Shown here piece by piece: positions 1 to 49,451 of a DNA stretch of 49,451 nucleotides. Position numbers and translations under genes: made by a program. The stretch comes from Anaerotruncus sp. G3(2012) (GTDB lineage Bacteria; Bacillota; Clostridia; Oscillospirales; Ruminococcaceae), in NCBI RefSeq assembly GCF_000403395.2, contig NZ_KE159668.1, positions 312,888 to 362,338 of the forward strand, read 5' to 3'. The notes beneath the pieces are model-generated. The model had not been told where the DNA came from. It made no database searches and saw only the letters and a program-made list of their open reading frames with translations. The stretch's first letter is position 1. The number at the start of each line of letters is the position of its first letter.

Positions 1-1464
1 AAGATGAAATCCCAGATCAAAGGTCTGGACACCGCTTCGCTCAACGCGCAGGACGGTATCTCGCTGGTACAGACCGCTGAAGGCGCGCTGACCGAGGTTC
101 ACAACATGCTCAACCGTATGACCGAGCTGGCAACCCGTTCGGCGAACGGTATCAACGCCGACCTCAACCGCGAAGCGCTTCAGAAAGAGGTTGATAAGCT
201 CCAGAGCGAAATCGACCGTATCTCCGAGTCCACCAACTTCAACGGCATCAAACTTCTGGATGGTTCGCTGGGCGGCGGCAGCTCTTCGGCAGTTAAGAAC
301 GCAAAAATTGATGGCATCACCCTGACCGATGTGGATGCGACCAAACACAGTGCCGATGTTGCAGCTCCTGCTAAAAAGAACTTTACTGCAAGTGCAGTAG
401 TTGGAGATTTTATCGACCTGACTATCACCTATACTGAAAATGGACAGGAAAAAGCTACCACGCTAAAAGTTTCGGTTGCGAAAAATGACGAGGGGAAATT
501 TGTCCTTCGCGGCGATTCTGGCAAAGAGTATGCGGTTGCCGGACTGAATGCCACGACAGCAGCAGCTCCGACCACTCAGGAGATCAATGACGCATTCGCA
601 GGAGAGCTGAAGGAATCCGGCCTGCAGGATAAATTCAAAGTAACCGGTGACATTACGAATGGGTTTACGTTCGAAGCGAAAGAAGCAGGGGCGAATGGTG
701 CAGCTCTTGTGGGTGTATCTTCGGAAAACCAGATCGATGGAACAGCTTCCACTGCTCCTGCGTCATCTGCTATCAGCAACGTCACAAAGGGCGAGGACGC
801 TTATGTTAAGGGCATGCCTACTGCATACGATGGTACGAACGCGGATAAAGCGGTTTTCAGCGTCAATGGTAAAAAGTACGTGGTAGCAGTAGATGGCACA
901 GACGTCAGCGGCCTGGATAAGGATGTAAAGGTCATCTTCGGTGCAGACGCAGATGCAGCAGGCGAAAATGCCGCTGCGGTTATCACCGAAGAAGTCGGCC
1001 TGAACGTCACCTATGATACAACGGATGGGCTTATTTTCAAGGCTGGAGAAGCGAGCATCTCTGGCAATGGCCTGGTTCTTCAGATCGGTGATACCGCCGA
1101 TAGCTTTAACCAGATCACAGTCAATATCAATGATATGAGCTCGAAAGGCATCGGTGTTGGTAACGTGGACATTTCCTCCCGTGAAGGTGCAGCAAGTGCA
1201 ATCGACACGATCCGCAACGCGATTGATGCGGTTTCGGATCAGCGCGCAGAGCTTGGTGCGACCCAGAACCGTCTGGAATATACCATCAATAACCTCGACA
1301 CCGCGTCGGAGAACCTCCAGTCGGCAAACAGCCGTATCCGTGATACCGATATGGCCAAGATGATGATGGAGTACACCAAAGTCAACGTGCTGACCCAGTC
1401 CGCACAGGCAATGCTCGCGCAGGCCAACCAGCAGCCTCAGAGCGTGCTCCAGCTCCTCCAGTAA
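1..1464 (+). CDS. Flagellin, 5'-truncated by window edge
   Basis: Structural subunit of the flagellar filament, exported by the flagellar type III apparatus and polymerised outside the cell. The reading frame is open from base 1, and the first visible residues (KMKSQIKGLDTASLNAQDG) match the flagellin D1 domain, so roughly 50 N-terminal residues (D0) lie outside the window. The N-terminal conserved block covers about residues 1-95 of the visible part and the C-terminal D1/D0 block about the last 95, ending in AQAMLAQANQQPQSVLQLLQ. Between them is about 300 residues of Ala/Thr/Asp-rich sequence, the variable surface-exposed D2/D3 region, with lower GC than the ends. A strong terminator follows at once. 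Family assignment is very secure; which flagellin paralogue this is cannot be told. Confidence 0.97.
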   Translation, partial: KMKSQIKGLDTASLNAQDGISLVQTAEGALTEVHNMLNRMTELATRSANGINADLNREALQKEVDKLQSEIDRISESTNFNGIKLLDGSLGGGSSSAVKNAKIDGITLTDVDATKHSADVAAPAKKNFTASAVVGDFIDLTITYTENGQEKATTLKVSVAKNDEGKFVLRGDSGKEYAVAGLNATTAAAPTTQEINDAFAGELKESGLQDKFKVTGDITNGFTFEAKEAGANGAALVGVSSENQIDGTASTAPASSAISNVTKGEDAYVKGMPTAYDGTNADKAVFSVNGKKYVVAVDGTDVSGLDKDVKVIFGADADAAGENAAAVITEEVGLNVTYDTTDGLIFKAGEASISGNGLVLQIGDTADSFNQITVNINDMSSKGIGVGNVDISSREGAASAIDTIRNAIDAVSDQRAELGATQNRLEYTINNLDTASENLQSANSRIRDTDMAKMMMEYTKVNVLTQSAQAMLAQANQQPQSVLQLLQ

Positions 1465-1505
1465 GGATTGTTATACGCGTTTTCCGCAGCTTCTTTCGCT
1501 GCAAA

Positions 1506-1545
1506 AACAGCCGGACGGTAAAAACCGTCCGGCTGTTGGCGTTTC
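1506..1545 (+). terminator. Rho-independent terminator of the flagellin gene
   Basis: A perfect 14-bp stem (1506-1519 pairing with 1524-1537, core ACAGCCGGACGG) with an AAAA loop sits 42 bases after the flagellin stop and is followed by a moderately T-rich stretch. Its position and strength fit an intrinsic terminator for the flagellin transcript. Confidence 0.85.
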
Positions 1546-1828
1546 CTCTTTCTGTCGTTTCTGTCGCCAAAGGGTGCTTTTTCACTTGCAAAAAGCACCC
1601 TCTTGCCGCCCTTTGGGCGGCAATTCACCCGAAAAATGCGCTTCACAGGATAAGGCGTTCCGCGCTCATCTCGCGCCAAGAGCCCGCCTTCGGCGGGTTG
1701 CGCTCGAAACACTTCGCTGCGGCTCGCAGTGCGGAGCGCGTCGGGGGCTCTGCCCCTCGACCCCGCAATTTTTTGAAAAAAATCGAGTAAAACTTTAAGT
1801 TTTAGAGGGGAGGGGACGGCGGATCTCT
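1546..1828. other. Intergenic hairpin cluster between convergent genes
   Basis: This gap between flagellin and the convergent aminopeptidase holds no convincing gene. It contains several further inverted repeats: a 12-bp stem at 1571-1582/1590-1601, a 9-bp stem at 1603-1611/1615-1623, a GCCCGCC-TTC-GGCGGG hairpin near 1682-1697, a GGGGGCTCTGCCCC hairpin near 1744-1758, and an A/T palindrome near 1790-1804. The last could end the minus-strand peptidase transcript. The arrangement looks like a dispersed intergenic repeat of the kind common in Clostridia, which is inference. Confidence 0.5.
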
Positions 1829-3136
1829 TTATCCGAGCGTATATGCGTCTGAACCGTCGCAGGAAATGACAGTCTGATAAAAGGCGGTCAATGCGCGCAG
1901 GAGATACCAGGTATCCTTCACACCGCCAGTCTCATACGGGGAATGCATAGCGAGCTGTGCCAGGCCGATGTCCACCGTGTTCAGCGAAACATGTTTGTTC
2001 GAGAGATTCCCCAATGTGGACCCTCCCGCTACATCCGACCGGTTGGTGAACACTTGAACCGGAACCTCCGCCTTCTGGCAGATCGTCTGGAACAGGCCGG
2101 AGGAGATGCTGTCGGTGGTATATTTCTGGTTGGCGCTGTGTTTGATGACCACCCCGCCGTTGAGATGGGGATGATTGGTTTTGTCCGCCTTTTCCGGGTG
2201 GTTCGGGTGGATGGCGTGGCCGTTGTCCGCCGAAGCCATCATGCTGGATGCCAGCGCGATCTGGTGCGCTTCTGCCGTACGCCCGATTCCTGTACTGATC
2301 CGCAGCAGCGTATCCTGCAGCAGGCTCGAATCTGCACCCTGTTTGGTCGCACTGCCCACCTCCTCATTGTCAAACACCGCACATACCGGGATCGACCGGG
2401 ACTCTCTGCAGTCCAGCAGCCCTCTGGCGCACGCCCATGCGCATTGAAGGTCGTCCAGGCGGGGGCTGGAAAGGAACTCGCGCTCCGCACCCCAGATGCG
2501 GCTGGCCTCCCGGAGATAAAGGAACAGGTCCGCCGACAGAATCTGTTCGGGGGATGCCCCGGCAGCCTGCGCGACCAGCGGCCAAAACAGGTCGCGCGCG
2601 TTCTCCTGACCGAACAGCGGGAGCATATCCACCTGCGGATTCAGCGCCACCCCTTCATTGATCTTCCGGTTCATGTGGATTGCCAGATTTGGGATCAGGA
2701 GCAGGTCGCGGTCTAGATTGACCAGACGGGAAACCACCCGGTCTCCCTCCAGCAGGGTGACCCTTCCTGCCGTCGAAAGCGGGCGGTCAAGCCATGCCGA
2801 GCAGATCGCCCCGCCGTATTGCTCCACATTCAGCTGGACGTAATGTTCTCCCGCTAGTTCGGGAATCGGTTTGACCTTGAATGCAGGTGCGTCGCTGTGT
2901 GCGGCTGCAATCATGAAGCCTGCCGGATCACCCTCTGGAATCCGAAAGGCGATCAGGGCAGAACCGCTGCGGGTGAAAAAGTACCCGTTTCCGGGCCGCA
3001 GTTCCCACGGGCGGCTCTCATGCAGACGGGTGAACCCCGCTGATTCAAACTGCCCCGCCAGATTGGAAACTGCGTGGTAACAGCTGGGCGAGCGTTGGAT
3101 GAAATCAGCCATTTCGAGTGAGGTGGTCTCAAACAT
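1829..3136 (-). CDS. apeB: M18-family aminopeptidase (putative aspartyl aminopeptidase)
   Basis: Cytoplasmic binuclear-zinc exopeptidase of family M18, which removes N-terminal residues, often acidic ones, from peptides. The 435-residue length is normal. The M18 signatures are present: an AAAHSDAPAFKVKP segment carrying a zinc-ligand His and Asp, an FDNEEVGSATKQGA segment carrying the catalytic and metal-binding Glu pair, SADNGHAIHPNH, and a C-terminal MHSPYE motif. I chose the start at 3136 (MFETTS) because a longer frame from 3157 would place the GGAGG ribosome binding site inside the coding region. The start overlaps the 3' end of pepT by 8 bases, so the two are co-transcribed and probably translationally coupled, pointing to shared peptide breakdown. 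Confidence 0.95.
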   Translation of the reverse strand: MFETTSLEMADFIQRSPSCYHAVSNLAGQFESAGFTRLHESRPWELRPGNGYFFTRSGSALIAFRIPEGDPAGFMIAAAHSDAPAFKVKPIPELAGEHYVQLNVEQYGGAICSAWLDRPLSTAGRVTLLEGDRVVSRLVNLDRDLLLIPNLAIHMNRKINEGVALNPQVDMLPLFGQENARDLFWPLVAQAAGASPEQILSADLFLYLREASRIWGAEREFLSSPRLDDLQCAWACARGLLDCRESRSIPVCAVFDNEEVGSATKQGADSSLLQDTLLRISTGIGRTAEAHQIALASSMMASADNGHAIHPNHPEKADKTNHPHLNGGVVIKHSANQKYTTDSISSGLFQTICQKAEVPVQVFTNRSDVAGGSTLGNLSNKHVSLNTVDIGLAQLAMHSPYETGGVKDTWYLLRALTAFYQTVISCDGSDAYTLG

Positions 3137-4364
3137 GGGAAACACCTTCCTCCCCAAAACTGCACACGAGTTTGGTCAGCACATCCACCATGCATTCCAT
3201 CGACTCCACAGGGATACATTCGAACCGGCTGTGGAAGTTATACCCCCCGGTGGAAAGGTTGGGGCAGGGGAGCCCGGCAAGGCTCAGGCGTGCGCCGTCT
3301 GTGCCGCCCCGCACCGGCTGGATATGCGGCTCGATCCCGCAGGCGCGGAATGCAGACACCGCCTGATCCACCACCTCCATGTGTTTTTCGATCACCGGGC
3401 GCATGTTATAATACTGGTCCCGGATGGTCATGGAGACAGTCCCTTCCCCCCAGCGGCCGTTGAGTGTCTGTGCGATTCCGTTCAGGCGGTCCTTCTGGGC
3501 CTGGAATTTTTCCCCGTCATGCTCCCGCAGCGCAATCTTCATGGTGCAGTGCTCCACCTCACCATGGACCGACAGCAGATGATAGAACCCCTGGTGCCCC
3601 TCGGTGAAAACCGGCTGTTCCTCTGGCGGCAGTATGGATTGCAGTTCGCAGGCCACCGCGGCGGCGTTGACCATCTTCCCTTTGGCGGCTCCGGGGTGGA
3701 TGCTGCGTCCGGAAATCTCAATGGTGGCGGTGGCAGCATTGAAGGTCTCGTATTCCAGCTCCCCGATCGGCCCGCCGTCCACCGTGTAGGCGAAATCCGC
3801 CCCAAAACCCGGGATGTCAAAATAGCGGGTGCCGCCGCTGATCTCCTCGTCAGGGGTAAACGCGATGCGGACTTCTCCATGCGGCGGGGCATCGGGCGCC
3901 ATCAGACGTTCGGCCAGTGTCACGACCTCCGCTACACCCGCTTTGTCATCTGCGCCAAGCAGGGTGGTCCCATCGGTCACGACCAGCGTTTTCCCGATGC
4001 AGTCGGCGAGGAAGGGGAAATCCTCGCTGCGCATCACAATCTGTTTGGTCTCGTTGAGCAGGATGCTCCCACCCATATATTCTACCAGTCTGGCCTGGAT
4101 CTGTTCCCCGGAAACCGCGCTGCTGGTGTCCATATGGGTCAGCAGCCCCAACACCGGGCCGCCTTCCCGGGTCGCGGGGATGATGGCGGTCACATAGCCG
4201 TGTTCGTCCTGCCGGACCTGGTTCAGCCCCAGCCCTTGCAGCTCCTGAACCAGCCGCCGGCCAAATTCCAGTTGGTTGGGGCTGGAGGGATAGGTTTCGC
4301 TCTCCTCCCTTGAGGTGGTGTCCAGTTGAATATAGTCCAGAAAACGGTCCAATACAGCACTCAT
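3129..4364 (-). CDS. pepT: Peptidase T (tripeptide aminopeptidase)
   Basis: Zinc-dependent M20B aminopeptidase that releases the N-terminal residue from tripeptides in the cytoplasm. The 411-residue length matches the family. Visible active-site segments are THMDTS (metal-ligand His and catalytic Asp), LLGADDKAG (bridging Asp), and FTPDEEISGG (catalytic Glu and metal Glu). YTVDGGPIGELEYETFNA and GGTDGARLS are also typical of PepT. The lid/dimerisation domain runs from about residue 205 to 320. It lies upstream of, and overlaps by 8 bases, the M18 aminopeptidase gene, and downstream of a GltS-type symporter. The group looks like a peptide and amino-acid utilisation unit on the minus strand. 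Confidence 0.96.
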   Translation of the reverse strand: MSAVLDRFLDYIQLDTTSREESETYPSSPNQLEFGRRLVQELQGLGLNQVRQDEHGYVTAIIPATREGGPVLGLLTHMDTSSAVSGEQIQARLVEYMGGSILLNETKQIVMRSEDFPFLADCIGKTLVVTDGTTLLGADDKAGVAEVVTLAERLMAPDAPPHGEVRIAFTPDEEISGGTRYFDIPGFGADFAYTVDGGPIGELEYETFNAATATIEISGRSIHPGAAKGKMVNAAAVACELQSILPPEEQPVFTEGHQGFYHLLSVHGEVEHCTMKIALREHDGEKFQAQKDRLNGIAQTLNGRWGEGTVSMTIRDQYYNMRPVIEKHMEVVDQAVSAFRACGIEPHIQPVRGGTDGARLSLAGLPCPNLSTGGYNFHSRFECIPVESMECMVDVLTKLVCSFGEEGVSHV

Positions 4365-4467
4365 CGTCAGTCCCTCATTTCATGATGATTCTTTTCTCGT
4401 TGAAACCGGCGGCCCGGAGGCACATCCCCGAAAGGTGTACCCCCGGGCCACAAAAGGTGCGTTCCGG

Positions 4468-5898
4468 TTATGAATTGACAGCGCTTGGCTGTGCAGATTT
4501 TGGTGTTCGGTACAGAACCCGCCCAATCGCAACCACGATGTAACAGCCTACCGCATACAGGATGCCGAAAATCAGCATCTGGAACGAGGTGCCCCGCACC
4601 AGCAGCCCGTACATGATAGGGGTTGTAATCAGCTCGATGGCCTGCCGGATGGCGTAGGACAGCGAGTAATCGCTCATGACAGGGGTTTCAAATTTGGGGT
4701 CGCAGATCTTCAGCAGGGTAACGCCGGTCATCATAACGCCGGTATTGATACCGAAGCTGAGGATGCCGCGCTCGAAAGGATAGCTGTCCGGCAGCAGAAG
4801 CTGGAACATCTTGACGGTGGTGAAGTAGACCACCACAAACCCGACAGCGCTGATGAGTACGATCGGCAGCATATAGAGCATGACAGCGCGGATGGGCATA
4901 CTCGCGATCGCAGCAGTGATTGAAAGGTCCGCCAGAACGCCGCTGATGTGGCTTTTTACCTTGGCGTCGATCATCCACTGAAGCCCCAGGATATCGATGA
5001 TATAGTTGACGCCGTACATCAGGATCAGTGCATAGGGCCAGACCGGGATGTCCTGCAAACCGATCACATGGTATTTGACTGCAAGGCCATGCAGCCAGTA
5101 GGCGAGGCCGCAGTCCACCAGAATGACCGCCAGATGGACGGTGATCGTCTCGATCGAAGAACTGGTTGTGGTTTCCCGTCCCAGGCTGTTCTGGCTGGAA
5201 ATATCAGGGGTAAATCCATAGGTGCTCTCGGCCGGCAGGGTTGCGGAATCCTTCAGAATCGCGGTCTGCCCTTTGCGGGAAGCGCGGTTGATGATCCACA
5301 CACCCAGCAGAATGCCGCCCAACAGGCCGATCGTGGCGAAGGTGGTTACAACGCCCTGTGCCAGCTCCCAATGGGATACGCCGCCTTCCATCAGGATGTT
5401 TCCGATCGCACCGGCCATGCTGTGCCCGCCGTTGAAGCCCTGGCAGATCTCATAGCCGAAGTTGTTATAGAAATTCAGGTTGGGCAGGAACTGGAGCAGG
5501 AGCAGAGGGATGCCGACGCCGATGATGACCTGGAATCCGAACGCCCCGCTGGCGATGCCGCTGATGATGGTGATTTTACCAACCTCCCGGCGGCCGCTTG
5601 CACGTTTTTTATTGCGGTCGCGGAAGTTGCCGAGGGGGGTGCCTGCGAACATGGGGACCACCAGGATGCTGGCCAGCAGGGACCAGGTGGCTGACCAGTC
5701 CTCCGAGATAACCTCTACACCAGTCTGCCCCAGAATCTCGGGACCGAGCATCAGCCCCAGAAACCCGCCGATGACCGAGGCGGGAACCAGGAATTTGCGG
5801 AACAGAGGCACCTTGGCTCGCAGGAACATGCCCGCCAGCAGCAGGGCGCTCAGGCCAGCTGTGCTTTTCAGCAGGGATTGCAGTAATGCGCTTGTCAC
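4468..5898 (-). CDS. gltS: Sodium/glutamate symporter (GltS-type, ESS family)
   Basis: Predicted inner-membrane Na+-coupled glutamate carrier. The 476-residue protein has 11-13 hydrophobic segments in two inverted halves, with the glycine-rich re-entrant segment NGGHSMAGAIG in the first half, as in GltS. A hydrophilic loop near residues 205-245 (rich in Ser and Thr) separates the halves. The FGIN(T)GVMMTGV segment in the second half also fits the family. It is first in the minus-strand group before pepT, 103 bases away, with no T-rich terminator visible in the gap, so a shared transcript is plausible. The true substrate could be another anionic amino acid or organic acid; the family call is firmer than the substrate. 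Confidence 0.88.
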   Translation of the reverse strand: MTSALLQSLLKSTAGLSALLLAGMFLRAKVPLFRKFLVPASVIGGFLGLMLGPEILGQTGVEVISEDWSATWSLLASILVVPMFAGTPLGNFRDRNKKRASGRREVGKITIISGIASGAFGFQVIIGVGIPLLLLQFLPNLNFYNNFGYEICQGFNGGHSMAGAIGNILMEGGVSHWELAQGVVTTFATIGLLGGILLGVWIINRASRKGQTAILKDSATLPAESTYGFTPDISSQNSLGRETTTSSSIETITVHLAVILVDCGLAYWLHGLAVKYHVIGLQDIPVWPYALILMYGVNYIIDILGLQWMIDAKVKSHISGVLADLSITAAIASMPIRAVMLYMLPIVLISAVGFVVVYFTTVKMFQLLLPDSYPFERGILSFGINTGVMMTGVTLLKICDPKFETPVMSDYSLSYAIRQAIELITTPIMYGLLVRGTSFQMLIFGILYAVGCYIVVAIGRVLYRTPKSAQPSAVNS

Positions 5899-5986
5899 GG
5901 AACTCTACCTCCATCTTTTTGTTCATTTGGAACGGCCTGCACAGTGCGTTCGCAGCGGACGGGCCCACCCCGCAGGAACGCTGTGC

Positions 5987-6014
5987 ATTTTGTCTAAAAT
6001 TATTTTAACGTCAA
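5987..6014 (-). promoter_or_regulatory. Possible promoter of the gltS-pepT-apeB group
   Basis: Reading the minus strand, TTGACG (6014-6009) is followed after 16 bases by CAAAAT (5992-5987), about 90 bases upstream of the gltS start. The -35 box is good and the -10 box is a weak 4/6 match, in an AT-rich stretch. It is the best candidate in the gap but not secure. Confidence 0.35.
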
Positions 6015-6168
6015 AGCTGGCTATTGTCTAATACCAATACGCAAATAATAGTTATAACCTTTTGGTGATGTAGTCCGCCCAAATGGCTTGTCCGCAGTCC
6101 TTTTGGCTGAAAATCCAGCCCGAATCTGTTGTGCAGCGGAAGTTATAATACATATCATGATTTTGAAA

Positions 6169-6198
6169 TTGGATTTTTCCGCAAAAGACCTCTATAAT
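6169..6198 (+). promoter_or_regulatory. Candidate sigma-70/SigA promoter of the YitT gene
   Basis: A perfect TATAAT (6193-6198) lies 31 bases before the YitT start codon. The best-spaced -35 is a weak TTGGAT (6169-6174) 18 bases upstream; a better TTGAAA at 6163-6168 is too far away (24 bases). The -10 box is convincing and the -35 assignment is uncertain. Confidence 0.55.
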
Positions 6199-6228
6199 AG
6201 GGTGGAAACGCAACAGGAGGTTTTTGAT

Positions 6229-7086
6229 ATGGCTGTTTCTTCCAACCGCAATGTATTGTTGGATTATATCCTGATTACCTTGTGCTGTGTCGGCACAGCG
6301 GTGGTGATCCATCTGTTCCAGCTTCCCAACCATTTTGTCTTTGGCGGCGTCACCGGTATGGCGGTCCTGTTGTCCACTGCCACCGGTATCTCGTTTTCCA
6401 CACTGAATATCGCCATCAACCTGCTCCTGCTGGTTGCGGCGTTCCTCTGCCTGGGCAGGTCGTTTGGGGTTCGTACGGTATACGTGACTATCTGCACCGC
6501 GCTCTGTTATAAGGTGCTGGAGCAGACCCTTCCGATCTCAGGCCCGCTGACTTCCGAACCTGCACTGGAGGCACTGGTGGTCACGGTGGCAGTCGCCGCC
6601 ATGGCCGCAGAATTGTTCCAGCTGGGGGCGTGCAGCGGCGGTACCGACATCGCTGCCATGATCCTGCGCAAATACATCCGGATGGACATTGGACGGGCGC
6701 TTCTGATCGTGGATTTCACCACGGTTGTCTTTTCCTTCCTGCTCTATGACCTGACCATCGGGCTGTTTTCGCTGGTGGGCCTGCTCGCCAAGGCGTTCGT
6801 GATCGACAATGTGCTCGACAGCATCAACCTCTGCAAATATTTCACCATCGTCTCCTCCGACCCGGCGCCAATCTGCCAGTTCATCCACAAAAGCCTCAAC
6901 CGGGGCGCGACCGTCTGTCAGGCACAGGGCAACTACACAGGGGAAACCAGAACGGTCATTTTGACTGCGGTGCGTCGGGGACAGGCAATCCAGCTGCGCG
7001 ATTTTATCCATGCCAACAGTCCGGATGCCTTTATGGTGATCACCAACAGCAGTGAAATCGTTGGGCGTGGATTCCTGCTGGAATGA
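6229..7086 (+). CDS. YitT-family membrane protein (DUF161/DUF2179)
   Basis: A 285-residue integral membrane protein of the YitT family, whose biochemical role is not established. The N-terminal two thirds has about five to six hydrophobic helices, including the family-typical FGGVTGMAVLLS segment and a GACSGGTDIAAMIL segment. The C-terminal soluble domain (about residues 205-285) matches DUF2179, with GATVCQAQGNYTGE and TVILTAVRRGQ segments. The start at 6229 (MAVSSN) is fixed by AGGAGG at 6215-6220, eight bases upstream; an open frame extends further upstream but lacks a ribosome binding site. It stands alone with its own promoter and is the last chromosomal gene before the prophage. Confidence 0.9.
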   Translation: MAVSSNRNVLLDYILITLCCVGTAVVIHLFQLPNHFVFGGVTGMAVLLSTATGISFSTLNIAINLLLLVAAFLCLGRSFGVRTVYVTICTALCYKVLEQTLPISGPLTSEPALEALVVTVAVAAMAAELFQLGACSGGTDIAAMILRKYIRMDIGRALLIVDFTTVVFSFLLYDLTIGLFSLVGLLAKAFVIDNVLDSINLCKYFTIVSSDPAPICQFIHKSLNRGATVCQAQGNYTGETRTVILTAVRRGQAIQLRDFIHANSPDAFMVITNSSEIVGRGFLLE

Positions 7087-7160
7087 GAAAGGATATTCCA
7101 AGTTGGCAAACAAGCTGTCAATGGGCATTTTAACCCTTCCTTTGAATGATGGGTATTCGT

Positions 7161-8768
7161 TTAATGTCTATCTGATGAAGAAAAAACACACAAATCCGAA
7201 CCCATTTCTGAGTTCGGATTTGTGTGTTTTGGTGGAGTACCGGGGGCGTTGCACGAACACCCCGGCCCCGCAAAAGACTCGGCCTCAGTTTCCATTATTA
7301 TATCCATGTCAACGGCGGAACCCTTGCCGGAATAGTTGAACGCAATCCGAATGTGATCGTCCCAGAGATAGACGGCATTCACAAAGGAATCAATGACCTT
7401 TCGCCGGAACTCGGCACTTTCCACATTTCCGCCTCTAAACTGCTCCATCCAGTAAACAATGAAATCCCGTTCAATATGGGTAAGGGAGGCTTCTTCCAAA
7501 CAGATGGCGTCCCGTATTCGGCTGGCCTCGGCCTCCAATTCCATCAGCCGCCCCTTTGTGGTGACGGTGATGATTCCGGCCTCGATGGCCTTCATAACAT
7601 TCTCGGTGGCCTTTTGGTTTTCGGAGAGATCGTCCCGCAAACCAGCAAGCACCGAGGAATTCCCAGCCCTCTCCTGGTAGGCCATGACCGAGTCCGCAAC
7701 CCACTGGATCACCTCCGGCTGGAGTATGTGATCCAGCGCAGCCTGAACCACCAGGCGCTCAATCCAGTCCCGCCGCACATGGCGCTTTTTACACGCCCGC
7801 TCCACCCGGCGCTTATTGCAGGAGTAGTAGAAATAAAGCTCCCCGCTCCGGCTCGTTCCGGCCACCCCAATCATTGGGCTGCCGCAAAGGCCACAGAACA
7901 GCTTCCCGGTCAGCATATAGTCCCCGTTTTCCCGGTGCCGCCCCTGGGGATTTTTCTTTGTTTTCAAGCGCTGCTCCACCTCCAAGAAAAGGGCTTTGTC
8001 GATGATGGCTGGCATTCCACCCTCCACCCGCACATCCGAATAATGATAGACCCCGATATAAGCCTCATTGTGTAGGATGGCATGGAAGCTGTTTTTCCCC
8101 CAAAGACCGCCCCTCTTTGTATGGATGCCCCGGCCATTTAAGCTGTTGGCGATGTCCACAAACGGGGTACCCTTGCTCACCTTTCGGAAAATCTCCCGGA
8201 CAACCTCGGCCTCCGGCTCATAGATGGCAAACCGGCCATCCGGCCCCTTGCAGTACCCAAAGGGCATGGAACCGTTATTCACCTTGCACGCCAGCGCATT
8301 GTAGCGCATTCCCCGCTTGATATTTTGGGAGAGGTTCGCAGAGTAATACTCGGCAGAACCCTCCAGCACGGATTCCAGCAGGATGCCCTCCGGGCCGTCC
8401 GGTATGGATTCCTTTGCATAGATCACGCGAATTCCGTGCTTTTTCAGCCTATATTTATAGGTGGCACTGTCGTACCGGTTCCGGGCAAAGCGGTCAAGTT
8501 TCCAGCATAGCACATAGGACCAATGACCATGGGCCGCGTCCTTCAGCATCTGCTGGAATTGGGGGCGCTTGTCATTTTTTCCTGTTAGATGCCGATCAGC
8601 GTAAATTTTCACCACACGGAGGCCGTTCCTCTGGGCGTATTCCTCACAGTCGGCCACCTGCTGTTCGATAGATGCGTCCCGCTGTGCATGAGAGGAATAC
8701 CGGGCATAGATCACGCAAGGCTGGGCCTGGGATTCATCAAAAGGCCCTTGTTTTTTTACCCCCATCAT
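7161..8768 (-). CDS. Large serine recombinase (phage integrase)
   Basis: Site-specific recombinase that integrates and excises the phage by serine-mediated double-strand exchange. The N-terminal resolvase domain (about residues 17-165) carries YARYSSHAQ with the nucleophile Ser25 and the later DRFARNRYD motif. The recombinase domain (about 170-290) contains MPFGYCKGPDG and GRGIHTKRGG. A zinc ribbon follows (LFCGLCGSPM, then two more Cys), then a coiled-coil stretch and C-terminal tail. The 535-residue length is typical. The second of two tandem ATG codons (8765) is better spaced from GGAGGT (8771-8776). The final residues are encoded by the terminator hairpin and nearby bases, so the C-terminus may be influenced by the integration junction. 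Tyrosine-integrase features are absent. Confidence 0.95.
   Translation of the reverse strand: MMGVKKQGPFDESQAQPCVIYARYSSHAQRDASIEQQVADCEEYAQRNGLRVVKIYADRHLTGKNDKRPQFQQMLKDAAHGHWSYVLCWKLDRFARNRYDSATYKYRLKKHGIRVIYAKESIPDGPEGILLESVLEGSAEYYSANLSQNIKRGMRYNALACKVNNGSMPFGYCKGPDGRFAIYEPEAEVVREIFRKVSKGTPFVDIANSLNGRGIHTKRGGLWGKNSFHAILHNEAYIGVYHYSDVRVEGGMPAIIDKALFLEVEQRLKTKKNPQGRHRENGDYMLTGKLFCGLCGSPMIGVAGTSRSGELYFYYSCNKRRVERACKKRHVRRDWIERLVVQAALDHILQPEVIQWVADSVMAYQERAGNSSVLAGLRDDLSENQKATENVMKAIEAGIITVTTKGRLMELEAEASRIRDAICLEEASLTHIERDFIVYWMEQFRGGNVESAEFRRKVIDSFVNAVYLWDDHIRIAFNYSGKGSAVDMDIIMETEAESFAGPGCSCNAPGTPPKHTNPNSEMGSDLCVFSSSDRH
7183..7230. terminator. Strong bidirectional hairpin at the prophage left edge
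   Basis: A perfect 19-bp inverted repeat (7183-7201 with 7212-7230, ends AAAA/TTTT) surrounds a 10-base loop. With A-runs on one side and T-runs on the other, it can act as an intrinsic terminator in both directions, for YitT on the plus strand and for the recombinase on the minus strand. It lies inside the last codons of the recombinase frame. Confidence 0.8.
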
Positions 8769-8779
8769 ACACCTCCTTC

Positions 8780-8816
8780 GCCGCTCCGGTCAACACCGGG
8801 GCGGCTTTTTTATTTT
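8780..8816 (+). terminator. Plus-strand terminator between recombinase and repressor
   Basis: An 11-bp stem (8780-8790 with 8795-8805, one G.T pair, loop CAAC) is followed on the plus strand by TTTTTTATTTT. The T-run is on the plus-strand side, although both neighbouring genes are read from the minus strand, so it would stop transcription entering from the chromosome rather than end the repressor transcript. Confidence 0.65.
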
Positions 8817-9372
8817 AGCCGGTAGCCCTGCCGGATTTTCCATGTCCAAAGCCCGATGCATTTTCCGCCGCTTCTTTTTCCTCATCCAGTTGGCGATCCA
8901 ACTCGGCGTGGATTTCCTCCCGCGACATTTCTCGTGGAGATTGAAGAACAGGTGTTGGCGCCGTGCTGTGTTTTTCGAGGCCTAATGCATCGGCTGTGTT
9001 TCGGAAAAGCCGCTCCAAATAGGCACTAAATTCAATTCGATCATGTTCTGGTAGGAATAGGTACTCCCTGAGAAACGCCCGCTCAAATTCAGAGCAATTG
9101 AAACGATGAAATATTTCTTCCAAAACATCGCCGTCATCTGGTTCAAACGGCTCACCGTTTCCTTCCACGAGCCAGCCCTCATCAACTCGAAATTCACGGG
9201 CGATATGCTTTAACACGCTATCTGTAGGAATCCTTCTTCCTGTTTCATAACCAGAGATAGCTGATTTAGTCATTCCCAGTCTTTTTGCAAATTCCTCTTG
9301 GCTTAGATCGCCGCAGTTTTCGCGAACAAAGAGAATACGCTCCCCCATGTTCATACCAGCGTAAACGGACAC
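8815..9372 (-). CDS. XRE-family repressor (cI-like lysogeny regulator)
   Basis: DNA-binding repressor expected to hold the rightward early promoter off during lysogeny. The N-terminal helix-turn-helix domain (about residues 10-68) has the Cro/CI pattern: LSQEEFAKRLGMTKSAISGY, then an ETGRRIPTDSVL segment and a DEGWLVEG segment ending the domain. The rest is acidic and charged; no LexA-type Ser-Lys peptidase motif is visible, so induction may not use RecA-stimulated self-cleavage. The start is a GTG at 9372, eight bases after GGAGGT (9381-9386). It is divergent from the early operon, its promoter carries a GTACGC element, and autoregulation is likely. Confidence 0.93.
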   Translation of the reverse strand: MSVYAGMNMGERILFVRENCGDLSQEEFAKRLGMTKSAISGYETGRRIPTDSVLKHIAREFRVDEGWLVEGNGEPFEPDDGDVLEEIFHRFNCSEFERAFLREYLFLPEHDRIEFSAYLERLFRNTADALGLEKHSTAPTPVLQSPREMSREEIHAELDRQLDEEKEAAENASGFGHGKSGRATG

Positions 9373-9393
9373 GATGAATCACCTCCACGACAT

Positions 9394-9422
9394 ATTCTAA
9401 CAGAGCAAGTACGCATTGTCAA
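9394..9422 (-). promoter_or_regulatory. Repressor promoter (leftward)
   Basis: On the minus strand TTGACA (9422-9417) and TAGAAT (9399-9394) are separated by exactly 17 bases, directly upstream of the repressor ribosome binding site. A GTACGC hexamer at 9409-9414 sits in the spacer, so a repressor bound there would block its own promoter. Confidence 0.85.
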
Positions 9423-9508
9423 CATTCTTTTCAAAATTTTCACGAAAATCCATTGACAAAGTACGCTAAGCGCACTATAATAGACGCATAGCGTACATAA
9501 GGGTACGC
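9409..9508. promoter_or_regulatory. Repressor operator array with GTACGC hexamers
   Basis: Four GTACGC/GCGTAC hexamers lie in 100 bases: 9409-9414, 9461-9466, 9491-9496 (inverted) and 9503-9508. The last two form a perfect dyad with a 6-base centre just downstream of the rightward promoter; the second forms an imperfect 17-base dyad inside that promoter; the first lies in the repressor promoter. The layout matches a multi-operator lysogeny switch. That the XRE protein binds them is inference. Confidence 0.75.
9453..9481 (+). promoter_or_regulatory. Rightward early promoter, consensus
   Basis: TTGACA (9453-9458), a 17-base spacer and TATAAT (9476-9481) form a perfect consensus promoter 53 bases before the first early gene. 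The spacer contains the dyad AGTACGCTAAGCGCACT (9460-9476), so binding there would exclude RNA polymerase. This is the expected lytic promoter of the prophage. Confidence 0.92.
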
Positions 9509-9533
9509 ACAGCACATGAAAGGAGGCAATGAA

Positions 9534-9737
9534 ATGGCAGTGGCAAAGCGCACACACGGGAGTGTACAGGACACCAAAACAGAGGGGGCGAAAATGCTTC
9601 AGTTTTTGCGAGCGCTCGGAACTGAAGATCAGAGAATCGCATATGCGGTTCTTGAGGGGATGCAACTTCAGAGGAAGCTGGATCAGCAGCGAGAGCTGAA
9701 TCTCCCTGCGAAAGCCCGATCCCAAGTTACCATATGA
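9534..9737 (+). CDS. Small early phage protein, function unknown
   Basis: First gene of the rightward early operon, 67 residues, highly charged, without cysteines or membrane segments. I see no recognisable family. The start at 9534 (MAVAKRTHG) is set by AGGAGG at 9521-9526; an upstream ATG at 9516 would place that site inside the gene. Its position immediately after the main lytic promoter is where Cro-like or excision-control proteins are often found, but the sequence shows no clear helix-turn-helix, so the function stays open. The stop codon is followed at once by a perfect GC hairpin. Confidence 0.75.
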   Translation: MAVAKRTHGSVQDTKTEGAKMLQFLRALGTEDQRIAYAVLEGMQLQRKLDQQRELNLPAKARSQVTI

Positions 9738-9756
9738 GGGCGGCGGTGCCGCCCTC
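9736..9756 (+). other. GC hairpin after the first early gene
   Basis: A perfect 9-bp stem (9736-9744 with 9748-9756, loop GGT) begins at the stop codon of the preceding gene. No T-run follows, so it is more likely an mRNA-stabilising or attenuating hairpin than a full terminator. Confidence 0.5.
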
Positions 9757-9798
9757 ACCCCGCACCTTGAAAACGGCAAAAGAGAGGGTGATAGCAGA

Positions 9799-10002
9799 AT
9801 GAGCGAACCCCGCACGGTGCGAGTCGGCACCTGCACCCCCATCAACCCGGCAGAAATTCCGGCAACGGTGGGGATGATCCTCGCCCAAACGCTGCTGCCC
9901 GACCTGCAACGGGCCTATGCAGACCCCATCATCCAGGCCGACTACCAGCGCTGGAAAGCAGAGCGGGCAGCGAAGGGAGGTGAGAAAAATGCAAAACGGT
10001 AA
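9799..10002 (+). CDS. Small early phage protein, function unknown
   Basis: A 67-residue protein beginning MSEPRTVRVGTCTPINPAEI, with a helical, charged C-terminal half. A GAGAGGGTGATAG stretch upstream supplies the ribosome binding site. It overlaps the lytic transglycosylase gene by 14 bases, which implies translational coupling. I do not recognise the family. It is supported as a gene by spacing, overlap and orientation within the early operon rather than by homology. Confidence 0.7.
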   Translation: MSEPRTVRVGTCTPINPAEIPATVGMILAQTLLPDLQRAYADPIIQADYQRWKAERAAKGGEKNAKR

Positions 10003-10669
10003 GCGCAAAAGCGCCGCTATCGCTTCCGCCGCCATTATCATGGGCGTGGCTATTTTGATAAGTGGCCATGCAGAGGTGAAGGGAGAAAGCCCGAATGTAC
10101 CCCCGGCGGATGCTCCGGCCCTGACGATTATCCAAACGCCCCCTGCTCCGCCACCCACAGCTGACCCGCTGCCGATGGACAACGCAAGGGAGCTTTGGAG
10201 CGTAGAACGGGATAAGCAGGACACGCCGCTTCTCAGCGCCGACCTTGATGCCACAACACAATGGGCCATTTACGATGTCTGCGACCGGGATAACCAGCTT
10301 TTCTGCACGGTGATGGCCATCGCCTGGAAAGAAAGCCTCTACCAGACCGACATCATCGGTGACGGCGGTGACAGCATCGGCATGATGCAGATCAATACTC
10401 GCTGGAACACAGACCGAATGGAGCGCCTCGGCGTGACCGACCTGACTGACCCGGTGCAAAGCGCCATGGTGGCCGTTGACCTTCTGCGGGAACTGGCAGA
10501 AACCTTTGATTCCGGTATCTCCGACACGACAACGCTGATGGCCTATAACATGGGGCCGACCGGCGCAAAGAGGGCGATGGACGCAGGTACATACGAAACA
10601 ACCTACACCCAGGAAGTGATTGCCATGCTCCAGACCTACCTGCAGGAGATGGAGGGCAGCCATGATTAA
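9989..10669 (+). CDS. Membrane-anchored lytic transglycosylase (SLT domain)
   Basis: Predicted murein lytic transglycosylase that cleaves peptidoglycan glycan strands outside the membrane. Residues 8-26 form a single hydrophobic segment (signal anchor), followed by a Pro-rich linker (about 36-63) and a C-terminal SLT/goose-lysozyme-like domain. The catalytic Glu is E115 in IAWKESLY; GMMQI (131-135) and AYNMGPTG (185-192) complete the family motif set. The start at 9989 follows GGGAGG (9975-9980) by eight bases. It lies in the early operon rather than in a lysis or tail module, which is unusual for a phage. Conjugative elements carry similar enzymes, so it may come from one of those. Confidence 0.85.
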   Translation: MQNGKRKSAAIASAAIIMGVAILISGHAEVKGESPNVPPADAPALTIIQTPPAPPPTADPLPMDNARELWSVERDKQDTPLLSADLDATTQWAIYDVCDRDNQLFCTVMAIAWKESLYQTDIIGDGGDSIGMMQINTRWNTDRMERLGVTDLTDPVQSAMVAVDLLRELAETFDSGISDTTTLMAYNMGPTGAKRAMDAGTYETTYTQEVIAMLQTYLQEMEGSHD

Positions 10670-10730
10670 AAAAGCCACCCCCGGTGACGCAACCACCGAG
10701 GATGGCAAAGCGGTGCCACAGCACCAATGA
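10662..10730 (+). CDS. Possible 22-residue leader-like peptide
   Basis: A short frame (MIKKATPGDATTEDGKAVPQ plus two residues) overlaps the transglycosylase 3' end by 8 bases and has GGAGGG at 10651-10656, five bases upstream. The good ribosome binding site is the only support. A short CCCTC/GAGGG hairpin follows near 10736. It could be a genuine small protein or a coupling leader for the next gene. Confidence 0.25.
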   Translation: MIKKATPGDATTEDGKAVPQHQ

Positions 10731-10772
10731 TAACACCCTCATTATAGAGGGAGAAAGAGAGGATGTCAAGCC

Positions 10773-11138
10773 ATGAAAATGGCCCTTCAGGGCAACACCT
10801 TAATCATCGCAGATGCGGACAATGTCCAATTCGGAACCATCAAGAGCTGGGGCAAAATGCGGTGGGACAAAAAGACGCAGCGCCTCATCGGCACGGCGGA
10901 CATCGAACTGCTGGACAAGCTGGCCAGCATCGTCCGGCTCCCACCCGCTCCGGCGCAGCGGCGGCAATCCCTCCATGCTGTGCAGGATGCGGTAGACCGT
11001 GAGAGAACCAACGACACCCCCGTGCCTCTTGCAAACTACCCGGTAAAAATGCCGCTCTACTCCCATCAAACCAGGGGGGCGAACATGGCCCTGCTGACCT
11101 TCGGATGGGTGCGGCCAACAGGAGGTGCGGCACAGTGA
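10773..11138 (+). CDS. N-terminal part of a SNF2-type phage helicase (split gene)
   Basis: A 121-residue protein whose last 33 residues (about 89-112, including YPVKMPLYSHQTRGANMALL) match the Q-motif-like region that in related phage SNF2 helicases directly precedes the Walker A motif. The first 60 residues resemble the N-terminal accessory domain of the same helicases. The ATPase core expected next is found only 870 bases downstream (gene at 12007). The gene ends in its own stop, which overlaps the GTG start of the next gene (GTGA). It may work as a separate subunit, pair with the downstream ATPase, or be a relic of an insertion. The helicase link is recognition from memory of the family, not an alignment. 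Confidence 0.7.
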   Translation: MKMALQGNTLIIADADNVQFGTIKSWGKMRWDKKTQRLIGTADIELLDKLASIVRLPPAPAQRRQSLHAVQDAVDRERTNDTPVPLANYPVKMPLYSHQTRGANMALLTFGWVRPTGGAAQ

Positions 11139-11569
11139 AAAAGAAGAAAGCAGAGCGACAGCCTAAAGGCTATGGAGCAGCCTCCCCCGATTCAATGGGC
11201 GCACGGTTCATGCCTGTGGATGCCATTCTGGCCCAGCTTTCCAGTCTGAAGGACAACTCCAAATCCTTCATAGACGGTTCGGACGCAGAAGCCGATGAAA
11301 TCTGGGCGGCGGATGTGGCCGCTTGTGAGGCCGCAACGGCCATCATTATCGCCCTGCAGGATGAGGGGATCAGCGGCCCTGAACAGGTGCGGGATCTGGT
11401 GCAGGACTACAACGCCCAGGCGAAGCAGTACCAGGCCATGCACCAAAAATACGAGGTGCCGGTCAGGCCGAAAAACCTCGGCGGTGTTTGGCTTTGCCCT
11501 GACTGCAACCGCCAAATGCGCCCCGGAAACAACTACTGCTGGAACTGCGGCAAAAGGTTGGGATGGTGA
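11135..11569 (+). CDS. Zinc-ribbon phage protein, function unknown
   Basis: A 144-residue protein with a helical middle (about residues 35-110) and a C-terminal zinc ribbon: CPDC and CWNC pairs separated by about 13 residues. The start is a GTG at 11135, eight bases after GGAGGT (11121-11126) and overlapping the previous stop as GTGA. Zinc ribbons of this type usually bind nucleic acid or protein, but no function can be assigned. It is the first of three small genes lying between the two parts of the SNF2 helicase. Confidence 0.8.
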   Translation: MKKKKAERQPKGYGAASPDSMGARFMPVDAILAQLSSLKDNSKSFIDGSDAEADEIWAADVAACEAATAIIIALQDEGISGPEQVRDLVQDYNAQAKQYQAMHQKYEVPVRPKNLGGVWLCPDCNRQMRPGNNYCWNCGKRLGW

Positions 11570-11823
11570 TCGGGATGGAACTGGCAGAGGTCAAACGAGC
11601 CATGAACCGGAAGGTTTTATACTGGCCAGCCGGCAGCGAAAGCGGCACACCGTACATCTTGACCGGATGCATTCTGCGCCGCCGGAAAGACGGATCGTTT
11701 TTCTACCAAGCTGAAATTCTGGACATCGCCTCAAGGAACTCGGTGATTATTTGCAGCCTGGACGATGTCCAAAAGATACCCATAACGGATGAAAGAAGGG
11801 ATAAAGAATGCTGGAATTTTTGA
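11563..11823 (+). CDS. Small beta-rich phage protein, function unknown
   Basis: An 86-residue (or 82-residue, if the ATG at 11575 is used) protein with alternating hydrophobic strands, for example KVLYWPAGSES and FFYQAEILDI, resembling a small beta-barrel. It overlaps the previous gene by 7 bases and the next by 16. No family is recognised. It is the second of the three genes between the helicase halves. Confidence 0.65.
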   Translation: MVIGMELAEVKRAMNRKVLYWPAGSESGTPYILTGCILRRRKDGSFFYQAEILDIASRNSVIICSLDDVQKIPITDERRDKECWNF

Positions 11824-12029
11824 ACAGCCTGAACTGGACAGCCATCATCATCGCAGCCATGGCTTGCCTTAGCGCAATGGCCATCGCAAACAATCTGAAC
11901 CAGAGCGCCAAAAAGTGGCGGGACATCGAGTGGGCGCGTAACGAGCGGACGAAAAAGAAAGCCTCCGCCGCTGTCAGCCTTATTCTGCAGGAAGGGGCGA
12001 AGGTGCATGAAACAGGCGAAAACCAGTGA
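11808..12029 (+). CDS. Small single-pass membrane protein
   Basis: A 73-residue protein with one hydrophobic segment near the N-terminus (about residues 8-28, WTAIIIAAMACLSAMAIA) followed by a basic, charged cytoplasmic tail rich in Lys and Arg. It overlaps both neighbours (16 and 23 bases). Membrane topology is all that can be read from it. It is the third gene between the helicase halves. Confidence 0.65.
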   Translation: MLEFLNSLNWTAIIIAAMACLSAMAIANNLNQSAKKWRDIEWARNERTKKKASAAVSLILQEGAKVHETGENQ

Positions 12030-13410
12030 AAGCGCTCCGTGTGGAAAGGGCTTCGGCTTTCTTTTCGAGATGGGCTGTGGCAAAACTCTCACCGCAATAG
12101 CGGTGACCGGGGCCGGGTACCAGATGGGCAAGATCAAGCGGGTGCTGATTGTGGCCCCCACAAGCGTCTGCGCCGTATGGCCGAAAGAGTTTCAGGACTA
12201 TGCCGCTTTTCCGTACACCATCCGCACGATGCTGGGGACAAAGGCGCAGCGCCTGAAGGAACTGCATGATCTGGTGCGCTTCCCCTACCCCCACCTGAAG
12301 GTGGCCGTGATCAACTACGAATCCACATGGCGGGAGGGAATCTTCGAGGCCCTGCTGGACTACGATGCCGACCTCATCATAGCTGATGAGAGCCAGCGCA
12401 TCAAGACACACAACGCCTCCCAAAGCAAGGCCATGCACGAGCTGGGGGACAAAGCCCGGTACAAGCTCATCCTTTCGGGAACGCCGGTGCAAAATGAGGC
12501 CATCGACATCTTCAGTCAGTACCGATTCCTCGACCCCTCGGTTTTTGGCCTGAACTTCTACTCCTTCAAAAACCGGTACTGCGTGATGGGCGGCTTTGAA
12601 CAGCGGCAGATCATCCGGTATCGGGACCTGGACCAGCTGATCAAGAAAGAACACAGCATCGCCTACAGGGTGACCAAAGAGGAAGCCCTCGACCTGCCGG
12701 AACAGACCTTCGAGAGCCGCTATGTTTCCCTGAGCGCAAAAGAGCGCAGCCTGTACGACCGGCTCCGGCGGGACAGCTATGCAGAGCTGGACAGCGGCGG
12801 CACTATCACGGCCACAACCGTCCTGACCCGGCTCCTGCGCCTCCAGCAATTCACCGGCGGCTTTCTGGTGGAGGATGAAGCCACCAAGCCCCAGTTGGTG
12901 AGCCGGGGGAAGCTGGATGCACTGGCGGACATCCTGCAGGATTATGTGGTCGAGGGTGGCAAGAAGCTGGTGATCTTCGCTCGGTTCCTCCCGGAAATCC
13001 ATGAGATCGAGGCGCTGTGCGAAAAGGTGTTCAAAGCCTCGACGCACAAAGGGCAGCCGCCCAAAAGGGCGGTGGCGATTTACGGGGAAATCAAAAAAGA
13101 GGAACGCGGCGGCATCGTCCAGCAATTCCAGACCGACCCCGGCACGATGGTATTCATCGGGCAGATCGATACCGCCGGGACCGGCATCACCCTGACCGCC
13201 GCCGACACCTGCGTTTATTACAGCGTGAATTTCAACTACGCCACCTATGAGCAAAGCCTTTCCCGGATTCACCGAATCGGACAGTGGCACCCCTGCACCT
13301 ACATACACCTGCAGGTGGAAAACAGCATAGACGGCATGGTGCTGGCGGCTCTTTCCAAAAAGGAGGACCTGGCAAAAACGGTGGTGGACAGCTGGAAGCA
13401 ATTCTTCTGA
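12007..13410 (+). CDS. SNF2/DEAD-like helicase ATPase core (C-terminal part of split helicase)
   Basis: A superfamily 2 ATPase with both RecA-like lobes. Lobe 1 has Walker [11 protein letters not shown] (GCGKT at 23-27), motif Ia-like [13 protein letters not shown], Walker B ADES (127-130) and motif [11 protein letters not shown] (158-164). Lobe 2 has [19 protein letters not shown] (motif V) and the SNF2-type motif [12 protein letters not shown]. The protein begins abruptly 14 residues before Walker A, so the N-terminal region usual in the family is missing; a matching N-terminal part lies at 10773-11138. It probably remodels protein-DNA complexes during phage replication. The ATPase call is firm and the partner relation is inference. 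Confidence 0.92.
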
Positions 13411-13423
13411 GGGGAGGCAGGCC

Positions 13424-14740
13424 ATGGAAAGCCTGACGCACCTATCACTGTTCACGGGGATCGGCGGATTGGATCTCGCCGCGGAAACCGCCGGTTTTCA
13501 GACGGTGGGCCAGTGCGAATGGGCCGACTACCCCACAAAGATTCTGGAACGCCACTGGCCGGAGGTTCCCCGCTGGCGGGACATCCGGACACTGACAAGG
13601 GAGAGCTTCTATGAGCGAACAGGTCTACGAACAGTTGACATTATTTCCGGTGGATTCCCGTGCCAGCCCTTCAGCACTGCCGGGAAGCGCCGAGGCCGTG
13701 AGGATGACCGTTACCTCTGGCCAGAGATGCTCCGAGTTATTACGGAAATCAAGCCCACTTGGATTATTGGCGAAAATGTTGCTGGAATCATCAACATGGC
13801 ACTCGACACTGTGCTGGCTGACTTGGAACTTCAAGGCTACGAAGCAAGGGCGATTGTACTTCCAGCTTGCGGCGTCAATGCCCCGCATAAGAGATACCGA
13901 TGCGCCATTGTGGCCCACACCGGCGGCAAGGGACTGCAAGGGGGCCAACAGCATGGAGTATCTGCAGAGGGAGGGCAAGCGCAACCACGCCGATCAACTG
14001 GCCAATGCGGTGAGGCTGTGGCCCACGGTGACAGCCTCGGATTACAGGGCCAGAGGGCCGAACAGCCATCAGCAGGGACTGCCAGAGGCAGTGCGGATGT
14101 GGCCCACACCTACCAGCCGCAGCGGGACAGGCCCCTCGCAGACGGAAACCCGTCAGGGCGGCATGGATCTGCAGACAGCGGCGGCGCTTTGGCCTACCCC
14201 CACGGTGACTGGGAACTACAACCATCCGGGGAGCGGCCCAAAGGCAGGGATGGGGCTGGCCACAGCGGCAAAACTCTACCCGACCCCAACCCAATTCGAT
14301 GCGACCTGTGGGGACATCAAGGGCAAGGAATACAATGGCCAGACCCAACACGCTATGAAGCTGATCCAGGCGGCAAAGCTGTATCCGACACCTACGACCG
14401 GGGCGGGCCTCTGCGGCGGGACGGGCAATTACCAACAGCTCAAGGCGCTGGAGGCAGACGGCACGATCTCGACAGAGGAACGCCGCAGCATGGCGGCGGG
14501 GAACGGTGGACAACTGAATCCAGAGTGGGTGGAGGCCATGATGGGCTTCCCCATTGGATGGACAGCGTCCGGGCCGGATGGGCAGATGGAAGCTGGGAAC
14601 TCGGAATCCCCCGCGTGACTGGCAAGATTCCAGACCGGGCGAACCGGCTGAAATGCCTCGGCAATGCGGTAGTCCCTGCTCAGTTTTACCCTATCTTCAA
14701 GGCGATTTTTGACATAGAGAAAGGAGTGATCCAAGAATGA
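13424..14740 (+). CDS. C5-cytosine DNA methyltransferase
   Basis: Transfers a methyl group from S-adenosylmethionine to C5 of cytosine in DNA, probably protecting phage DNA from restriction. In its 438 residues all key motifs appear in order: motif I FTGIGGLD (10-17), motif [12 protein letters not shown] with nucleophile Cys80, motif VI ENV (117-119), motif [13 protein letters not shown] (156-164) and motif [12 protein letters not shown] near the C-terminus. The region between VIII and X is Gly/Arg/Gln-rich and built of VAHT/VSDT-type repeats. GGGGAGG at 13411-13417 sets the start. No restriction enzyme is nearby, so it is a solitary methyltransferase. A second 335-codon gene is nested in the +1 frame (13611-14618), and most of the target-recognition region is read in both frames. 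Confidence 0.93.
13611..14618 (+). CDS. Overprinted WPTP-repeat protein nested in the methyltransferase gene
   Basis: A 335-residue frame lying wholly inside the methyltransferase gene, shifted +1. It has its own ribosome binding site (AAGGGAGA at 13597-13604, seven bases before ATG). The N-terminal 90 residues ([20 protein letters not shown] onward, with [18 protein letters not shown]) and the six W/Y-P-T repeats (W/Y at residues 101, 137, 164, 194, 223, 258; for example [15 protein letters not shown]) match proteins I recognise from many phages of Clostridia, usually annotated hypothetical or loosely as methyltransferase-related. The composition is that of a normal protein, unlike a random shadow frame. 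Function is unknown; it could modulate or partner the methyltransferase. Confidence 0.8.
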
Positions 14741-14916
14741 TGGAACACAAGCAGAAACCCCTCTGCCCGTTCAAAAAGGTGGTCGAAAAAGACTACAGTC
14801 ACACCACCGGCAAGACCACCATCATGGAGCGCTTCGATGTTTGCGCCGGGGAGCGGTGCATGGCATACCGGGGCAGCCGCTGCCTCCGGGTGGAATCGGA
14901 AAAGCAGAAAAAGTGA
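14737..14916 (+). CDS. Small cysteine-containing phage protein
   Basis: A 59-residue protein ([20 protein letters not shown] then a tail) whose start overlaps the methyltransferase stop as ATGA, with AAAGGAG about 10 bases upstream. It has four cysteines spaced like a small zinc-binding module (CPF, then VCAGERC and a final RC). No family is assigned. Position, overlap and ribosome binding site support it; it is easy to miss because of its size. Confidence 0.7.
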
Positions 14917-14932
14917 AGGGAGAGATAACCAC

Positions 14933-15136
14933 ATGGGGATCATGGATGTTTTCAACCCGGAGGATCGGGTAAGCGTTAAGTTTTCGGATTTCTACGCTTT
15001 GATGCGTGACAGCACAAAGGTGGAATTCATGGAGAACGCCATCAACTGCAATGTCCCTCACCGCTATATTCGGGAAACCGTGACCGGAAAGGCAGAGGTG
15101 GAACCCGAAACGGAGGAAAGCCAGAATGGGGACTGA
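14933..15136 (+). CDS. Small phage protein, function unknown
   Basis: A 67-residue acidic protein beginning MGIMDVFNPEDRVSVKFSDF. AGGGAGA (14917-14923) lies nine bases before the ATG, which favours this start over the longer in-frame extension beginning at 14837, which would overlap the previous gene. It overlaps the following gene by 11 bases. I do not recognise a family, though short proteins of this pattern are common in replication modules of phages of Clostridia. Confidence 0.7.
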   Translation: MGIMDVFNPEDRVSVKFSDFYALMRDSTKVEFMENAINCNVPHRYIRETVTGKAEVEPETEESQNGD

Positions 15137-15488
15137 AGAACAAGCGCCGGTCAATTTTGAGATTTGGATGGGCGATGAGCGGGTGGCTGTGTGCCGTAAA
15201 AACCTGGATGCACTGGAAATCACACCGGAACACGAGGCGGATGAACCACTGCTTATAGGCACTGTCGCTCCAATGGCTGTGTCCATGAACATCGCCCTTC
15301 CGAAAGCATGGCGCTGCACCAACAGGAAGCGGTTTATCAGGCTTCTCATGAGCTATGGATGTGATCGCAACATCGCCGCCGAAATGGCAAAGGTCGTACC
15401 GATGATGCGGGGAAGGAAATCCTACCAAGGGCTTTGGTTTGAGGTGATGTTCCTTTTCAGCATGGAGCAAATACAAAGGAAAGGATGA
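15126..15488 (+). CDS. Phage protein, function unknown
   Basis: A 120-residue, probably soluble protein with mixed alpha/beta composition; the C-terminal half is basic and aromatic (RKRFIRLLMSYGCDRN). It starts within the previous gene and overlaps the next by 4 bases, so it is part of the early operon. No domain is recognised and nothing in the motifs suggests catalysis. Confidence 0.7.
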   Translation: MGTEEQAPVNFEIWMGDERVAVCRKNLDALEITPEHEADEPLLIGTVAPMAVSMNIALPKAWRCTNRKRFIRLLMSYGCDRNIAAEMAKVVPMMRGRKSYQGLWFEVMFLFSMEQIQRKG

Positions 15489-15940
15489 ACAGCATGACAC
15501 TGACAGAGATGGGCCAGCGGCTTCTGGAACTCCGGGCTATCAAGGATGCGCTCGAAGCCCAGACCAAAGAGAACAACGCCGCCATCGAGGCCCTGAAGAA
15601 AGAGATGGCTCAGCAGATGGTGGACGATGACACCCCGAAATTCGTCCATGCCGGCCACAGCTTCAGCCTGCTCCCCAAGACCTCCTACACTAAAAAGGGG
15701 GATGCGGAACTGGCCGAATCCGGCCTCGATTACGATGACTACCTCAGCGCCCTCCGGGGCGAGGGGCTGGGCGGCATCATCAAGGAAACGGTGAACGCCA
15801 AAACCCTCCAGTCCGCCATAACCGCCTATGTGGAGGAACACGGCGAACTGTCCGAGGAACTGGCGGCGGTGATCCGCACCTATGAGTTTAACGACATCGG
15901 CTGCCGGAGGGCGGCGGTGAAGAAACCGAAAGGAGCCTGA
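15485..15940 (+). CDS. Coiled-coil replication-module protein, function unknown
   Basis: A 151-residue protein whose first half is a long amphipathic helix with heptads (GQRLLELRAIKDALEAQTKE onward), followed by a beta-rich middle and an acidic helix. The layout recalls Gam/nuclease-inhibitor-like or phage recombination accessory proteins, but no diagnostic motif is present, so I leave it unassigned. ATG codons at 15485 and 15494 are both possible; the second is better spaced from AAAGGAAAGG. It sits just upstream of the SSB-like gene. Confidence 0.72.
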   Translation: MNSMTLTEMGQRLLELRAIKDALEAQTKENNAAIEALKKEMAQQMVDDDTPKFVHAGHSFSLLPKTSYTKKGDAELAESGLDYDDYLSALRGEGLGGIIKETVNAKTLQSAITAYVEEHGELSEELAAVIRTYEFNDIGCRRAAVKKPKGA

Positions 15941-15943
15941 CCC

Positions 15944-16453
15944 ATGCGAGAAGAATACGAACAGATGGAACTCGATACCCGCACGGCGCTGGATGCCGCC
16001 ATCGAGGCGGTGGCGAAGGATTCCATCCAGACCGTCCTGGAGATGATCCAGAAACACCACCAGCAGGTCGCACGGGAAGCCCAGACCGCCCCGCCTTTTG
16101 TCCGCAACCGGCACGAAGCCTATGGCATCGCCGCCGAACAGCTGGTGAAGATCAATGCCGCGGTCAAGGCCATCAAGAGCGACACCGACAGGCTTCTCGG
16201 TACCCTTGCTGATCCCAATTTCAATGCGGTGGATGCCACAAGCTCCATCGTGAACAGCGCCACCGCGGCAGCCCAAATCCTGATCAATGCCGCCGCCGAA
16301 ATGCGGCGTACCCTCGACAACCTCTACACTGCGGAATTAACTGCAGAGGACATCATCACACCGCTGGAAGCCGCTCTGGCAGAGGCGGAATTTCAGGAAG
16401 CCGAACCCGCTGATGCGGATTCCATAGAAGAAACAGAAACGGAGGATAACTGA
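15944..16453 (+). CDS. Helical phage protein, function unknown
   Basis: A 169-residue, almost entirely helical and acidic protein (Ala- and Glu-rich, ending in an Asp/Glu-rich tail). An AAAGGAG ribosome binding site precedes the ATG. It lies three bases after one gene and two bases before the SSB-like gene, so it is certainly in the same operon. It could be a recombination or replication accessory factor, but this is based only on position. Confidence 0.7.
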   Translation: MREEYEQMELDTRTALDAAIEAVAKDSIQTVLEMIQKHHQQVAREAQTAPPFVRNRHEAYGIAAEQLVKINAAVKAIKSDTDRLLGTLADPNFNAVDATSSIVNSATAAAQILINAAAEMRRTLDNLYTAELTAEDIITPLEAALAEAEFQEAEPADADSIEETETEDN

Positions 16454-16455
16454 CT

Positions 16456-17322
16456 ATGGCCACCACAAAAAAGACCACCGCCCTCGCTGTCATTGACAGC
16501 TTCCAGATCGTCAACCGCTATGAGGGGATCGACCCGGAACTGATGGCAGAGCTTCAGGATGAGCTGTCCGACCTCGACCCGGAAAGCGGGATTACCTGCC
16601 GCCAGATCAAGGTCCCCAGCGGCGGGGGCCTCGCCTTCGAGGTGCAGGGGGAGGATGAGAACGATGCCGAACCCATGAAGCAGATCGATACCGTGATCGT
16701 GTTCACCCACCGGGTGAGCGCCTACTGGCCCGGCACCTATGGGAGCGGGGACGATGCCGCCAAGATTCCGGCCTGCTCCAGCATGGACGGAAAGACAGGA
16801 TTCAACCCCAGCACCGGGGAAATCACTCAGTGCGAAAGCTGCCCCTTCAATCAGTATGGGAGTGGCGTGGACGAAAACGGCAATCCCAAAAAGGGAAAGG
16901 CTTGCAAGAATATGCGCCGGATTTACATGATGATGGACGGTGATCCGAACCTTTACCTGCTGACGGTTCCGCCCACTTCCATCAAGGACATCAATAAGCA
17001 GTTGGCGAAGATCCTGGCCAGCGGCACCCCCTACACCGGCATGATCGTGTCCTTCACACTGGAAAAGACCAAAAACAGCACCGGTACCCCGTACAGCAAG
17101 GTGCTGGTGAAAAAGAGCGGCCTTCTTCCCCCTGCCGTTGCCGCCCAGGTGGTGCAGCTTCGGGGCCAGATCAAGCAGCAGTACCAGAGTCTGGCCATCA
17201 CCCTGGACGATTACACCGCCGCCCCGGATCGTGGCAAAGCGCCGGACATCTATCCGGATGCAGATGAGGCCGCATTCGAGGAAGCGCCCCCTCCCAGTGA
17301 TGATGATCTCCCCTTTGCGTAA
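16456..17322 (+). CDS. SSB-like ssDNA-binding protein with cysteine cluster
   Basis: A 288-residue protein. The very C-terminal acidic tail PSDDDLPFA resembles the conserved tip of single-stranded DNA-binding proteins (DDDIPF), which docks partner proteins. Five cysteines (48, 107, 126, 129, 150) include a CESC pair and suggest a structural zinc site, which canonical SSB lacks. The middle is beta-rich with basic and aromatic residues suited to an OB-like fold. GGAGG at 16441-16445 precedes the ATG. The gene directly precedes the primase-helicase, which supports a replication role. The SSB assignment is inference from the tail and the context. Confidence 0.65.
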   Translation: MATTKKTTALAVIDSFQIVNRYEGIDPELMAELQDELSDLDPESGITCRQIKVPSGGGLAFEVQGEDENDAEPMKQIDTVIVFTHRVSAYWPGTYGSGDDAAKIPACSSMDGKTGFNPSTGEITQCESCPFNQYGSGVDENGNPKKGKACKNMRRIYMMMDGDPNLYLLTVPPTSIKDINKQLAKILASGTPYTGMIVSFTLEKTKNSTGTPYSKVLVKKSGLLPPAVAAQVVQLRGQIKQQYQSLAITLDDYTAAPDRGKAPDIYPDADEAAFEEAPPPSDDDLPFA

Positions 17323-17406
17323 AATTTCAGGAATCCCCAGCGAGGCGGGTGCTGCTTTCGGGCGGCATCCGCCCAAATATACAGAATGGAATGGCGGTGG
17401 TGAAAC

Positions 17407-20112
17407 ATGGCGGCATGGGACAGTGTGGACCTCGACAGGATCGTAGATTACAGGGCGGAGTACACCGCTGCCGTTGCAAAATACAAAATCACAGGTGACA
17501 ACCTGATCGGCCTCTGCCCCTTCCACGATGACAGGAACAACAGCTTTTCGGTGGATCTGAAAACAGGAAAATGGCATTGCTTCTCGGAGGATGAGGGAGG
17601 AAACTTCATATCCTTCTGGGCAAAGATTCATGGATACGGCGATGATACCACCAGGGCCTACAAAGAAATTCTGGAGAAGTATGGCGTAAGCCGTGAAAAG
17701 CCGAAACCCGCCAAAAAGGAAAGCCCTGCCGCCAGCCGGGATGTCCTATCGTACACCTTGGAGCAGTACAGCGAAGATAAAAGGCTCCCTGCGGCCTTCC
17801 TAAAAGAAACCTGCGGCCTGTCAACAGGGCGGGATCGTGACGGCACGACCTACCTCAAGATTCCCTATTTCGGAGCAGATGGACAAGAGGTGCTGTGCCG
17901 GAAACGGTATGCAAAAAAGGACTTCCGCTGGGGCTACGGCTCCAAGGGAAAGATTTTCCCCTATGGCGTGTGGCGGCTCCCGGAATTCCAAAAGCCCGGT
18001 TACTGCGTTCTGGTTGAGGGCGAGAGCGACACCCAAAGCCTCTGGCACATGGGCATCCCGGCCATAGGCATAGCGGGCGCTACCCTGTTCAAAACGGACC
18101 AGACCGAATATTTCAAGGGGCTGAGGCTTTACATCCATCAAGAACCGGATACCGGGGGCCAGACCTTCACGGACAAGCTGTTCCGCTGCCTTCACGATGG
18201 AGGATTCACCGGGGAGGTCTACCGCTGGGACTGCAAGGCGCTGGGCGAAAAAGACCCATCGGACATCTACATCAAAAATGGGCGGGACAACGGCGCAAAG
18301 CTGATCCATCAGGCACTGGGCGGGGCGGAAAAAATCAGCCTCGATGAGTATGTGATCCCGGAGGCCATAGCCGGAGCGCCCATCACCCTGCGGCAGCCGG
18401 AGGGCTTCATCTACTCGGACAAAGGCATCAGCATCATCGACCAAAAGACCCTGCGCCCCGTTTCCGTCTGCCGGACACCCATCATCCTGACCAAGCGCCT
18501 CAAGAGCCTCGAAACCGGCGATGAGAAGATGGAGATTGCCTTCAAGCGGGATGATAAATGGCACACGGCCATCTTTCCCCGCTCCACCATTTTCTCCAGC
18601 AGGAAGATCACCGACCTGTCAGACCTTGGCTGCACGATTACCAGCGAAAACGCCAAGCAGGTGGTGAAGTTTCTCGGAGCCTTGGAGGCGGAAAACATAG
18701 ACCTGATACCCATGAACGATGCAACCTCCACCTTCGGCTGGCAGCCGGGGCGGCGGTTCCTTCCCGGCCATGACAAGGGGATCACGCTGGACATCGACCC
18801 GTCCCAAAGAAGCATGGCGGCGGCATACTGCCAAAACGGCAGCTTCGAGCGCTGGATCGAGCGGATGGCCCCGCACCGGGCAAGGAACAAATTCCGGTTC
18901 ATTCTGGCCGCTTCCTTTGCCGCCCCGCTTTTGCGAATTCTGAAGCAAAGGATATTCTTCGTGTACAACTGGGGCGGTTCCAAGGGCGGCAAAACCGCCG
19001 CCCTCAAAGCGGCGCTCTCGGCCTGGGGCGATCCTGAGCGGCTCATGGCCAGCTTCAACGCCACCCAGGTCGGCCTCGAACGGATGGCCTCGTTTTACTG
19101 CGATCTGCCCCTTGGCATTGATGAGCGGCAGCTGGCAGGGACACAGCAGGGGGCGCTGGAGAAGATCGTCTACATGATTTCCAGCGGCACCGGCAAAATC
19201 AGAGGCAGCAAGACCGGGGGCCTTCAGACCTTGTACCAATGGCGGACAGTGGCGCTGGCCACCGGCGAGGAACCCCTCAGCACCGAAACCACGCAGACCG
19301 GCGTCAGCACCCGTGTCCTCGAAATTTACGGCGGACCGTTTGACAACGAAACCGATGCCTCACTCATGCACCAACAGGCCGTGCTGGACTGTGGCTGGGC
19401 GGGACCGGCCTTCATTGAACAGATACTGGCTATGGATGAGCGCCAGATCGTGAAGGATTACGAGCGGATGCTGGCCTATGTCCGGGACATAAGCGAGGGG
19501 AAAAACGGCTCCCACATCGCCGGGATCTCGGCGGTGGCACTGGCCGATTCCATGATTGACAAGTGGTTTTTCGGGGGCGGCGAGGCCACCTCGTGGGCCA
19601 TGGCCCAGCAGATGGCGGCTGACATTCTGCTCAACCAGGTGGAGAGCAACACCATGGATGTCAATGAGAACGCCACCCAATTCATCGTGGACTGGGTGCT
19701 GTCAAACAAGGCATATTTCGGCCCCAATGCGGTCGGCACCTGCCTCGGCTTTACCAGCGACACTGGAAACACCGCCTACATCTTCCCGTCAATGCTGAAT
19801 CAAGCCCTGAGCAAAGCGGGATACAGCCCCCGGAAAACCATGAAGTATTTGGCAGAGCGGGGCCTCATCGCCGTGGATGTGGACAAGCGCACAGGGAAAA
19901 AGCAATATTCTGTTTTGAAGTGGTTTGACAATCGGAATGCCCGATTTGTTGAATTTAGAATCGGACAAATCTCTGAGCAAAAAGACCCCATAGATGATGC
20001 AGATGAGATGGAGGATACTGGCCAATACCCGCCAGCAGCCAAAGGCTATGAATACCAGCAAGAGCAATTTCGTGAGATGAGCGATGACGAATGCGGAGAT
20101 TTGCCATTTTAA
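17407..20112 (+). CDS. Primase-helicase (CHC2-like, TOPRIM, DUF927 ATPase)
   Basis: Replicative primase-helicase of 901 residues. Domains in order: a CHC2-type zinc-finger region (C37, H40, C58 visible in GLCPFHDD and WHCFSEDEGG), a TOPRIM-like domain from about residue 195 (CVLVEGESDTQSLW, with IHQEPDTGGQ), then a DUF927 helicase-type ATPase with Walker A NWGGSKGGKT near residue 521 and IDERQ as a Walker B-like motif. The fourth zinc ligand of the CHC2 finger is replaced (CFSED instead of CFGC), which is unusual. It is the last gene of the first early block; a repeat-rich candidate origin lies immediately downstream. Confidence 0.9.
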   Translation: MAAWDSVDLDRIVDYRAEYTAAVAKYKITGDNLIGLCPFHDDRNNSFSVDLKTGKWHCFSEDEGGNFISFWAKIHGYGDDTTRAYKEILEKYGVSREKPKPAKKESPAASRDVLSYTLEQYSEDKRLPAAFLKETCGLSTGRDRDGTTYLKIPYFGADGQEVLCRKRYAKKDFRWGYGSKGKIFPYGVWRLPEFQKPGYCVLVEGESDTQSLWHMGIPAIGIAGATLFKTDQTEYFKGLRLYIHQEPDTGGQTFTDKLFRCLHDGGFTGEVYRWDCKALGEKDPSDIYIKNGRDNGAKLIHQALGGAEKISLDEYVIPEAIAGAPITLRQPEGFIYSDKGISIIDQKTLRPVSVCRTPIILTKRLKSLETGDEKMEIAFKRDDKWHTAIFPRSTIFSSRKITDLSDLGCTITSENAKQVVKFLGALEAENIDLIPMNDATSTFGWQPGRRFLPGHDKGITLDIDPSQRSMAAAYCQNGSFERWIERMAPHRARNKFRFILAASFAAPLLRILKQRIFFVYNWGGSKGGKTAALKAALSAWGDPERLMASFNATQVGLERMASFYCDLPLGIDERQLAGTQQGALEKIVYMISSGTGKIRGSKTGGLQTLYQWRTVALATGEEPLSTETTQTGVSTRVLEIYGGPFDNETDASLMHQQAVLDCGWAGPAFIEQILAMDERQIVKDYERMLAYVRDISEGKNGSHIAGISAVALADSMIDKWFFGGGEATSWAMAQQMAADILLNQVESNTMDVNENATQFIVDWVLSNKAYFGPNAVGTCLGFTSDTGNTAYIFPSMLNQALSKAGYSPRKTMKYLAERGLIAVDVDKRTGKKQYSVLKWFDNRNARFVEFRIGQISEQKDPIDDADEMEDTGQYPPAAKGYEYQQEQFREMSDDECGDLPF

Positions 20113-20448
20113 TGAACAGTGCCGCACTACTGAAAACAGGAGTGCAGTTAGTAGTTAGGTTAGGAGTGCGGCGAAAAATCAAGCAGCCATGCGGATTTGT
20201 AGGCTTTCCTAACTCCTATTACTCCTAAAAACACCTATTACATCGGTTTATTGCAATTTTGCATTTCAACATTCAGATCGTGCAGAATTGCGAAAAACTC
20301 AAAAACGAGGTTAGTTTTTCAGAATTAGGAGTGCGGTGACAAAGCAGCCGGTAAACCCCGATAAATCAAGGATTTTCCCCCGCACTACTATTTTTGAAAA
20401 CAGTAGTGCGGACAGGTAAAAAACACCTGCAGAAAGGAATGATGCACC
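20113..20448. other. Iteron-like repeat region, candidate phage replication origin
   Basis: A 336-base gene-free stretch directly after the primase-helicase. It holds at least seven related copies, in both orientations, of a core close to TTAGGAGTGCGG: near 20121-20131 (inverted), 20138-20147, 20160-20171, 20208-20228 (two inverted, divergent), 20325-20336, 20380-20389 (inverted) and 20402-20411. An AT-rich segment lies at about 20215-20320. Repeats plus an AT-rich segment beside the replication gene is the usual layout of a phage or plasmid origin. No protein is known to bind here, so this is inference. Confidence 0.6.
20380..20411. repeat. Perfect inverted repeat of the iteron core
   Basis: CCGCACTACT (20380-20389) and AGTAGTGCGG (20402-20411) are perfect inverted copies with a TTTT/AAAA-containing 12-base centre, so the arms can extend into a cruciform. 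It lies 38 bases before the next gene and could also act as an operator or a weak terminator. Confidence 0.7.
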
Positions 20449-20715
20449 ATGGCGAAATGCAGAGGATGCGGCAAGGAAATCATCTGGATCAAGACGGCCA
20501 CCGGGAAAGCGATGCCCTGCGATCCAGAGCCGGTGACCTACTGGCAGACAGCTGGCGGCAAGCGCCGGATCGTCACCCCCAATGGGGAGGTGATTGCCTG
20601 TGAGCTGGACGGCAGCCCAGACAGGGCCACCGGCATCGGGTACATACCGCACTGGGCCACCTGCCCGGCGGCGGGGCGGTTTCACAAAGGAGGTTCACAT
20701 GGAATGCGTCCTTAG
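20449..20715 (+). CDS. Small zinc-ribbon phage protein
   Basis: An 88-residue protein with CRGCGK at the N-terminus and two later cysteines (AMPCDPEP, and HWATCPAAG), resembling a small zinc-ribbon module found in phage early regions. AAAGGAATG precedes the ATG by about 10 bases. It overlaps the start of the PP-loop protein gene by 17 bases. Function is unknown. Confidence 0.75.
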   Translation: MAKCRGCGKEIIWIKTATGKAMPCDPEPVTYWQTAGGKRRIVTPNGEVIACELDGSPDRATGIGYIPHWATCPAAGRFHKGGSHGMRP

Positions 20716-21487
20716 CCTTTCATACGGAAAAGACAGTCTCGCTTGCCTCGGAGCCATCGAGCAGCTCGGATGGCCGCTTGACAGGATTATCCATGCAGAG
20801 GTATGGGCCACCGACACCATCCCAGCAGACCTTCCTCCCATGGTTGAATTCAAGAAAAAAGCCGATGCCATCATTGAGAAGCGCTGGGGAATCAGGGTGG
20901 AACATATCACTTCAGGAAGCACTTACCATGAGCTGTTCTACAAGAAAATCACCAAGCGAAAAAGTGGAAATGGCGACTGGACAGGAAAAAACAGAGGCTT
21001 CCCCTTTATCAAAGGCCCTTGGTGCAATCGAGATTTAAAAGTAGCAGCATTACGAAAAGCCCAAAAAGGTGCAGATTGTATCTACATAGGGATAGCGGCG
21101 GATGAACCATCAAGGTTTCATAACTTGATAGGAAACAAGAAAAGCCCTCTGGTAGAAGCGGGATGGACGGAGCGGCAATGTTGGGAGTGGTGCGAAGCTA
21201 ACGGGCTTCTCTCTCCGATATACACCTATAGCGCCAGAGGTGGATGCTGGTTTTGTCATAATCAAGGAATTCAGCAACTCCGCCTTTTGCGCCAACATTA
21301 TCCTGAATACTGGGCGCTCATGCTCAAGTGGGACAATGACAGCCCCGTCACTTTCACATCAAGCGGACATACGGTCCATGATTATGACAAGCGGTTTCAG
21401 ATGGAAGATGAGCATTTCATCATCCCAGATGATCCCAAGTTTCGATGGGATATGTTGGATCAGAGCTTAAACCTGCGCCTTTTTTAG
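20699..21487 (+). CDS. PAPS-reductase/PP-loop family protein
   Basis: A 262-residue protein with the PP-loop motif SYGKDS (residues 8-13), which binds ATP pyrophosphate, plus GPWCNRDLK and GCWFCHNQG cysteine segments typical of the phage branch of the phosphoadenosine-phosphosulfate reductase family. Related enzymes adenylate a substrate in sulfur or nucleobase chemistry; DndC of DNA phosphorothioation is a relative. In phages the role is unknown. The start at 20699 follows AAAGGAGG (20686-20693); a longer upstream frame lacks such a site. The gene has noticeably lower GC than its neighbours, which suggests separate acquisition. Confidence 0.85.
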   Translation: MECVLSLSYGKDSLACLGAIEQLGWPLDRIIHAEVWATDTIPADLPPMVEFKKKADAIIEKRWGIRVEHITSGSTYHELFYKKITKRKSGNGDWTGKNRGFPFIKGPWCNRDLKVAALRKAQKGADCIYIGIAADEPSRFHNLIGNKKSPLVEAGWTERQCWEWCEANGLLSPIYTYSARGGCWFCHNQGIQQLRLLRQHYPEYWALMLKWDNDSPVTFTSSGHTVHDYDKRFQMEDEHFIIPDDPKFRWDMLDQSLNLRLF

Positions 21488-21512
21488 AAACTGGAAAGAA
21501 TGGAGGTACACC

Positions 21513-21845
21513 ATGCAGAGAATGACAATCCGAACCCCAACCGGGGCAGCACTGGAAATGGCTGACGCATACCAGAGCGAAGATGCAGCACGGTCAGATT
21601 TGATGAAGCGGTTCCGCCTTGCCATTGACCGCCTCGCCGCCTACGAAGATACCGGCCTGAGCGTCAGCGATGTAGCAGCACTGGCCGGGAAACACACCCC
21701 CAAAAAGCCCATAAAGGCCAGCGGTGGCGGAATCCGATATACCAGCGATTACAGATGCCCCTCCTGCGGCGGCACATTTACTGGAACAGGGATAGCTGAT
21801 TATTGCTACCACTGCGGCCAAAGGCTGGATTGGAAAAATCATTGA
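21513..21845 (+). CDS. Zinc-ribbon phage protein
   Basis: A 110-residue protein with a helical N-terminal half (RFRLAIDRLAAYEDTGLSVS) and a C-terminal zinc ribbon of two CxxC pairs, CPSC and CYHC. A GGAGGT site precedes the ATG. The RLAAYEDTGL pattern is common in small phage proteins of Clostridia, but no function is established. Confidence 0.8.
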   Translation: MQRMTIRTPTGAALEMADAYQSEDAARSDLMKRFRLAIDRLAAYEDTGLSVSDVAALAGKHTPKKPIKASGGGIRYTSDYRCPSCGGTFTGTGIADYCYHCGQRLDWKNH

Positions 21846-21864
21846 TGATGGAGGTAGCGAACTC

Positions 21865-22596
21865 ATGAACAACGAAAAGAATATCTCTCGCTTTGAAGCG
21901 GAACTGGCAAAGATTCAGCGCCCCGGTATGGACAAGCTCATGGAGTACATCAAAAAGAGCGACTTCTACACGGCCCCGGCCAGCACCAAGTATCACCTCT
22001 CCACCCCCGGCGGCTTGCTTCAGCACAGCCTCAATGTTCTGGATGCCCTGCGGGGCCTCCTGCTTTGGAACCAGAATGAAAGCCGCTGGGAATACCTCGC
22101 CGCCGGGAAAGTAGTGGACACCATCCCGGATGAGAGCGTGACTATCATGGCCCTGCTCCACGACATCTGCAAGACCTACTTCTACGGAACCAGTACCCGG
22201 AATGTGAAGAACGAACAGACCGGCAGATGGGAGAAGATGCCCTTCTATACCGTGAACGACCGAATGCCGCTGGGCCACGGCCCCAAGAGCGCCATGATCA
22301 TCAAACAGTACACCTCCCTCACCAATCAGGAAATGTACGCCATCTGGCACCATATGGGCTTCAACGGGGACAGGGACAACGATGCGGCGGTCGGCCAAAG
22401 CATAGAGCAGTATCCCGCCGTCCTTGCCCTTCAGACAGCGGATATGATGGCCAGCCGGTTCATGGAGAGCGAACAGGAAAACCGGGAGCTGTTCACCGAC
22501 CACCCTGCACCGGATACCGCCGGGGAGTGGGCCGATGCACCGGTCACCGGGGAGCCGGATTTTCAGGAAGCCCCCTCGCTGATGGAGGGCGCATGA
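21865..22596 (+). CDS. HD-domain hydrolase
   Basis: A 243-residue protein with an HD metal-dependent phosphohydrolase core: the GGLLQHSLNV segment carries the first His, ALLHDICKT the HD pair, and IWHHMGF another His. Such phage HD proteins are thought to act on nucleotides or cyclic nucleotides, but the substrate cannot be read from the sequence. GGAGG lies about 10 bases before the ATG. The stop overlaps the next start by 4 bases, so the two are coupled. A defence-countering role is possible but unproven. Confidence 0.85.
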   Translation: MNNEKNISRFEAELAKIQRPGMDKLMEYIKKSDFYTAPASTKYHLSTPGGLLQHSLNVLDALRGLLLWNQNESRWEYLAAGKVVDTIPDESVTIMALLHDICKTYFYGTSTRNVKNEQTGRWEKMPFYTVNDRMPLGHGPKSAMIIKQYTSLTNQEMYAIWHHMGFNGDRDNDAAVGQSIEQYPAVLALQTADMMASRFMESEQENRELFTDHPAPDTAGEWADAPVTGEPDFQEAPSLMEGA

Positions 22597-23507
22597 TGAG
22601 AAAGGCCATAGCAATCGACTTTGACGGGTGCATCTGCACCGATGCCTTCCCGTTCATCGGGAAGCCAAACTGGCCAGTCATTGAACTGGCAAAGCGGGAA
22701 CAGGAAAGCGGCGCTGGCCTTATTCTTTGGACCTGCCGGGAAGGGCCGCTCCTTCAGATAGCTGTGGAGGCTTGCCGGAAATGGGGCCTCGAATTCGATG
22801 CCATCAACGAAAGCCTCCCGGACTGGATCGAGGAATTCGGGAACCGGCCCAGAAAGGTCGGAGCCTCGGAGTATTGGGATGATAAAGCGATTCGGATACC
22901 AGTCTTCACAGCTTTCAAGATAGGAGTACAGGCTCTGGATTGCACCATGAGGGGCCTCTTGGAAATTGTGAGCCATATCCGGGAATTCGTCCATGCGTCT
23001 ATTAAAAAGAGCGGAGGCGAGAAAGTGACACCTGCTACATCCCACAAAGAGAGCTTCTATCAGGCCAAAATCATTAAATGGCTGAAGGATACCTACCCCA
23101 GCGCTTTCGTCTGGAAAGCCGCTGCCGGTCCATACAGCCGGGGCGGCATCCCGGATATCTGCGCCATCATTGACGGTCGCTTTTTCGGATTCGAGGTCAA
23201 GCGGCCCGGAATCGGGAAGCTGACCAAGCTGCAGGAACAGACCATCAAGCAGATCAACGCCGCCGGGGGCTTTGCCGCTGTGGTTTCTTTTCCAGAAGAT
23301 GCACGAATGATCATCATAAAGCAAAAAATATCCGAACATACCAAAACCGCGATTCATGTAGGACAGGTTCACAGAGATCTGCTACAGCGATTGAACTCTG
23401 CGGAAGAAACACTCTTGATATTAGAAAAAGTGACTGGCCTCACAGGTCAGGAACTCATAGAAAAGTTTCTGGCAGGATTTGAACTTACACGAGAGGTGCA
23501 GCGATGA
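22593..23507 (+). CDS. HAD-like phosphatase fused to a VRR-NUC nuclease domain
   Basis: A 304-residue reading frame with two domains. Residues 1-105 form a small HAD-type hydrolase (IDFDGCIC with D9 and D11, LILWTCREG, a WDDKA end motif) known from many phages. Residues about 145-260 form a VRR-NUC nuclease, with AGPYSRGGIPDICAI and FEVKRPG carrying the PD and ExK catalytic residues. VRR-NUC proteins cut branched DNA. The domains are normally separate genes. An internal GTG at 23025 has GGAGGCGA at 23013-23020, seven bases upstream, so a 160-residue nuclease alone could also be made. ATG 22596 is better spaced from GGAGGG than ATG 22593. Confidence 0.85.
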   Translation: MMRKAIAIDFDGCICTDAFPFIGKPNWPVIELAKREQESGAGLILWTCREGPLLQIAVEACRKWGLEFDAINESLPDWIEEFGNRPRKVGASEYWDDKAIRIPVFTAFKIGVQALDCTMRGLLEIVSHIREFVHASIKKSGGEKVTPATSHKESFYQAKIIKWLKDTYPSAFVWKAAAGPYSRGGIPDICAIIDGRFFGFEVKRPGIGKLTKLQEQTIKQINAAGGFAAVVSFPEDARMIIIKQKISEHTKTAIHVGQVHRDLLQRLNSAEETLLILEKVTGLTGQELIEKFLAGFELTREVQR

Positions 23508-23749
23508 AAAAACAAAAACCGGGCGGCTTCAGGCAGCGGATGGATGAAGCGGCGGCAATGGCAAACGCGGCGATGGCCAAGCTGCCCACTACCGCCATTG
23601 TGGCCACCATTGACACGATGATCGGCGTCTTGAACAGCCAGGGGATTAAAATCCGGGACTGGGATGACAAGGACAAGGTCGTGCAGAAAATCAGGTGCAT
23701 CGGCGGCAAGGTCTACATTCTGGCCCCAAGCGAAAAAACCCGGCAATAG
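23504..23749 (+). CDS. Small phage protein, function unknown
   Basis: An 81-residue protein, basic at the N-terminus, with an Ala/Met-rich helix and the short segment IKIRDWDDKDKVVQKIRCIG. It overlaps the preceding stop by 4 bases (ATGA). I recognise no domain. Its place between a nuclease and the late regulator fits small accessory proteins at the end of the early operon. Confidence 0.7.
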   Translation: MKKQKPGGFRQRMDEAAAMANAAMAKLPTTAIVATIDTMIGVLNSQGIKIRDWDDKDKVVQKIRCIGGKVYILAPSEKTRQ

Positions 23750-23777
23750 CAGCCGGGGAATGCCCAAGGAGGATGCC

Positions 23778-24170
23778 ATGACACTGAAAGAACTATCCCA
23801 GCTTTACTACCTCCAGCGTGAAATCGCTATGGATGAGTGCCGCCTGGAGGAACTGGAGGCAAAACTCCAGCCCGGAGGGATGAACCTTTCCGGGATGCCG
23901 CACGGCACCGGCGTGGCGGACAAGGTGAGCCTTTACGCAGCGGAAATCGTTGATCTCAAGGACATCATAGCGGAAAAGCGAAAGCGGTGCATCTTCGAGC
24001 GAATCCGCCTGGAACGGTACATCAGCGAAATCAGCGACAGCCTTATGCGGCAGATTTTCACCTATCGCTTTGTCAATGGCCTTTCTTGGGATCAAGTAGC
24101 GGCAAAAATCGGAGGCAACACAGGAGGCAGCGTAAAAAAGATGTGCTACCGTTACCTGAAAAAATCATGA
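23778..24170 (+). CDS. Sigma-like late-transcription regulator (DUF1492/ArpU-like)
   Basis: A 130-residue protein: an N-terminal helical coiled region, a middle basic helix pair, and a C-terminal region-4-like helix-turn-helix (FTYRFVNGLSWDQVAAKIGG onward, YRYLKK). Proteins of this shape sit just upstream of terminase genes in phages of Firmicutes and act as activators of late transcription. The start at 23778 follows AAGGAGG (23766-23772) by five bases. The next sequence downstream is a direct-repeat promoter-like element, its probable target. Family membership is inferred from layout and context. Confidence 0.75.
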   Translation: MTLKELSQLYYLQREIAMDECRLEELEAKLQPGGMNLSGMPHGTGVADKVSLYAAEIVDLKDIIAEKRKRCIFERIRLERYISEISDSLMRQIFTYRFVNGLSWDQVAAKIGGNTGGSVKKMCYRYLKKS

Positions 24171-24181
24171 AACCGGAAAAG

Positions 24182-24218
24182 TTGTCCCCAATGTCCCGCG
24201 CATCTGTGCTATTCTATA
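24182..24218 (+). promoter_or_regulatory. Candidate activator-dependent late promoter
   Basis: TGTCCC occurs twice with a 9-base period (24183-24188 and 24192-24197), followed by the extended -10 TGCTATTCT (hexamer TATTCT at 24210-24215). There is no good -35 box; the repeats cover its expected place. The element sits 12 bases after the stop of the sigma-like regulator, ahead of all packaging and structural genes. A direct-repeat activator site over the -35 is the pattern expected for a late promoter controlled by that regulator. Confidence 0.5.
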
Positions 24219-25005
24219 TCCTGAAAGATTCAGGGAAAGCGATAGACGAAAATCAGAATTGACACCGGGGGCCAGTTTTTGGGAACTGGCTCCCGAATCT
24301 TATGCCCCGTTTCCACCAAGGATTCAACGCCGAATTTTTTCGGAGATAAAATCCCCCGGCATAGCCACAGCTGGCGAAGCCCCGGAAATCTCGGCTCCCA
24401 TGGATACACCATATCAGCAAGGCTGATTTTCAGTCCCGCTTTTTTCAGAAATCCATGCGCCTGAAAAAAGAGGCCACAGAAAGCACCCCCATATAAGCGC
24501 CCCGGTAAAGGCCCTGTTTTGCAAGGGCTGGATTTATAGGGAGTTTATACGGCCCGCCTTCGCATAGCGTCTCATTTTTCCTGTGGAAAAAACAGCCCAC
24601 AGCAGAGGCATAGCCGGGAAAGTGTACCCCCTTAGAACAGGGGGCCACCGTGCAGGCTGTGTGCGGCGCACAGAGGGGGCCGTGTACAGAGAGGCCATGC
24701 AGCATAGCACATAGGACAAAGACCAGAGCCTGTGTTCAATAGGCTTTGGCCTTTGCTTTATAAGAGCATAAGCACAAGGCAAACATTCACAGCGACAAGC
24801 AGCGACAGCGCTCCCTCATGCACAGAGGGCAGCAGACAGAGCGCGAAAGGAAAGGGGCCTCACCCCGCATGGCCATAGGTACTACTGACCCCCAGGACGG
24901 GCTGCGGGGCGAGGAAGGCCCGACGGTTTTTCCCCTGAAATCAAAAAATTTCCCGGCGTTTCGTTACGCAGGCCCCATACCGGGGCCAAAAAAGGAGGGC
25001 TGGCC
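24219..25005. other. Long gene-poor late leader region
   Basis: About 790 bases without a convincing gene, in a phage that otherwise packs its genes with overlaps. Visible elements: a CCAGTT/AACTGG hairpin near 24273-24290, a 10-bp stem at 24439-24448/24461-24470, and a GGCCCC/GGGGCC hairpin (24971-24976/24982-24987) directly before the ribosome binding site of the methyltransferase gene. It could be an untranslated leader, a small RNA, or the packaging start site; nothing decides between them. Confidence 0.45.
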
Positions 25006-26346
25006 GTGAAATTTGAACGGCGGAAGCTGGCTGATTTGCGGCCGGCAGAGTACAATCCCCGCAAGAAACTGACCCCGGATGACCCGGAATATATCCAAAT
25101 TCGCAACAGCCTGAACGAATTCGGGTACGCCGATCCCATCGTGATCAACAGCGATGGCACCATCATCAAGGGCCACCAGCGCCGCAATGTGATGATGGAC
25201 CTGGGCTATACCGAGGCAGAGGTTATCATTCTCGACATTCAGGACAAGGCAAAGGAAAAAGCCCTGAACATTGCCCTGAACAAAATCACCGGCAAGTGGG
25301 ACAACGCCATCCTGAAAGACCTGCTGGTGGAGCTTGACCTCGAAGGGTATGACTTCTCGGTGACTGGCTTTCAGCGCCCCGACCTGGAAGATTTGATTCA
25401 GGAACTGGACATTCCGCCAGAGGCCACAGAGGATGACTTCGACCCGGAAGAAGCCGCAAAGAACATTGATGTCCCTACCACCCGCAAGGGGGACATCTGG
25501 CAGTTAGGCCGGCACCGCCTCATGTGTGGCGATTCCACCGATGCCGCCGATGTGGAGCGGCTGATGGGCGGCGCAAAGCTCGACCTCATCATCACCGACC
25601 CGCCCTACAATGTGGACTACGGCGCAAAGACGGAATTTCTGGAAAGCTATCTCGGTCAAGAGGGCAGCAGGGCGAACAGCACCATCGAAAACGACCACAT
25701 GGATGCCTTGAGCTTTTACAAATTCCTGCTGGCATCTTTCCAGAATATGAACCAAGCCATGCGGCCCGGTGCCGCGATCTATGTTTTTCACGCCGAAAGC
25801 ACCGGCCTCCAATTCCGGCAAGCCTATGCCGATGCAGGGCTGAAAATGGCACAATGCCTGATCTGGGAGAAAAACGCCTTCGTTCTGGGCCGTCAGGATT
25901 ACCAATGGCGGCATGAGCCGATTCTCTACGGCTGGAAAGAGGGGGCGGCGCATTATTTCATCAATGACCGCACCCAGGACACCGTACTGCTGGAAGATGA
26001 GCTGGACTTCAAAGCTATGAAGAAGCAGGAACTTCTGGCTTTCATCGAAAATTACATCCGGCAGTACAAAGACCTGACCACCGTCCACTTTGAAAACAAA
26101 CCGGCCCGGAATGCCCTGCACCCCACCATGAAGCCCATCCCGCTGGTCGGGCGGCTGATGAACAACTCCAGCAAACCGGGATGGATGGTCGGTGACTTCT
26201 TCGGAGGGAGCGGCACCACCCTCATGGCGGCGGAACAGCTGGGCCGGACAGCCTATCTCATGGAGTACGATGAGCGCAATGTGGATGTGATCGTCCAGCG
26301 CTGGGAAGCCTACACCGGAAAAAAGGCGGTGCTGCTGAATGAATGA
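25006..26346 (+). CDS. ParB-like domain fused to a DNA N6/N4 methyltransferase
   Basis: A 446-residue two-domain protein. The N-terminal ParB/Srx nuclease-like domain (about residues 1-100) shows NPRKKL, then the GTIIKGHQRRN box. The C-terminal beta-class amino-methyltransferase has the catalytic ITDPPYNVDYG motif (about residues 200-210) and the SAM-binding FGGSGTT motif (about 405-411). It should methylate adenine N6 or cytosine N4 in phage DNA, probably for protection; the target sequence is unknown. It starts with GTG after AAAAGGAGGG, overlaps the next gene by 8 bases, and is the first gene after the late leader, ahead of terminase. Confidence 0.92.
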   Translation: MKFERRKLADLRPAEYNPRKKLTPDDPEYIQIRNSLNEFGYADPIVINSDGTIIKGHQRRNVMMDLGYTEAEVIILDIQDKAKEKALNIALNKITGKWDNAILKDLLVELDLEGYDFSVTGFQRPDLEDLIQELDIPPEATEDDFDPEEAAKNIDVPTTRKGDIWQLGRHRLMCGDSTDAADVERLMGGAKLDLIITDPPYNVDYGAKTEFLESYLGQEGSRANSTIENDHMDALSFYKFLLASFQNMNQAMRPGAAIYVFHAESTGLQFRQAYADAGLKMAQCLIWEKNAFVLGRQDYQWRHEPILYGWKEGAAHYFINDRTQDTVLLEDELDFKAMKKQELLAFIENYIRQYKDLTTVHFENKPARNALHPTMKPIPLVGRLMNNSSKPGWMVGDFFGGSGTTLMAAEQLGRTAYLMEYDERNVDVIVQRWEAYTGKKAVLLNE

Positions 26347-27037
26347 GCTGGACAACCTGACGCTTGACGGTTTCGACCTCGGCGCAGCGCTCGGAATTCC
26401 CGAACAGGAAAAAGCGGCCCCGGCCACCCTGCCCGATCAGGGCGGGATCAAGGTTTCCCACCGGATGGGCGCTCGGCAGCTTTGGAGAAAGGCCGCATCC
26501 GAAAAGGCGCTGGAGGATGCCATCGACTGGCATTTCAGGGAGGGCGATTGCTACCACTGCTTCAGCTCCGGGGATGTGGACAGCTTCTCCTTTTTCAAGA
26601 TGGTTCTCCGGCAGCAGCACATCAAATATGCCGCCATTTCCACCTGGTGCATGGCCGGTGAGGATGTGAAGGATCTCCGCAAGTGGCATGAGCGGGGAAT
26701 GATTGACCGGGTGGACTTTTTCGTGGGTGAGATTTTCAAAGGGAGCTATCCGGATGTTTACGCCGCCGTTCTGGATTTCATAGCAGCCTGCGGCGGTCGG
26801 CTGGTGATCTTCCGCAACCACTCCAAAGTGATGGCTATCGAGGGGGAACGGTTCGACTGCCTCATCGAATCCAGCGCCAATGTGAACACCAATCCACGGA
26901 GTGAAAACACGGTAGTCACGGTAGACCGGGAACTGGTCGGACAGTACATACAGCTCTTTTCCGAGATTATCCCGTTCAACAAAAAACCCGGCGCAGAGCC
27001 ATACAGGAAAGCCGCCCTTCAGGGAGAGGGGCGGTGA
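26339..27037 (+). CDS. PLD-like phage protein
   Basis: A 232-residue protein whose C-terminal part has a phospholipase-D-like motif: FRNHSKVMAIEGERFDCLIE with His, Lys and a following Asp, then ESSANVNTNPRSEN, as in the HKD-type family. Only one HKD motif is visible, as in dimeric PLD nucleases. It overlaps the methyltransferase gene and precedes the terminase small subunit. Homologues are often annotated as cardiolipin synthase-like, which is unlikely here; a nuclease role in packaging or DNA processing is more plausible. Confidence 0.7.
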   Translation: MNELDNLTLDGFDLGAALGIPEQEKAAPATLPDQGGIKVSHRMGARQLWRKAASEKALEDAIDWHFREGDCYHCFSSGDVDSFSFFKMVLRQQHIKYAAISTWCMAGEDVKDLRKWHERGMIDRVDFFVGEIFKGSYPDVYAAVLDFIAACGGRLVIFRNHSKVMAIEGERFDCLIESSANVNTNPRSENTVVTVDRELVGQYIQLFSEIIPFNKKPGAEPYRKAALQGEGR

Positions 27038-27040
27038 GCC

Positions 27041-27634
27041 ATGACCATAGAACAGCTTCAGCGTGAAATTCTACGAGGGGAGGTCCTTTATTTGGACAAC
27101 AACAGAAATGTGGCCGGGGGCGGACTTTACAGGGTGGAGATCATCGCCCAGCTTTTCGGCGTCACCGTCCGCCGCATCCAGCAGCTGACGCAGGAGGGTG
27201 TCCTGCCCACAACCGAAACGGTGGACGGACGGCGCTATGACCTCGTGCCGACCATTCAGCAGTATGTCAAATACCTGTCGGACAAGGCATACGGCAAAGA
27301 CCGCTCCGAAAAAGAGCTTGAACTTCGGGAGCAAAAGATGAAAGCGGACATCGCCCTGAAGGAATCCCAGGGTGAACTGCACCGCCTGAAAACCGACATC
27401 GCCGCCGGGAAGTACATAGCGGTGGAGGAAGTCACGATGGACTATGAGCGGTTCTTCGTGACCTTCAAGAATTTTGCCATGAGCCTCCCGGCCCGGCTGA
27501 CGGATGAAATCAGCGGATACATCGACCCGCTGGAAGCCCGGCGGATCGAAAAAGAACTGCACCAAAAAATCCGCAACCTGCTGGTCGCTTTCGTAGTGGC
27601 GGGAGTATCGAAGCAGGATGGCGGCAAGAAGTAG
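27041..27634 (+). CDS. Terminase small subunit (Nu1-like)
   Basis: DNA-recognition subunit of the packaging motor. Its 197 residues include a MerR-like winged helix near residues 38-70 (LYRVEIIAQLFGVTVRRIQQ onward, GVLPTTETVDGRR) that resembles lambda Nu1, followed by a long helical region for assembly and binding to the large subunit. It overlaps the large subunit gene by 17 bases, so the pair are translated together. Confidence 0.85.
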   Translation: MTIEQLQREILRGEVLYLDNNRNVAGGGLYRVEIIAQLFGVTVRRIQQLTQEGVLPTTETVDGRRYDLVPTIQQYVKYLSDKAYGKDRSEKELELREQKMKADIALKESQGELHRLKTDIAAGKYIAVEEVTMDYERFFVTFKNFAMSLPARLTDEISGYIDPLEARRIEKELHQKIRNLLVAFVVAGVSKQDGGKK

Positions 27635-29468
27635 AAGCCCCCGGTTCCGCAAATACCCGGTAGCGCCCTATCAAAAAGCGGCCCTCGAATCCCTGAAGCC
27701 CCCGGAGAACATCACGGTCTCGGAATGGGCCGAAAAATACCGGGTGCTGGATTCCAAATCATCGGCCATGCCGGGGCCATGGCGGAATGACAAGACCCCA
27801 TACCTCGCCGGGATCATGGATGAACTCTGCAACTACGAAACAGAGGAAATCATCTTCGTCAAACCCTCGCAGGTCGGCGGCACGGAGGCCCTGCTCAATA
27901 TGCTGGGCTGGGCCATTCAGCAGGACCCATCGCCCACCATGTGCGTGTACCCTTCGGATGTTCTGGCAGAGAGCTTGGTGGTCAACCGGTTCCGCCCCAT
28001 GATCTACGCAGCGCCCACACTCCGGCGGCGGTACCGGGAAAGCGAATCCTCAAAATCAGAGCTTCAATTCGATGGGATGTACCTGAGCATGGTCGGCTCC
28101 AACAGCCCCTCCCAGCTGGCCAGCAAGGCGATCCGATTTCTCTTTCTGGATGAGGTGGACAAATACCCCGGCGCATCCAAAAAAGAGGCAGACCCAATCT
28201 CGCTGGCCAAAGAGCGGACAAAGACCTTCCACAACCGGAAAATATTCATGACCTCCACCCCTACCCTGAAAACCGGCCACATCTGGAAAGCTATGGAAGG
28301 GGCGGATGTCGTAAAGCACTACTTTGTCCCCTGTCCCCACTGCGGGAAATTTATAGAGCTGAAGTGGAAGCAGGTGAAATTTCCCGATGAAGGGATGGGC
28401 TACTCGGAGCGGGCAGAGCTGGCCGCATACATCTGCCAGGAATGCGGGGCCATCATTACAGACCAGCACAAGCCGCAGATGCTCCGCTATGGGGAATGGC
28501 GGGTAGTGGAGGAACGAGCGAAACCGGCACGGAGGGTGGCCTATTGGATCAATACCCTTTATTCCCCCTTCGTTCGGTTTTCCGAGATGGCAAAGGCATT
28601 CCTTACCAGCAAGGATGACCCAGATGCCTTCCAGAACTTCACCAACAGCTGGTTTGCAGAACCGTGGGAGGACACCAAATTGAAAACCAATGCAGACCTT
28701 GTGCTGGAGCGCCAAACAGCGCTGCCGGAACTCACGGTCCCGAAGTGGGCAAAGCTCCTGACCGCCGGCGTGGATGTGCAGGAATCCAGCGTCTACTGGT
28801 CTATCCGGGCATGGGGAAACCACCTGACCAGCCAGAATATCGCCCACGGCCAAGCGGACAGCTTCGCAGAGGTGGAACACATCATGAACCTGCAGTACCC
28901 CCGTGAGGATGGCGGCGATTCGATGGTGGTAGCGCTGGCCCTCATCGACAGCGGTGACAACACCGACCTGGTCTATGATTTCTGTTCAGTGAATGCGGAC
29001 TGGGCGCTCCCCAGCAAGGGATCGTCCCACCCTATGGATACCCACTTCCGGCTCTCCAAGGTGAACCGCACCGATAGCAAAGCCTACGGCATGAATCTGG
29101 TGATGATCGACACCGGGAAGTACAAGGACATGATCGCCGGGCGAATGCGGAAAGAAAACGGGACCGGCAGCTGGATGGTTTACCTCGGATGCGACCGGGA
29201 ATATGCGGAACAGGTGACAGCGGAACACAAGGTCAGCGTCAAAAGCGGCGAGCGCACCATCCAGAAATGGGTGCTGAAATCGTCCCATGCGGATAACCAC
29301 TACCTCGATACAGAGGTCTATGCCATGTGCGCCGCCGATGTGCTGGGCGCTCGGTATTTCCATCTGGACGATGCAGAGGTTCAGCCTCGCAAAGAGGCGG
29401 AGAAAAAGCCTGATCCAGTCTACGCCCCGGAAGAAAGCTGGATTGGGCAGCATGAATCGTGGATTTAG
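27618..29468 (+). CDS. Terminase large subunit (GpA type)
   Basis: ATP-driven packaging motor and nuclease of 616 residues. An N-terminal ATPase domain carries a deviant Walker A KPSQVGGTEALLN (about residues 79-91) and Walker B FLFLDEVDKYP; a zinc-ribbon-like insertion (CPHCG, CQECG) precedes the C-terminal RNase-H-like nuclease region (VDVQESSVYW, and DNHYLDTEVY near the end). Length and motif set match the lambda GpA family. Capsid and portal genes follow in the usual order. Confidence 0.95.
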   Translation: MAARSRSPRFRKYPVAPYQKAALESLKPPENITVSEWAEKYRVLDSKSSAMPGPWRNDKTPYLAGIMDELCNYETEEIIFVKPSQVGGTEALLNMLGWAIQQDPSPTMCVYPSDVLAESLVVNRFRPMIYAAPTLRRRYRESESSKSELQFDGMYLSMVGSNSPSQLASKAIRFLFLDEVDKYPGASKKEADPISLAKERTKTFHNRKIFMTSTPTLKTGHIWKAMEGADVVKHYFVPCPHCGKFIELKWKQVKFPDEGMGYSERAELAAYICQECGAIITDQHKPQMLRYGEWRVVEERAKPARRVAYWINTLYSPFVRFSEMAKAFLTSKDDPDAFQNFTNSWFAEPWEDTKLKTNADLVLERQTALPELTVPKWAKLLTAGVDVQESSVYWSIRAWGNHLTSQNIAHGQADSFAEVEHIMNLQYPREDGGDSMVVALALIDSGDNTDLVYDFCSVNADWALPSKGSSHPMDTHFRLSKVNRTDSKAYGMNLVMIDTGKYKDMIAGRMRKENGTGSWMVYLGCDREYAEQVTAEHKVSVKSGERTIQKWVLKSSHADNHYLDTEVYAMCAADVLGARYFHLDDAEVQPRKEAEKKPDPVYAPEESWIGQHESWI

Positions 29469-29481
29469 GAGGCGAGTAATT

Positions 29482-29703
29482 GTGAACGACTATACAGCGG
29501 AACAGCGGCTGGCAGAGGTAAACAAGGCCATTCAGGCCGTCCTGCTCGGCGGTCAGAGCTACAAGCTCGGCAGCCGGAGCGTGACAAGGGCAGATCTCGC
29601 CCTTTTGAGGGCCATGCGGAATGAACTGGAAGCAGAGCTGGCAAGCGGCGAATCTTCCATGCTGCTCTCGGATACCTTTGTCGCTGTTTTCGATTCGAGG
29701 TGA
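29482..29703 (+). CDS. gpW-like head-tail joining protein
   Basis: A 73-residue protein resembling lambda gpW/DUF6148 small connector proteins, with two helices around a short beta hairpin (QRLAEVNKAIQAVLLGGQS, then LRAMRNELEAEL). It is placed between terminase and portal, as gpW is. The start is a GTG at 29482, nine bases after AGGAGG (29467-29472); an upstream ATG at 29452 would overlap the terminase and contain the ribosome binding site. Confidence 0.75.
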   Translation: MNDYTAEQRLAEVNKAIQAVLLGGQSYKLGSRSVTRADLALLRAMRNELEAELASGESSMLLSDTFVAVFDSR

Positions 29704-29707
29704 GCGC

Positions 29708-31306
29708 ATGAACATCATCGACAAAATCATCGGCTGGTTCAATCCGGAGGCCGGGGCAACACGGGAAGCATGGCGGCAGATTATGGAGGAACAGCGCCGC
29801 AACTATGATGCCGGGAACGGGAGCCGGCTGAACGCCAACTGGCGGGTATTTAACCAGAGCGCCGAATACACCGACCGGTACAGCCGGGACACCGTCAGGG
29901 CCAGAGCCAGGGATCTGGAAAGAAACAGCGATATAGCGAATTCGCTAATTGGCCCATTCGTCCGCAATGTAGTGGGCAAGGGCCTCATCCTTCAGGCCGA
30001 TACGCCAAGTGAAAAACTGAACGGCGAAATCGAAAAGCTCTGGAAAACATGGTGCAAGAAGCGCAACTGCGATGTGACCGGCACCCAGAGCCTGAATCAG
30101 ATGCTCCGCATGGCCGTCCGCCGGAAAAAAGTGGACGGCGGTGTCCTTTTTGCGAAGCGCTACACCAAGGGCGGCGTTCTCCCCTTCAAGCTGCAGCTTT
30201 TCGAGGTGGATGAACTGGATGCATCGCAGATGGCCCCAAAGCACAAGGGCAACCGGGTGATTGGCGGCATTGAGTACGACCAATACAATGCCCCGGCAGG
30301 ATATTGGATTCGGCAGTATTCCCTGGACGGGATGAGCATCACGGAGCCGGTATTCCTCCCGGCGGCAGATGTCATTTTTTATTTCAGCAAGCGCCGACCC
30401 TCCCAGCTTCGGGAAATGTCGGACATGGCCCAGACCATCACCCGCATCCGGGATGCCAACGAATTCATGACAGCCTTCTCGGTCAAGCAGCGGATAGAGG
30501 CGTGCTTCGGCATCGCCATCAAACGCGCTCTGCCGACCGCCGGAATCGGCAGGCCCGGTACCACAACCGTGGGCGGAAAGCAGACCTATGACGGGAAAAC
30601 CCTTTCCCCCGGCATGATGCTGGAAATGAACCCCGGCGATGAAATCCAAAACATCAACCCGCAAGGGCAATCCACCGATGCATCCGCTTATGTCAAGCTC
30701 ATGCTCCGCATGATTGGAGCCGGGCAGGGCCTCAGCTATGAGGCCACATCCAGGGATATGAGCCAATGCACCTACTCCAGCGCCAGGCAGGGGCTGATCG
30801 AGGACGGGATGACCTACGCAGAGGAAGATGAACTGCTGGCGGAAATTCTGGATGAGATCTATGAAACCTTCATCATTTCGGCGGTTTTGGCCGGGGCGGT
30901 TTCCATCCCGGACTTCTGGAATCGAAAGGATGAGTATTTCCGTCATTCCTTCGAGAAACCGCCAAAGGACTGGATCGACCCCAGCAAAGAGGCCACCGCC
31001 ACCAAGATCGCGCTGATGACCGGCCAAAAGACATTCAAACAGATCGCCGCAGAAAATGGTGCGGATTGGAGAAAGCAGATTGATGACATCTGCGAAGTTT
31101 TAGACTACGCCAGAGAGGAACACGGCGTGGATTTAGGAGGTGTAATCCTTGGACAAAAGAAATCGGACGGTCTCTACGAGGACGAACCCGCCGAATCCGC
31201 CCCGCCCCCCGGTGGTGGGCAGATTCCCGCCGTTCCCCCAGATGGAGGCCAGAACCCGGAGCCTGACGGCGATGGGGACACGGACGGAGAAGCCGGGGAG
31301 GAATGA
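29708..31306 (+). CDS. Portal protein (lambda gpB family)
   Basis: Forms the dodecameric portal ring at one capsid vertex through which DNA enters and leaves. The 532 residues match the lambda portal family: an N-terminal segment typical of the family (NWRVFNQSAEYTDRYSRDTV), MLRMAVRRKKVDGGVLF in the core, and SYEATSRDMSQCTYSSARQG near the middle. The C-terminal tail is Pro/Gly/Asp-rich. The ATG at 29708 follows GAGGTGA. Confidence 0.95.
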   Translation: MNIIDKIIGWFNPEAGATREAWRQIMEEQRRNYDAGNGSRLNANWRVFNQSAEYTDRYSRDTVRARARDLERNSDIANSLIGPFVRNVVGKGLILQADTPSEKLNGEIEKLWKTWCKKRNCDVTGTQSLNQMLRMAVRRKKVDGGVLFAKRYTKGGVLPFKLQLFEVDELDASQMAPKHKGNRVIGGIEYDQYNAPAGYWIRQYSLDGMSITEPVFLPAADVIFYFSKRRPSQLREMSDMAQTITRIRDANEFMTAFSVKQRIEACFGIAIKRALPTAGIGRPGTTTVGGKQTYDGKTLSPGMMLEMNPGDEIQNINPQGQSTDASAYVKLMLRMIGAGQGLSYEATSRDMSQCTYSSARQGLIEDGMTYAEEDELLAEILDEIYETFIISAVLAGAVSIPDFWNRKDEYFRHSFEKPPKDWIDPSKEATATKIALMTGQKTFKQIAAENGADWRKQIDDICEVLDYAREEHGVDLGGVILGQKKSDGLYEDEPAESAPPPGGGQIPAVPPDGGQNPEPDGDGDTDGEAGEE

Positions 31307-31319
31307 CCGGCGGACGCTG

Positions 31320-31871
31320 ATGGCCGCAACCCTCCAGCGCATGGAGGGAGAAGGAAACGAGCGGAAATTCACCCTTTCCTTCTCTTCGGAGGAACCCTAC
31401 GAGCGGTGGTTCGGCGTGGAAATCCTGGACCACGGCCCCGGCGCTGTTGATCTGGCGCGGCTGAATGAAATCGGCTGTCTGCTGTTCAATCACAACCGGG
31501 ATGCCGTGATCGGGAAGGTCAACCGGGCATGGGTAGATGGGAACCGGGGATATGCAGAGGTGGAATTCGACACCGATGAGCAATCCGAAATCATCTACCA
31601 GAAGGTACGCAGCGGGACGCTGAAAGGCGTGTCGGTCGGGTACCGGATCGATTCACTTGAGGAAGTAATGGCCGGAAAGACAAGCGCCGATGGCCGCTTT
31701 ACCGGGCCGTGTGAAATCGCAAGGAAATGGTGGCCCTTTGAGATTTCCATCGTGTCGGTGCCAGCGGATGCCACGGTCGGCGTGGGCCGCGAGGCGGAAC
31801 AGCCCAGAGCAACCCCTCTGAGTGTCTACGAGAGCCAACTTCAAATCAACAAAAACATCATAGGAGGTTAG
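31320..31871 (+). CDS. Prohead protease (HK97/U35 type)
   Basis: Serine protease that trims the scaffold and capsid N-terminus during head maturation. In 183 residues the catalytic His (CLLFNHNRD) and Ser (GVSVGYRI) are visible with the expected spacing, and the WWPFEISIVSVPAD segment is the family signature. The start at 31320 (MAATLQ) has a weak GGCGGA site; a longer in-frame extension from 31149 overlaps the portal gene and lacks support. It lies directly upstream of the capsid gene. Confidence 0.88.
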   Translation: MAATLQRMEGEGNERKFTLSFSSEEPYERWFGVEILDHGPGAVDLARLNEIGCLLFNHNRDAVIGKVNRAWVDGNRGYAEVEFDTDEQSEIIYQKVRSGTLKGVSVGYRIDSLEEVMAGKTSADGRFTGPCEIARKWWPFEISIVSVPADATVGVGREAEQPRATPLSVYESQLQINKNIIGG

Positions 31872-31876
31872 AAACT

Positions 31877-33448
31877 ATGGACAAAAAGCAGAAACGCGCA
31901 GCGGCCCTGAAGCGCCAGCAGGAACTTGTCAATGCTGCAAAGGCCGCAAGCAGGGAGATGACCGCCGAGGAAACGGCGGAATTCAATACCCTGCAAGGCC
32001 AGATCGACCAGCTGAATCGGGAAATCGCTGATGAGGAACGCCAGCAGGGCGGGAATCCTCCCGCACCTCCGGCCCCTTCGGCCGGTGCGCCCACCACGCC
32101 CCCGGATCAGCAGCGGGAAATCGAGGAACGCGCCCGGACAGCCGAACGCAACCGGGTGAAGGAAATCTCTGCCATCTGCCGGGATTTCGGGTACGACCCC
32201 GGTAAGTACATTGATGACGGCCTCAGCGTGGAGCAGGTCAGGGCCGCAGTGCTGGACGAACTCCGGCGGGACAAAGCCCCTATCGGCACCGGCATTCATG
32301 TCACCGACAGCGGCGAGGATGAATTCAGGCGGGATGCCGTGGACGGCCTCCTGCTTCGCGGCGGCGTCCAGGTGGAGAAGCCCAGCAATGGCTCGGCGCA
32401 GTTTGCCGCCATGTCCCTGCGGGATCTGGCAATTACCTGCCTGGAGCGCTCCGGCGTTTCCGGCGCTCGTTACATGAGCAGCGATGAGATTCTGCGGGAG
32501 ATTTGCACCCGGCAGTATTACAACCCCACCGCCGCATTCCCCACCATCCTCGACAACGCCATCAACAAGGCGTATGTGGAGGGCCACCGCACCGCCGCCG
32601 TGACCTTTGACCTTTGGACCCGCAAGGGCAGCCTGAAGGACTTCAAGATTCATGACAACAACTATCTGGCCGGTCCTATCGGGGATTTTCTGGAAGTGCC
32701 GGAGGGCGGCGAACTGAAAGGCGATAAGCCCACCGATGCCAAACTGCCCACCCGTCAGATCAGGACCTACGGGAAACAGTTTACTTTGAGCCGCCAGGCA
32801 TTCATCAATGATGACATTGATCTGGTAACCCGCATCCCGGCCAGACACGCCGCCGCTGCCCGGAGAACCATCAACACCCAGTGCTATCGGATTCTCCTGA
32901 ACAATCCCAACATCTACGATGGCACCCCGCTCTTCAGCGCAGCCCACAAGAACCTGTTGAAAACCGGGACCGGCATCACCCAAGAGGCGGTGCAGGCCAT
33001 GATCATGGCGCTGTCCACCCAAAAGGATGAATTCGATCAGCCCATCATCGTGCGCCCCGGCAAGATCATTGTTCCCGCCGGTCTGACCTTTGACATCTAC
33101 ACCCTGTTCAACAGCCCCACCATCCACACCGAGGGCAACACCCAAGCGGTGAATCCCCTCTACGCCTACAAGGATATGCAGATCGTGGAGGACCCCACCA
33201 TCAACGCCCTGTGCGGCGGCTTCGGGAATGTGATGCCTTGGTTCATGACCGCAAACAGCGCCGACACCGCCTTCATTGAGGTGGACTACCTCAACGGGCA
33301 GGAGGTGCCGACCATCCGCCGGATGGAAACCCCCAGCCAGCTGGGCTTTGTCTGGGACATCTACCTCGACTGGGGCATCAATGTGATGGACTTCCGCGGG
33401 GCCATCAAGAATCCCGGCAAAATCATCAACAGCCCTCTGGGGCAGTGA
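31877..33448 (+). CDS. Major capsid protein (Mu gpT-like)
   Basis: Main shell subunit. The 523 residues start with a charged helical region (about 1-100, with a Pro/Ala-rich linker) likely to act as a built-in scaffold removed by the protease, followed by an HK97-like fold core. TPLFSAAHKNL resembles the LFSxxHxN signature of Mu gpT capsids, and PAGLTFDIYTLFNSPT is also typical. AGGAGG about nine bases before the ATG gives strong translation. Confidence 0.92.
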   Translation: MDKKQKRAAALKRQQELVNAAKAASREMTAEETAEFNTLQGQIDQLNREIADEERQQGGNPPAPPAPSAGAPTTPPDQQREIEERARTAERNRVKEISAICRDFGYDPGKYIDDGLSVEQVRAAVLDELRRDKAPIGTGIHVTDSGEDEFRRDAVDGLLLRGGVQVEKPSNGSAQFAAMSLRDLAITCLERSGVSGARYMSSDEILREICTRQYYNPTAAFPTILDNAINKAYVEGHRTAAVTFDLWTRKGSLKDFKIHDNNYLAGPIGDFLEVPEGGELKGDKPTDAKLPTRQIRTYGKQFTLSRQAFINDDIDLVTRIPARHAAAARRTINTQCYRILLNNPNIYDGTPLFSAAHKNLLKTGTGITQEAVQAMIMALSTQKDEFDQPIIVRPGKIIVPAGLTFDIYTLFNSPTIHTEGNTQAVNPLYAYKDMQIVEDPTINALCGGFGNVMPWFMTANSADTAFIEVDYLNGQEVPTIRRMETPSQLGFVWDIYLDWGINVMDFRGAIKNPGKIINSPLGQ

Positions 33449-33465
33449 GAAAGGAGTAAAGAGCA

Positions 33466-33792
33466 ATGGCTGAATATCTGCAGAGAGGGGAAGCGCTGGA
33501 CTACACCAACGCAACCGACAATCTCATCCCGCACGACACGGTCGTAGCCCTGAAGGATCGCATCGGCGTGACCGGCTGCCCCATCCCTCCCGGCAAAACC
33601 GGCAGCCTTCATATGATCGGCGTTTTCGAGATCAAAAAGACTGGCACCGCCGCCATTGCCATGGGCCAGACCGTCTACTTTGACGGGACCGGCATCACCG
33701 ATGTGGTTGGGGAAGGCTCGATCAAGGCCGGGTATGCTGCCGCCCCCGCCGATGCCGCCGGGGCCTCGGTGCTGGTAAGCATCAATGGCTGA
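33466..33792 (+). CDS. DUF2190 capsid decoration protein
   Basis: A 108-residue protein of the DUF2190 family, believed to decorate and stabilise the capsid surface. It is beta-rich with the family-typical segments LDYTNATDN at the N-terminus, GQTVYFDGTG, and GYAAAPADAAGASVLV at the C-terminus. It follows the capsid gene directly, with AAAGGAG upstream, and overlaps the next gene by 8 bases. Confidence 0.88.
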   Translation: MAEYLQRGEALDYTNATDNLIPHDTVVALKDRIGVTGCPIPPGKTGSLHMIGVFEIKKTGTAAIAMGQTVYFDGTGITDVVGEGSIKAGYAAAPADAAGASVLVSING

Positions 33793-34084
33793 TCTGGTCG
33801 CTCTCGATTTCATCCAGGTCGGATTCCACCGCTTCGGGCCGGGGGACATTCTCCCCTCGGACAACCCGATGCTGGTATCTGCCTGGGTGGAGAGCGGCTC
33901 GGCCATATGGCGTGACGGCGATCCCCCCGCATGGGTACCGGCCAAAAGAGCAGCGGCGGAACCCGGACTTCCCGGTATTGCCGTAGGCGGTGAGCTGACC
34001 GGGGACGATCTGGCCGGTAAAATTCCGATGACAGAGCAAAGGAGGCGGCCGCTTTGGAAACCCCAACCTTCAAAGAACTCCTGA
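33785..34084 (+). CDS. Phage connector-region protein, function unknown
   Basis: A 99-residue protein with a beta-rich, aromatic N-terminal half and a basic C-terminus (RRRPLWKPQPSK). It lies between the decoration protein and the likely head-tail connector, overlapping both neighbours (8 and 31 bases). No family is recognised. A head-completion role is suggested only by position. Confidence 0.65.
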   Translation: MADLVALDFIQVGFHRFGPGDILPSDNPMLVSAWVESGSAIWRDGDPPAWVPAKRAAAEPGLPGIAVGGELTGDDLAGKIPMTEQRRRPLWKPQPSKNS

Positions 34085-34392
34085 AAGCGGATGTCCACAA
34101 CATCTTCCTCAACCCGGCGGAATTCGGGGAGAGGCACCGGGTAAACGGCAAGATCATGGTGATTGTGCTGGATGACATGGAGAACATCGAGCGGGAAAAG
34201 AAGATGAAATCCAACATGGACGGCATCTACACCCGCCAGCTGCTCTTTTATGTCGCAGCGGATGATTTCGGAGAGCCGCTCCCCGGACAGGATACCTACC
34301 TGCAACTGGACGGCGGCACTTATAAGGTGGTGGATGCCACCGATGAGTGCGGCATTTATGCCATTACACTGGAGGCGAACCGCAGCCGATGA
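34054..34392 (+). CDS. Probable head-tail connector protein, TTG start
   Basis: A 112-residue protein with a beta-barrel-like pattern (GKIMVIVLDDMEN, TRQLLFYVAADDFGEPLPGQ, LQLDGGTYKVVDATDE), as in phage head-tail joining proteins. It starts with TTG at 34054, eight bases after GGAGG (34041-34045). It ends in the overlap ATGA with the gpZ-like gene. The connector role is inferred from fold pattern and gene order. Confidence 0.7.
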   Translation: METPTFKELLKADVHNIFLNPAEFGERHRVNGKIMVIVLDDMENIEREKKMKSNMDGIYTRQLLFYVAADDFGEPLPGQDTYLQLDGGTYKVVDATDECGIYAITLEANRSR

Positions 34393-34961
34393 TTGCCATC
34401 ACAGCAGACCCCCAAGACCTGGAACTCGTTCTCTCAAAACTGGAGGGCGCAAAGAAGCAGGCTCCCAAAGCCATACGCACTGCCCTAAACGATACGGCGG
34501 TCACGGCCCGGAAACTGCTGGCCCAGCACGCGCAAAAGAGATATACCGTCAAGGATGCCGGTTTCAATAAGCATACCAGAGTCAGGAAAGCAACCCTTTC
34601 TAAACTTGAGGCGGCAATCAGTGTGCAGGGCGCACCAATGACACAGCCCCGGTATCACACAACCGCTCCCAAGAGCGGCGTGAAAACAGAGGTGCTGAAA
34701 GGATCTGGCCTTCAGGAATTGGTGAACCAAGCCGGAAACAAAGCATTCCTTCAGACCGGGAACAACGGGAACCGGCTCGTGCTTCAGCGAACCGGGAAAG
34801 GAAGAACGCCGCTTCACTCGGCGCATGGCCCGTCTGTTTCCAAAATGCTGGAAAAGGTCTATCAGGGCGGCAAGATCACCGATGAAGGGCTGAGGGAGGA
34901 TATCCTCAAAATTTACCAGGACAACCTGAGAAAACAAATTGAACGGATGGTGACGGCATGA
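34389..34961 (+). CDS. Minor tail protein Z-like (head-tail joining)
   Basis: A 190-residue basic protein matching the gpZ/tail-completion family: a helical N-terminus (LSKLEGAKKQAPKAIRTALN) then the KRYTVKDAGFNKHTRVRKAT segment and a central beta region. The start at 34389 overlaps the previous stop as ATGA, and its stop overlaps the next gene by 4 bases. Confidence 0.78.
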   Translation: MIAITADPQDLELVLSKLEGAKKQAPKAIRTALNDTAVTARKLLAQHAQKRYTVKDAGFNKHTRVRKATLSKLEAAISVQGAPMTQPRYHTTAPKSGVKTEVLKGSGLQELVNQAGNKAFLQTGNNGNRLVLQRTGKGRTPLHSAHGPSVSKMLEKVYQGGKITDEGLREDILKIYQDNLRKQIERMVTA

Positions 34962-35500
34962 ACGCGAGAGAACTCCAAACCGTTGTCAAGGATGACCTGC
35001 AGGCGCTTTTTGAGGGGCGCACCTACAAAGCGCCGCCCCCTAAAATCCAGGGAACCCCGGAATTCAATCTGGAGGAATACGACCCGGAAAAGCCCCCGGA
35101 GGAACCGGCAGCCGACCCCATCATGGAAAAGCTGGGTGTTTATGAGCAAGACCTTCCCATCCGGGAAAAGGGGGCGGATGATCCGTTCCCGTACATCATC
35201 GTCCGGCTTTCCAAGGGCGGCATCGCTACCCCGGTAGCCCCGCACAAGGTAGATATTTTTCTCCTGATCGGCATCTATGACAACGACAAGCGCAACATCG
35301 GCCACAAAACCGTCCTGGAAATCATCGAGGACATCCAAAAGCACTACGAGAAACACCCCACCCTCTGCGGCGGGGCGTTTCAGTTTACGGACCCGTTCAC
35401 ATGGGTGCTGCAGGATGAGCCAAGCTACCCGTACTTTTACGGCGGGTGTAATCTCTCCTTTAACCTTGCCGCACCCCGGACAGAAAGCAGGTTCACATGA
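34958..35500 (+). CDS. Probable tail terminator or tail-completion protein
   Basis: A 180-residue protein with a Pro/Glu-rich insert (about 35-70) and a conserved-looking C-terminal half (FPYIIVRLSKGG, VDIFLLIGIYDNDKRNIGHK, YPYFYGGCNLSFNL). Tail terminators of this kind lie just before the sheath gene. ATGA overlaps couple it on both sides. Assignment is by position and pattern, not by a diagnostic motif. Confidence 0.68.
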   Translation: MNARELQTVVKDDLQALFEGRTYKAPPPKIQGTPEFNLEEYDPEKPPEEPAADPIMEKLGVYEQDLPIREKGADDPFPYIIVRLSKGGIATPVAPHKVDIFLLIGIYDNDKRNIGHKTVLEIIEDIQKHYEKHPTLCGGAFQFTDPFTWVLQDEPSYPYFYGGCNLSFNLAAPRTESRFT

Positions 35501-35742
35501 AAACCATGTATGTCGGCCCCACGATTCCGAGTGTGGCCACCCGCAACACCGTCTACGAGGAAATGCCGGAACCGCTGAAAAAGGCCGCAAAGGCATTCCC
35601 GTATTTGGCCGGCCTGTGCGTCCCCATTTCAGAGCTTAGGAAAGCGCTGGATGGAATCCGCAAACGGGACGGCCATATTTACCGACTTTATACCAAAGCG
35701 CTGGCAGACAGCGCAGAAATTCAGAAAGGAGCGAATGAGTAA
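35497..35742 (+). CDS. Small phage protein before the sheath gene
   Basis: An 81-residue, mostly helical protein (MKTMYVGPTIPSVATRNTVY onward). Its stop overlaps the sheath start as TAATG. Small proteins in this position are common in contractile-tail phages, with no known role. Confidence 0.7.
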   Translation: MKTMYVGPTIPSVATRNTVYEEMPEPLKKAAKAFPYLAGLCVPISELRKALDGIRKRDGHIYRLYTKALADSAEIQKGANE

Positions 35743-37208
35743 TGCCTTACCAGCACGGCGTAAGGGTGCTTGAACAGGCCACAAGCATCGTGGCCCCTAT
35801 CTTGGGGACCGCAGGGCTTCAGGTAGTTTTCGGCACCGCACCCATCAATCTGGCGGATGATCCCTACAAGGTCACCAACACCCCCCTCATTGCCTACTCG
35901 TGGGCAGAGGCGGTCAAGCAGCTGGGATACTCGGCGGACTACAAAAACTATACGCTTTGCGAGGCCATGTACGCCAGTTTTCAGCTGATCGGCGTGGCCC
36001 CTGTTATTTTCATCAATGTCCTCGACCCCAAAAAGCACAAGAAGAAAAACGAGGCCGCAACCGTCCCGGTAGAGGAAATGGAGGCCGTGGTTCCCATCAC
36101 CGGCATTCTGAAGGATACCGTGACCGTCAAGATGAAAGGTGCGGACGAAGAATCCGAGGATACCCCGCTGGGCTTTGAAACCGACTATCTCCTGAGCTTT
36201 GACGATGACGGCAATCTGCTGGTTACCCTGATCGCCGGGGGCGCAGGGGCAGCCGCCAAAGCACTGGTGGTGGAATCCACCTCCATCGACCCGACCGCGG
36301 TAAAGCCCAGCGACATCATCGGCGCAAGTGCGACCGGCGGCGCAAAGGGCTTCGAGGTTCTCCAGCAGATCTATCCCAAATTCGGCATGACCCCCGGCCT
36401 TCTGCTGGCCCCCGGCTGGAGCCATATCCCGGATGTGGGCATCGTCCTCGCTGCGAAATGCGAGGAAATCAACGGCTACTTCACCTGCGAATGCCTCATC
36501 GACATTGACAGCACCGCCGATGGATGCACCGCATACAGCGACATCAAGGTGGCCAAAGAGGCGGCTGGGTGCGTTTCCGCCCATGCCATGGCCCTCTGGC
36601 CCTGCATCGCCGTAGGCTCCCATTGGTTCTGGTACAGCGCCATCATGGGGGCGCTGATCGCAAAGGTCGATGCGGAAAACGATGATGTGCCGAACCTTTC
36701 CCCCTCCAACAAGCTCATCGGAGCGACCGGCACCGTGCTGGCCACCGGAGAGGAAGTGCTGCTGGATCAGGTGCAGGGCAACGCCGTGAACAGCTTCGGC
36801 GTAACCACTGCCATCAATGTCAACGGCTGGCGGACCTGGGGCAACAACAGCGCCGTCTACCCGGCCAGCACTGACCCCAAGGATCGCTGGTTCTGCTGCC
36901 GCCGGTTCTTCAGCTGGTGGGGGAACAGCTTCATCCTGACCTACTTCCAGAAGGTCGATAACCCGATGAACCCCCGCCTCATCGAAACCATCGTGGATTC
37001 CGAGAATATCCGTGGTGCGTCCTATGTTTCCCAGGGGAAATGCGCCAGAGCGGAAATCGTCTACAACGCAGACGAAAATCCGGTGACGGATCTGCTGAAC
37101 GGAAAAATCACTTTCCATCAGTACCTGACCCCCTATCCCCCGGCGGAGGACATCCTGAACATTCTGGAATTCGACCCGAACGCCCTGAGCGATGCATTAG
37201 GAGGTTGA
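35742..37208 (+). CDS. Tail sheath protein (contractile tail)
   Basis: Subunit of the contractile sheath that drives the tube through the cell envelope. In 488 residues the family landmarks are the N-terminal GVRVLEQATSIVAPILGTAG, the central YPKFGMTPGLLLAPGWS, and the C-terminal NGWRTWGNNSAVYPASTD with the handshake strands near the end. An insertion domain lies at about 105-195. This gene shows that the phage is a myophage. Confidence 0.96.
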   Translation: MPYQHGVRVLEQATSIVAPILGTAGLQVVFGTAPINLADDPYKVTNTPLIAYSWAEAVKQLGYSADYKNYTLCEAMYASFQLIGVAPVIFINVLDPKKHKKKNEAATVPVEEMEAVVPITGILKDTVTVKMKGADEESEDTPLGFETDYLLSFDDDGNLLVTLIAGGAGAAAKALVVESTSIDPTAVKPSDIIGASATGGAKGFEVLQQIYPKFGMTPGLLLAPGWSHIPDVGIVLAAKCEEINGYFTCECLIDIDSTADGCTAYSDIKVAKEAAGCVSAHAMALWPCIAVGSHWFWYSAIMGALIAKVDAENDDVPNLSPSNKLIGATGTVLATGEEVLLDQVQGNAVNSFGVTTAINVNGWRTWGNNSAVYPASTDPKDRWFCCRRFFSWWGNSFILTYFQKVDNPMNPRLIETIVDSENIRGASYVSQGKCARAEIVYNADENPVTDLLNGKITFHQYLTPYPPAEDILNILEFDPNALSDALGG

Positions 37209-37214
37209 TGAGAA

Positions 37215-37739
37215 ATGGCAATCGCAGGAATTCCCGAAGTAATTCGGGACTTTAACCTGTACCTGACCGGCAACAGGCTGGGCGGTACCACCGGGGAAGT
37301 GGCGATCCCTGACTTTGAATCCACCACGGCCACCACCTCCGGGAACGGAATCCTCGGTGAGTACGAGGCCATCGTGGTCGGCCATTACGGCAGCATGGAA
37401 CTGGAAATCCCCTTCCGGTGTATCTGCGAGGATTACTTCGCCGGAATCAATCCCTCCAGCGCCGTGGAGCTTATGCTCCGGGGCAGCATCCAGTACACGG
37501 TCAAAGCCACTCAGGACGCAGACGAAATGGGGATGCGTGTGGTGGTTCGAGGCCGGTGCAAGAAAATCGCCATCGGCACGGTGAAGCAGCGTGAGGGCAT
37601 GGACAGCGCCATCACCCTCGAACTGACCTACATCATGATCGAGATGGACGGGCAAAAGCGCCTGGAGCTTGACAAGCTCAACGGCGTTTTCAAGGTCAAC
37701 AATGTGGATATGCTGGCGAAAACCCGCCAGCTCACCTGA
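37215..37739 (+). CDS. Tail tube protein (FII type)
   Basis: Subunit of the rigid inner tail tube. The 174 residues show the P2 FII pattern: GIPEVIRDFNLYLTGNRLGG at the start, MELEIPFRCICEDYFAG in the middle, and VNNVDMLAKTRQL at the end. AGGAGG precedes it, and it follows the sheath gene by 6 bases, the usual order. Confidence 0.93.
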   Translation: MAIAGIPEVIRDFNLYLTGNRLGGTTGEVAIPDFESTTATTSGNGILGEYEAIVVGHYGSMELEIPFRCICEDYFAGINPSSAVELMLRGSIQYTVKATQDADEMGMRVVVRGRCKKIAIGTVKQREGMDSAITLELTYIMIEMDGQKRLELDKLNGVFKVNNVDMLAKTRQLT

Positions 37740-37754
37740 TAGGAGGAAAGCACT

Positions 37755-38105
37755 ATGAGCAACGCAACAGAAAAAACCACCGTCACAGCAACCCCGGAAA
37801 CCCCCGCCGCCGAGAGCGACACGCTGATCAAATTCAGCAAGCCCTATGTTTTCGAGGGCCAGACCTACACAGAAATCGATCTGGCCGGTTTGGAAAATCT
37901 GACCGCAAGGGACATGATCGATGCCGAAAAGTACCTGTTCAAAAGCGGCATCATCTCCCCGCTGCCGGACCAGACCTCGGAGTATATCTGCTTCATCGCC
38001 GGTCGGGTGGCCGGTCAGCCGGTGGAGTTTTTCAAGGGGCTTCCCCCGAAAGACATCACACGGGTGAAAAACAAAGTGTCCAGTTTTTTCTACGGCGAGG
38101 ATTAA
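37755..38105 (+). CDS. Tail assembly chaperone, short form (gpE-like)
   Basis: A 116-residue protein translated without frameshift. It has an acidic Thr/Ala/Pro-rich N-terminus and a helical C-terminal region with LTARDMIDAEKYL and ISPLPDQTSEYICFIAGRVA. It helps the tape-measure protein assemble tube subunits. It sits between tube and tape-measure genes, as the gpG/gpE chaperones do. TTTTTTC near its end allows the longer fused form. Confidence 0.88.
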   Translation: MSNATEKTTVTATPETPAAESDTLIKFSKPYVFEGQTYTEIDLAGLENLTARDMIDAEKYLFKSGIISPLPDQTSEYICFIAGRVAGQPVEFFKGLPPKDITRVKNKVSSFFYGED

Positions 38106-38269
38106 GGCCGGGTGACGGGGAGGCGCTCCGGGACATCTGTATGCATCTGGCCATTTCCCTCCATTCGGATTACATCCAGTTTCAGCGGATGCCAATCCAT
38201 GAACTTCTGGAAACGGTCAATGCATTCAAAAGGGCGGTGACAGCAGCGAATGGCAAGCGCAAAAAGTAA
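37755..38269 (+). CDS. Tail assembly chaperone, -1 frameshift fusion (gpE-E'-like)
   Basis: At 38084-38090 the heptamer T TTT TTC fits the X XXY YYZ rule in the zero frame (AGT TTT TTC). Slipping back by one base continues without a stop through CTA CGG CGA GGA TTA to a TAA at 38267-38269, adding 59 residues (GDGEALRDICMHLAISLHSD onward). The product is about 171 residues. The extension has normal protein composition and a helical pattern, like the E' or gpT extensions of P2 and lambda. It ends inside the start of the tape-measure gene. Confidence 0.82.
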
Positions 38270-41200
38270 AGAATACCAGCTCGCAATCAAAATCGCCGGT
38301 CAGGTGTCCTCCTCGTTCAACAGCGCCATCGGAGAAGCAGAGGGCAAGCTGACAAACCTCGGCACTGTAGCGAAACAGGCGGCGGCGGTAGCAGCCGCCG
38401 CCTGGGGCGCTCTGCAGGTCGGACAGTTTATCTCGGACGCGGTCGGTACATACGGAGAGTTTGAACAGGCAATGGCCAATACCTCCGCCATCGCCGGCGC
38501 CACGGGGGAACAGTACGATGCCCTCCGGGCGGCGGCTTTGGAGATGGGAAAGGCAACGACCAAATCTGCCTCCGAATGCGCCGATGCCCTCGGCTACATG
38601 AGCCTCGCCGGATGGAGTGTGAATGATTCCATCGCCAGTCTGGAACCCATCCTCCGGCTCTCGGAGGCAACACAGATGGATCTGGCCCGCTGCTCCGATC
38701 TTGTAACGGACAGCATGAGCGCCCTCGGACTGGGGGTCCAGGACCTGCCCAAATACCTCGATGTGGCCGCACAGGCCAACAACAAATCGAACCAGACAGC
38801 AGAGATGCTGATGGAGGCTTACATCGGCGTGGGCGGCACCCTCAAAAATCTCCGGGTGCCGATTCAGGAGTCCGGCGCAGCGCTCGGTGTTCTGGCCAAC
38901 CGGGGTATCAAAGGCTCCGAGGCAGGAAATGCTTTGAACGCCGTCCTTGTGAATCTTACTACCGGCACTGGACAGGCCGGGAAGATGATGGAACAACTCG
39001 GCATATCCGCATTTGACAGCGCCGGAAACTTCATCGGTTTGCAGGAAACCATCCAGCGGGTGTACGAGGCCACAAAGGATATGACAGAGGCAGAGCGCAA
39101 CGCCGCCCTCGCCGCAATCGGCGGGAAGCAGCACACCGATGCGCTAAACGCTCTCATGTCCGGCCTGACCACCACCACGGCAGAGGGTGTCACCGAATGG
39201 AATGCGCTCACACAGGCCCTCTACAATTCGGACGGCGCACTCGGCACCATGGCCGACACGGTCACCAACACATGGCAGGGCGCAACAGAACGCCTGAAAT
39301 CCGCCATGGATGACCTGAAAATCAATCTGGTTTCCACCTTCGCCCCATACGCAACAGCCGCCATCAATCAGGTGGCGGAATACATCCCGCATATCACGAC
39401 AGCGGTCACGGCAGCGGCGCAGAGTTTCACAGAAAAAGCCCTGCCGCACATCATCGCATTCAAGGATCGGGCGGTGGAGCTTTTCGGCATGGCTTCCAGC
39501 GGCATCGGTCAGGTGGTCAGTGAACACAGCGCCACCTTTGATAAGCTGGGGGAATTGGCCTCCAGAATTGGCGCATTTTTCGCAGACCTGAAGGTCAATG
39601 GAGAGCCGGTTCTCGACTTCATCGCAGGGACAGCGCTTCCGGCCATTGTGGACGGCGCTCTGAATCTGGTGGACCGGCTGGCAGACCTCGGTATTTTCCT
39701 CACAGAGCATAAGACCCTCGTGCTGGCCATCATCGCGGCCTACGCAGGATTCAAGGGCTTGACTGCCCTCTCCAACCTCGGCGGCAAGATCACAGCAGCG
39801 ACAAAGACGCTTGAAGCCTTCCAGCAGGTGACGAAAGGCACCAGTCTGGTGACTTCCGTCCTGAACGGGAAGCTCCCGGCAACCTCGGCGGCTTTTGGGG
39901 TACTGACAGGGAAAATCAAGCTGACAGAGCTGGCCACAGAGGCTGTAAAGGGAAAGCTGTCCGCTTTCACGGGCGGCTTTAAGGCAATCGGTTCCTTGGG
40001 AAAAACGGCTTTTTCCGGCTTGAAAAGCGGTGTCCTTGCCTTTGGCGGTGTGCTCAAGAGTATCGGGGCCAGCATTATGTCCTTCATGGCCACCAACCCG
40101 GTCGGCTGGGTGATTTTAGCCATTGCCGCCGTGATCGGCATTGTGGTTCTGCTCTACAACAAATGCGAGTGGTTCCGCGAAAAAGTGGATGCCATCATCG
40201 CAGCGGTCAAGGTTTACCTTCAGGCATTCTGGGAAAAGGCAAAAGTGGTTTTCCAAAATATCTGGGAAACGGTCAAAGAGGTTTGGGCAAAGATAGCCCC
40301 CTACCTGCAGGCGGCATGGAATACGATTGTAAGCGCCGTTTCGGCGGTTATTTCCTTTTTCCAGACCAATGTCCTGCCGGGAATCCGGGCGGTCTTGACC
40401 TCCATTGGCAAGGCGTTCTCCGCCGCTTGGGAACTGATCAAAACCATCTGGGATTTTGTAAAGCCCTATTTTCTCGCCATCTGGGAAGCCATCAAGGCTA
40501 TTTTCGGCGTAGCGGTCAAGGTTCTCGGCGGCTTTTTCAAGGCGGCGTGGGAGAGAATCAAGCTGGTCTGGGCTGTGGTTTCCCCGTGGTTCTCTACCAT
40601 CTGGGAATACATCAAGGCTGTCTTTTCGGTGGTCGGAGCCGTGCTGGGCGGATTTTTCAAGACCGCATGGGAAACCATCAAGGGCATCTGGAACACAGCT
40701 GTCGCGTTTTTCCAAGCGGTATTTGACACCATCGCCGGGATTTTCAGTGCGGTAAAAGCCGTGCTGCATGGCGATTTTGCAGGGGCATGGGAGGCCATCA
40801 AGGGCGTTTTCTCCAGCTGGGGCAATTACTTCCAGACCCTCTGGGACAGCATCAAGAATATTTTCGGAGCTGTGGGCGAATGGCTCGGCGGCGTGTTCTC
40901 AGCAGCATGGAGCGGCATCGGGAATATAACAAGCACAGCGCTGGAATCCCTGAAAGGCTCCATCAACGCAATCGGTACCTTCCTCCAGGAAAAGGTGCCA
41001 TTCCTGGGGGCCATTTTCACCGGCTGGGCCTCCAGCATTACCGCTGCCATTGACAACATCAAGGCAGTCTTCGGCGGGATCATCGAGTTTATCCAGAATG
41101 TGTTCTCCGGCAACTGGAGTGCCGCATGGCAAAACATCGTGGATATTTTCAGCAACATCTTCGGGGCCATCGCCAATCTGGTAAAAGCCCCGATAAACGG

Positions 41201-41693
41201 TGTGATTTCCGCCATCAACTTCATCCTGGAAAAAATCAACAGCATTTCCGTCACAATCCCGGACTGGGTGCCGGGCGTGGGCGGGAAACAACTCGGCTTT
41301 AATCTTCCGACTATTCCGCAGCTGGCAGAGGGCGGTGTTGTAAACCAGCCCACCCTGCTGGAAGCCGGGGAGGCCGGGACAGAGGCCATCATCCCGCTGT
41401 CGGAGCTTTGGGGCCAGATGCACGGCCTCATGGAAGATGCCATGAGAAGCAGCAATGTGATCCCAATCACAGACCTGCTGGCCGAACTTCGCGGAAACAG
41501 GGACAATCCGCCGCCGCAGGACGGCGGGAACGGCCAGCCTCCCATCGTGATCCACTACCAGCCGCAATACCATTTTGAGGGTGAAGCCCCCAGCCGTGAG
41601 GATTTGGAGGCGGCGGAAAGAATGTCCCAGGAAGAATTCAACCGTATGGCAAAACAATGGTTGAAAGACATCGACCGGACAAAACTCGCATAG
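38250..41693 (+). CDS. Tail tape measure protein
   Basis: Sets the length of the tail tube. The 1147 residues include an N-terminal TP901/T4-like core domain (about 75-400, with FEQAMANTSAIAGATGEQYD and NRGIKGSEAGNALNAVLVNL), hydrophobic segments near residue 605 to 640, and a long stretch (about 640-960) of Trp-containing helical repeats, WEAIKAIFG, WERIKLVWA, WEYIKAVFS, WETIKGIWN. The C-terminus has a QLAEGGVVNQPTLLEAGEAG segment often seen in these proteins. It is expected to be ejected into the cell, where the hydrophobic segments could form a membrane channel. Confidence 0.94.
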   Translation: MASAKSKEYQLAIKIAGQVSSSFNSAIGEAEGKLTNLGTVAKQAAAVAAAAWGALQVGQFISDAVGTYGEFEQAMANTSAIAGATGEQYDALRAAALEMGKATTKSASECADALGYMSLAGWSVNDSIASLEPILRLSEATQMDLARCSDLVTDSMSALGLGVQDLPKYLDVAAQANNKSNQTAEMLMEAYIGVGGTLKNLRVPIQESGAALGVLANRGIKGSEAGNALNAVLVNLTTGTGQAGKMMEQLGISAFDSAGNFIGLQETIQRVYEATKDMTEAERNAALAAIGGKQHTDALNALMSGLTTTTAEGVTEWNALTQALYNSDGALGTMADTVTNTWQGATERLKSAMDDLKINLVSTFAPYATAAINQVAEYIPHITTAVTAAAQSFTEKALPHIIAFKDRAVELFGMASSGIGQVVSEHSATFDKLGELASRIGAFFADLKVNGEPVLDFIAGTALPAIVDGALNLVDRLADLGIFLTEHKTLVLAIIAAYAGFKGLTALSNLGGKITAATKTLEAFQQVTKGTSLVTSVLNGKLPATSAAFGVLTGKIKLTELATEAVKGKLSAFTGGFKAIGSLGKTAFSGLKSGVLAFGGVLKSIGASIMSFMATNPVGWVILAIAAVIGIVVLLYNKCEWFREKVDAIIAAVKVYLQAFWEKAKVVFQNIWETVKEVWAKIAPYLQAAWNTIVSAVSAVISFFQTNVLPGIRAVLTSIGKAFSAAWELIKTIWDFVKPYFLAIWEAIKAIFGVAVKVLGGFFKAAWERIKLVWAVVSPWFSTIWEYIKAVFSVVGAVLGGFFKTAWETIKGIWNTAVAFFQAVFDTIAGIFSAVKAVLHGDFAGAWEAIKGVFSSWGNYFQTLWDSIKNIFGAVGEWLGGVFSAAWSGIGNITSTALESLKGSINAIGTFLQEKVPFLGAIFTGWASSITAAIDNIKAVFGGIIEFIQNVFSGNWSAAWQNIVDIFSNIFGAIANLVKAPINGVISAINFILEKINSISVTIPDWVPGVGGKQLGFNLPTIPQLAEGGVVNQPTLLEAGEAGTEAIIPLSELWGQMHGLMEDAMRSSNVIPITDLLAELRGNRDNPPPQDGGNGQPPIVIHYQPQYHFEGEAPSREDLEAAERMSQEEFNRMAKQWLKDIDRTKLA

Positions 41694-41704
41694 GAGGGGC
41701 AGCC

Positions 41705-41914
41705 ATGAAAACCACAAGCACCATCATGGGGGATACCTGGGACACCATCGCCCTGCGGATTTATGGCAATGTACTGAGGGCGCAGGATTTGATGGAGGCC
41801 AGAGAAAACCGTCCCCTCCTCGATTATCAGGTATTCCCCGCCGGGGTGACGGTGGCCATCCCGGAAATAGAGGAAACAACCGCCACCGATGACCTGCCAG
41901 AATGGAGGAAATAG
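41705..41914 (+). CDS. gpX-like tail protein (LysM-type)
   Basis: A 69-residue protein of the P2 gpX family: a small LysM-like fold with MGDTWDTIALRIYGN (start) and the VFPAGVTVAIPEI end. It is positioned between tape measure and gpD, as in P2. The start at 41705 lies after GGAGGGG; a longer upstream frame overlaps the tape measure gene and is less likely. Confidence 0.88.
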   Translation: MKTTSTIMGDTWDTIALRIYGNVLRAQDLMEARENRPLLDYQVFPAGVTVAIPEIEETTATDDLPEWRK

Positions 41915-41915
41915 T

Positions 41916-43226
41916 ATGCTCCCGCGACAGGCAAATGTATCCCTGCTTTACAACGGCGCAAACGCCTCCGGGCAGATTGCCCCCTATCTGGCTTCATTCC
42001 AGTACACGGATGTGGCCTCCGGCTCCAGCGATAAAATCAGCATCCAGATAAACGACCGGGATCACCGATGGATTGGCGCATGGTTCCCCCAAAAGGGGGA
42101 CCTGCTACAGCCCACCATCCAGACCTTCAACTGGTGGGGGGACGGGCAGAATTCCAGATTCCCGTGCGGTACCTTCCGGGTGGATGATTTCAGCTTTGCC
42201 GGAGGCCCTATCCGCCTGAGCCTGGATGCCGTGGCAGTCCCCGCTGACAACAGCGGATTCAAGGCCACCAAGCGGACGGAAACCTACGAAAAGACCACCC
42301 TGCAGGAAATCGGGCAGGCCATCGCAGACCGGTCCGGCATCTCCCTGTTTTTCGATGCCAGCGACATCGCCATTCAAAAGGTCGAGCAAAATAACCAGAA
42401 TGACTGTGAATTTTACTGCGGCCTGGTGGAGAAATTCGGCCTCGCCCTGAAGATTTACAACAGCAGGATAGTGGTCTTTTCAGAGGGGACCTATGAGGCC
42501 AAAAAGGCAAAGGCCATCCTTACCCCGGCGGACTTTGAACCGGGCTGGTCGTGGAATACCCAGACCACCGGCACCTATACCGGGGTAAAGTACCAGTACA
42601 CCAACAGCGACAAAAACAAGACCTTCACCGTGACCGCTGGGGGCGGTGACAGAATCCTCGAATGCAACGAACCGGCGGATAACCTGACTGAAGCGACCGC
42701 AATAGCGCTGGCCGCTTTGAACAAGGCGAACCGGGGGATGACCACCATGAGCATCACCATGATGGCCATGCCGGGGCTGATTGCTTCGGACTGCGTGGAA
42801 ATCCGCGGCCTGAAAAGACTTTCCGGTAAATACTTCATCGAGCAGATCACCCACAGTCTGGGGAGCGGTTATAAGATGGCCCTGGAACTTCGGCTGGTGG
42901 AGCCGCTCATCACAGAGGCGTCCTCCATTTCCTGCGACTTTGAGAAAGAGAAGCAGGGCAGCCAAAGCGGCGGGTCCTCCGGCGGTGGTTCAGGCTCAAC
43001 TCCCGGCACACCTGCAGGGCTACCCCAAAAGGGGGAACTGTACACGGTTACCAGCGATAAGAAGGGCTACTACACAGCCGCAGAGGCGGCGGCAGGATCG
43101 CCGCTGCCTGGACATCCGACCGGGATGTGCCATCCCGGCACCTACTGGGTGTTCAATGTTTCAGGGGGAATGCTGAACCTCAGCACAGTAAAGACGGTTC
43201 CGGGCAACTGGATCAATCCCGGATAG
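41916..43226 (+). CDS. Tail hub/late-control protein gpD-like with C-terminal extension
   Basis: Hub protein at the tube-baseplate junction (P2 gpD/gp27-like fold), 436 residues. Family segments include DKISIQINDRDHRW near the start, FRVDDFSFAGGP, and LKRLSGKYFIEQITHSLGSG around residue 310. After about residue 345 a Gly/Ser-rich linker leads to a 65-residue module (GELYTVTSDKKGYY onward, PGTYWVFN, PGNWINPG) not usual in gpD, possibly a wall-binding module. The start at 41916 follows a TGGAGGAA site. Confidence 0.85.
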   Translation: MLPRQANVSLLYNGANASGQIAPYLASFQYTDVASGSSDKISIQINDRDHRWIGAWFPQKGDLLQPTIQTFNWWGDGQNSRFPCGTFRVDDFSFAGGPIRLSLDAVAVPADNSGFKATKRTETYEKTTLQEIGQAIADRSGISLFFDASDIAIQKVEQNNQNDCEFYCGLVEKFGLALKIYNSRIVVFSEGTYEAKKAKAILTPADFEPGWSWNTQTTGTYTGVKYQYTNSDKNKTFTVTAGGGDRILECNEPADNLTEATAIALAALNKANRGMTTMSITMMAMPGLIASDCVEIRGLKRLSGKYFIEQITHSLGSGYKMALELRLVEPLITEASSISCDFEKEKQGSQSGGSSGGGSGSTPGTPAGLPQKGELYTVTSDKKGYYTAAEAAAGSPLPGHPTGMCHPGTYWVFNVSGGMLNLSTVKTVPGNWINPG

Positions 43227-43236
43227 GAGGCGGCGC

Positions 43237-43872
43237 ATGGAAAAGGACTACCTGAGAATCGGGAAAATCTCCAGCATTAACTACCCAAACGGCACCGCCA
43301 GAATCACCTACGAGGATAAGGATGACAGCACCACCTCGGAGATGCCCTTCCTGGTGCTGGGGCGGCAATACTGGCATCCAGAGGTAGGCGAACAGGTGCT
43401 GGTGGCCCACCTTTCCAACGGCACCTGCGCCGCCGTTATTTTGGGGACGGTATGGCACGATGGCCATAGGCCCATAGAGGGCTTCGAGGGCCTGGACCGC
43501 CGGGATTACTGCAACACCCCAGGAAAAGCGGTGGAACGATACGATGAGAAATCGGAGGATTACACCCTGCGAATTGCCGGGGATATGACACTCGGCTCCA
43601 CCAAGAGCATGACCTTCATGGTGGGCGAAAATGCCGCCATCCAAATCAGCGAGAGCGGCGCGGTCACGGTGATCACTTCGGACACGATCACGGTCACCGC
43701 ACCCAAAATAAAAGCCACTGTCCCGGAAATCGAAATCAAGGCGGAAACCGGGATCAACATAGACACCCCGGCCATCAAGGTGACTGGGGATGTGATAGCC
43801 GGGACGATCAGCCTGCAGAAACACATCCACGATGGGGACAGCGGCGGTGAAACCTCAAAACCAAAGGAATAG
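43237..43872 (+). CDS. Baseplate spike protein gpV-like
   Basis: Central spike of the baseplate that pierces the cell surface. The N-terminal OB-fold-like region (about 8-95) resembles gpV, and the C-terminal half has alternating short strands (SESGAVTVITSDTITVTAPK onward) fitting a triple-stranded beta-helix. It ends in HIHDGDSGG, with a His-x-His metal-binding motif expected at the sharp tip. Length 211 residues. Confidence 0.9.
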   Translation: MEKDYLRIGKISSINYPNGTARITYEDKDDSTTSEMPFLVLGRQYWHPEVGEQVLVAHLSNGTCAAVILGTVWHDGHRPIEGFEGLDRRDYCNTPGKAVERYDEKSEDYTLRIAGDMTLGSTKSMTFMVGENAAIQISESGAVTVITSDTITVTAPKIKATVPEIEIKAETGINIDTPAIKVTGDVIAGTISLQKHIHDGDSGGETSKPKE

Positions 43873-43882
43873 GAGGCGGCTC

Positions 43883-44278
43883 ATGGCTATCGGAAACTGG
43901 GGAACGGATGTGGTGTTCAGTGTGAGCGACCAGCGGGTGCTGACCTTCAGCGACATGAACCACACGGTCGGCTCCAGCTGGGCAATGCACAGCCGCATGG
44001 GCCTGAAAGACCAGACAGAATACCTCCGGCCAAACCTCCAAAAGCTGACCTTCACCATTACCCTCGACTGCAACTACGGCGTGAGGCCGAGAGCCATCCT
44101 TGATATGCTGGCCAGACACGCCGAGAGGGGCGATGTTTATGCCTTTGTGGTCGGCGGCAAGCGGGTAGGCCGATACCGGTGGCGGATCACCGATCTAAGC
44201 GAGGCATGGGAGGTGGTCTACAACCGGGGAGAACTGGCACGGGCAAAGGTCAATGTGACCATGGAAGAATACATCTGA
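43883..44278 (+). CDS. Tail protein gpU-like
   Basis: A 131-residue protein of the P2 gpU family, thought to join tube or baseplate parts. It contains the typical RPNLQKLTFTITLDCNYGV and YNRGELARAKVNVTMEEYI. The start at 43883 is just after AGGAGG; an upstream in-frame extension lies within the spike gene. In P2, gpU lies elsewhere in the tail operon. Confidence 0.85.
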   Translation: MAIGNWGTDVVFSVSDQRVLTFSDMNHTVGSSWAMHSRMGLKDQTEYLRPNLQKLTFTITLDCNYGVRPRAILDMLARHAERGDVYAFVVGGKRVGRYRWRITDLSEAWEVVYNRGELARAKVNVTMEEYI

Positions 44279-44294
44279 GGGGAGGAAAAGCCGC

Positions 44295-44603
44295 ATGGAT
44301 TTGTCAGGAATCGAAATCTCGTTCAATTACGGGGACAGCAGCGAAGCAGAGCGCAAAGAGATCATCCGCAATGTGCAGACCCTCCTGACAACGCCGGTAG
44401 GCACCTGCCCCCTTTACCGCGATTTCGGCCTTGATGTCACCTACCTGGACTACCCGATGGATCTGGCGCAAAACCTCTTTGCCGTAGCGGCCATGGAGGC
44501 GGTAGAGCGCTGGGAGCCGCGGGTAATCGTCACAGAGGTCACCTTCGAGGCGGACGCAAACGGACATCTGAAAGCAAAGGTGGTGATCGCAAATGCCAGA
44601 TAG
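44295..44603 (+). CDS. Baseplate wedge protein (P2 gpW / T4 gp25-like)
   Basis: A 102-residue gp25-type protein that joins the sheath to the baseplate. PVGTCPLYRDFGLDVTYLD is the family signature near the middle. It overlaps the gpJ gene by 11 bases. Confidence 0.92.
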   Translation: MDLSGIEISFNYGDSSEAERKEIIRNVQTLLTTPVGTCPLYRDFGLDVTYLDYPMDLAQNLFAVAAMEAVERWEPRVIVTEVTFEADANGHLKAKVVIANAR

Positions 44604-45750
44604 CCTTTTAAGGTCGGTCTTTGACCTGCCGGATGTTTCCTTCATTGACGGGGACAGGCTGGATGCAATGATGCAGAGGCTGGTGACCAACTATGAGCAG
44701 AAATATAAAGAGGTCACCGGAAAGACGGTCAGCCTTGGAGCGGCAGACCCGGCCCGGATTCAGCTGTACGCCATCGCCCTCGACCTTTACCAGATCGAGC
44801 AGTATGTGGACAGGGCCGGGAAGCAGGACCTGCTGAAATACAGCTACGGCGAATTTCTGGACAACCTCGCCGGGAACCGGCGTGTCATCCGCCAGCGGCC
44901 GGCAGCGGCCAGAACCACGATCCGCTTCACCCTCTCGGAAACCAGGGATCACGCCATCGGTATCCCGGCAGGTACCCGGCTGACCAATGGCAATGGCGTG
45001 TACTTCCAAACAGAGGAATATGCCGAAGCCGCCGCCGGTTCCAAGTATGTGGATGCAGAGGCTGTCTGCACCACTCAGGGCATAGGGGGCAACGACTTCC
45101 TCAAAGGGCAGATCAACATTCTGGTAGACCCGCTGCCCTATGTCGAGAGCATCGAAAATATCACCGATACCGCCGGGGGGACAGACCTCGAAGATGACCT
45201 GAGCCTCGCAGAGCGGACATACCTCGCCCCCTCCGGGTACAGCACGGCGGGGCCGCAGGACGCTTATACATTCTGGGCAAAGACCTACAACACCGACATC
45301 GGCTCCGTGCTTCCCACAAGCCCTGAACCAGGGGAGGCGGTGATTTACATCCTGATGCGGGACGGCTCCATGCCGGGTGAAGAAGTAATCCGCGGCTTGG
45401 AGAACTTCTACCAGGACGAAAGTATTCGCCCCATGACAGACCTTGTGAGCGTTTCCGCACCGGATGAAAAGCCCTTCGACATAGAACTGACCTATTACAT
45501 CGCCCGCTCCAATCAGGCATCCGCAACTGCCATACAGGCAAGAGTGGATGCCGCCATTCAGGACTTCATCTCTTGGCAAACGACCGAAATCGGCAGGGAC
45601 ATCAATCCGACTGAATTGATCCGCCGGGTGCGGGAAGCAGGGGCCAAACGGGTGCTGCTCACCTCCCCGGTCTTTGCCACAGTGCAGGAAACAGAGGTAG
45701 CAAGGCTGGGCAGCAAAAAGGTGACATACGGGGGGCTGGAAGATGACTGA
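44593..45750 (+). CDS. Baseplate wedge protein gpJ
   Basis: A 385-residue baseplate J protein (T4 gp6-like). Family features: an N-terminal helical region, VIRQRPAAARTTIRFTLSE, GNDFLKGQINILVDPLPYVE, GGTDLEDDLSLAERTYLAP and GYSTAGPQDAY, and a C-terminal half with QARVDAAIQDFISWQT. Placed in the normal W-J-I order and overlapping the gpI gene by 8 bases. Confidence 0.94.
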   Translation: MPDSLLRSVFDLPDVSFIDGDRLDAMMQRLVTNYEQKYKEVTGKTVSLGAADPARIQLYAIALDLYQIEQYVDRAGKQDLLKYSYGEFLDNLAGNRRVIRQRPAAARTTIRFTLSETRDHAIGIPAGTRLTNGNGVYFQTEEYAEAAAGSKYVDAEAVCTTQGIGGNDFLKGQINILVDPLPYVESIENITDTAGGTDLEDDLSLAERTYLAPSGYSTAGPQDAYTFWAKTYNTDIGSVLPTSPEPGEAVIYILMRDGSMPGEEVIRGLENFYQDESIRPMTDLVSVSAPDEKPFDIELTYYIARSNQASATAIQARVDAAIQDFISWQTTEIGRDINPTELIRRVREAGAKRVLLTSPVFATVQETEVARLGSKKVTYGGLEDD

Positions 45751-47215
45751 CCTCCGCAACGGCCAAATCACTGACCTGCTGAGCAACAGCATGAGGTACA
45801 ACCCGGAAACCATCTCCATCGGATATGCCATCCGGCAGGAGAAACAGCGCATCATGGCGCTGGCAGACCGCACCCGCCTTATGTCGGCCATTGACAGCCT
45901 GGACGAAAGGATTCTGGACTATCTCGCCGTGGAGCTGCGCTCCCCTTTTTACCGGGACAACTACTCCATCGAATCCAAAAGAGCGCTCATCAAAGGGACG
46001 CTGGCTTTTTACGGCATCATGGGAACCCCCAAGGCAGTCAACGAGATGCTGAGTACCGTGTTCCCCGGCAGCTACATCGAGGAATGGTACACCTATGGCG
46101 GGGAGCCGTACCATTTCCAGGTAATCCTCGAAACCTCACGCTTTAGGGAACGAGCCAACGCATCGGAAATCCGCAGGGCGGTAAACCAGTGCAAGCGCCT
46201 GACCGCTCACATGGACGGCCTCATTTACCAGTGCAATATCGGAATCACCATTAAGACCAAAGGCCACGGCTACCAATACCGCAGCGCCTGGACCGGCAAG
46301 CCCTATGCAGGTACCGTCCCGTGGCGCAGCACCCGTGGAGGGCTGGAACACAGCGACCTGGAAATCGATACTGCCGCCGAGGGGTATGCTTACGATGCCC
46401 CGATGAATGGCACACAGCCCTATCGCAACACCCGCGGGGGATTGGATCACAGCGACCTGCAGGTGGATAGTGCCGCCAAAGGATGGAACTACACATCGGC
46501 CTCTGCCGGACAGGCAGAGGCCGGTACCATTCCATGGCGCAGTACCAGCGGCGGTGTGGCGCAAAGCGGGGTGGAAATTGCTCCACAGGCAGATGGGTAC
46601 CCTTACGATTCTGCACCTGCAGGAACACAGCCAAACCGATCCACCCGTCCCGCTTTCGGGGATGGCGGCGTAGAGGTTGACACGGTGACTGACGGTTTCA
46701 GATATACTTCCGAGGCAGCAGGGCGCATAGAGGCCGGGACGGCCCCTCAGCGCTCCACAGGGGGCGGCATAGGTGATGGAGGGATAACCGTCACGCCGGA
46801 CACCAAAGGCTGGCCCTACGCCGCCACAGCGGCTGGGACAGAGCCTCGGCGCTCTACCTCCGCCGAGCTTCGGGAACACGGCCTCCTTCTGGATGCAGAG
46901 GGCAAGGGTCACCCGTACACATCCGTCCCAGCTGGACAAGCAGAGGCGGGAACTGTGCCGCAAAGGTCGATGTCCCTCACCCCAGAGGATGAGGGCATCA
47001 AAATCTCCGCAACGGCAAAGGGCTGGCCCTACACCACCCCGGCCAGTGGCCAAATGGAGGCTGGGACAACCCCGGATCGTTCGACCGGCGGCGTGGAAAT
47101 GGCCGGCGCATTTTTCACAGAGGCAGATGGGGAAGGCTTTCATTACCGGGTGCCGGTATGCGGGACTTCCTACTGTAAATCCAAATCTCGGAAAGGAGGC
47201 AAAGCAAAATGCTGA
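45743..47215 (+). CDS. Baseplate protein gpI with C-terminal tandem repeats
   Basis: Residues 1-170 are a standard P2 gpI domain (LDERILDYLAVELRSPFY onward, GTPKAVNEML). From residue 175 to about 462 there are eight tandem units that alternate in length: 38, 33, 38, 33, 38, 33, 38, 37 residues. Long units contain AGTxPxRST preceded by an extra five residues; short units contain GTQPxRST or GTEPxRST. Each begins with a G-Y/W/F-x-Y motif. The end has CGTSYCKSK, typical of gpI in phages of Clostridia. The repeats are likely beta structures forming a fibre-like extension near the baseplate; this part is inference. Confidence 0.88.
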   Translation: MTDLRNGQITDLLSNSMRYNPETISIGYAIRQEKQRIMALADRTRLMSAIDSLDERILDYLAVELRSPFYRDNYSIESKRALIKGTLAFYGIMGTPKAVNEMLSTVFPGSYIEEWYTYGGEPYHFQVILETSRFRERANASEIRRAVNQCKRLTAHMDGLIYQCNIGITIKTKGHGYQYRSAWTGKPYAGTVPWRSTRGGLEHSDLEIDTAAEGYAYDAPMNGTQPYRNTRGGLDHSDLQVDSAAKGWNYTSASAGQAEAGTIPWRSTSGGVAQSGVEIAPQADGYPYDSAPAGTQPNRSTRPAFGDGGVEVDTVTDGFRYTSEAAGRIEAGTAPQRSTGGGIGDGGITVTPDTKGWPYAATAAGTEPRRSTSAELREHGLLLDAEGKGHPYTSVPAGQAEAGTVPQRSMSLTPEDEGIKISATAKGWPYTTPASGQMEAGTTPDRSTGGVEMAGAFFTEADGEGFHYRVPVCGTSYCKSKSRKGGKAKC

Positions 47216-47526
47216 CCGAAAAGGCAATCGAAGGGTACAAGGTGTACACGGAGCGAACCATCTCCTATGCCCGGTACCGCCTCGGCTCCACCTGGCATAC
47301 GGCGCAGATCAGCCGCAAAGAACGGATGAAGGATGGCAGGGTGGCGGTCTACTTCCCCATCATCCCGCAAACCACAGAGGAAGTGACCATCACCACCGTC
47401 CAGCTTTACGACAAAAGCGGTGCGCTCTGGGCGGAAAAGGCAGAGGACATCAAAATCGAAAGTGTGCAGGAGGGCGTCCTCTACCGCTTCACATTCGACC
47501 TGCACGAAGATGAGGAGGGAACTTAA
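47209..47526 (+). CDS. Tail accessory protein, function unknown
   Basis: A 105-residue protein with alternating hydrophobic strands (RYRLGSTWHTAQIS, VAVYFPIIPQTTEEVTIT, YRFTFDLHEDE), suggesting a beta sandwich. It overlaps the gpI gene by 7 bases, with AAAGGAGG upstream. Similar proteins lie between gpI and the fibre in myophages of Clostridia; a link to the gpI repeats or fibre is possible. Confidence 0.72.
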   Translation: MLTEKAIEGYKVYTERTISYARYRLGSTWHTAQISRKERMKDGRVAVYFPIIPQTTEEVTITTVQLYDKSGALWAEKAEDIKIESVQEGVLYRFTFDLHEDEEGT

Positions 47527-47529
47527 ACC

Positions 47530-48054
47530 ATGTACAGGCAAACCAGATGGGAGGATCGGGTGACGGAATACGAGGACCGCTACCGCGAAACCTCAAATCC
47601 GGATGGTACCTTCACCCACACAGAGGTGCCGGGGGAAATCATCCAGGAAGGAACTCCGCAAAACCAGACCAACTTCAACAACATGGAGAATGGCATCCAG
47701 GATGCCACCATGGCGGCGCAGATTCTCGCATGGGCGAACTTCCACCAGCAGCGCCACAACGATGAGCATGAGGCCAGCGTGGATGCTGAAATCAAAGGGG
47801 AACTGCATGAGATCACCCTGACCAATACCCAGCGGTACCCCTTTAACTCCAGCGTGGACAGCCCCCGCACCGTTGCCATGATCCAGACCCGCCGAAACCT
47901 GTTTTACAGCGTAGAGGCTGAGGTCTTGGAGAGCGATGGGCAGGTGGGCGAAATTATCGTCAGCGACAAAGCCCTGAACGGCTTTAAAATCGCATACACA
48001 GGTAGCGGTTCCAGCGTAACGCTGGCCGTCAGAATCAAAGGAGGAATGACCTAA
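47530..48054 (+). CDS. Tail fibre-type protein
   Basis: A 174-residue protein with an N-terminal TEYEDRYRE-type segment and EGTPQNQTNFNNMENG motif that recurs at the start of tail-fibre proteins in phages of Clostridia, probably serving baseplate attachment. The C-terminal half is beta-rich (LFYSVEAEVLE, ITLTNTQRYPFNSSV). Short for a fibre, so it may be an adaptor on which the following proteins sit. GGAGGG precedes the ATG. Confidence 0.75.
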   Translation: MYRQTRWEDRVTEYEDRYRETSNPDGTFTHTEVPGEIIQEGTPQNQTNFNNMENGIQDATMAAQILAWANFHQQRHNDEHEASVDAEIKGELHEITLTNTQRYPFNSSVDSPRTVAMIQTRRNLFYSVEAEVLESDGQVGEIIVSDKALNGFKIAYTGSGSSVTLAVRIKGGMT

Positions 48055-48458
48055 TGGCAACCGCAAAGAAAAATGTGCAGGTGGTCGAGAAGAACACCGG
48101 CACCAAAATCGACTGGAAGCAGAGCGGGAACAAGCTCATCTTCGGGGACGATGACCTCTCCATCAGGTGCGACACCCGCCAGCGGGACTGGCCCGTGCAG
48201 GTGGACATCTGCGCCGATGAGGATAGGAATCTGGTGATCGGCGTGGGCAAGGGCCGCTATTATGTGGCTCAGGTGGAAATCCCGCCCATCGCCTATGTCG
48301 AAACTGAGATCGAGGCCGCAGAGGGTGAGGATGCCGCTGGCGGCACGATGGACGGCGAGAACCGCAGCAGCGTCAAGCGTGAGGCACTGCCGCTGGATAT
48401 GAGCGAGGTCACCCTGATTCTTTGGAGCGTGGATGATCTGCCGCTGGCAAAACAGTAA
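48054..48458 (+). CDS. Tail-associated protein before the DGR target
   Basis: A 134-residue protein with a beta-rich N-terminal half (KLIFGDDDLSIRCDTRQRDW, VQVDICADEDRNLVIGVGKG) and a flexible acidic and Gly-rich middle. Its start overlaps the previous stop (TAATG) and AAAGGAGG lies upstream. Its position directly upstream of the probable variable protein suggests an adaptor or chaperone, though that is a guess. Confidence 0.7.
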   Translation: MATAKKNVQVVEKNTGTKIDWKQSGNKLIFGDDDLSIRCDTRQRDWPVQVDICADEDRNLVIGVGKGRYYVAQVEIPPIAYVETEIEAAEGEDAAGGTMDGENRSSVKREALPLDMSEVTLILWSVDDLPLAKQ

Positions 48459-48473
48459 GGGAGGAATTACATC

Positions 48474-49451
48474 ATGGCTAATTTTGATTTGACAGGTCTG
48501 GCCCTTTCCATGGTCTGCCCGACCAATAAGCTGATCACCGATGACCGGGGGCTTCCCGGCGTTTATGTGGAACGCGCTGCTCAGCCGCTGAGTGCGCTTC
48601 TGGCAGGCGGGGATAGCAGCATCCACCCCGCATTCCTGATCAACGGCATCCAGCATGACAAGATCGCCATCGGCAAATTCCAGGCAAAGACTCACAGCAA
48701 CCGTGCATACAGCCTCCCCGGCGAGGACCCGACCACTTACATCACCTTCGATGCCTCGGTGCAGGCTTGCAAAAACAAAGGGGACGGCCACCATCTCATC
48801 ACGGCGGCGGAGTGGGCGTTCCTTGCCCTGCTGGCGAAGAAGAATGGAACGATGCCCAAAGGCAACAACAACTATGGGAAAGATGCGTCCGAAACGCTGA
48901 AAATCGCTATCCCCACATCGAAGGATAACAACGGCGCAACCTGCCGGGTAGCCACAGGCACCGGACCGGCCACATGGAGCGATACCGGGGACATTTCCGG
49001 CATTTATGATTTGAACGGCAACATCTGGGAATGGGTATCCGGGATGCGGCTGGTCAAAGGCGAACTGCAGGTGATTCCTTACAACAATGCCGCCGATCCG
49101 GAATGCGATACCAGCGCCGCTTCTACCCAGTGGAGGGCCATCAACGCCGCCGCCACCAATTACAATGACCTCTTCATTGCGCCGAACGGCCAGGGTACCA
49201 CAGCTGGTAGCGTGAAACTGGACTTTGTTTCCAACCACTGGCAGTGGGCGGTGACAATCACCAGTCAGAGCGACAGCAGCCGGAATGCCCTCTTTGCCAG
49301 CACAACAGCCCTGGGGCTTTCGGATTTCACCAAGAAGTATATGCAGGCGATGGCCCTTCTCCCGGAGGATGGCGCAACAGCGGATGACTACGCTGGGGAT
49401 AACTTCTGGGGTAATAACGGTGCTGACGAACGGCTTCCTTTGCGCGGCGGC
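48474..49451 (+). CDS. C-type-lectin/FGE-fold tail protein, probable DGR variable protein (3' truncated)
   Basis: The frame is open to the last base (326 codons visible). GGGAGG precedes the ATG. The central region has YDLNGNIWEWVSG (about residues 178-190), the signature of formylglycine-generating-enzyme/C-type-lectin-like folds used by diversity-generating retroelement targets. The visible end is NFWGNNGADERLPLRGG, which in DGR targets directly precedes the variable residues (pattern ERLPxRGGxWxxxxxAGVF...IGFR). The variable repeat should thus start at or just past the window edge. Expected at the tail tip as receptor-binding protein. Fold call is strong; retroelement call depends on the sequence downstream. 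Confidence 0.85.
   Translation, partial: MANFDLTGLALSMVCPTNKLITDDRGLPGVYVERAAQPLSALLAGGDSSIHPAFLINGIQHDKIAIGKFQAKTHSNRAYSLPGEDPTTYITFDASVQACKNKGDGHHLITAAEWAFLALLAKKNGTMPKGNNNYGKDASETLKIAIPTSKDNNGATCRVATGTGPATWSDTGDISGIYDLNGNIWEWVSGMRLVKGELQVIPYNNAADPECDTSAASTQWRAINAAATNYNDLFIAPNGQGTTAGSVKLDFVSNHWQWAVTITSQSDSSRNALFASTTALGLSDFTKKYMQAMALLPEDGATADDYAGDNFWGNNGADERLPLRGG

Follow-up and report, generated by a model that had tools for sequence, protein, structure and literature searches.

The C5 cytosine methyltransferases M.EcoHK31I and M.AquI have the targets YGGCCR and CYCGRG, respectively. Both are natural two-polypeptide enzymes according to the available passages of PMC3404938, which place motifs I to VIII and X of C5 enzymes in a large domain, and the target-recognition domain and motif IX in a small domain. 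The same passages report that inactive fragments of M.SssI complement one another best if the C-terminal piece begins after motif VIII and ahead of the predicted recognition domain (PMC3404938).

A pair of nested reading frames with a similar division is found in the window, a stretch of 49,451 nucleotides from Anaerotruncus sp. G3(2012) (contig NZ_KE159668.1, positions 312,888 to 362,338 of the forward strand) whose own numbering is used below. The split between the two frames falls at the domains described above, and for this reason a catalytic chain and a recognition chain are proposed. Judged from its sequence, the locus very probably encodes a single C5 cytosine methyltransferase divided between two proteins, with a catalytic alpha chain that carries motifs I to VIII and X, and a beta chain that would carry target recognition and motif IX and would be made from an internal start.

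The alpha frame is the C5-methyltransferase frame, and runs on the forward strand from the ATG at 13424 to the TGA at 14740 (438 codons). A motif search of the window located, all on the forward strand, what we take to be motifs I (13448), IV (PCQ; 13649), VI (ENV; 13769) and VIII (13889), with a putative motif X of 10 residues (14648 to 14677) lying 3' of the beta stop codon. These are the five motifs that the original prediction had ascribed to this frame, and they agree with the matches of Pfam PF00145 to alpha residues 6-169 (1.4e-36) and, in a sequence search of the PDB, of HhaI to residues 4-170 (6.4e-16). The features expected of a C5 cytosine DNA methyltransferase are thus found in the window, both the catalytic domain with motifs I, IV, VI and VIII and the pair of motifs IX and X, but X is in alpha whereas IX is in beta only, and a motif-IX pattern search of alpha found none. 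Between motifs VIII and X, alpha consists of a spacer rich in G, Q, R and H.

The beta frame lies wholly inside alpha, in the +1 frame, from the ATG at 13611 to the TGA at 14618 (forward strand, 335 codons), exactly as had been predicted. The ribosome binding site that it was said to possess corresponds to the ribosome-binding-like sequence AAGGGAG at 13597 to 13603 (forward strand), 5' of the beta ATG and inside alpha. The N-terminal part of beta overlaps alpha motifs IV to VIII (13611 to 13915, forward strand), a segment in which alpha is dominant and beta adds constraint, and an AlphaFold model predicts helices there and a hairpin of 17 residues (13818-13868). It is followed by six W/Y-P-T repeats, all of which could be placed, at 13911, 14019, 14100, 14190, 14277 and 14382 (13911 to 14393, forward strand). 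A stretch of 20 residues in the C-terminal part (14505 to 14564, forward strand) corresponds to what is presumably motif IX, the one that alpha lacks. It is proposed that the repeat region (13911 to 14393) represents the target-recognition region, with the alpha frame acting there as a spacer. The original prediction also held that repeats coincide in both frames, and this stands for VAHT (13910) over WPTP (13911); the overlay of SKGLQG on ARDCKG is imprecise, as the first repeat reads GGKGLQG over ARDCKG.

The number of W-P-T-like units, counted with a loose pattern, ranges from 0 to 8 across 157 betas, and relatives of the window differ, by eye, by entire WPTP units. In a comparison with two related loci (L006 and L007), the WPTP units at 14019-14210 of the window are 93% identical in DNA, as opposed to 83% for the alpha/beta N part (13424-13900). 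The higher identity of the repeats hints that repeat units may be exchanged between genes.

Loci with this arrangement were gathered from phage records, from the same genome and related genomes, from IMG/VR and from GTDB contigs, with the best 80 taken from each of two large scans. Profiles of the N- and C-terminal parts of each chain (alpha N, alpha C, beta N and beta C), each built from 9 to 11 seed loci, were scanned over all frames. Once 14 identical duplicates, the only rows dropped, were removed from 189 rows, 175 distinct loci were left. Both frames are intact and nested in 157 of the 175, the window's own copy included, although most of the 157 had been retrieved through beta and the set consists of loci scored as intact, so that its open frames are partly a matter of construction. 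The position of beta is invariant, being +1 relative to alpha in 170 of 170 loci with both N-termini. Half of the 18 loci that were not scored as intact are incomplete (L006, L011, L013, L019, L024, L026, L028, L029 and L183); a further three have motif X in beta (L031, L037 and L113), three have both frames shifted together (L150, L166 and L168), one has a split alpha (L114), and two were scored as having a split beta (L071 and L070). Of the last two, L070 is actually intact, the scoring having been misled by a second IX-like ORF downstream.

Two of these loci show further peculiarities. Just 3' of the intact nested pair in L070, a small ORF (L070:2120-2350) combines a WPTP unit with a motif-IX end, much like a spare recognition cassette. 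In the case of L026 (L026:1297-3372; MT835926.1, a human gut phage), alpha seems by eye to be interrupted by an intein at the PCQ cysteine, and its reading is also broken by a stop codon in the scaffold.

A less biased test relied on a query for the alpha N-terminus only, from which the best 80 loci of a capped list were taken; the alignment behind the query was made from loci that carry beta, and the 80 include 23 already encountered. Four of the 80 lie at a contig edge, and 69 of the other 76 are nested and intact. The remaining seven comprise one locus with motif X in beta, one with a broken beta, one with a broken alpha, and four in which both frames are shifted together (L196, L198, L210 and L246), either by decay or by sequence error. 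Alpha without beta was found in 0 of the 76 complete loci from this best-80 set. The original prediction had named repeated breakage of one frame with retention of the other as evidence against it, and such a pattern was looked for and not found: with incomplete and contig-edge loci excluded, the single-frame breaks are one of beta (L071, on the same contig as L232) and two of alpha (L114 and L209).

Shuffled sequences do not reproduce these open frames. When the window was shuffled synonymously with respect to alpha, beta was left open in 0 of 100 shuffles (mean of 6.4 stop codons), and the beta N profile scored 178 bits on the window DNA versus at most 91.5 bits on the shuffles, the window being among the 11 seeds of that profile. 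For the 157 loci, beta was open in 1.5% of such trials, and the real DNA scored above every shuffle in 153 loci with the beta N profile and in 155 with the beta C profile, 9 to 11 of the loci being seeds of the profiles. In the reverse direction, alpha is open through the spacer in 157 of 157 loci, a set chosen to be so, versus 7.4 predicted by beta-synonymous shuffles. Five-base words resembling a ribosome binding site are found ahead of beta in 108 of the 146 loci with a usable start, versus 70.2 expected, with the 11 loci that have no nearby start codon dropped from this count. The prediction of two coherent, overprinted frames is borne out in that most loci keep both and shuffles do not regenerate beta, and dual coding, with alpha and beta both apparently under selection, is well supported.

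Which of the two frames is selected depends on the position along the gene. A comparison of substitutions in each frame, as proposed with the original prediction, was made on 171 pairs of loci and then on 40 pairs in which each locus was used once, with counts restricted to aligned blocks whose DNA is at least 72% identical; the first position of an alpha codon is the third position of a beta codon. Over the 40 pairs, the rates at alpha positions 1, 2 and 3 are.086,.051 and.314 in the alpha-only N part (13424 to 13610, forward strand), where third positions are fastest, and.105,.051 and.167 in the catalytic overlap, the third-position rate being roughly halved relative to the N part. The corresponding rates are.197,.067 and.046 in the repeat region,.170,.055 and.090 in the region of motif IX, and.072,.037 and.267 in the alpha-only part with motif X. 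Among pairs with enough sites, position 3 exceeds position 1 in 30 of 30 for the N part, and position 1 exceeds position 3 in 23 of 23 for the repeats. The count over 171 pairs agrees with this picture, and position 3 is fastest in all four regions of 22 single-frame control loci (163 overlapping pairs).

Substitutions were also sorted by their effect on each protein. Over the 171 pairs, those that are silent in alpha and change beta are in excess in the catalytic overlap (3163 seen, 1584 expected), indicating that beta is weakly constrained there, and are depleted in the repeats (545 seen, 1148 expected), where those that are silent in beta and change alpha are in excess (2839 seen, 1126 expected). 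The pattern in the repeats means that the alpha spacer is kept open with its amino acids little conserved, and that it is the amino acids of beta that are conserved there. Thus, both frames are selected, and the frame under selection switches from alpha over motifs I to VIII, to beta over the WPTP region, and to alpha again over motif X. The original prediction had assigned target recognition to the alpha frame over the repeats. However, alpha codons are passengers in this region and beta codons are conserved, and the target-recognition part is therefore most likely beta itself.

As to the nature of beta, the phrog_1008 profile matches it (1e-41) and also matches a single-frame methylase (2e-81). 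When the beta profile was compared in hhalign with the C-terminal halves of 15 single-frame actinophage enzymes, the match had a probability of 97.4 (E 1e-11), versus 2.3 for a control comparison with alpha N. This match spans 87 columns that comprise the WPTP/LPTP repeats and motif IX, with the N-terminal part of beta falling outside. In four loci (L031, L037, L113 and L222), alpha stops shortly after motif VIII, and motifs IX and X are both carried by beta; these betas align with the single-frame enzymes over IX and X (hhalign probability 98.2). On a tree of 152 alpha N-termini, in which four rows have the trait and the bootstrap is not fully settled, the relocation of motif X amounts to three changes, all forced by starred branches. 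A motif that is able to sit in either chain is what would be expected of two chains of one enzyme. The presence of motif IX in beta and the match to the C-terminal half of single-frame enzymes make it most likely that beta supplies the domain which alpha lacks, as part of one enzyme, and is not the second protein that had been envisaged.

Other searches with beta gave no relevant matches. Pfam and NCBIfam returned none for the window beta, Pfam returned no methylase match for the betas of L031, L037 and L113, which carry IX and X, and a PDB sequence search found no C5 enzyme with either the beta profile or the profile of the IX- and X-bearing betas. The AlphaFold model of the window beta (alignment of 117 rows) has a mean pLDDT of 57.8 and is confident only in part of its helices, in a single hairpin and in the helices around motif IX at the C-terminus, and that of a compact beta, L135 (61 rows), has a mean pLDDT of 62.0. 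A Foldseek search of the PDB with these low-confidence models found no match at E <=0.001.

The absence of a structural match, together with an N-terminal part for which no counterpart has been shown in single-frame enzymes, would suit a beta that is a separate accessory protein, such as an inhibitor, a regulator or an anti-restriction factor, overlapping a methyltransferase that is complete in itself. Such an explanation is unlikely, as no motif IX was seen in alpha, whose amino acids are not selected in the repeat region, while beta resembles single-frame enzymes in their C half and can carry motif X, and alpha alone was found in 0 of 76 complete loci among the best 80. The existence of single-frame relatives shows that one chain can hold all of the parts, and raises a different possibility, whereby the beta part would be reached by programmed frameshifting from alpha to yield one long chain with no internal initiation. 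However, the protein signal of beta begins well 5' of motif VIII and is above what alpha codons force, third alpha positions are slowed by about half over the catalytic overlap (.314 to.167), and ribosome-binding-like sequences are enriched 5' of the beta start (108 of 146), all of which makes frameshifting very unlikely. Lastly, a GC content of 0.567 and repeated sequence may open frames by chance, and the beta frame could be seen as a by-product of the composition and repeats of the alpha gene; this is scarcely credible, given that none of the window shuffles was open, that the beta N and beta C profiles exceed all shuffles in nearly every locus (153 and 155 of 157, with 9 to 11 seeds), and that the repeats conserve beta codons and not alpha codons.

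Under the preferred reading of one enzyme in two chains, alpha would supply the large catalytic domain, consisting of motifs I to VIII followed, after the spacer, by motif X. Translation of beta would start at its own ATG within alpha and supply the small domain, with WPTP target recognition and motif IX, and the two chains would then assemble into an active enzyme, the nested layout causing both to be inherited together. We infer internal initiation in vivo, assembly, activity, specificity and biological role from the sequence. A more elaborate version is doubtful, and is offered tentatively: the split methyltransferase would be very widespread, in phages and in genomes that bear the labels of eleven bacterial phyla, and the WPTP units of its recognition domain, overprinted on the catalytic gene, would form an exchangeable array with different targets for each unit, while the two frames would be obliged to keep their register and motif X could pass from one chain to the other.

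The surroundings of the locus are those of a tailed-phage prophage, with alpha and beta within its early region. A serine recombinase (7164-8768) and an HTH protein (8818-9372), both on the reverse strand, are followed by a SNF2-type helicase (12007-13410) immediately 5' of alpha, and downstream are a primase/helicase (17407), a terminase (27618), a portal protein (29621), a tail sheath protein (35742) and a tape measure protein (38250). Scans of a subset of the window proteins (14 in Pfam and 12 in PHROGs, some in both) revealed no restriction enzyme. This negative result and the location in a prophage early region suggest that alpha/beta probably serves the phage as an orphan modification enzyme. 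The same prophage has a second modification-type gene, whose product combines a ParB-like part with a DNA methyltransferase domain (25006-26346; PHROGs match). A second alpha/beta copy in the same genome (L332, G000:C19:26000-44000) is cut inside the beta repeat region, with the C-terminal part of beta some 10 kb away on the opposite strand and a run of N present; by eye, the surrounding ORFs resemble group II intron and IS genes. An invertible recognition domain, and hence phase variation, was considered for this copy and dropped, because a search showed no inverted repeats at the breakpoints and because of the mobile-looking genes and the run of N, and the copy may represent a rearrangement or an assembly fault.

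Intact nested pairs are present in GTDB contigs whose labels cover eleven phyla (Bacillota, Actinomycetota, Acidobacteriota, Planctomycetota, Thermodesulfobacteriota, Bacteroidota, Spirochaetota, Myxococcota, Pseudomonadota, Fidelibacterota and Chlorobiota), many of these being metagenome bins whose host labels may be wrong. The original attribution of the nested protein to phages of Clostridia was too narrow. To our knowledge, long same-strand nested genes conserved across phyla are rare. In this case, the two nested products seem to complement each other as domains of a single enzyme, and the selected frame visibly changes along the gene. Many genes annotated simply as 'DNA methyltransferase' may be half an enzyme, in which case expression of alpha by itself should be unsuccessful, and the recognition subunit can escape gene callers that penalise overlaps. 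The locus also offers a natural test case for the origin and persistence of a split enzyme and of an overlapping gene.

Among comparable systems, the single-frame actinophage enzymes (Mycobacterium phage Akhila gp60 and its relatives) share the order of motifs I to VIII, LPTP repeats, IX and X, but do so in one chain and one frame. Of 62 loci fetched, 34 pass a pattern test for IV, IX and X in one ORF, and the 28 that fail do so by the order test (18) or by having no candidate ORF (10). The same nested pair as in the window is seen in the phrog_1008 gene pairs of Paenibacillus larvae phages, and in the case of Paenibacillus phage Bloom both nested genes are annotated as DNA cytosine methyltransferase. 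Such genes are tabulated in a P. larvae phage genome paper, the available passages of which do not discuss dual coding (PMC6070908). No paper on dual coding in the alpha/beta family was found among the matches listed in a search of titles and abstract openings of open-licence PMC literature, and none of the seven records from a plasmid search was named as a known split enzyme.

M.AquI is alike in being a natural two-chain C5 enzyme, and the four loci with motif X in beta (L031, L037, L113 and L222) share out their motifs much as M.AquI does in the passages cited at the outset. It differs from the window in that IX and X are both on its small chain, whereas X of the window is in alpha. For M.EcoHK31I, the available passages describe a large chain with motifs I to VIII and X and a small chain with IX only, a division identical to that in the window, but place the predicted recognition domain on the large chain (PMC3404938), whereas substitution rates here indirectly place it on the small one. 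The original statement that dual coding had no description may thus be too strong: none was found for this family, but M.EcoHK31I is described in those passages as a two-polypeptide enzyme with IX alone on its small chain. A further difference is that a beta can hold as many as eight W-P-T-like units, counted with a loose pattern, and the likeness to M.EcoHK31I is drawn from motif layout. A 1995 paper on M.EcoHK31I reportedly describes the small ORF as lying within the large ORF, in another frame. If so, the dual coding of one enzyme has been on record since 1995, and the novelty here lies in how widely the arrangement occurs, in the switch of the selected frame, in a nested chain that holds the recognition region and in the mobility of motif X. 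With M.AquI and M.EcoHK31I both known as two-polypeptide C5 enzymes, the alpha/beta locus is therefore a widespread variant of an already known kind of enzyme.
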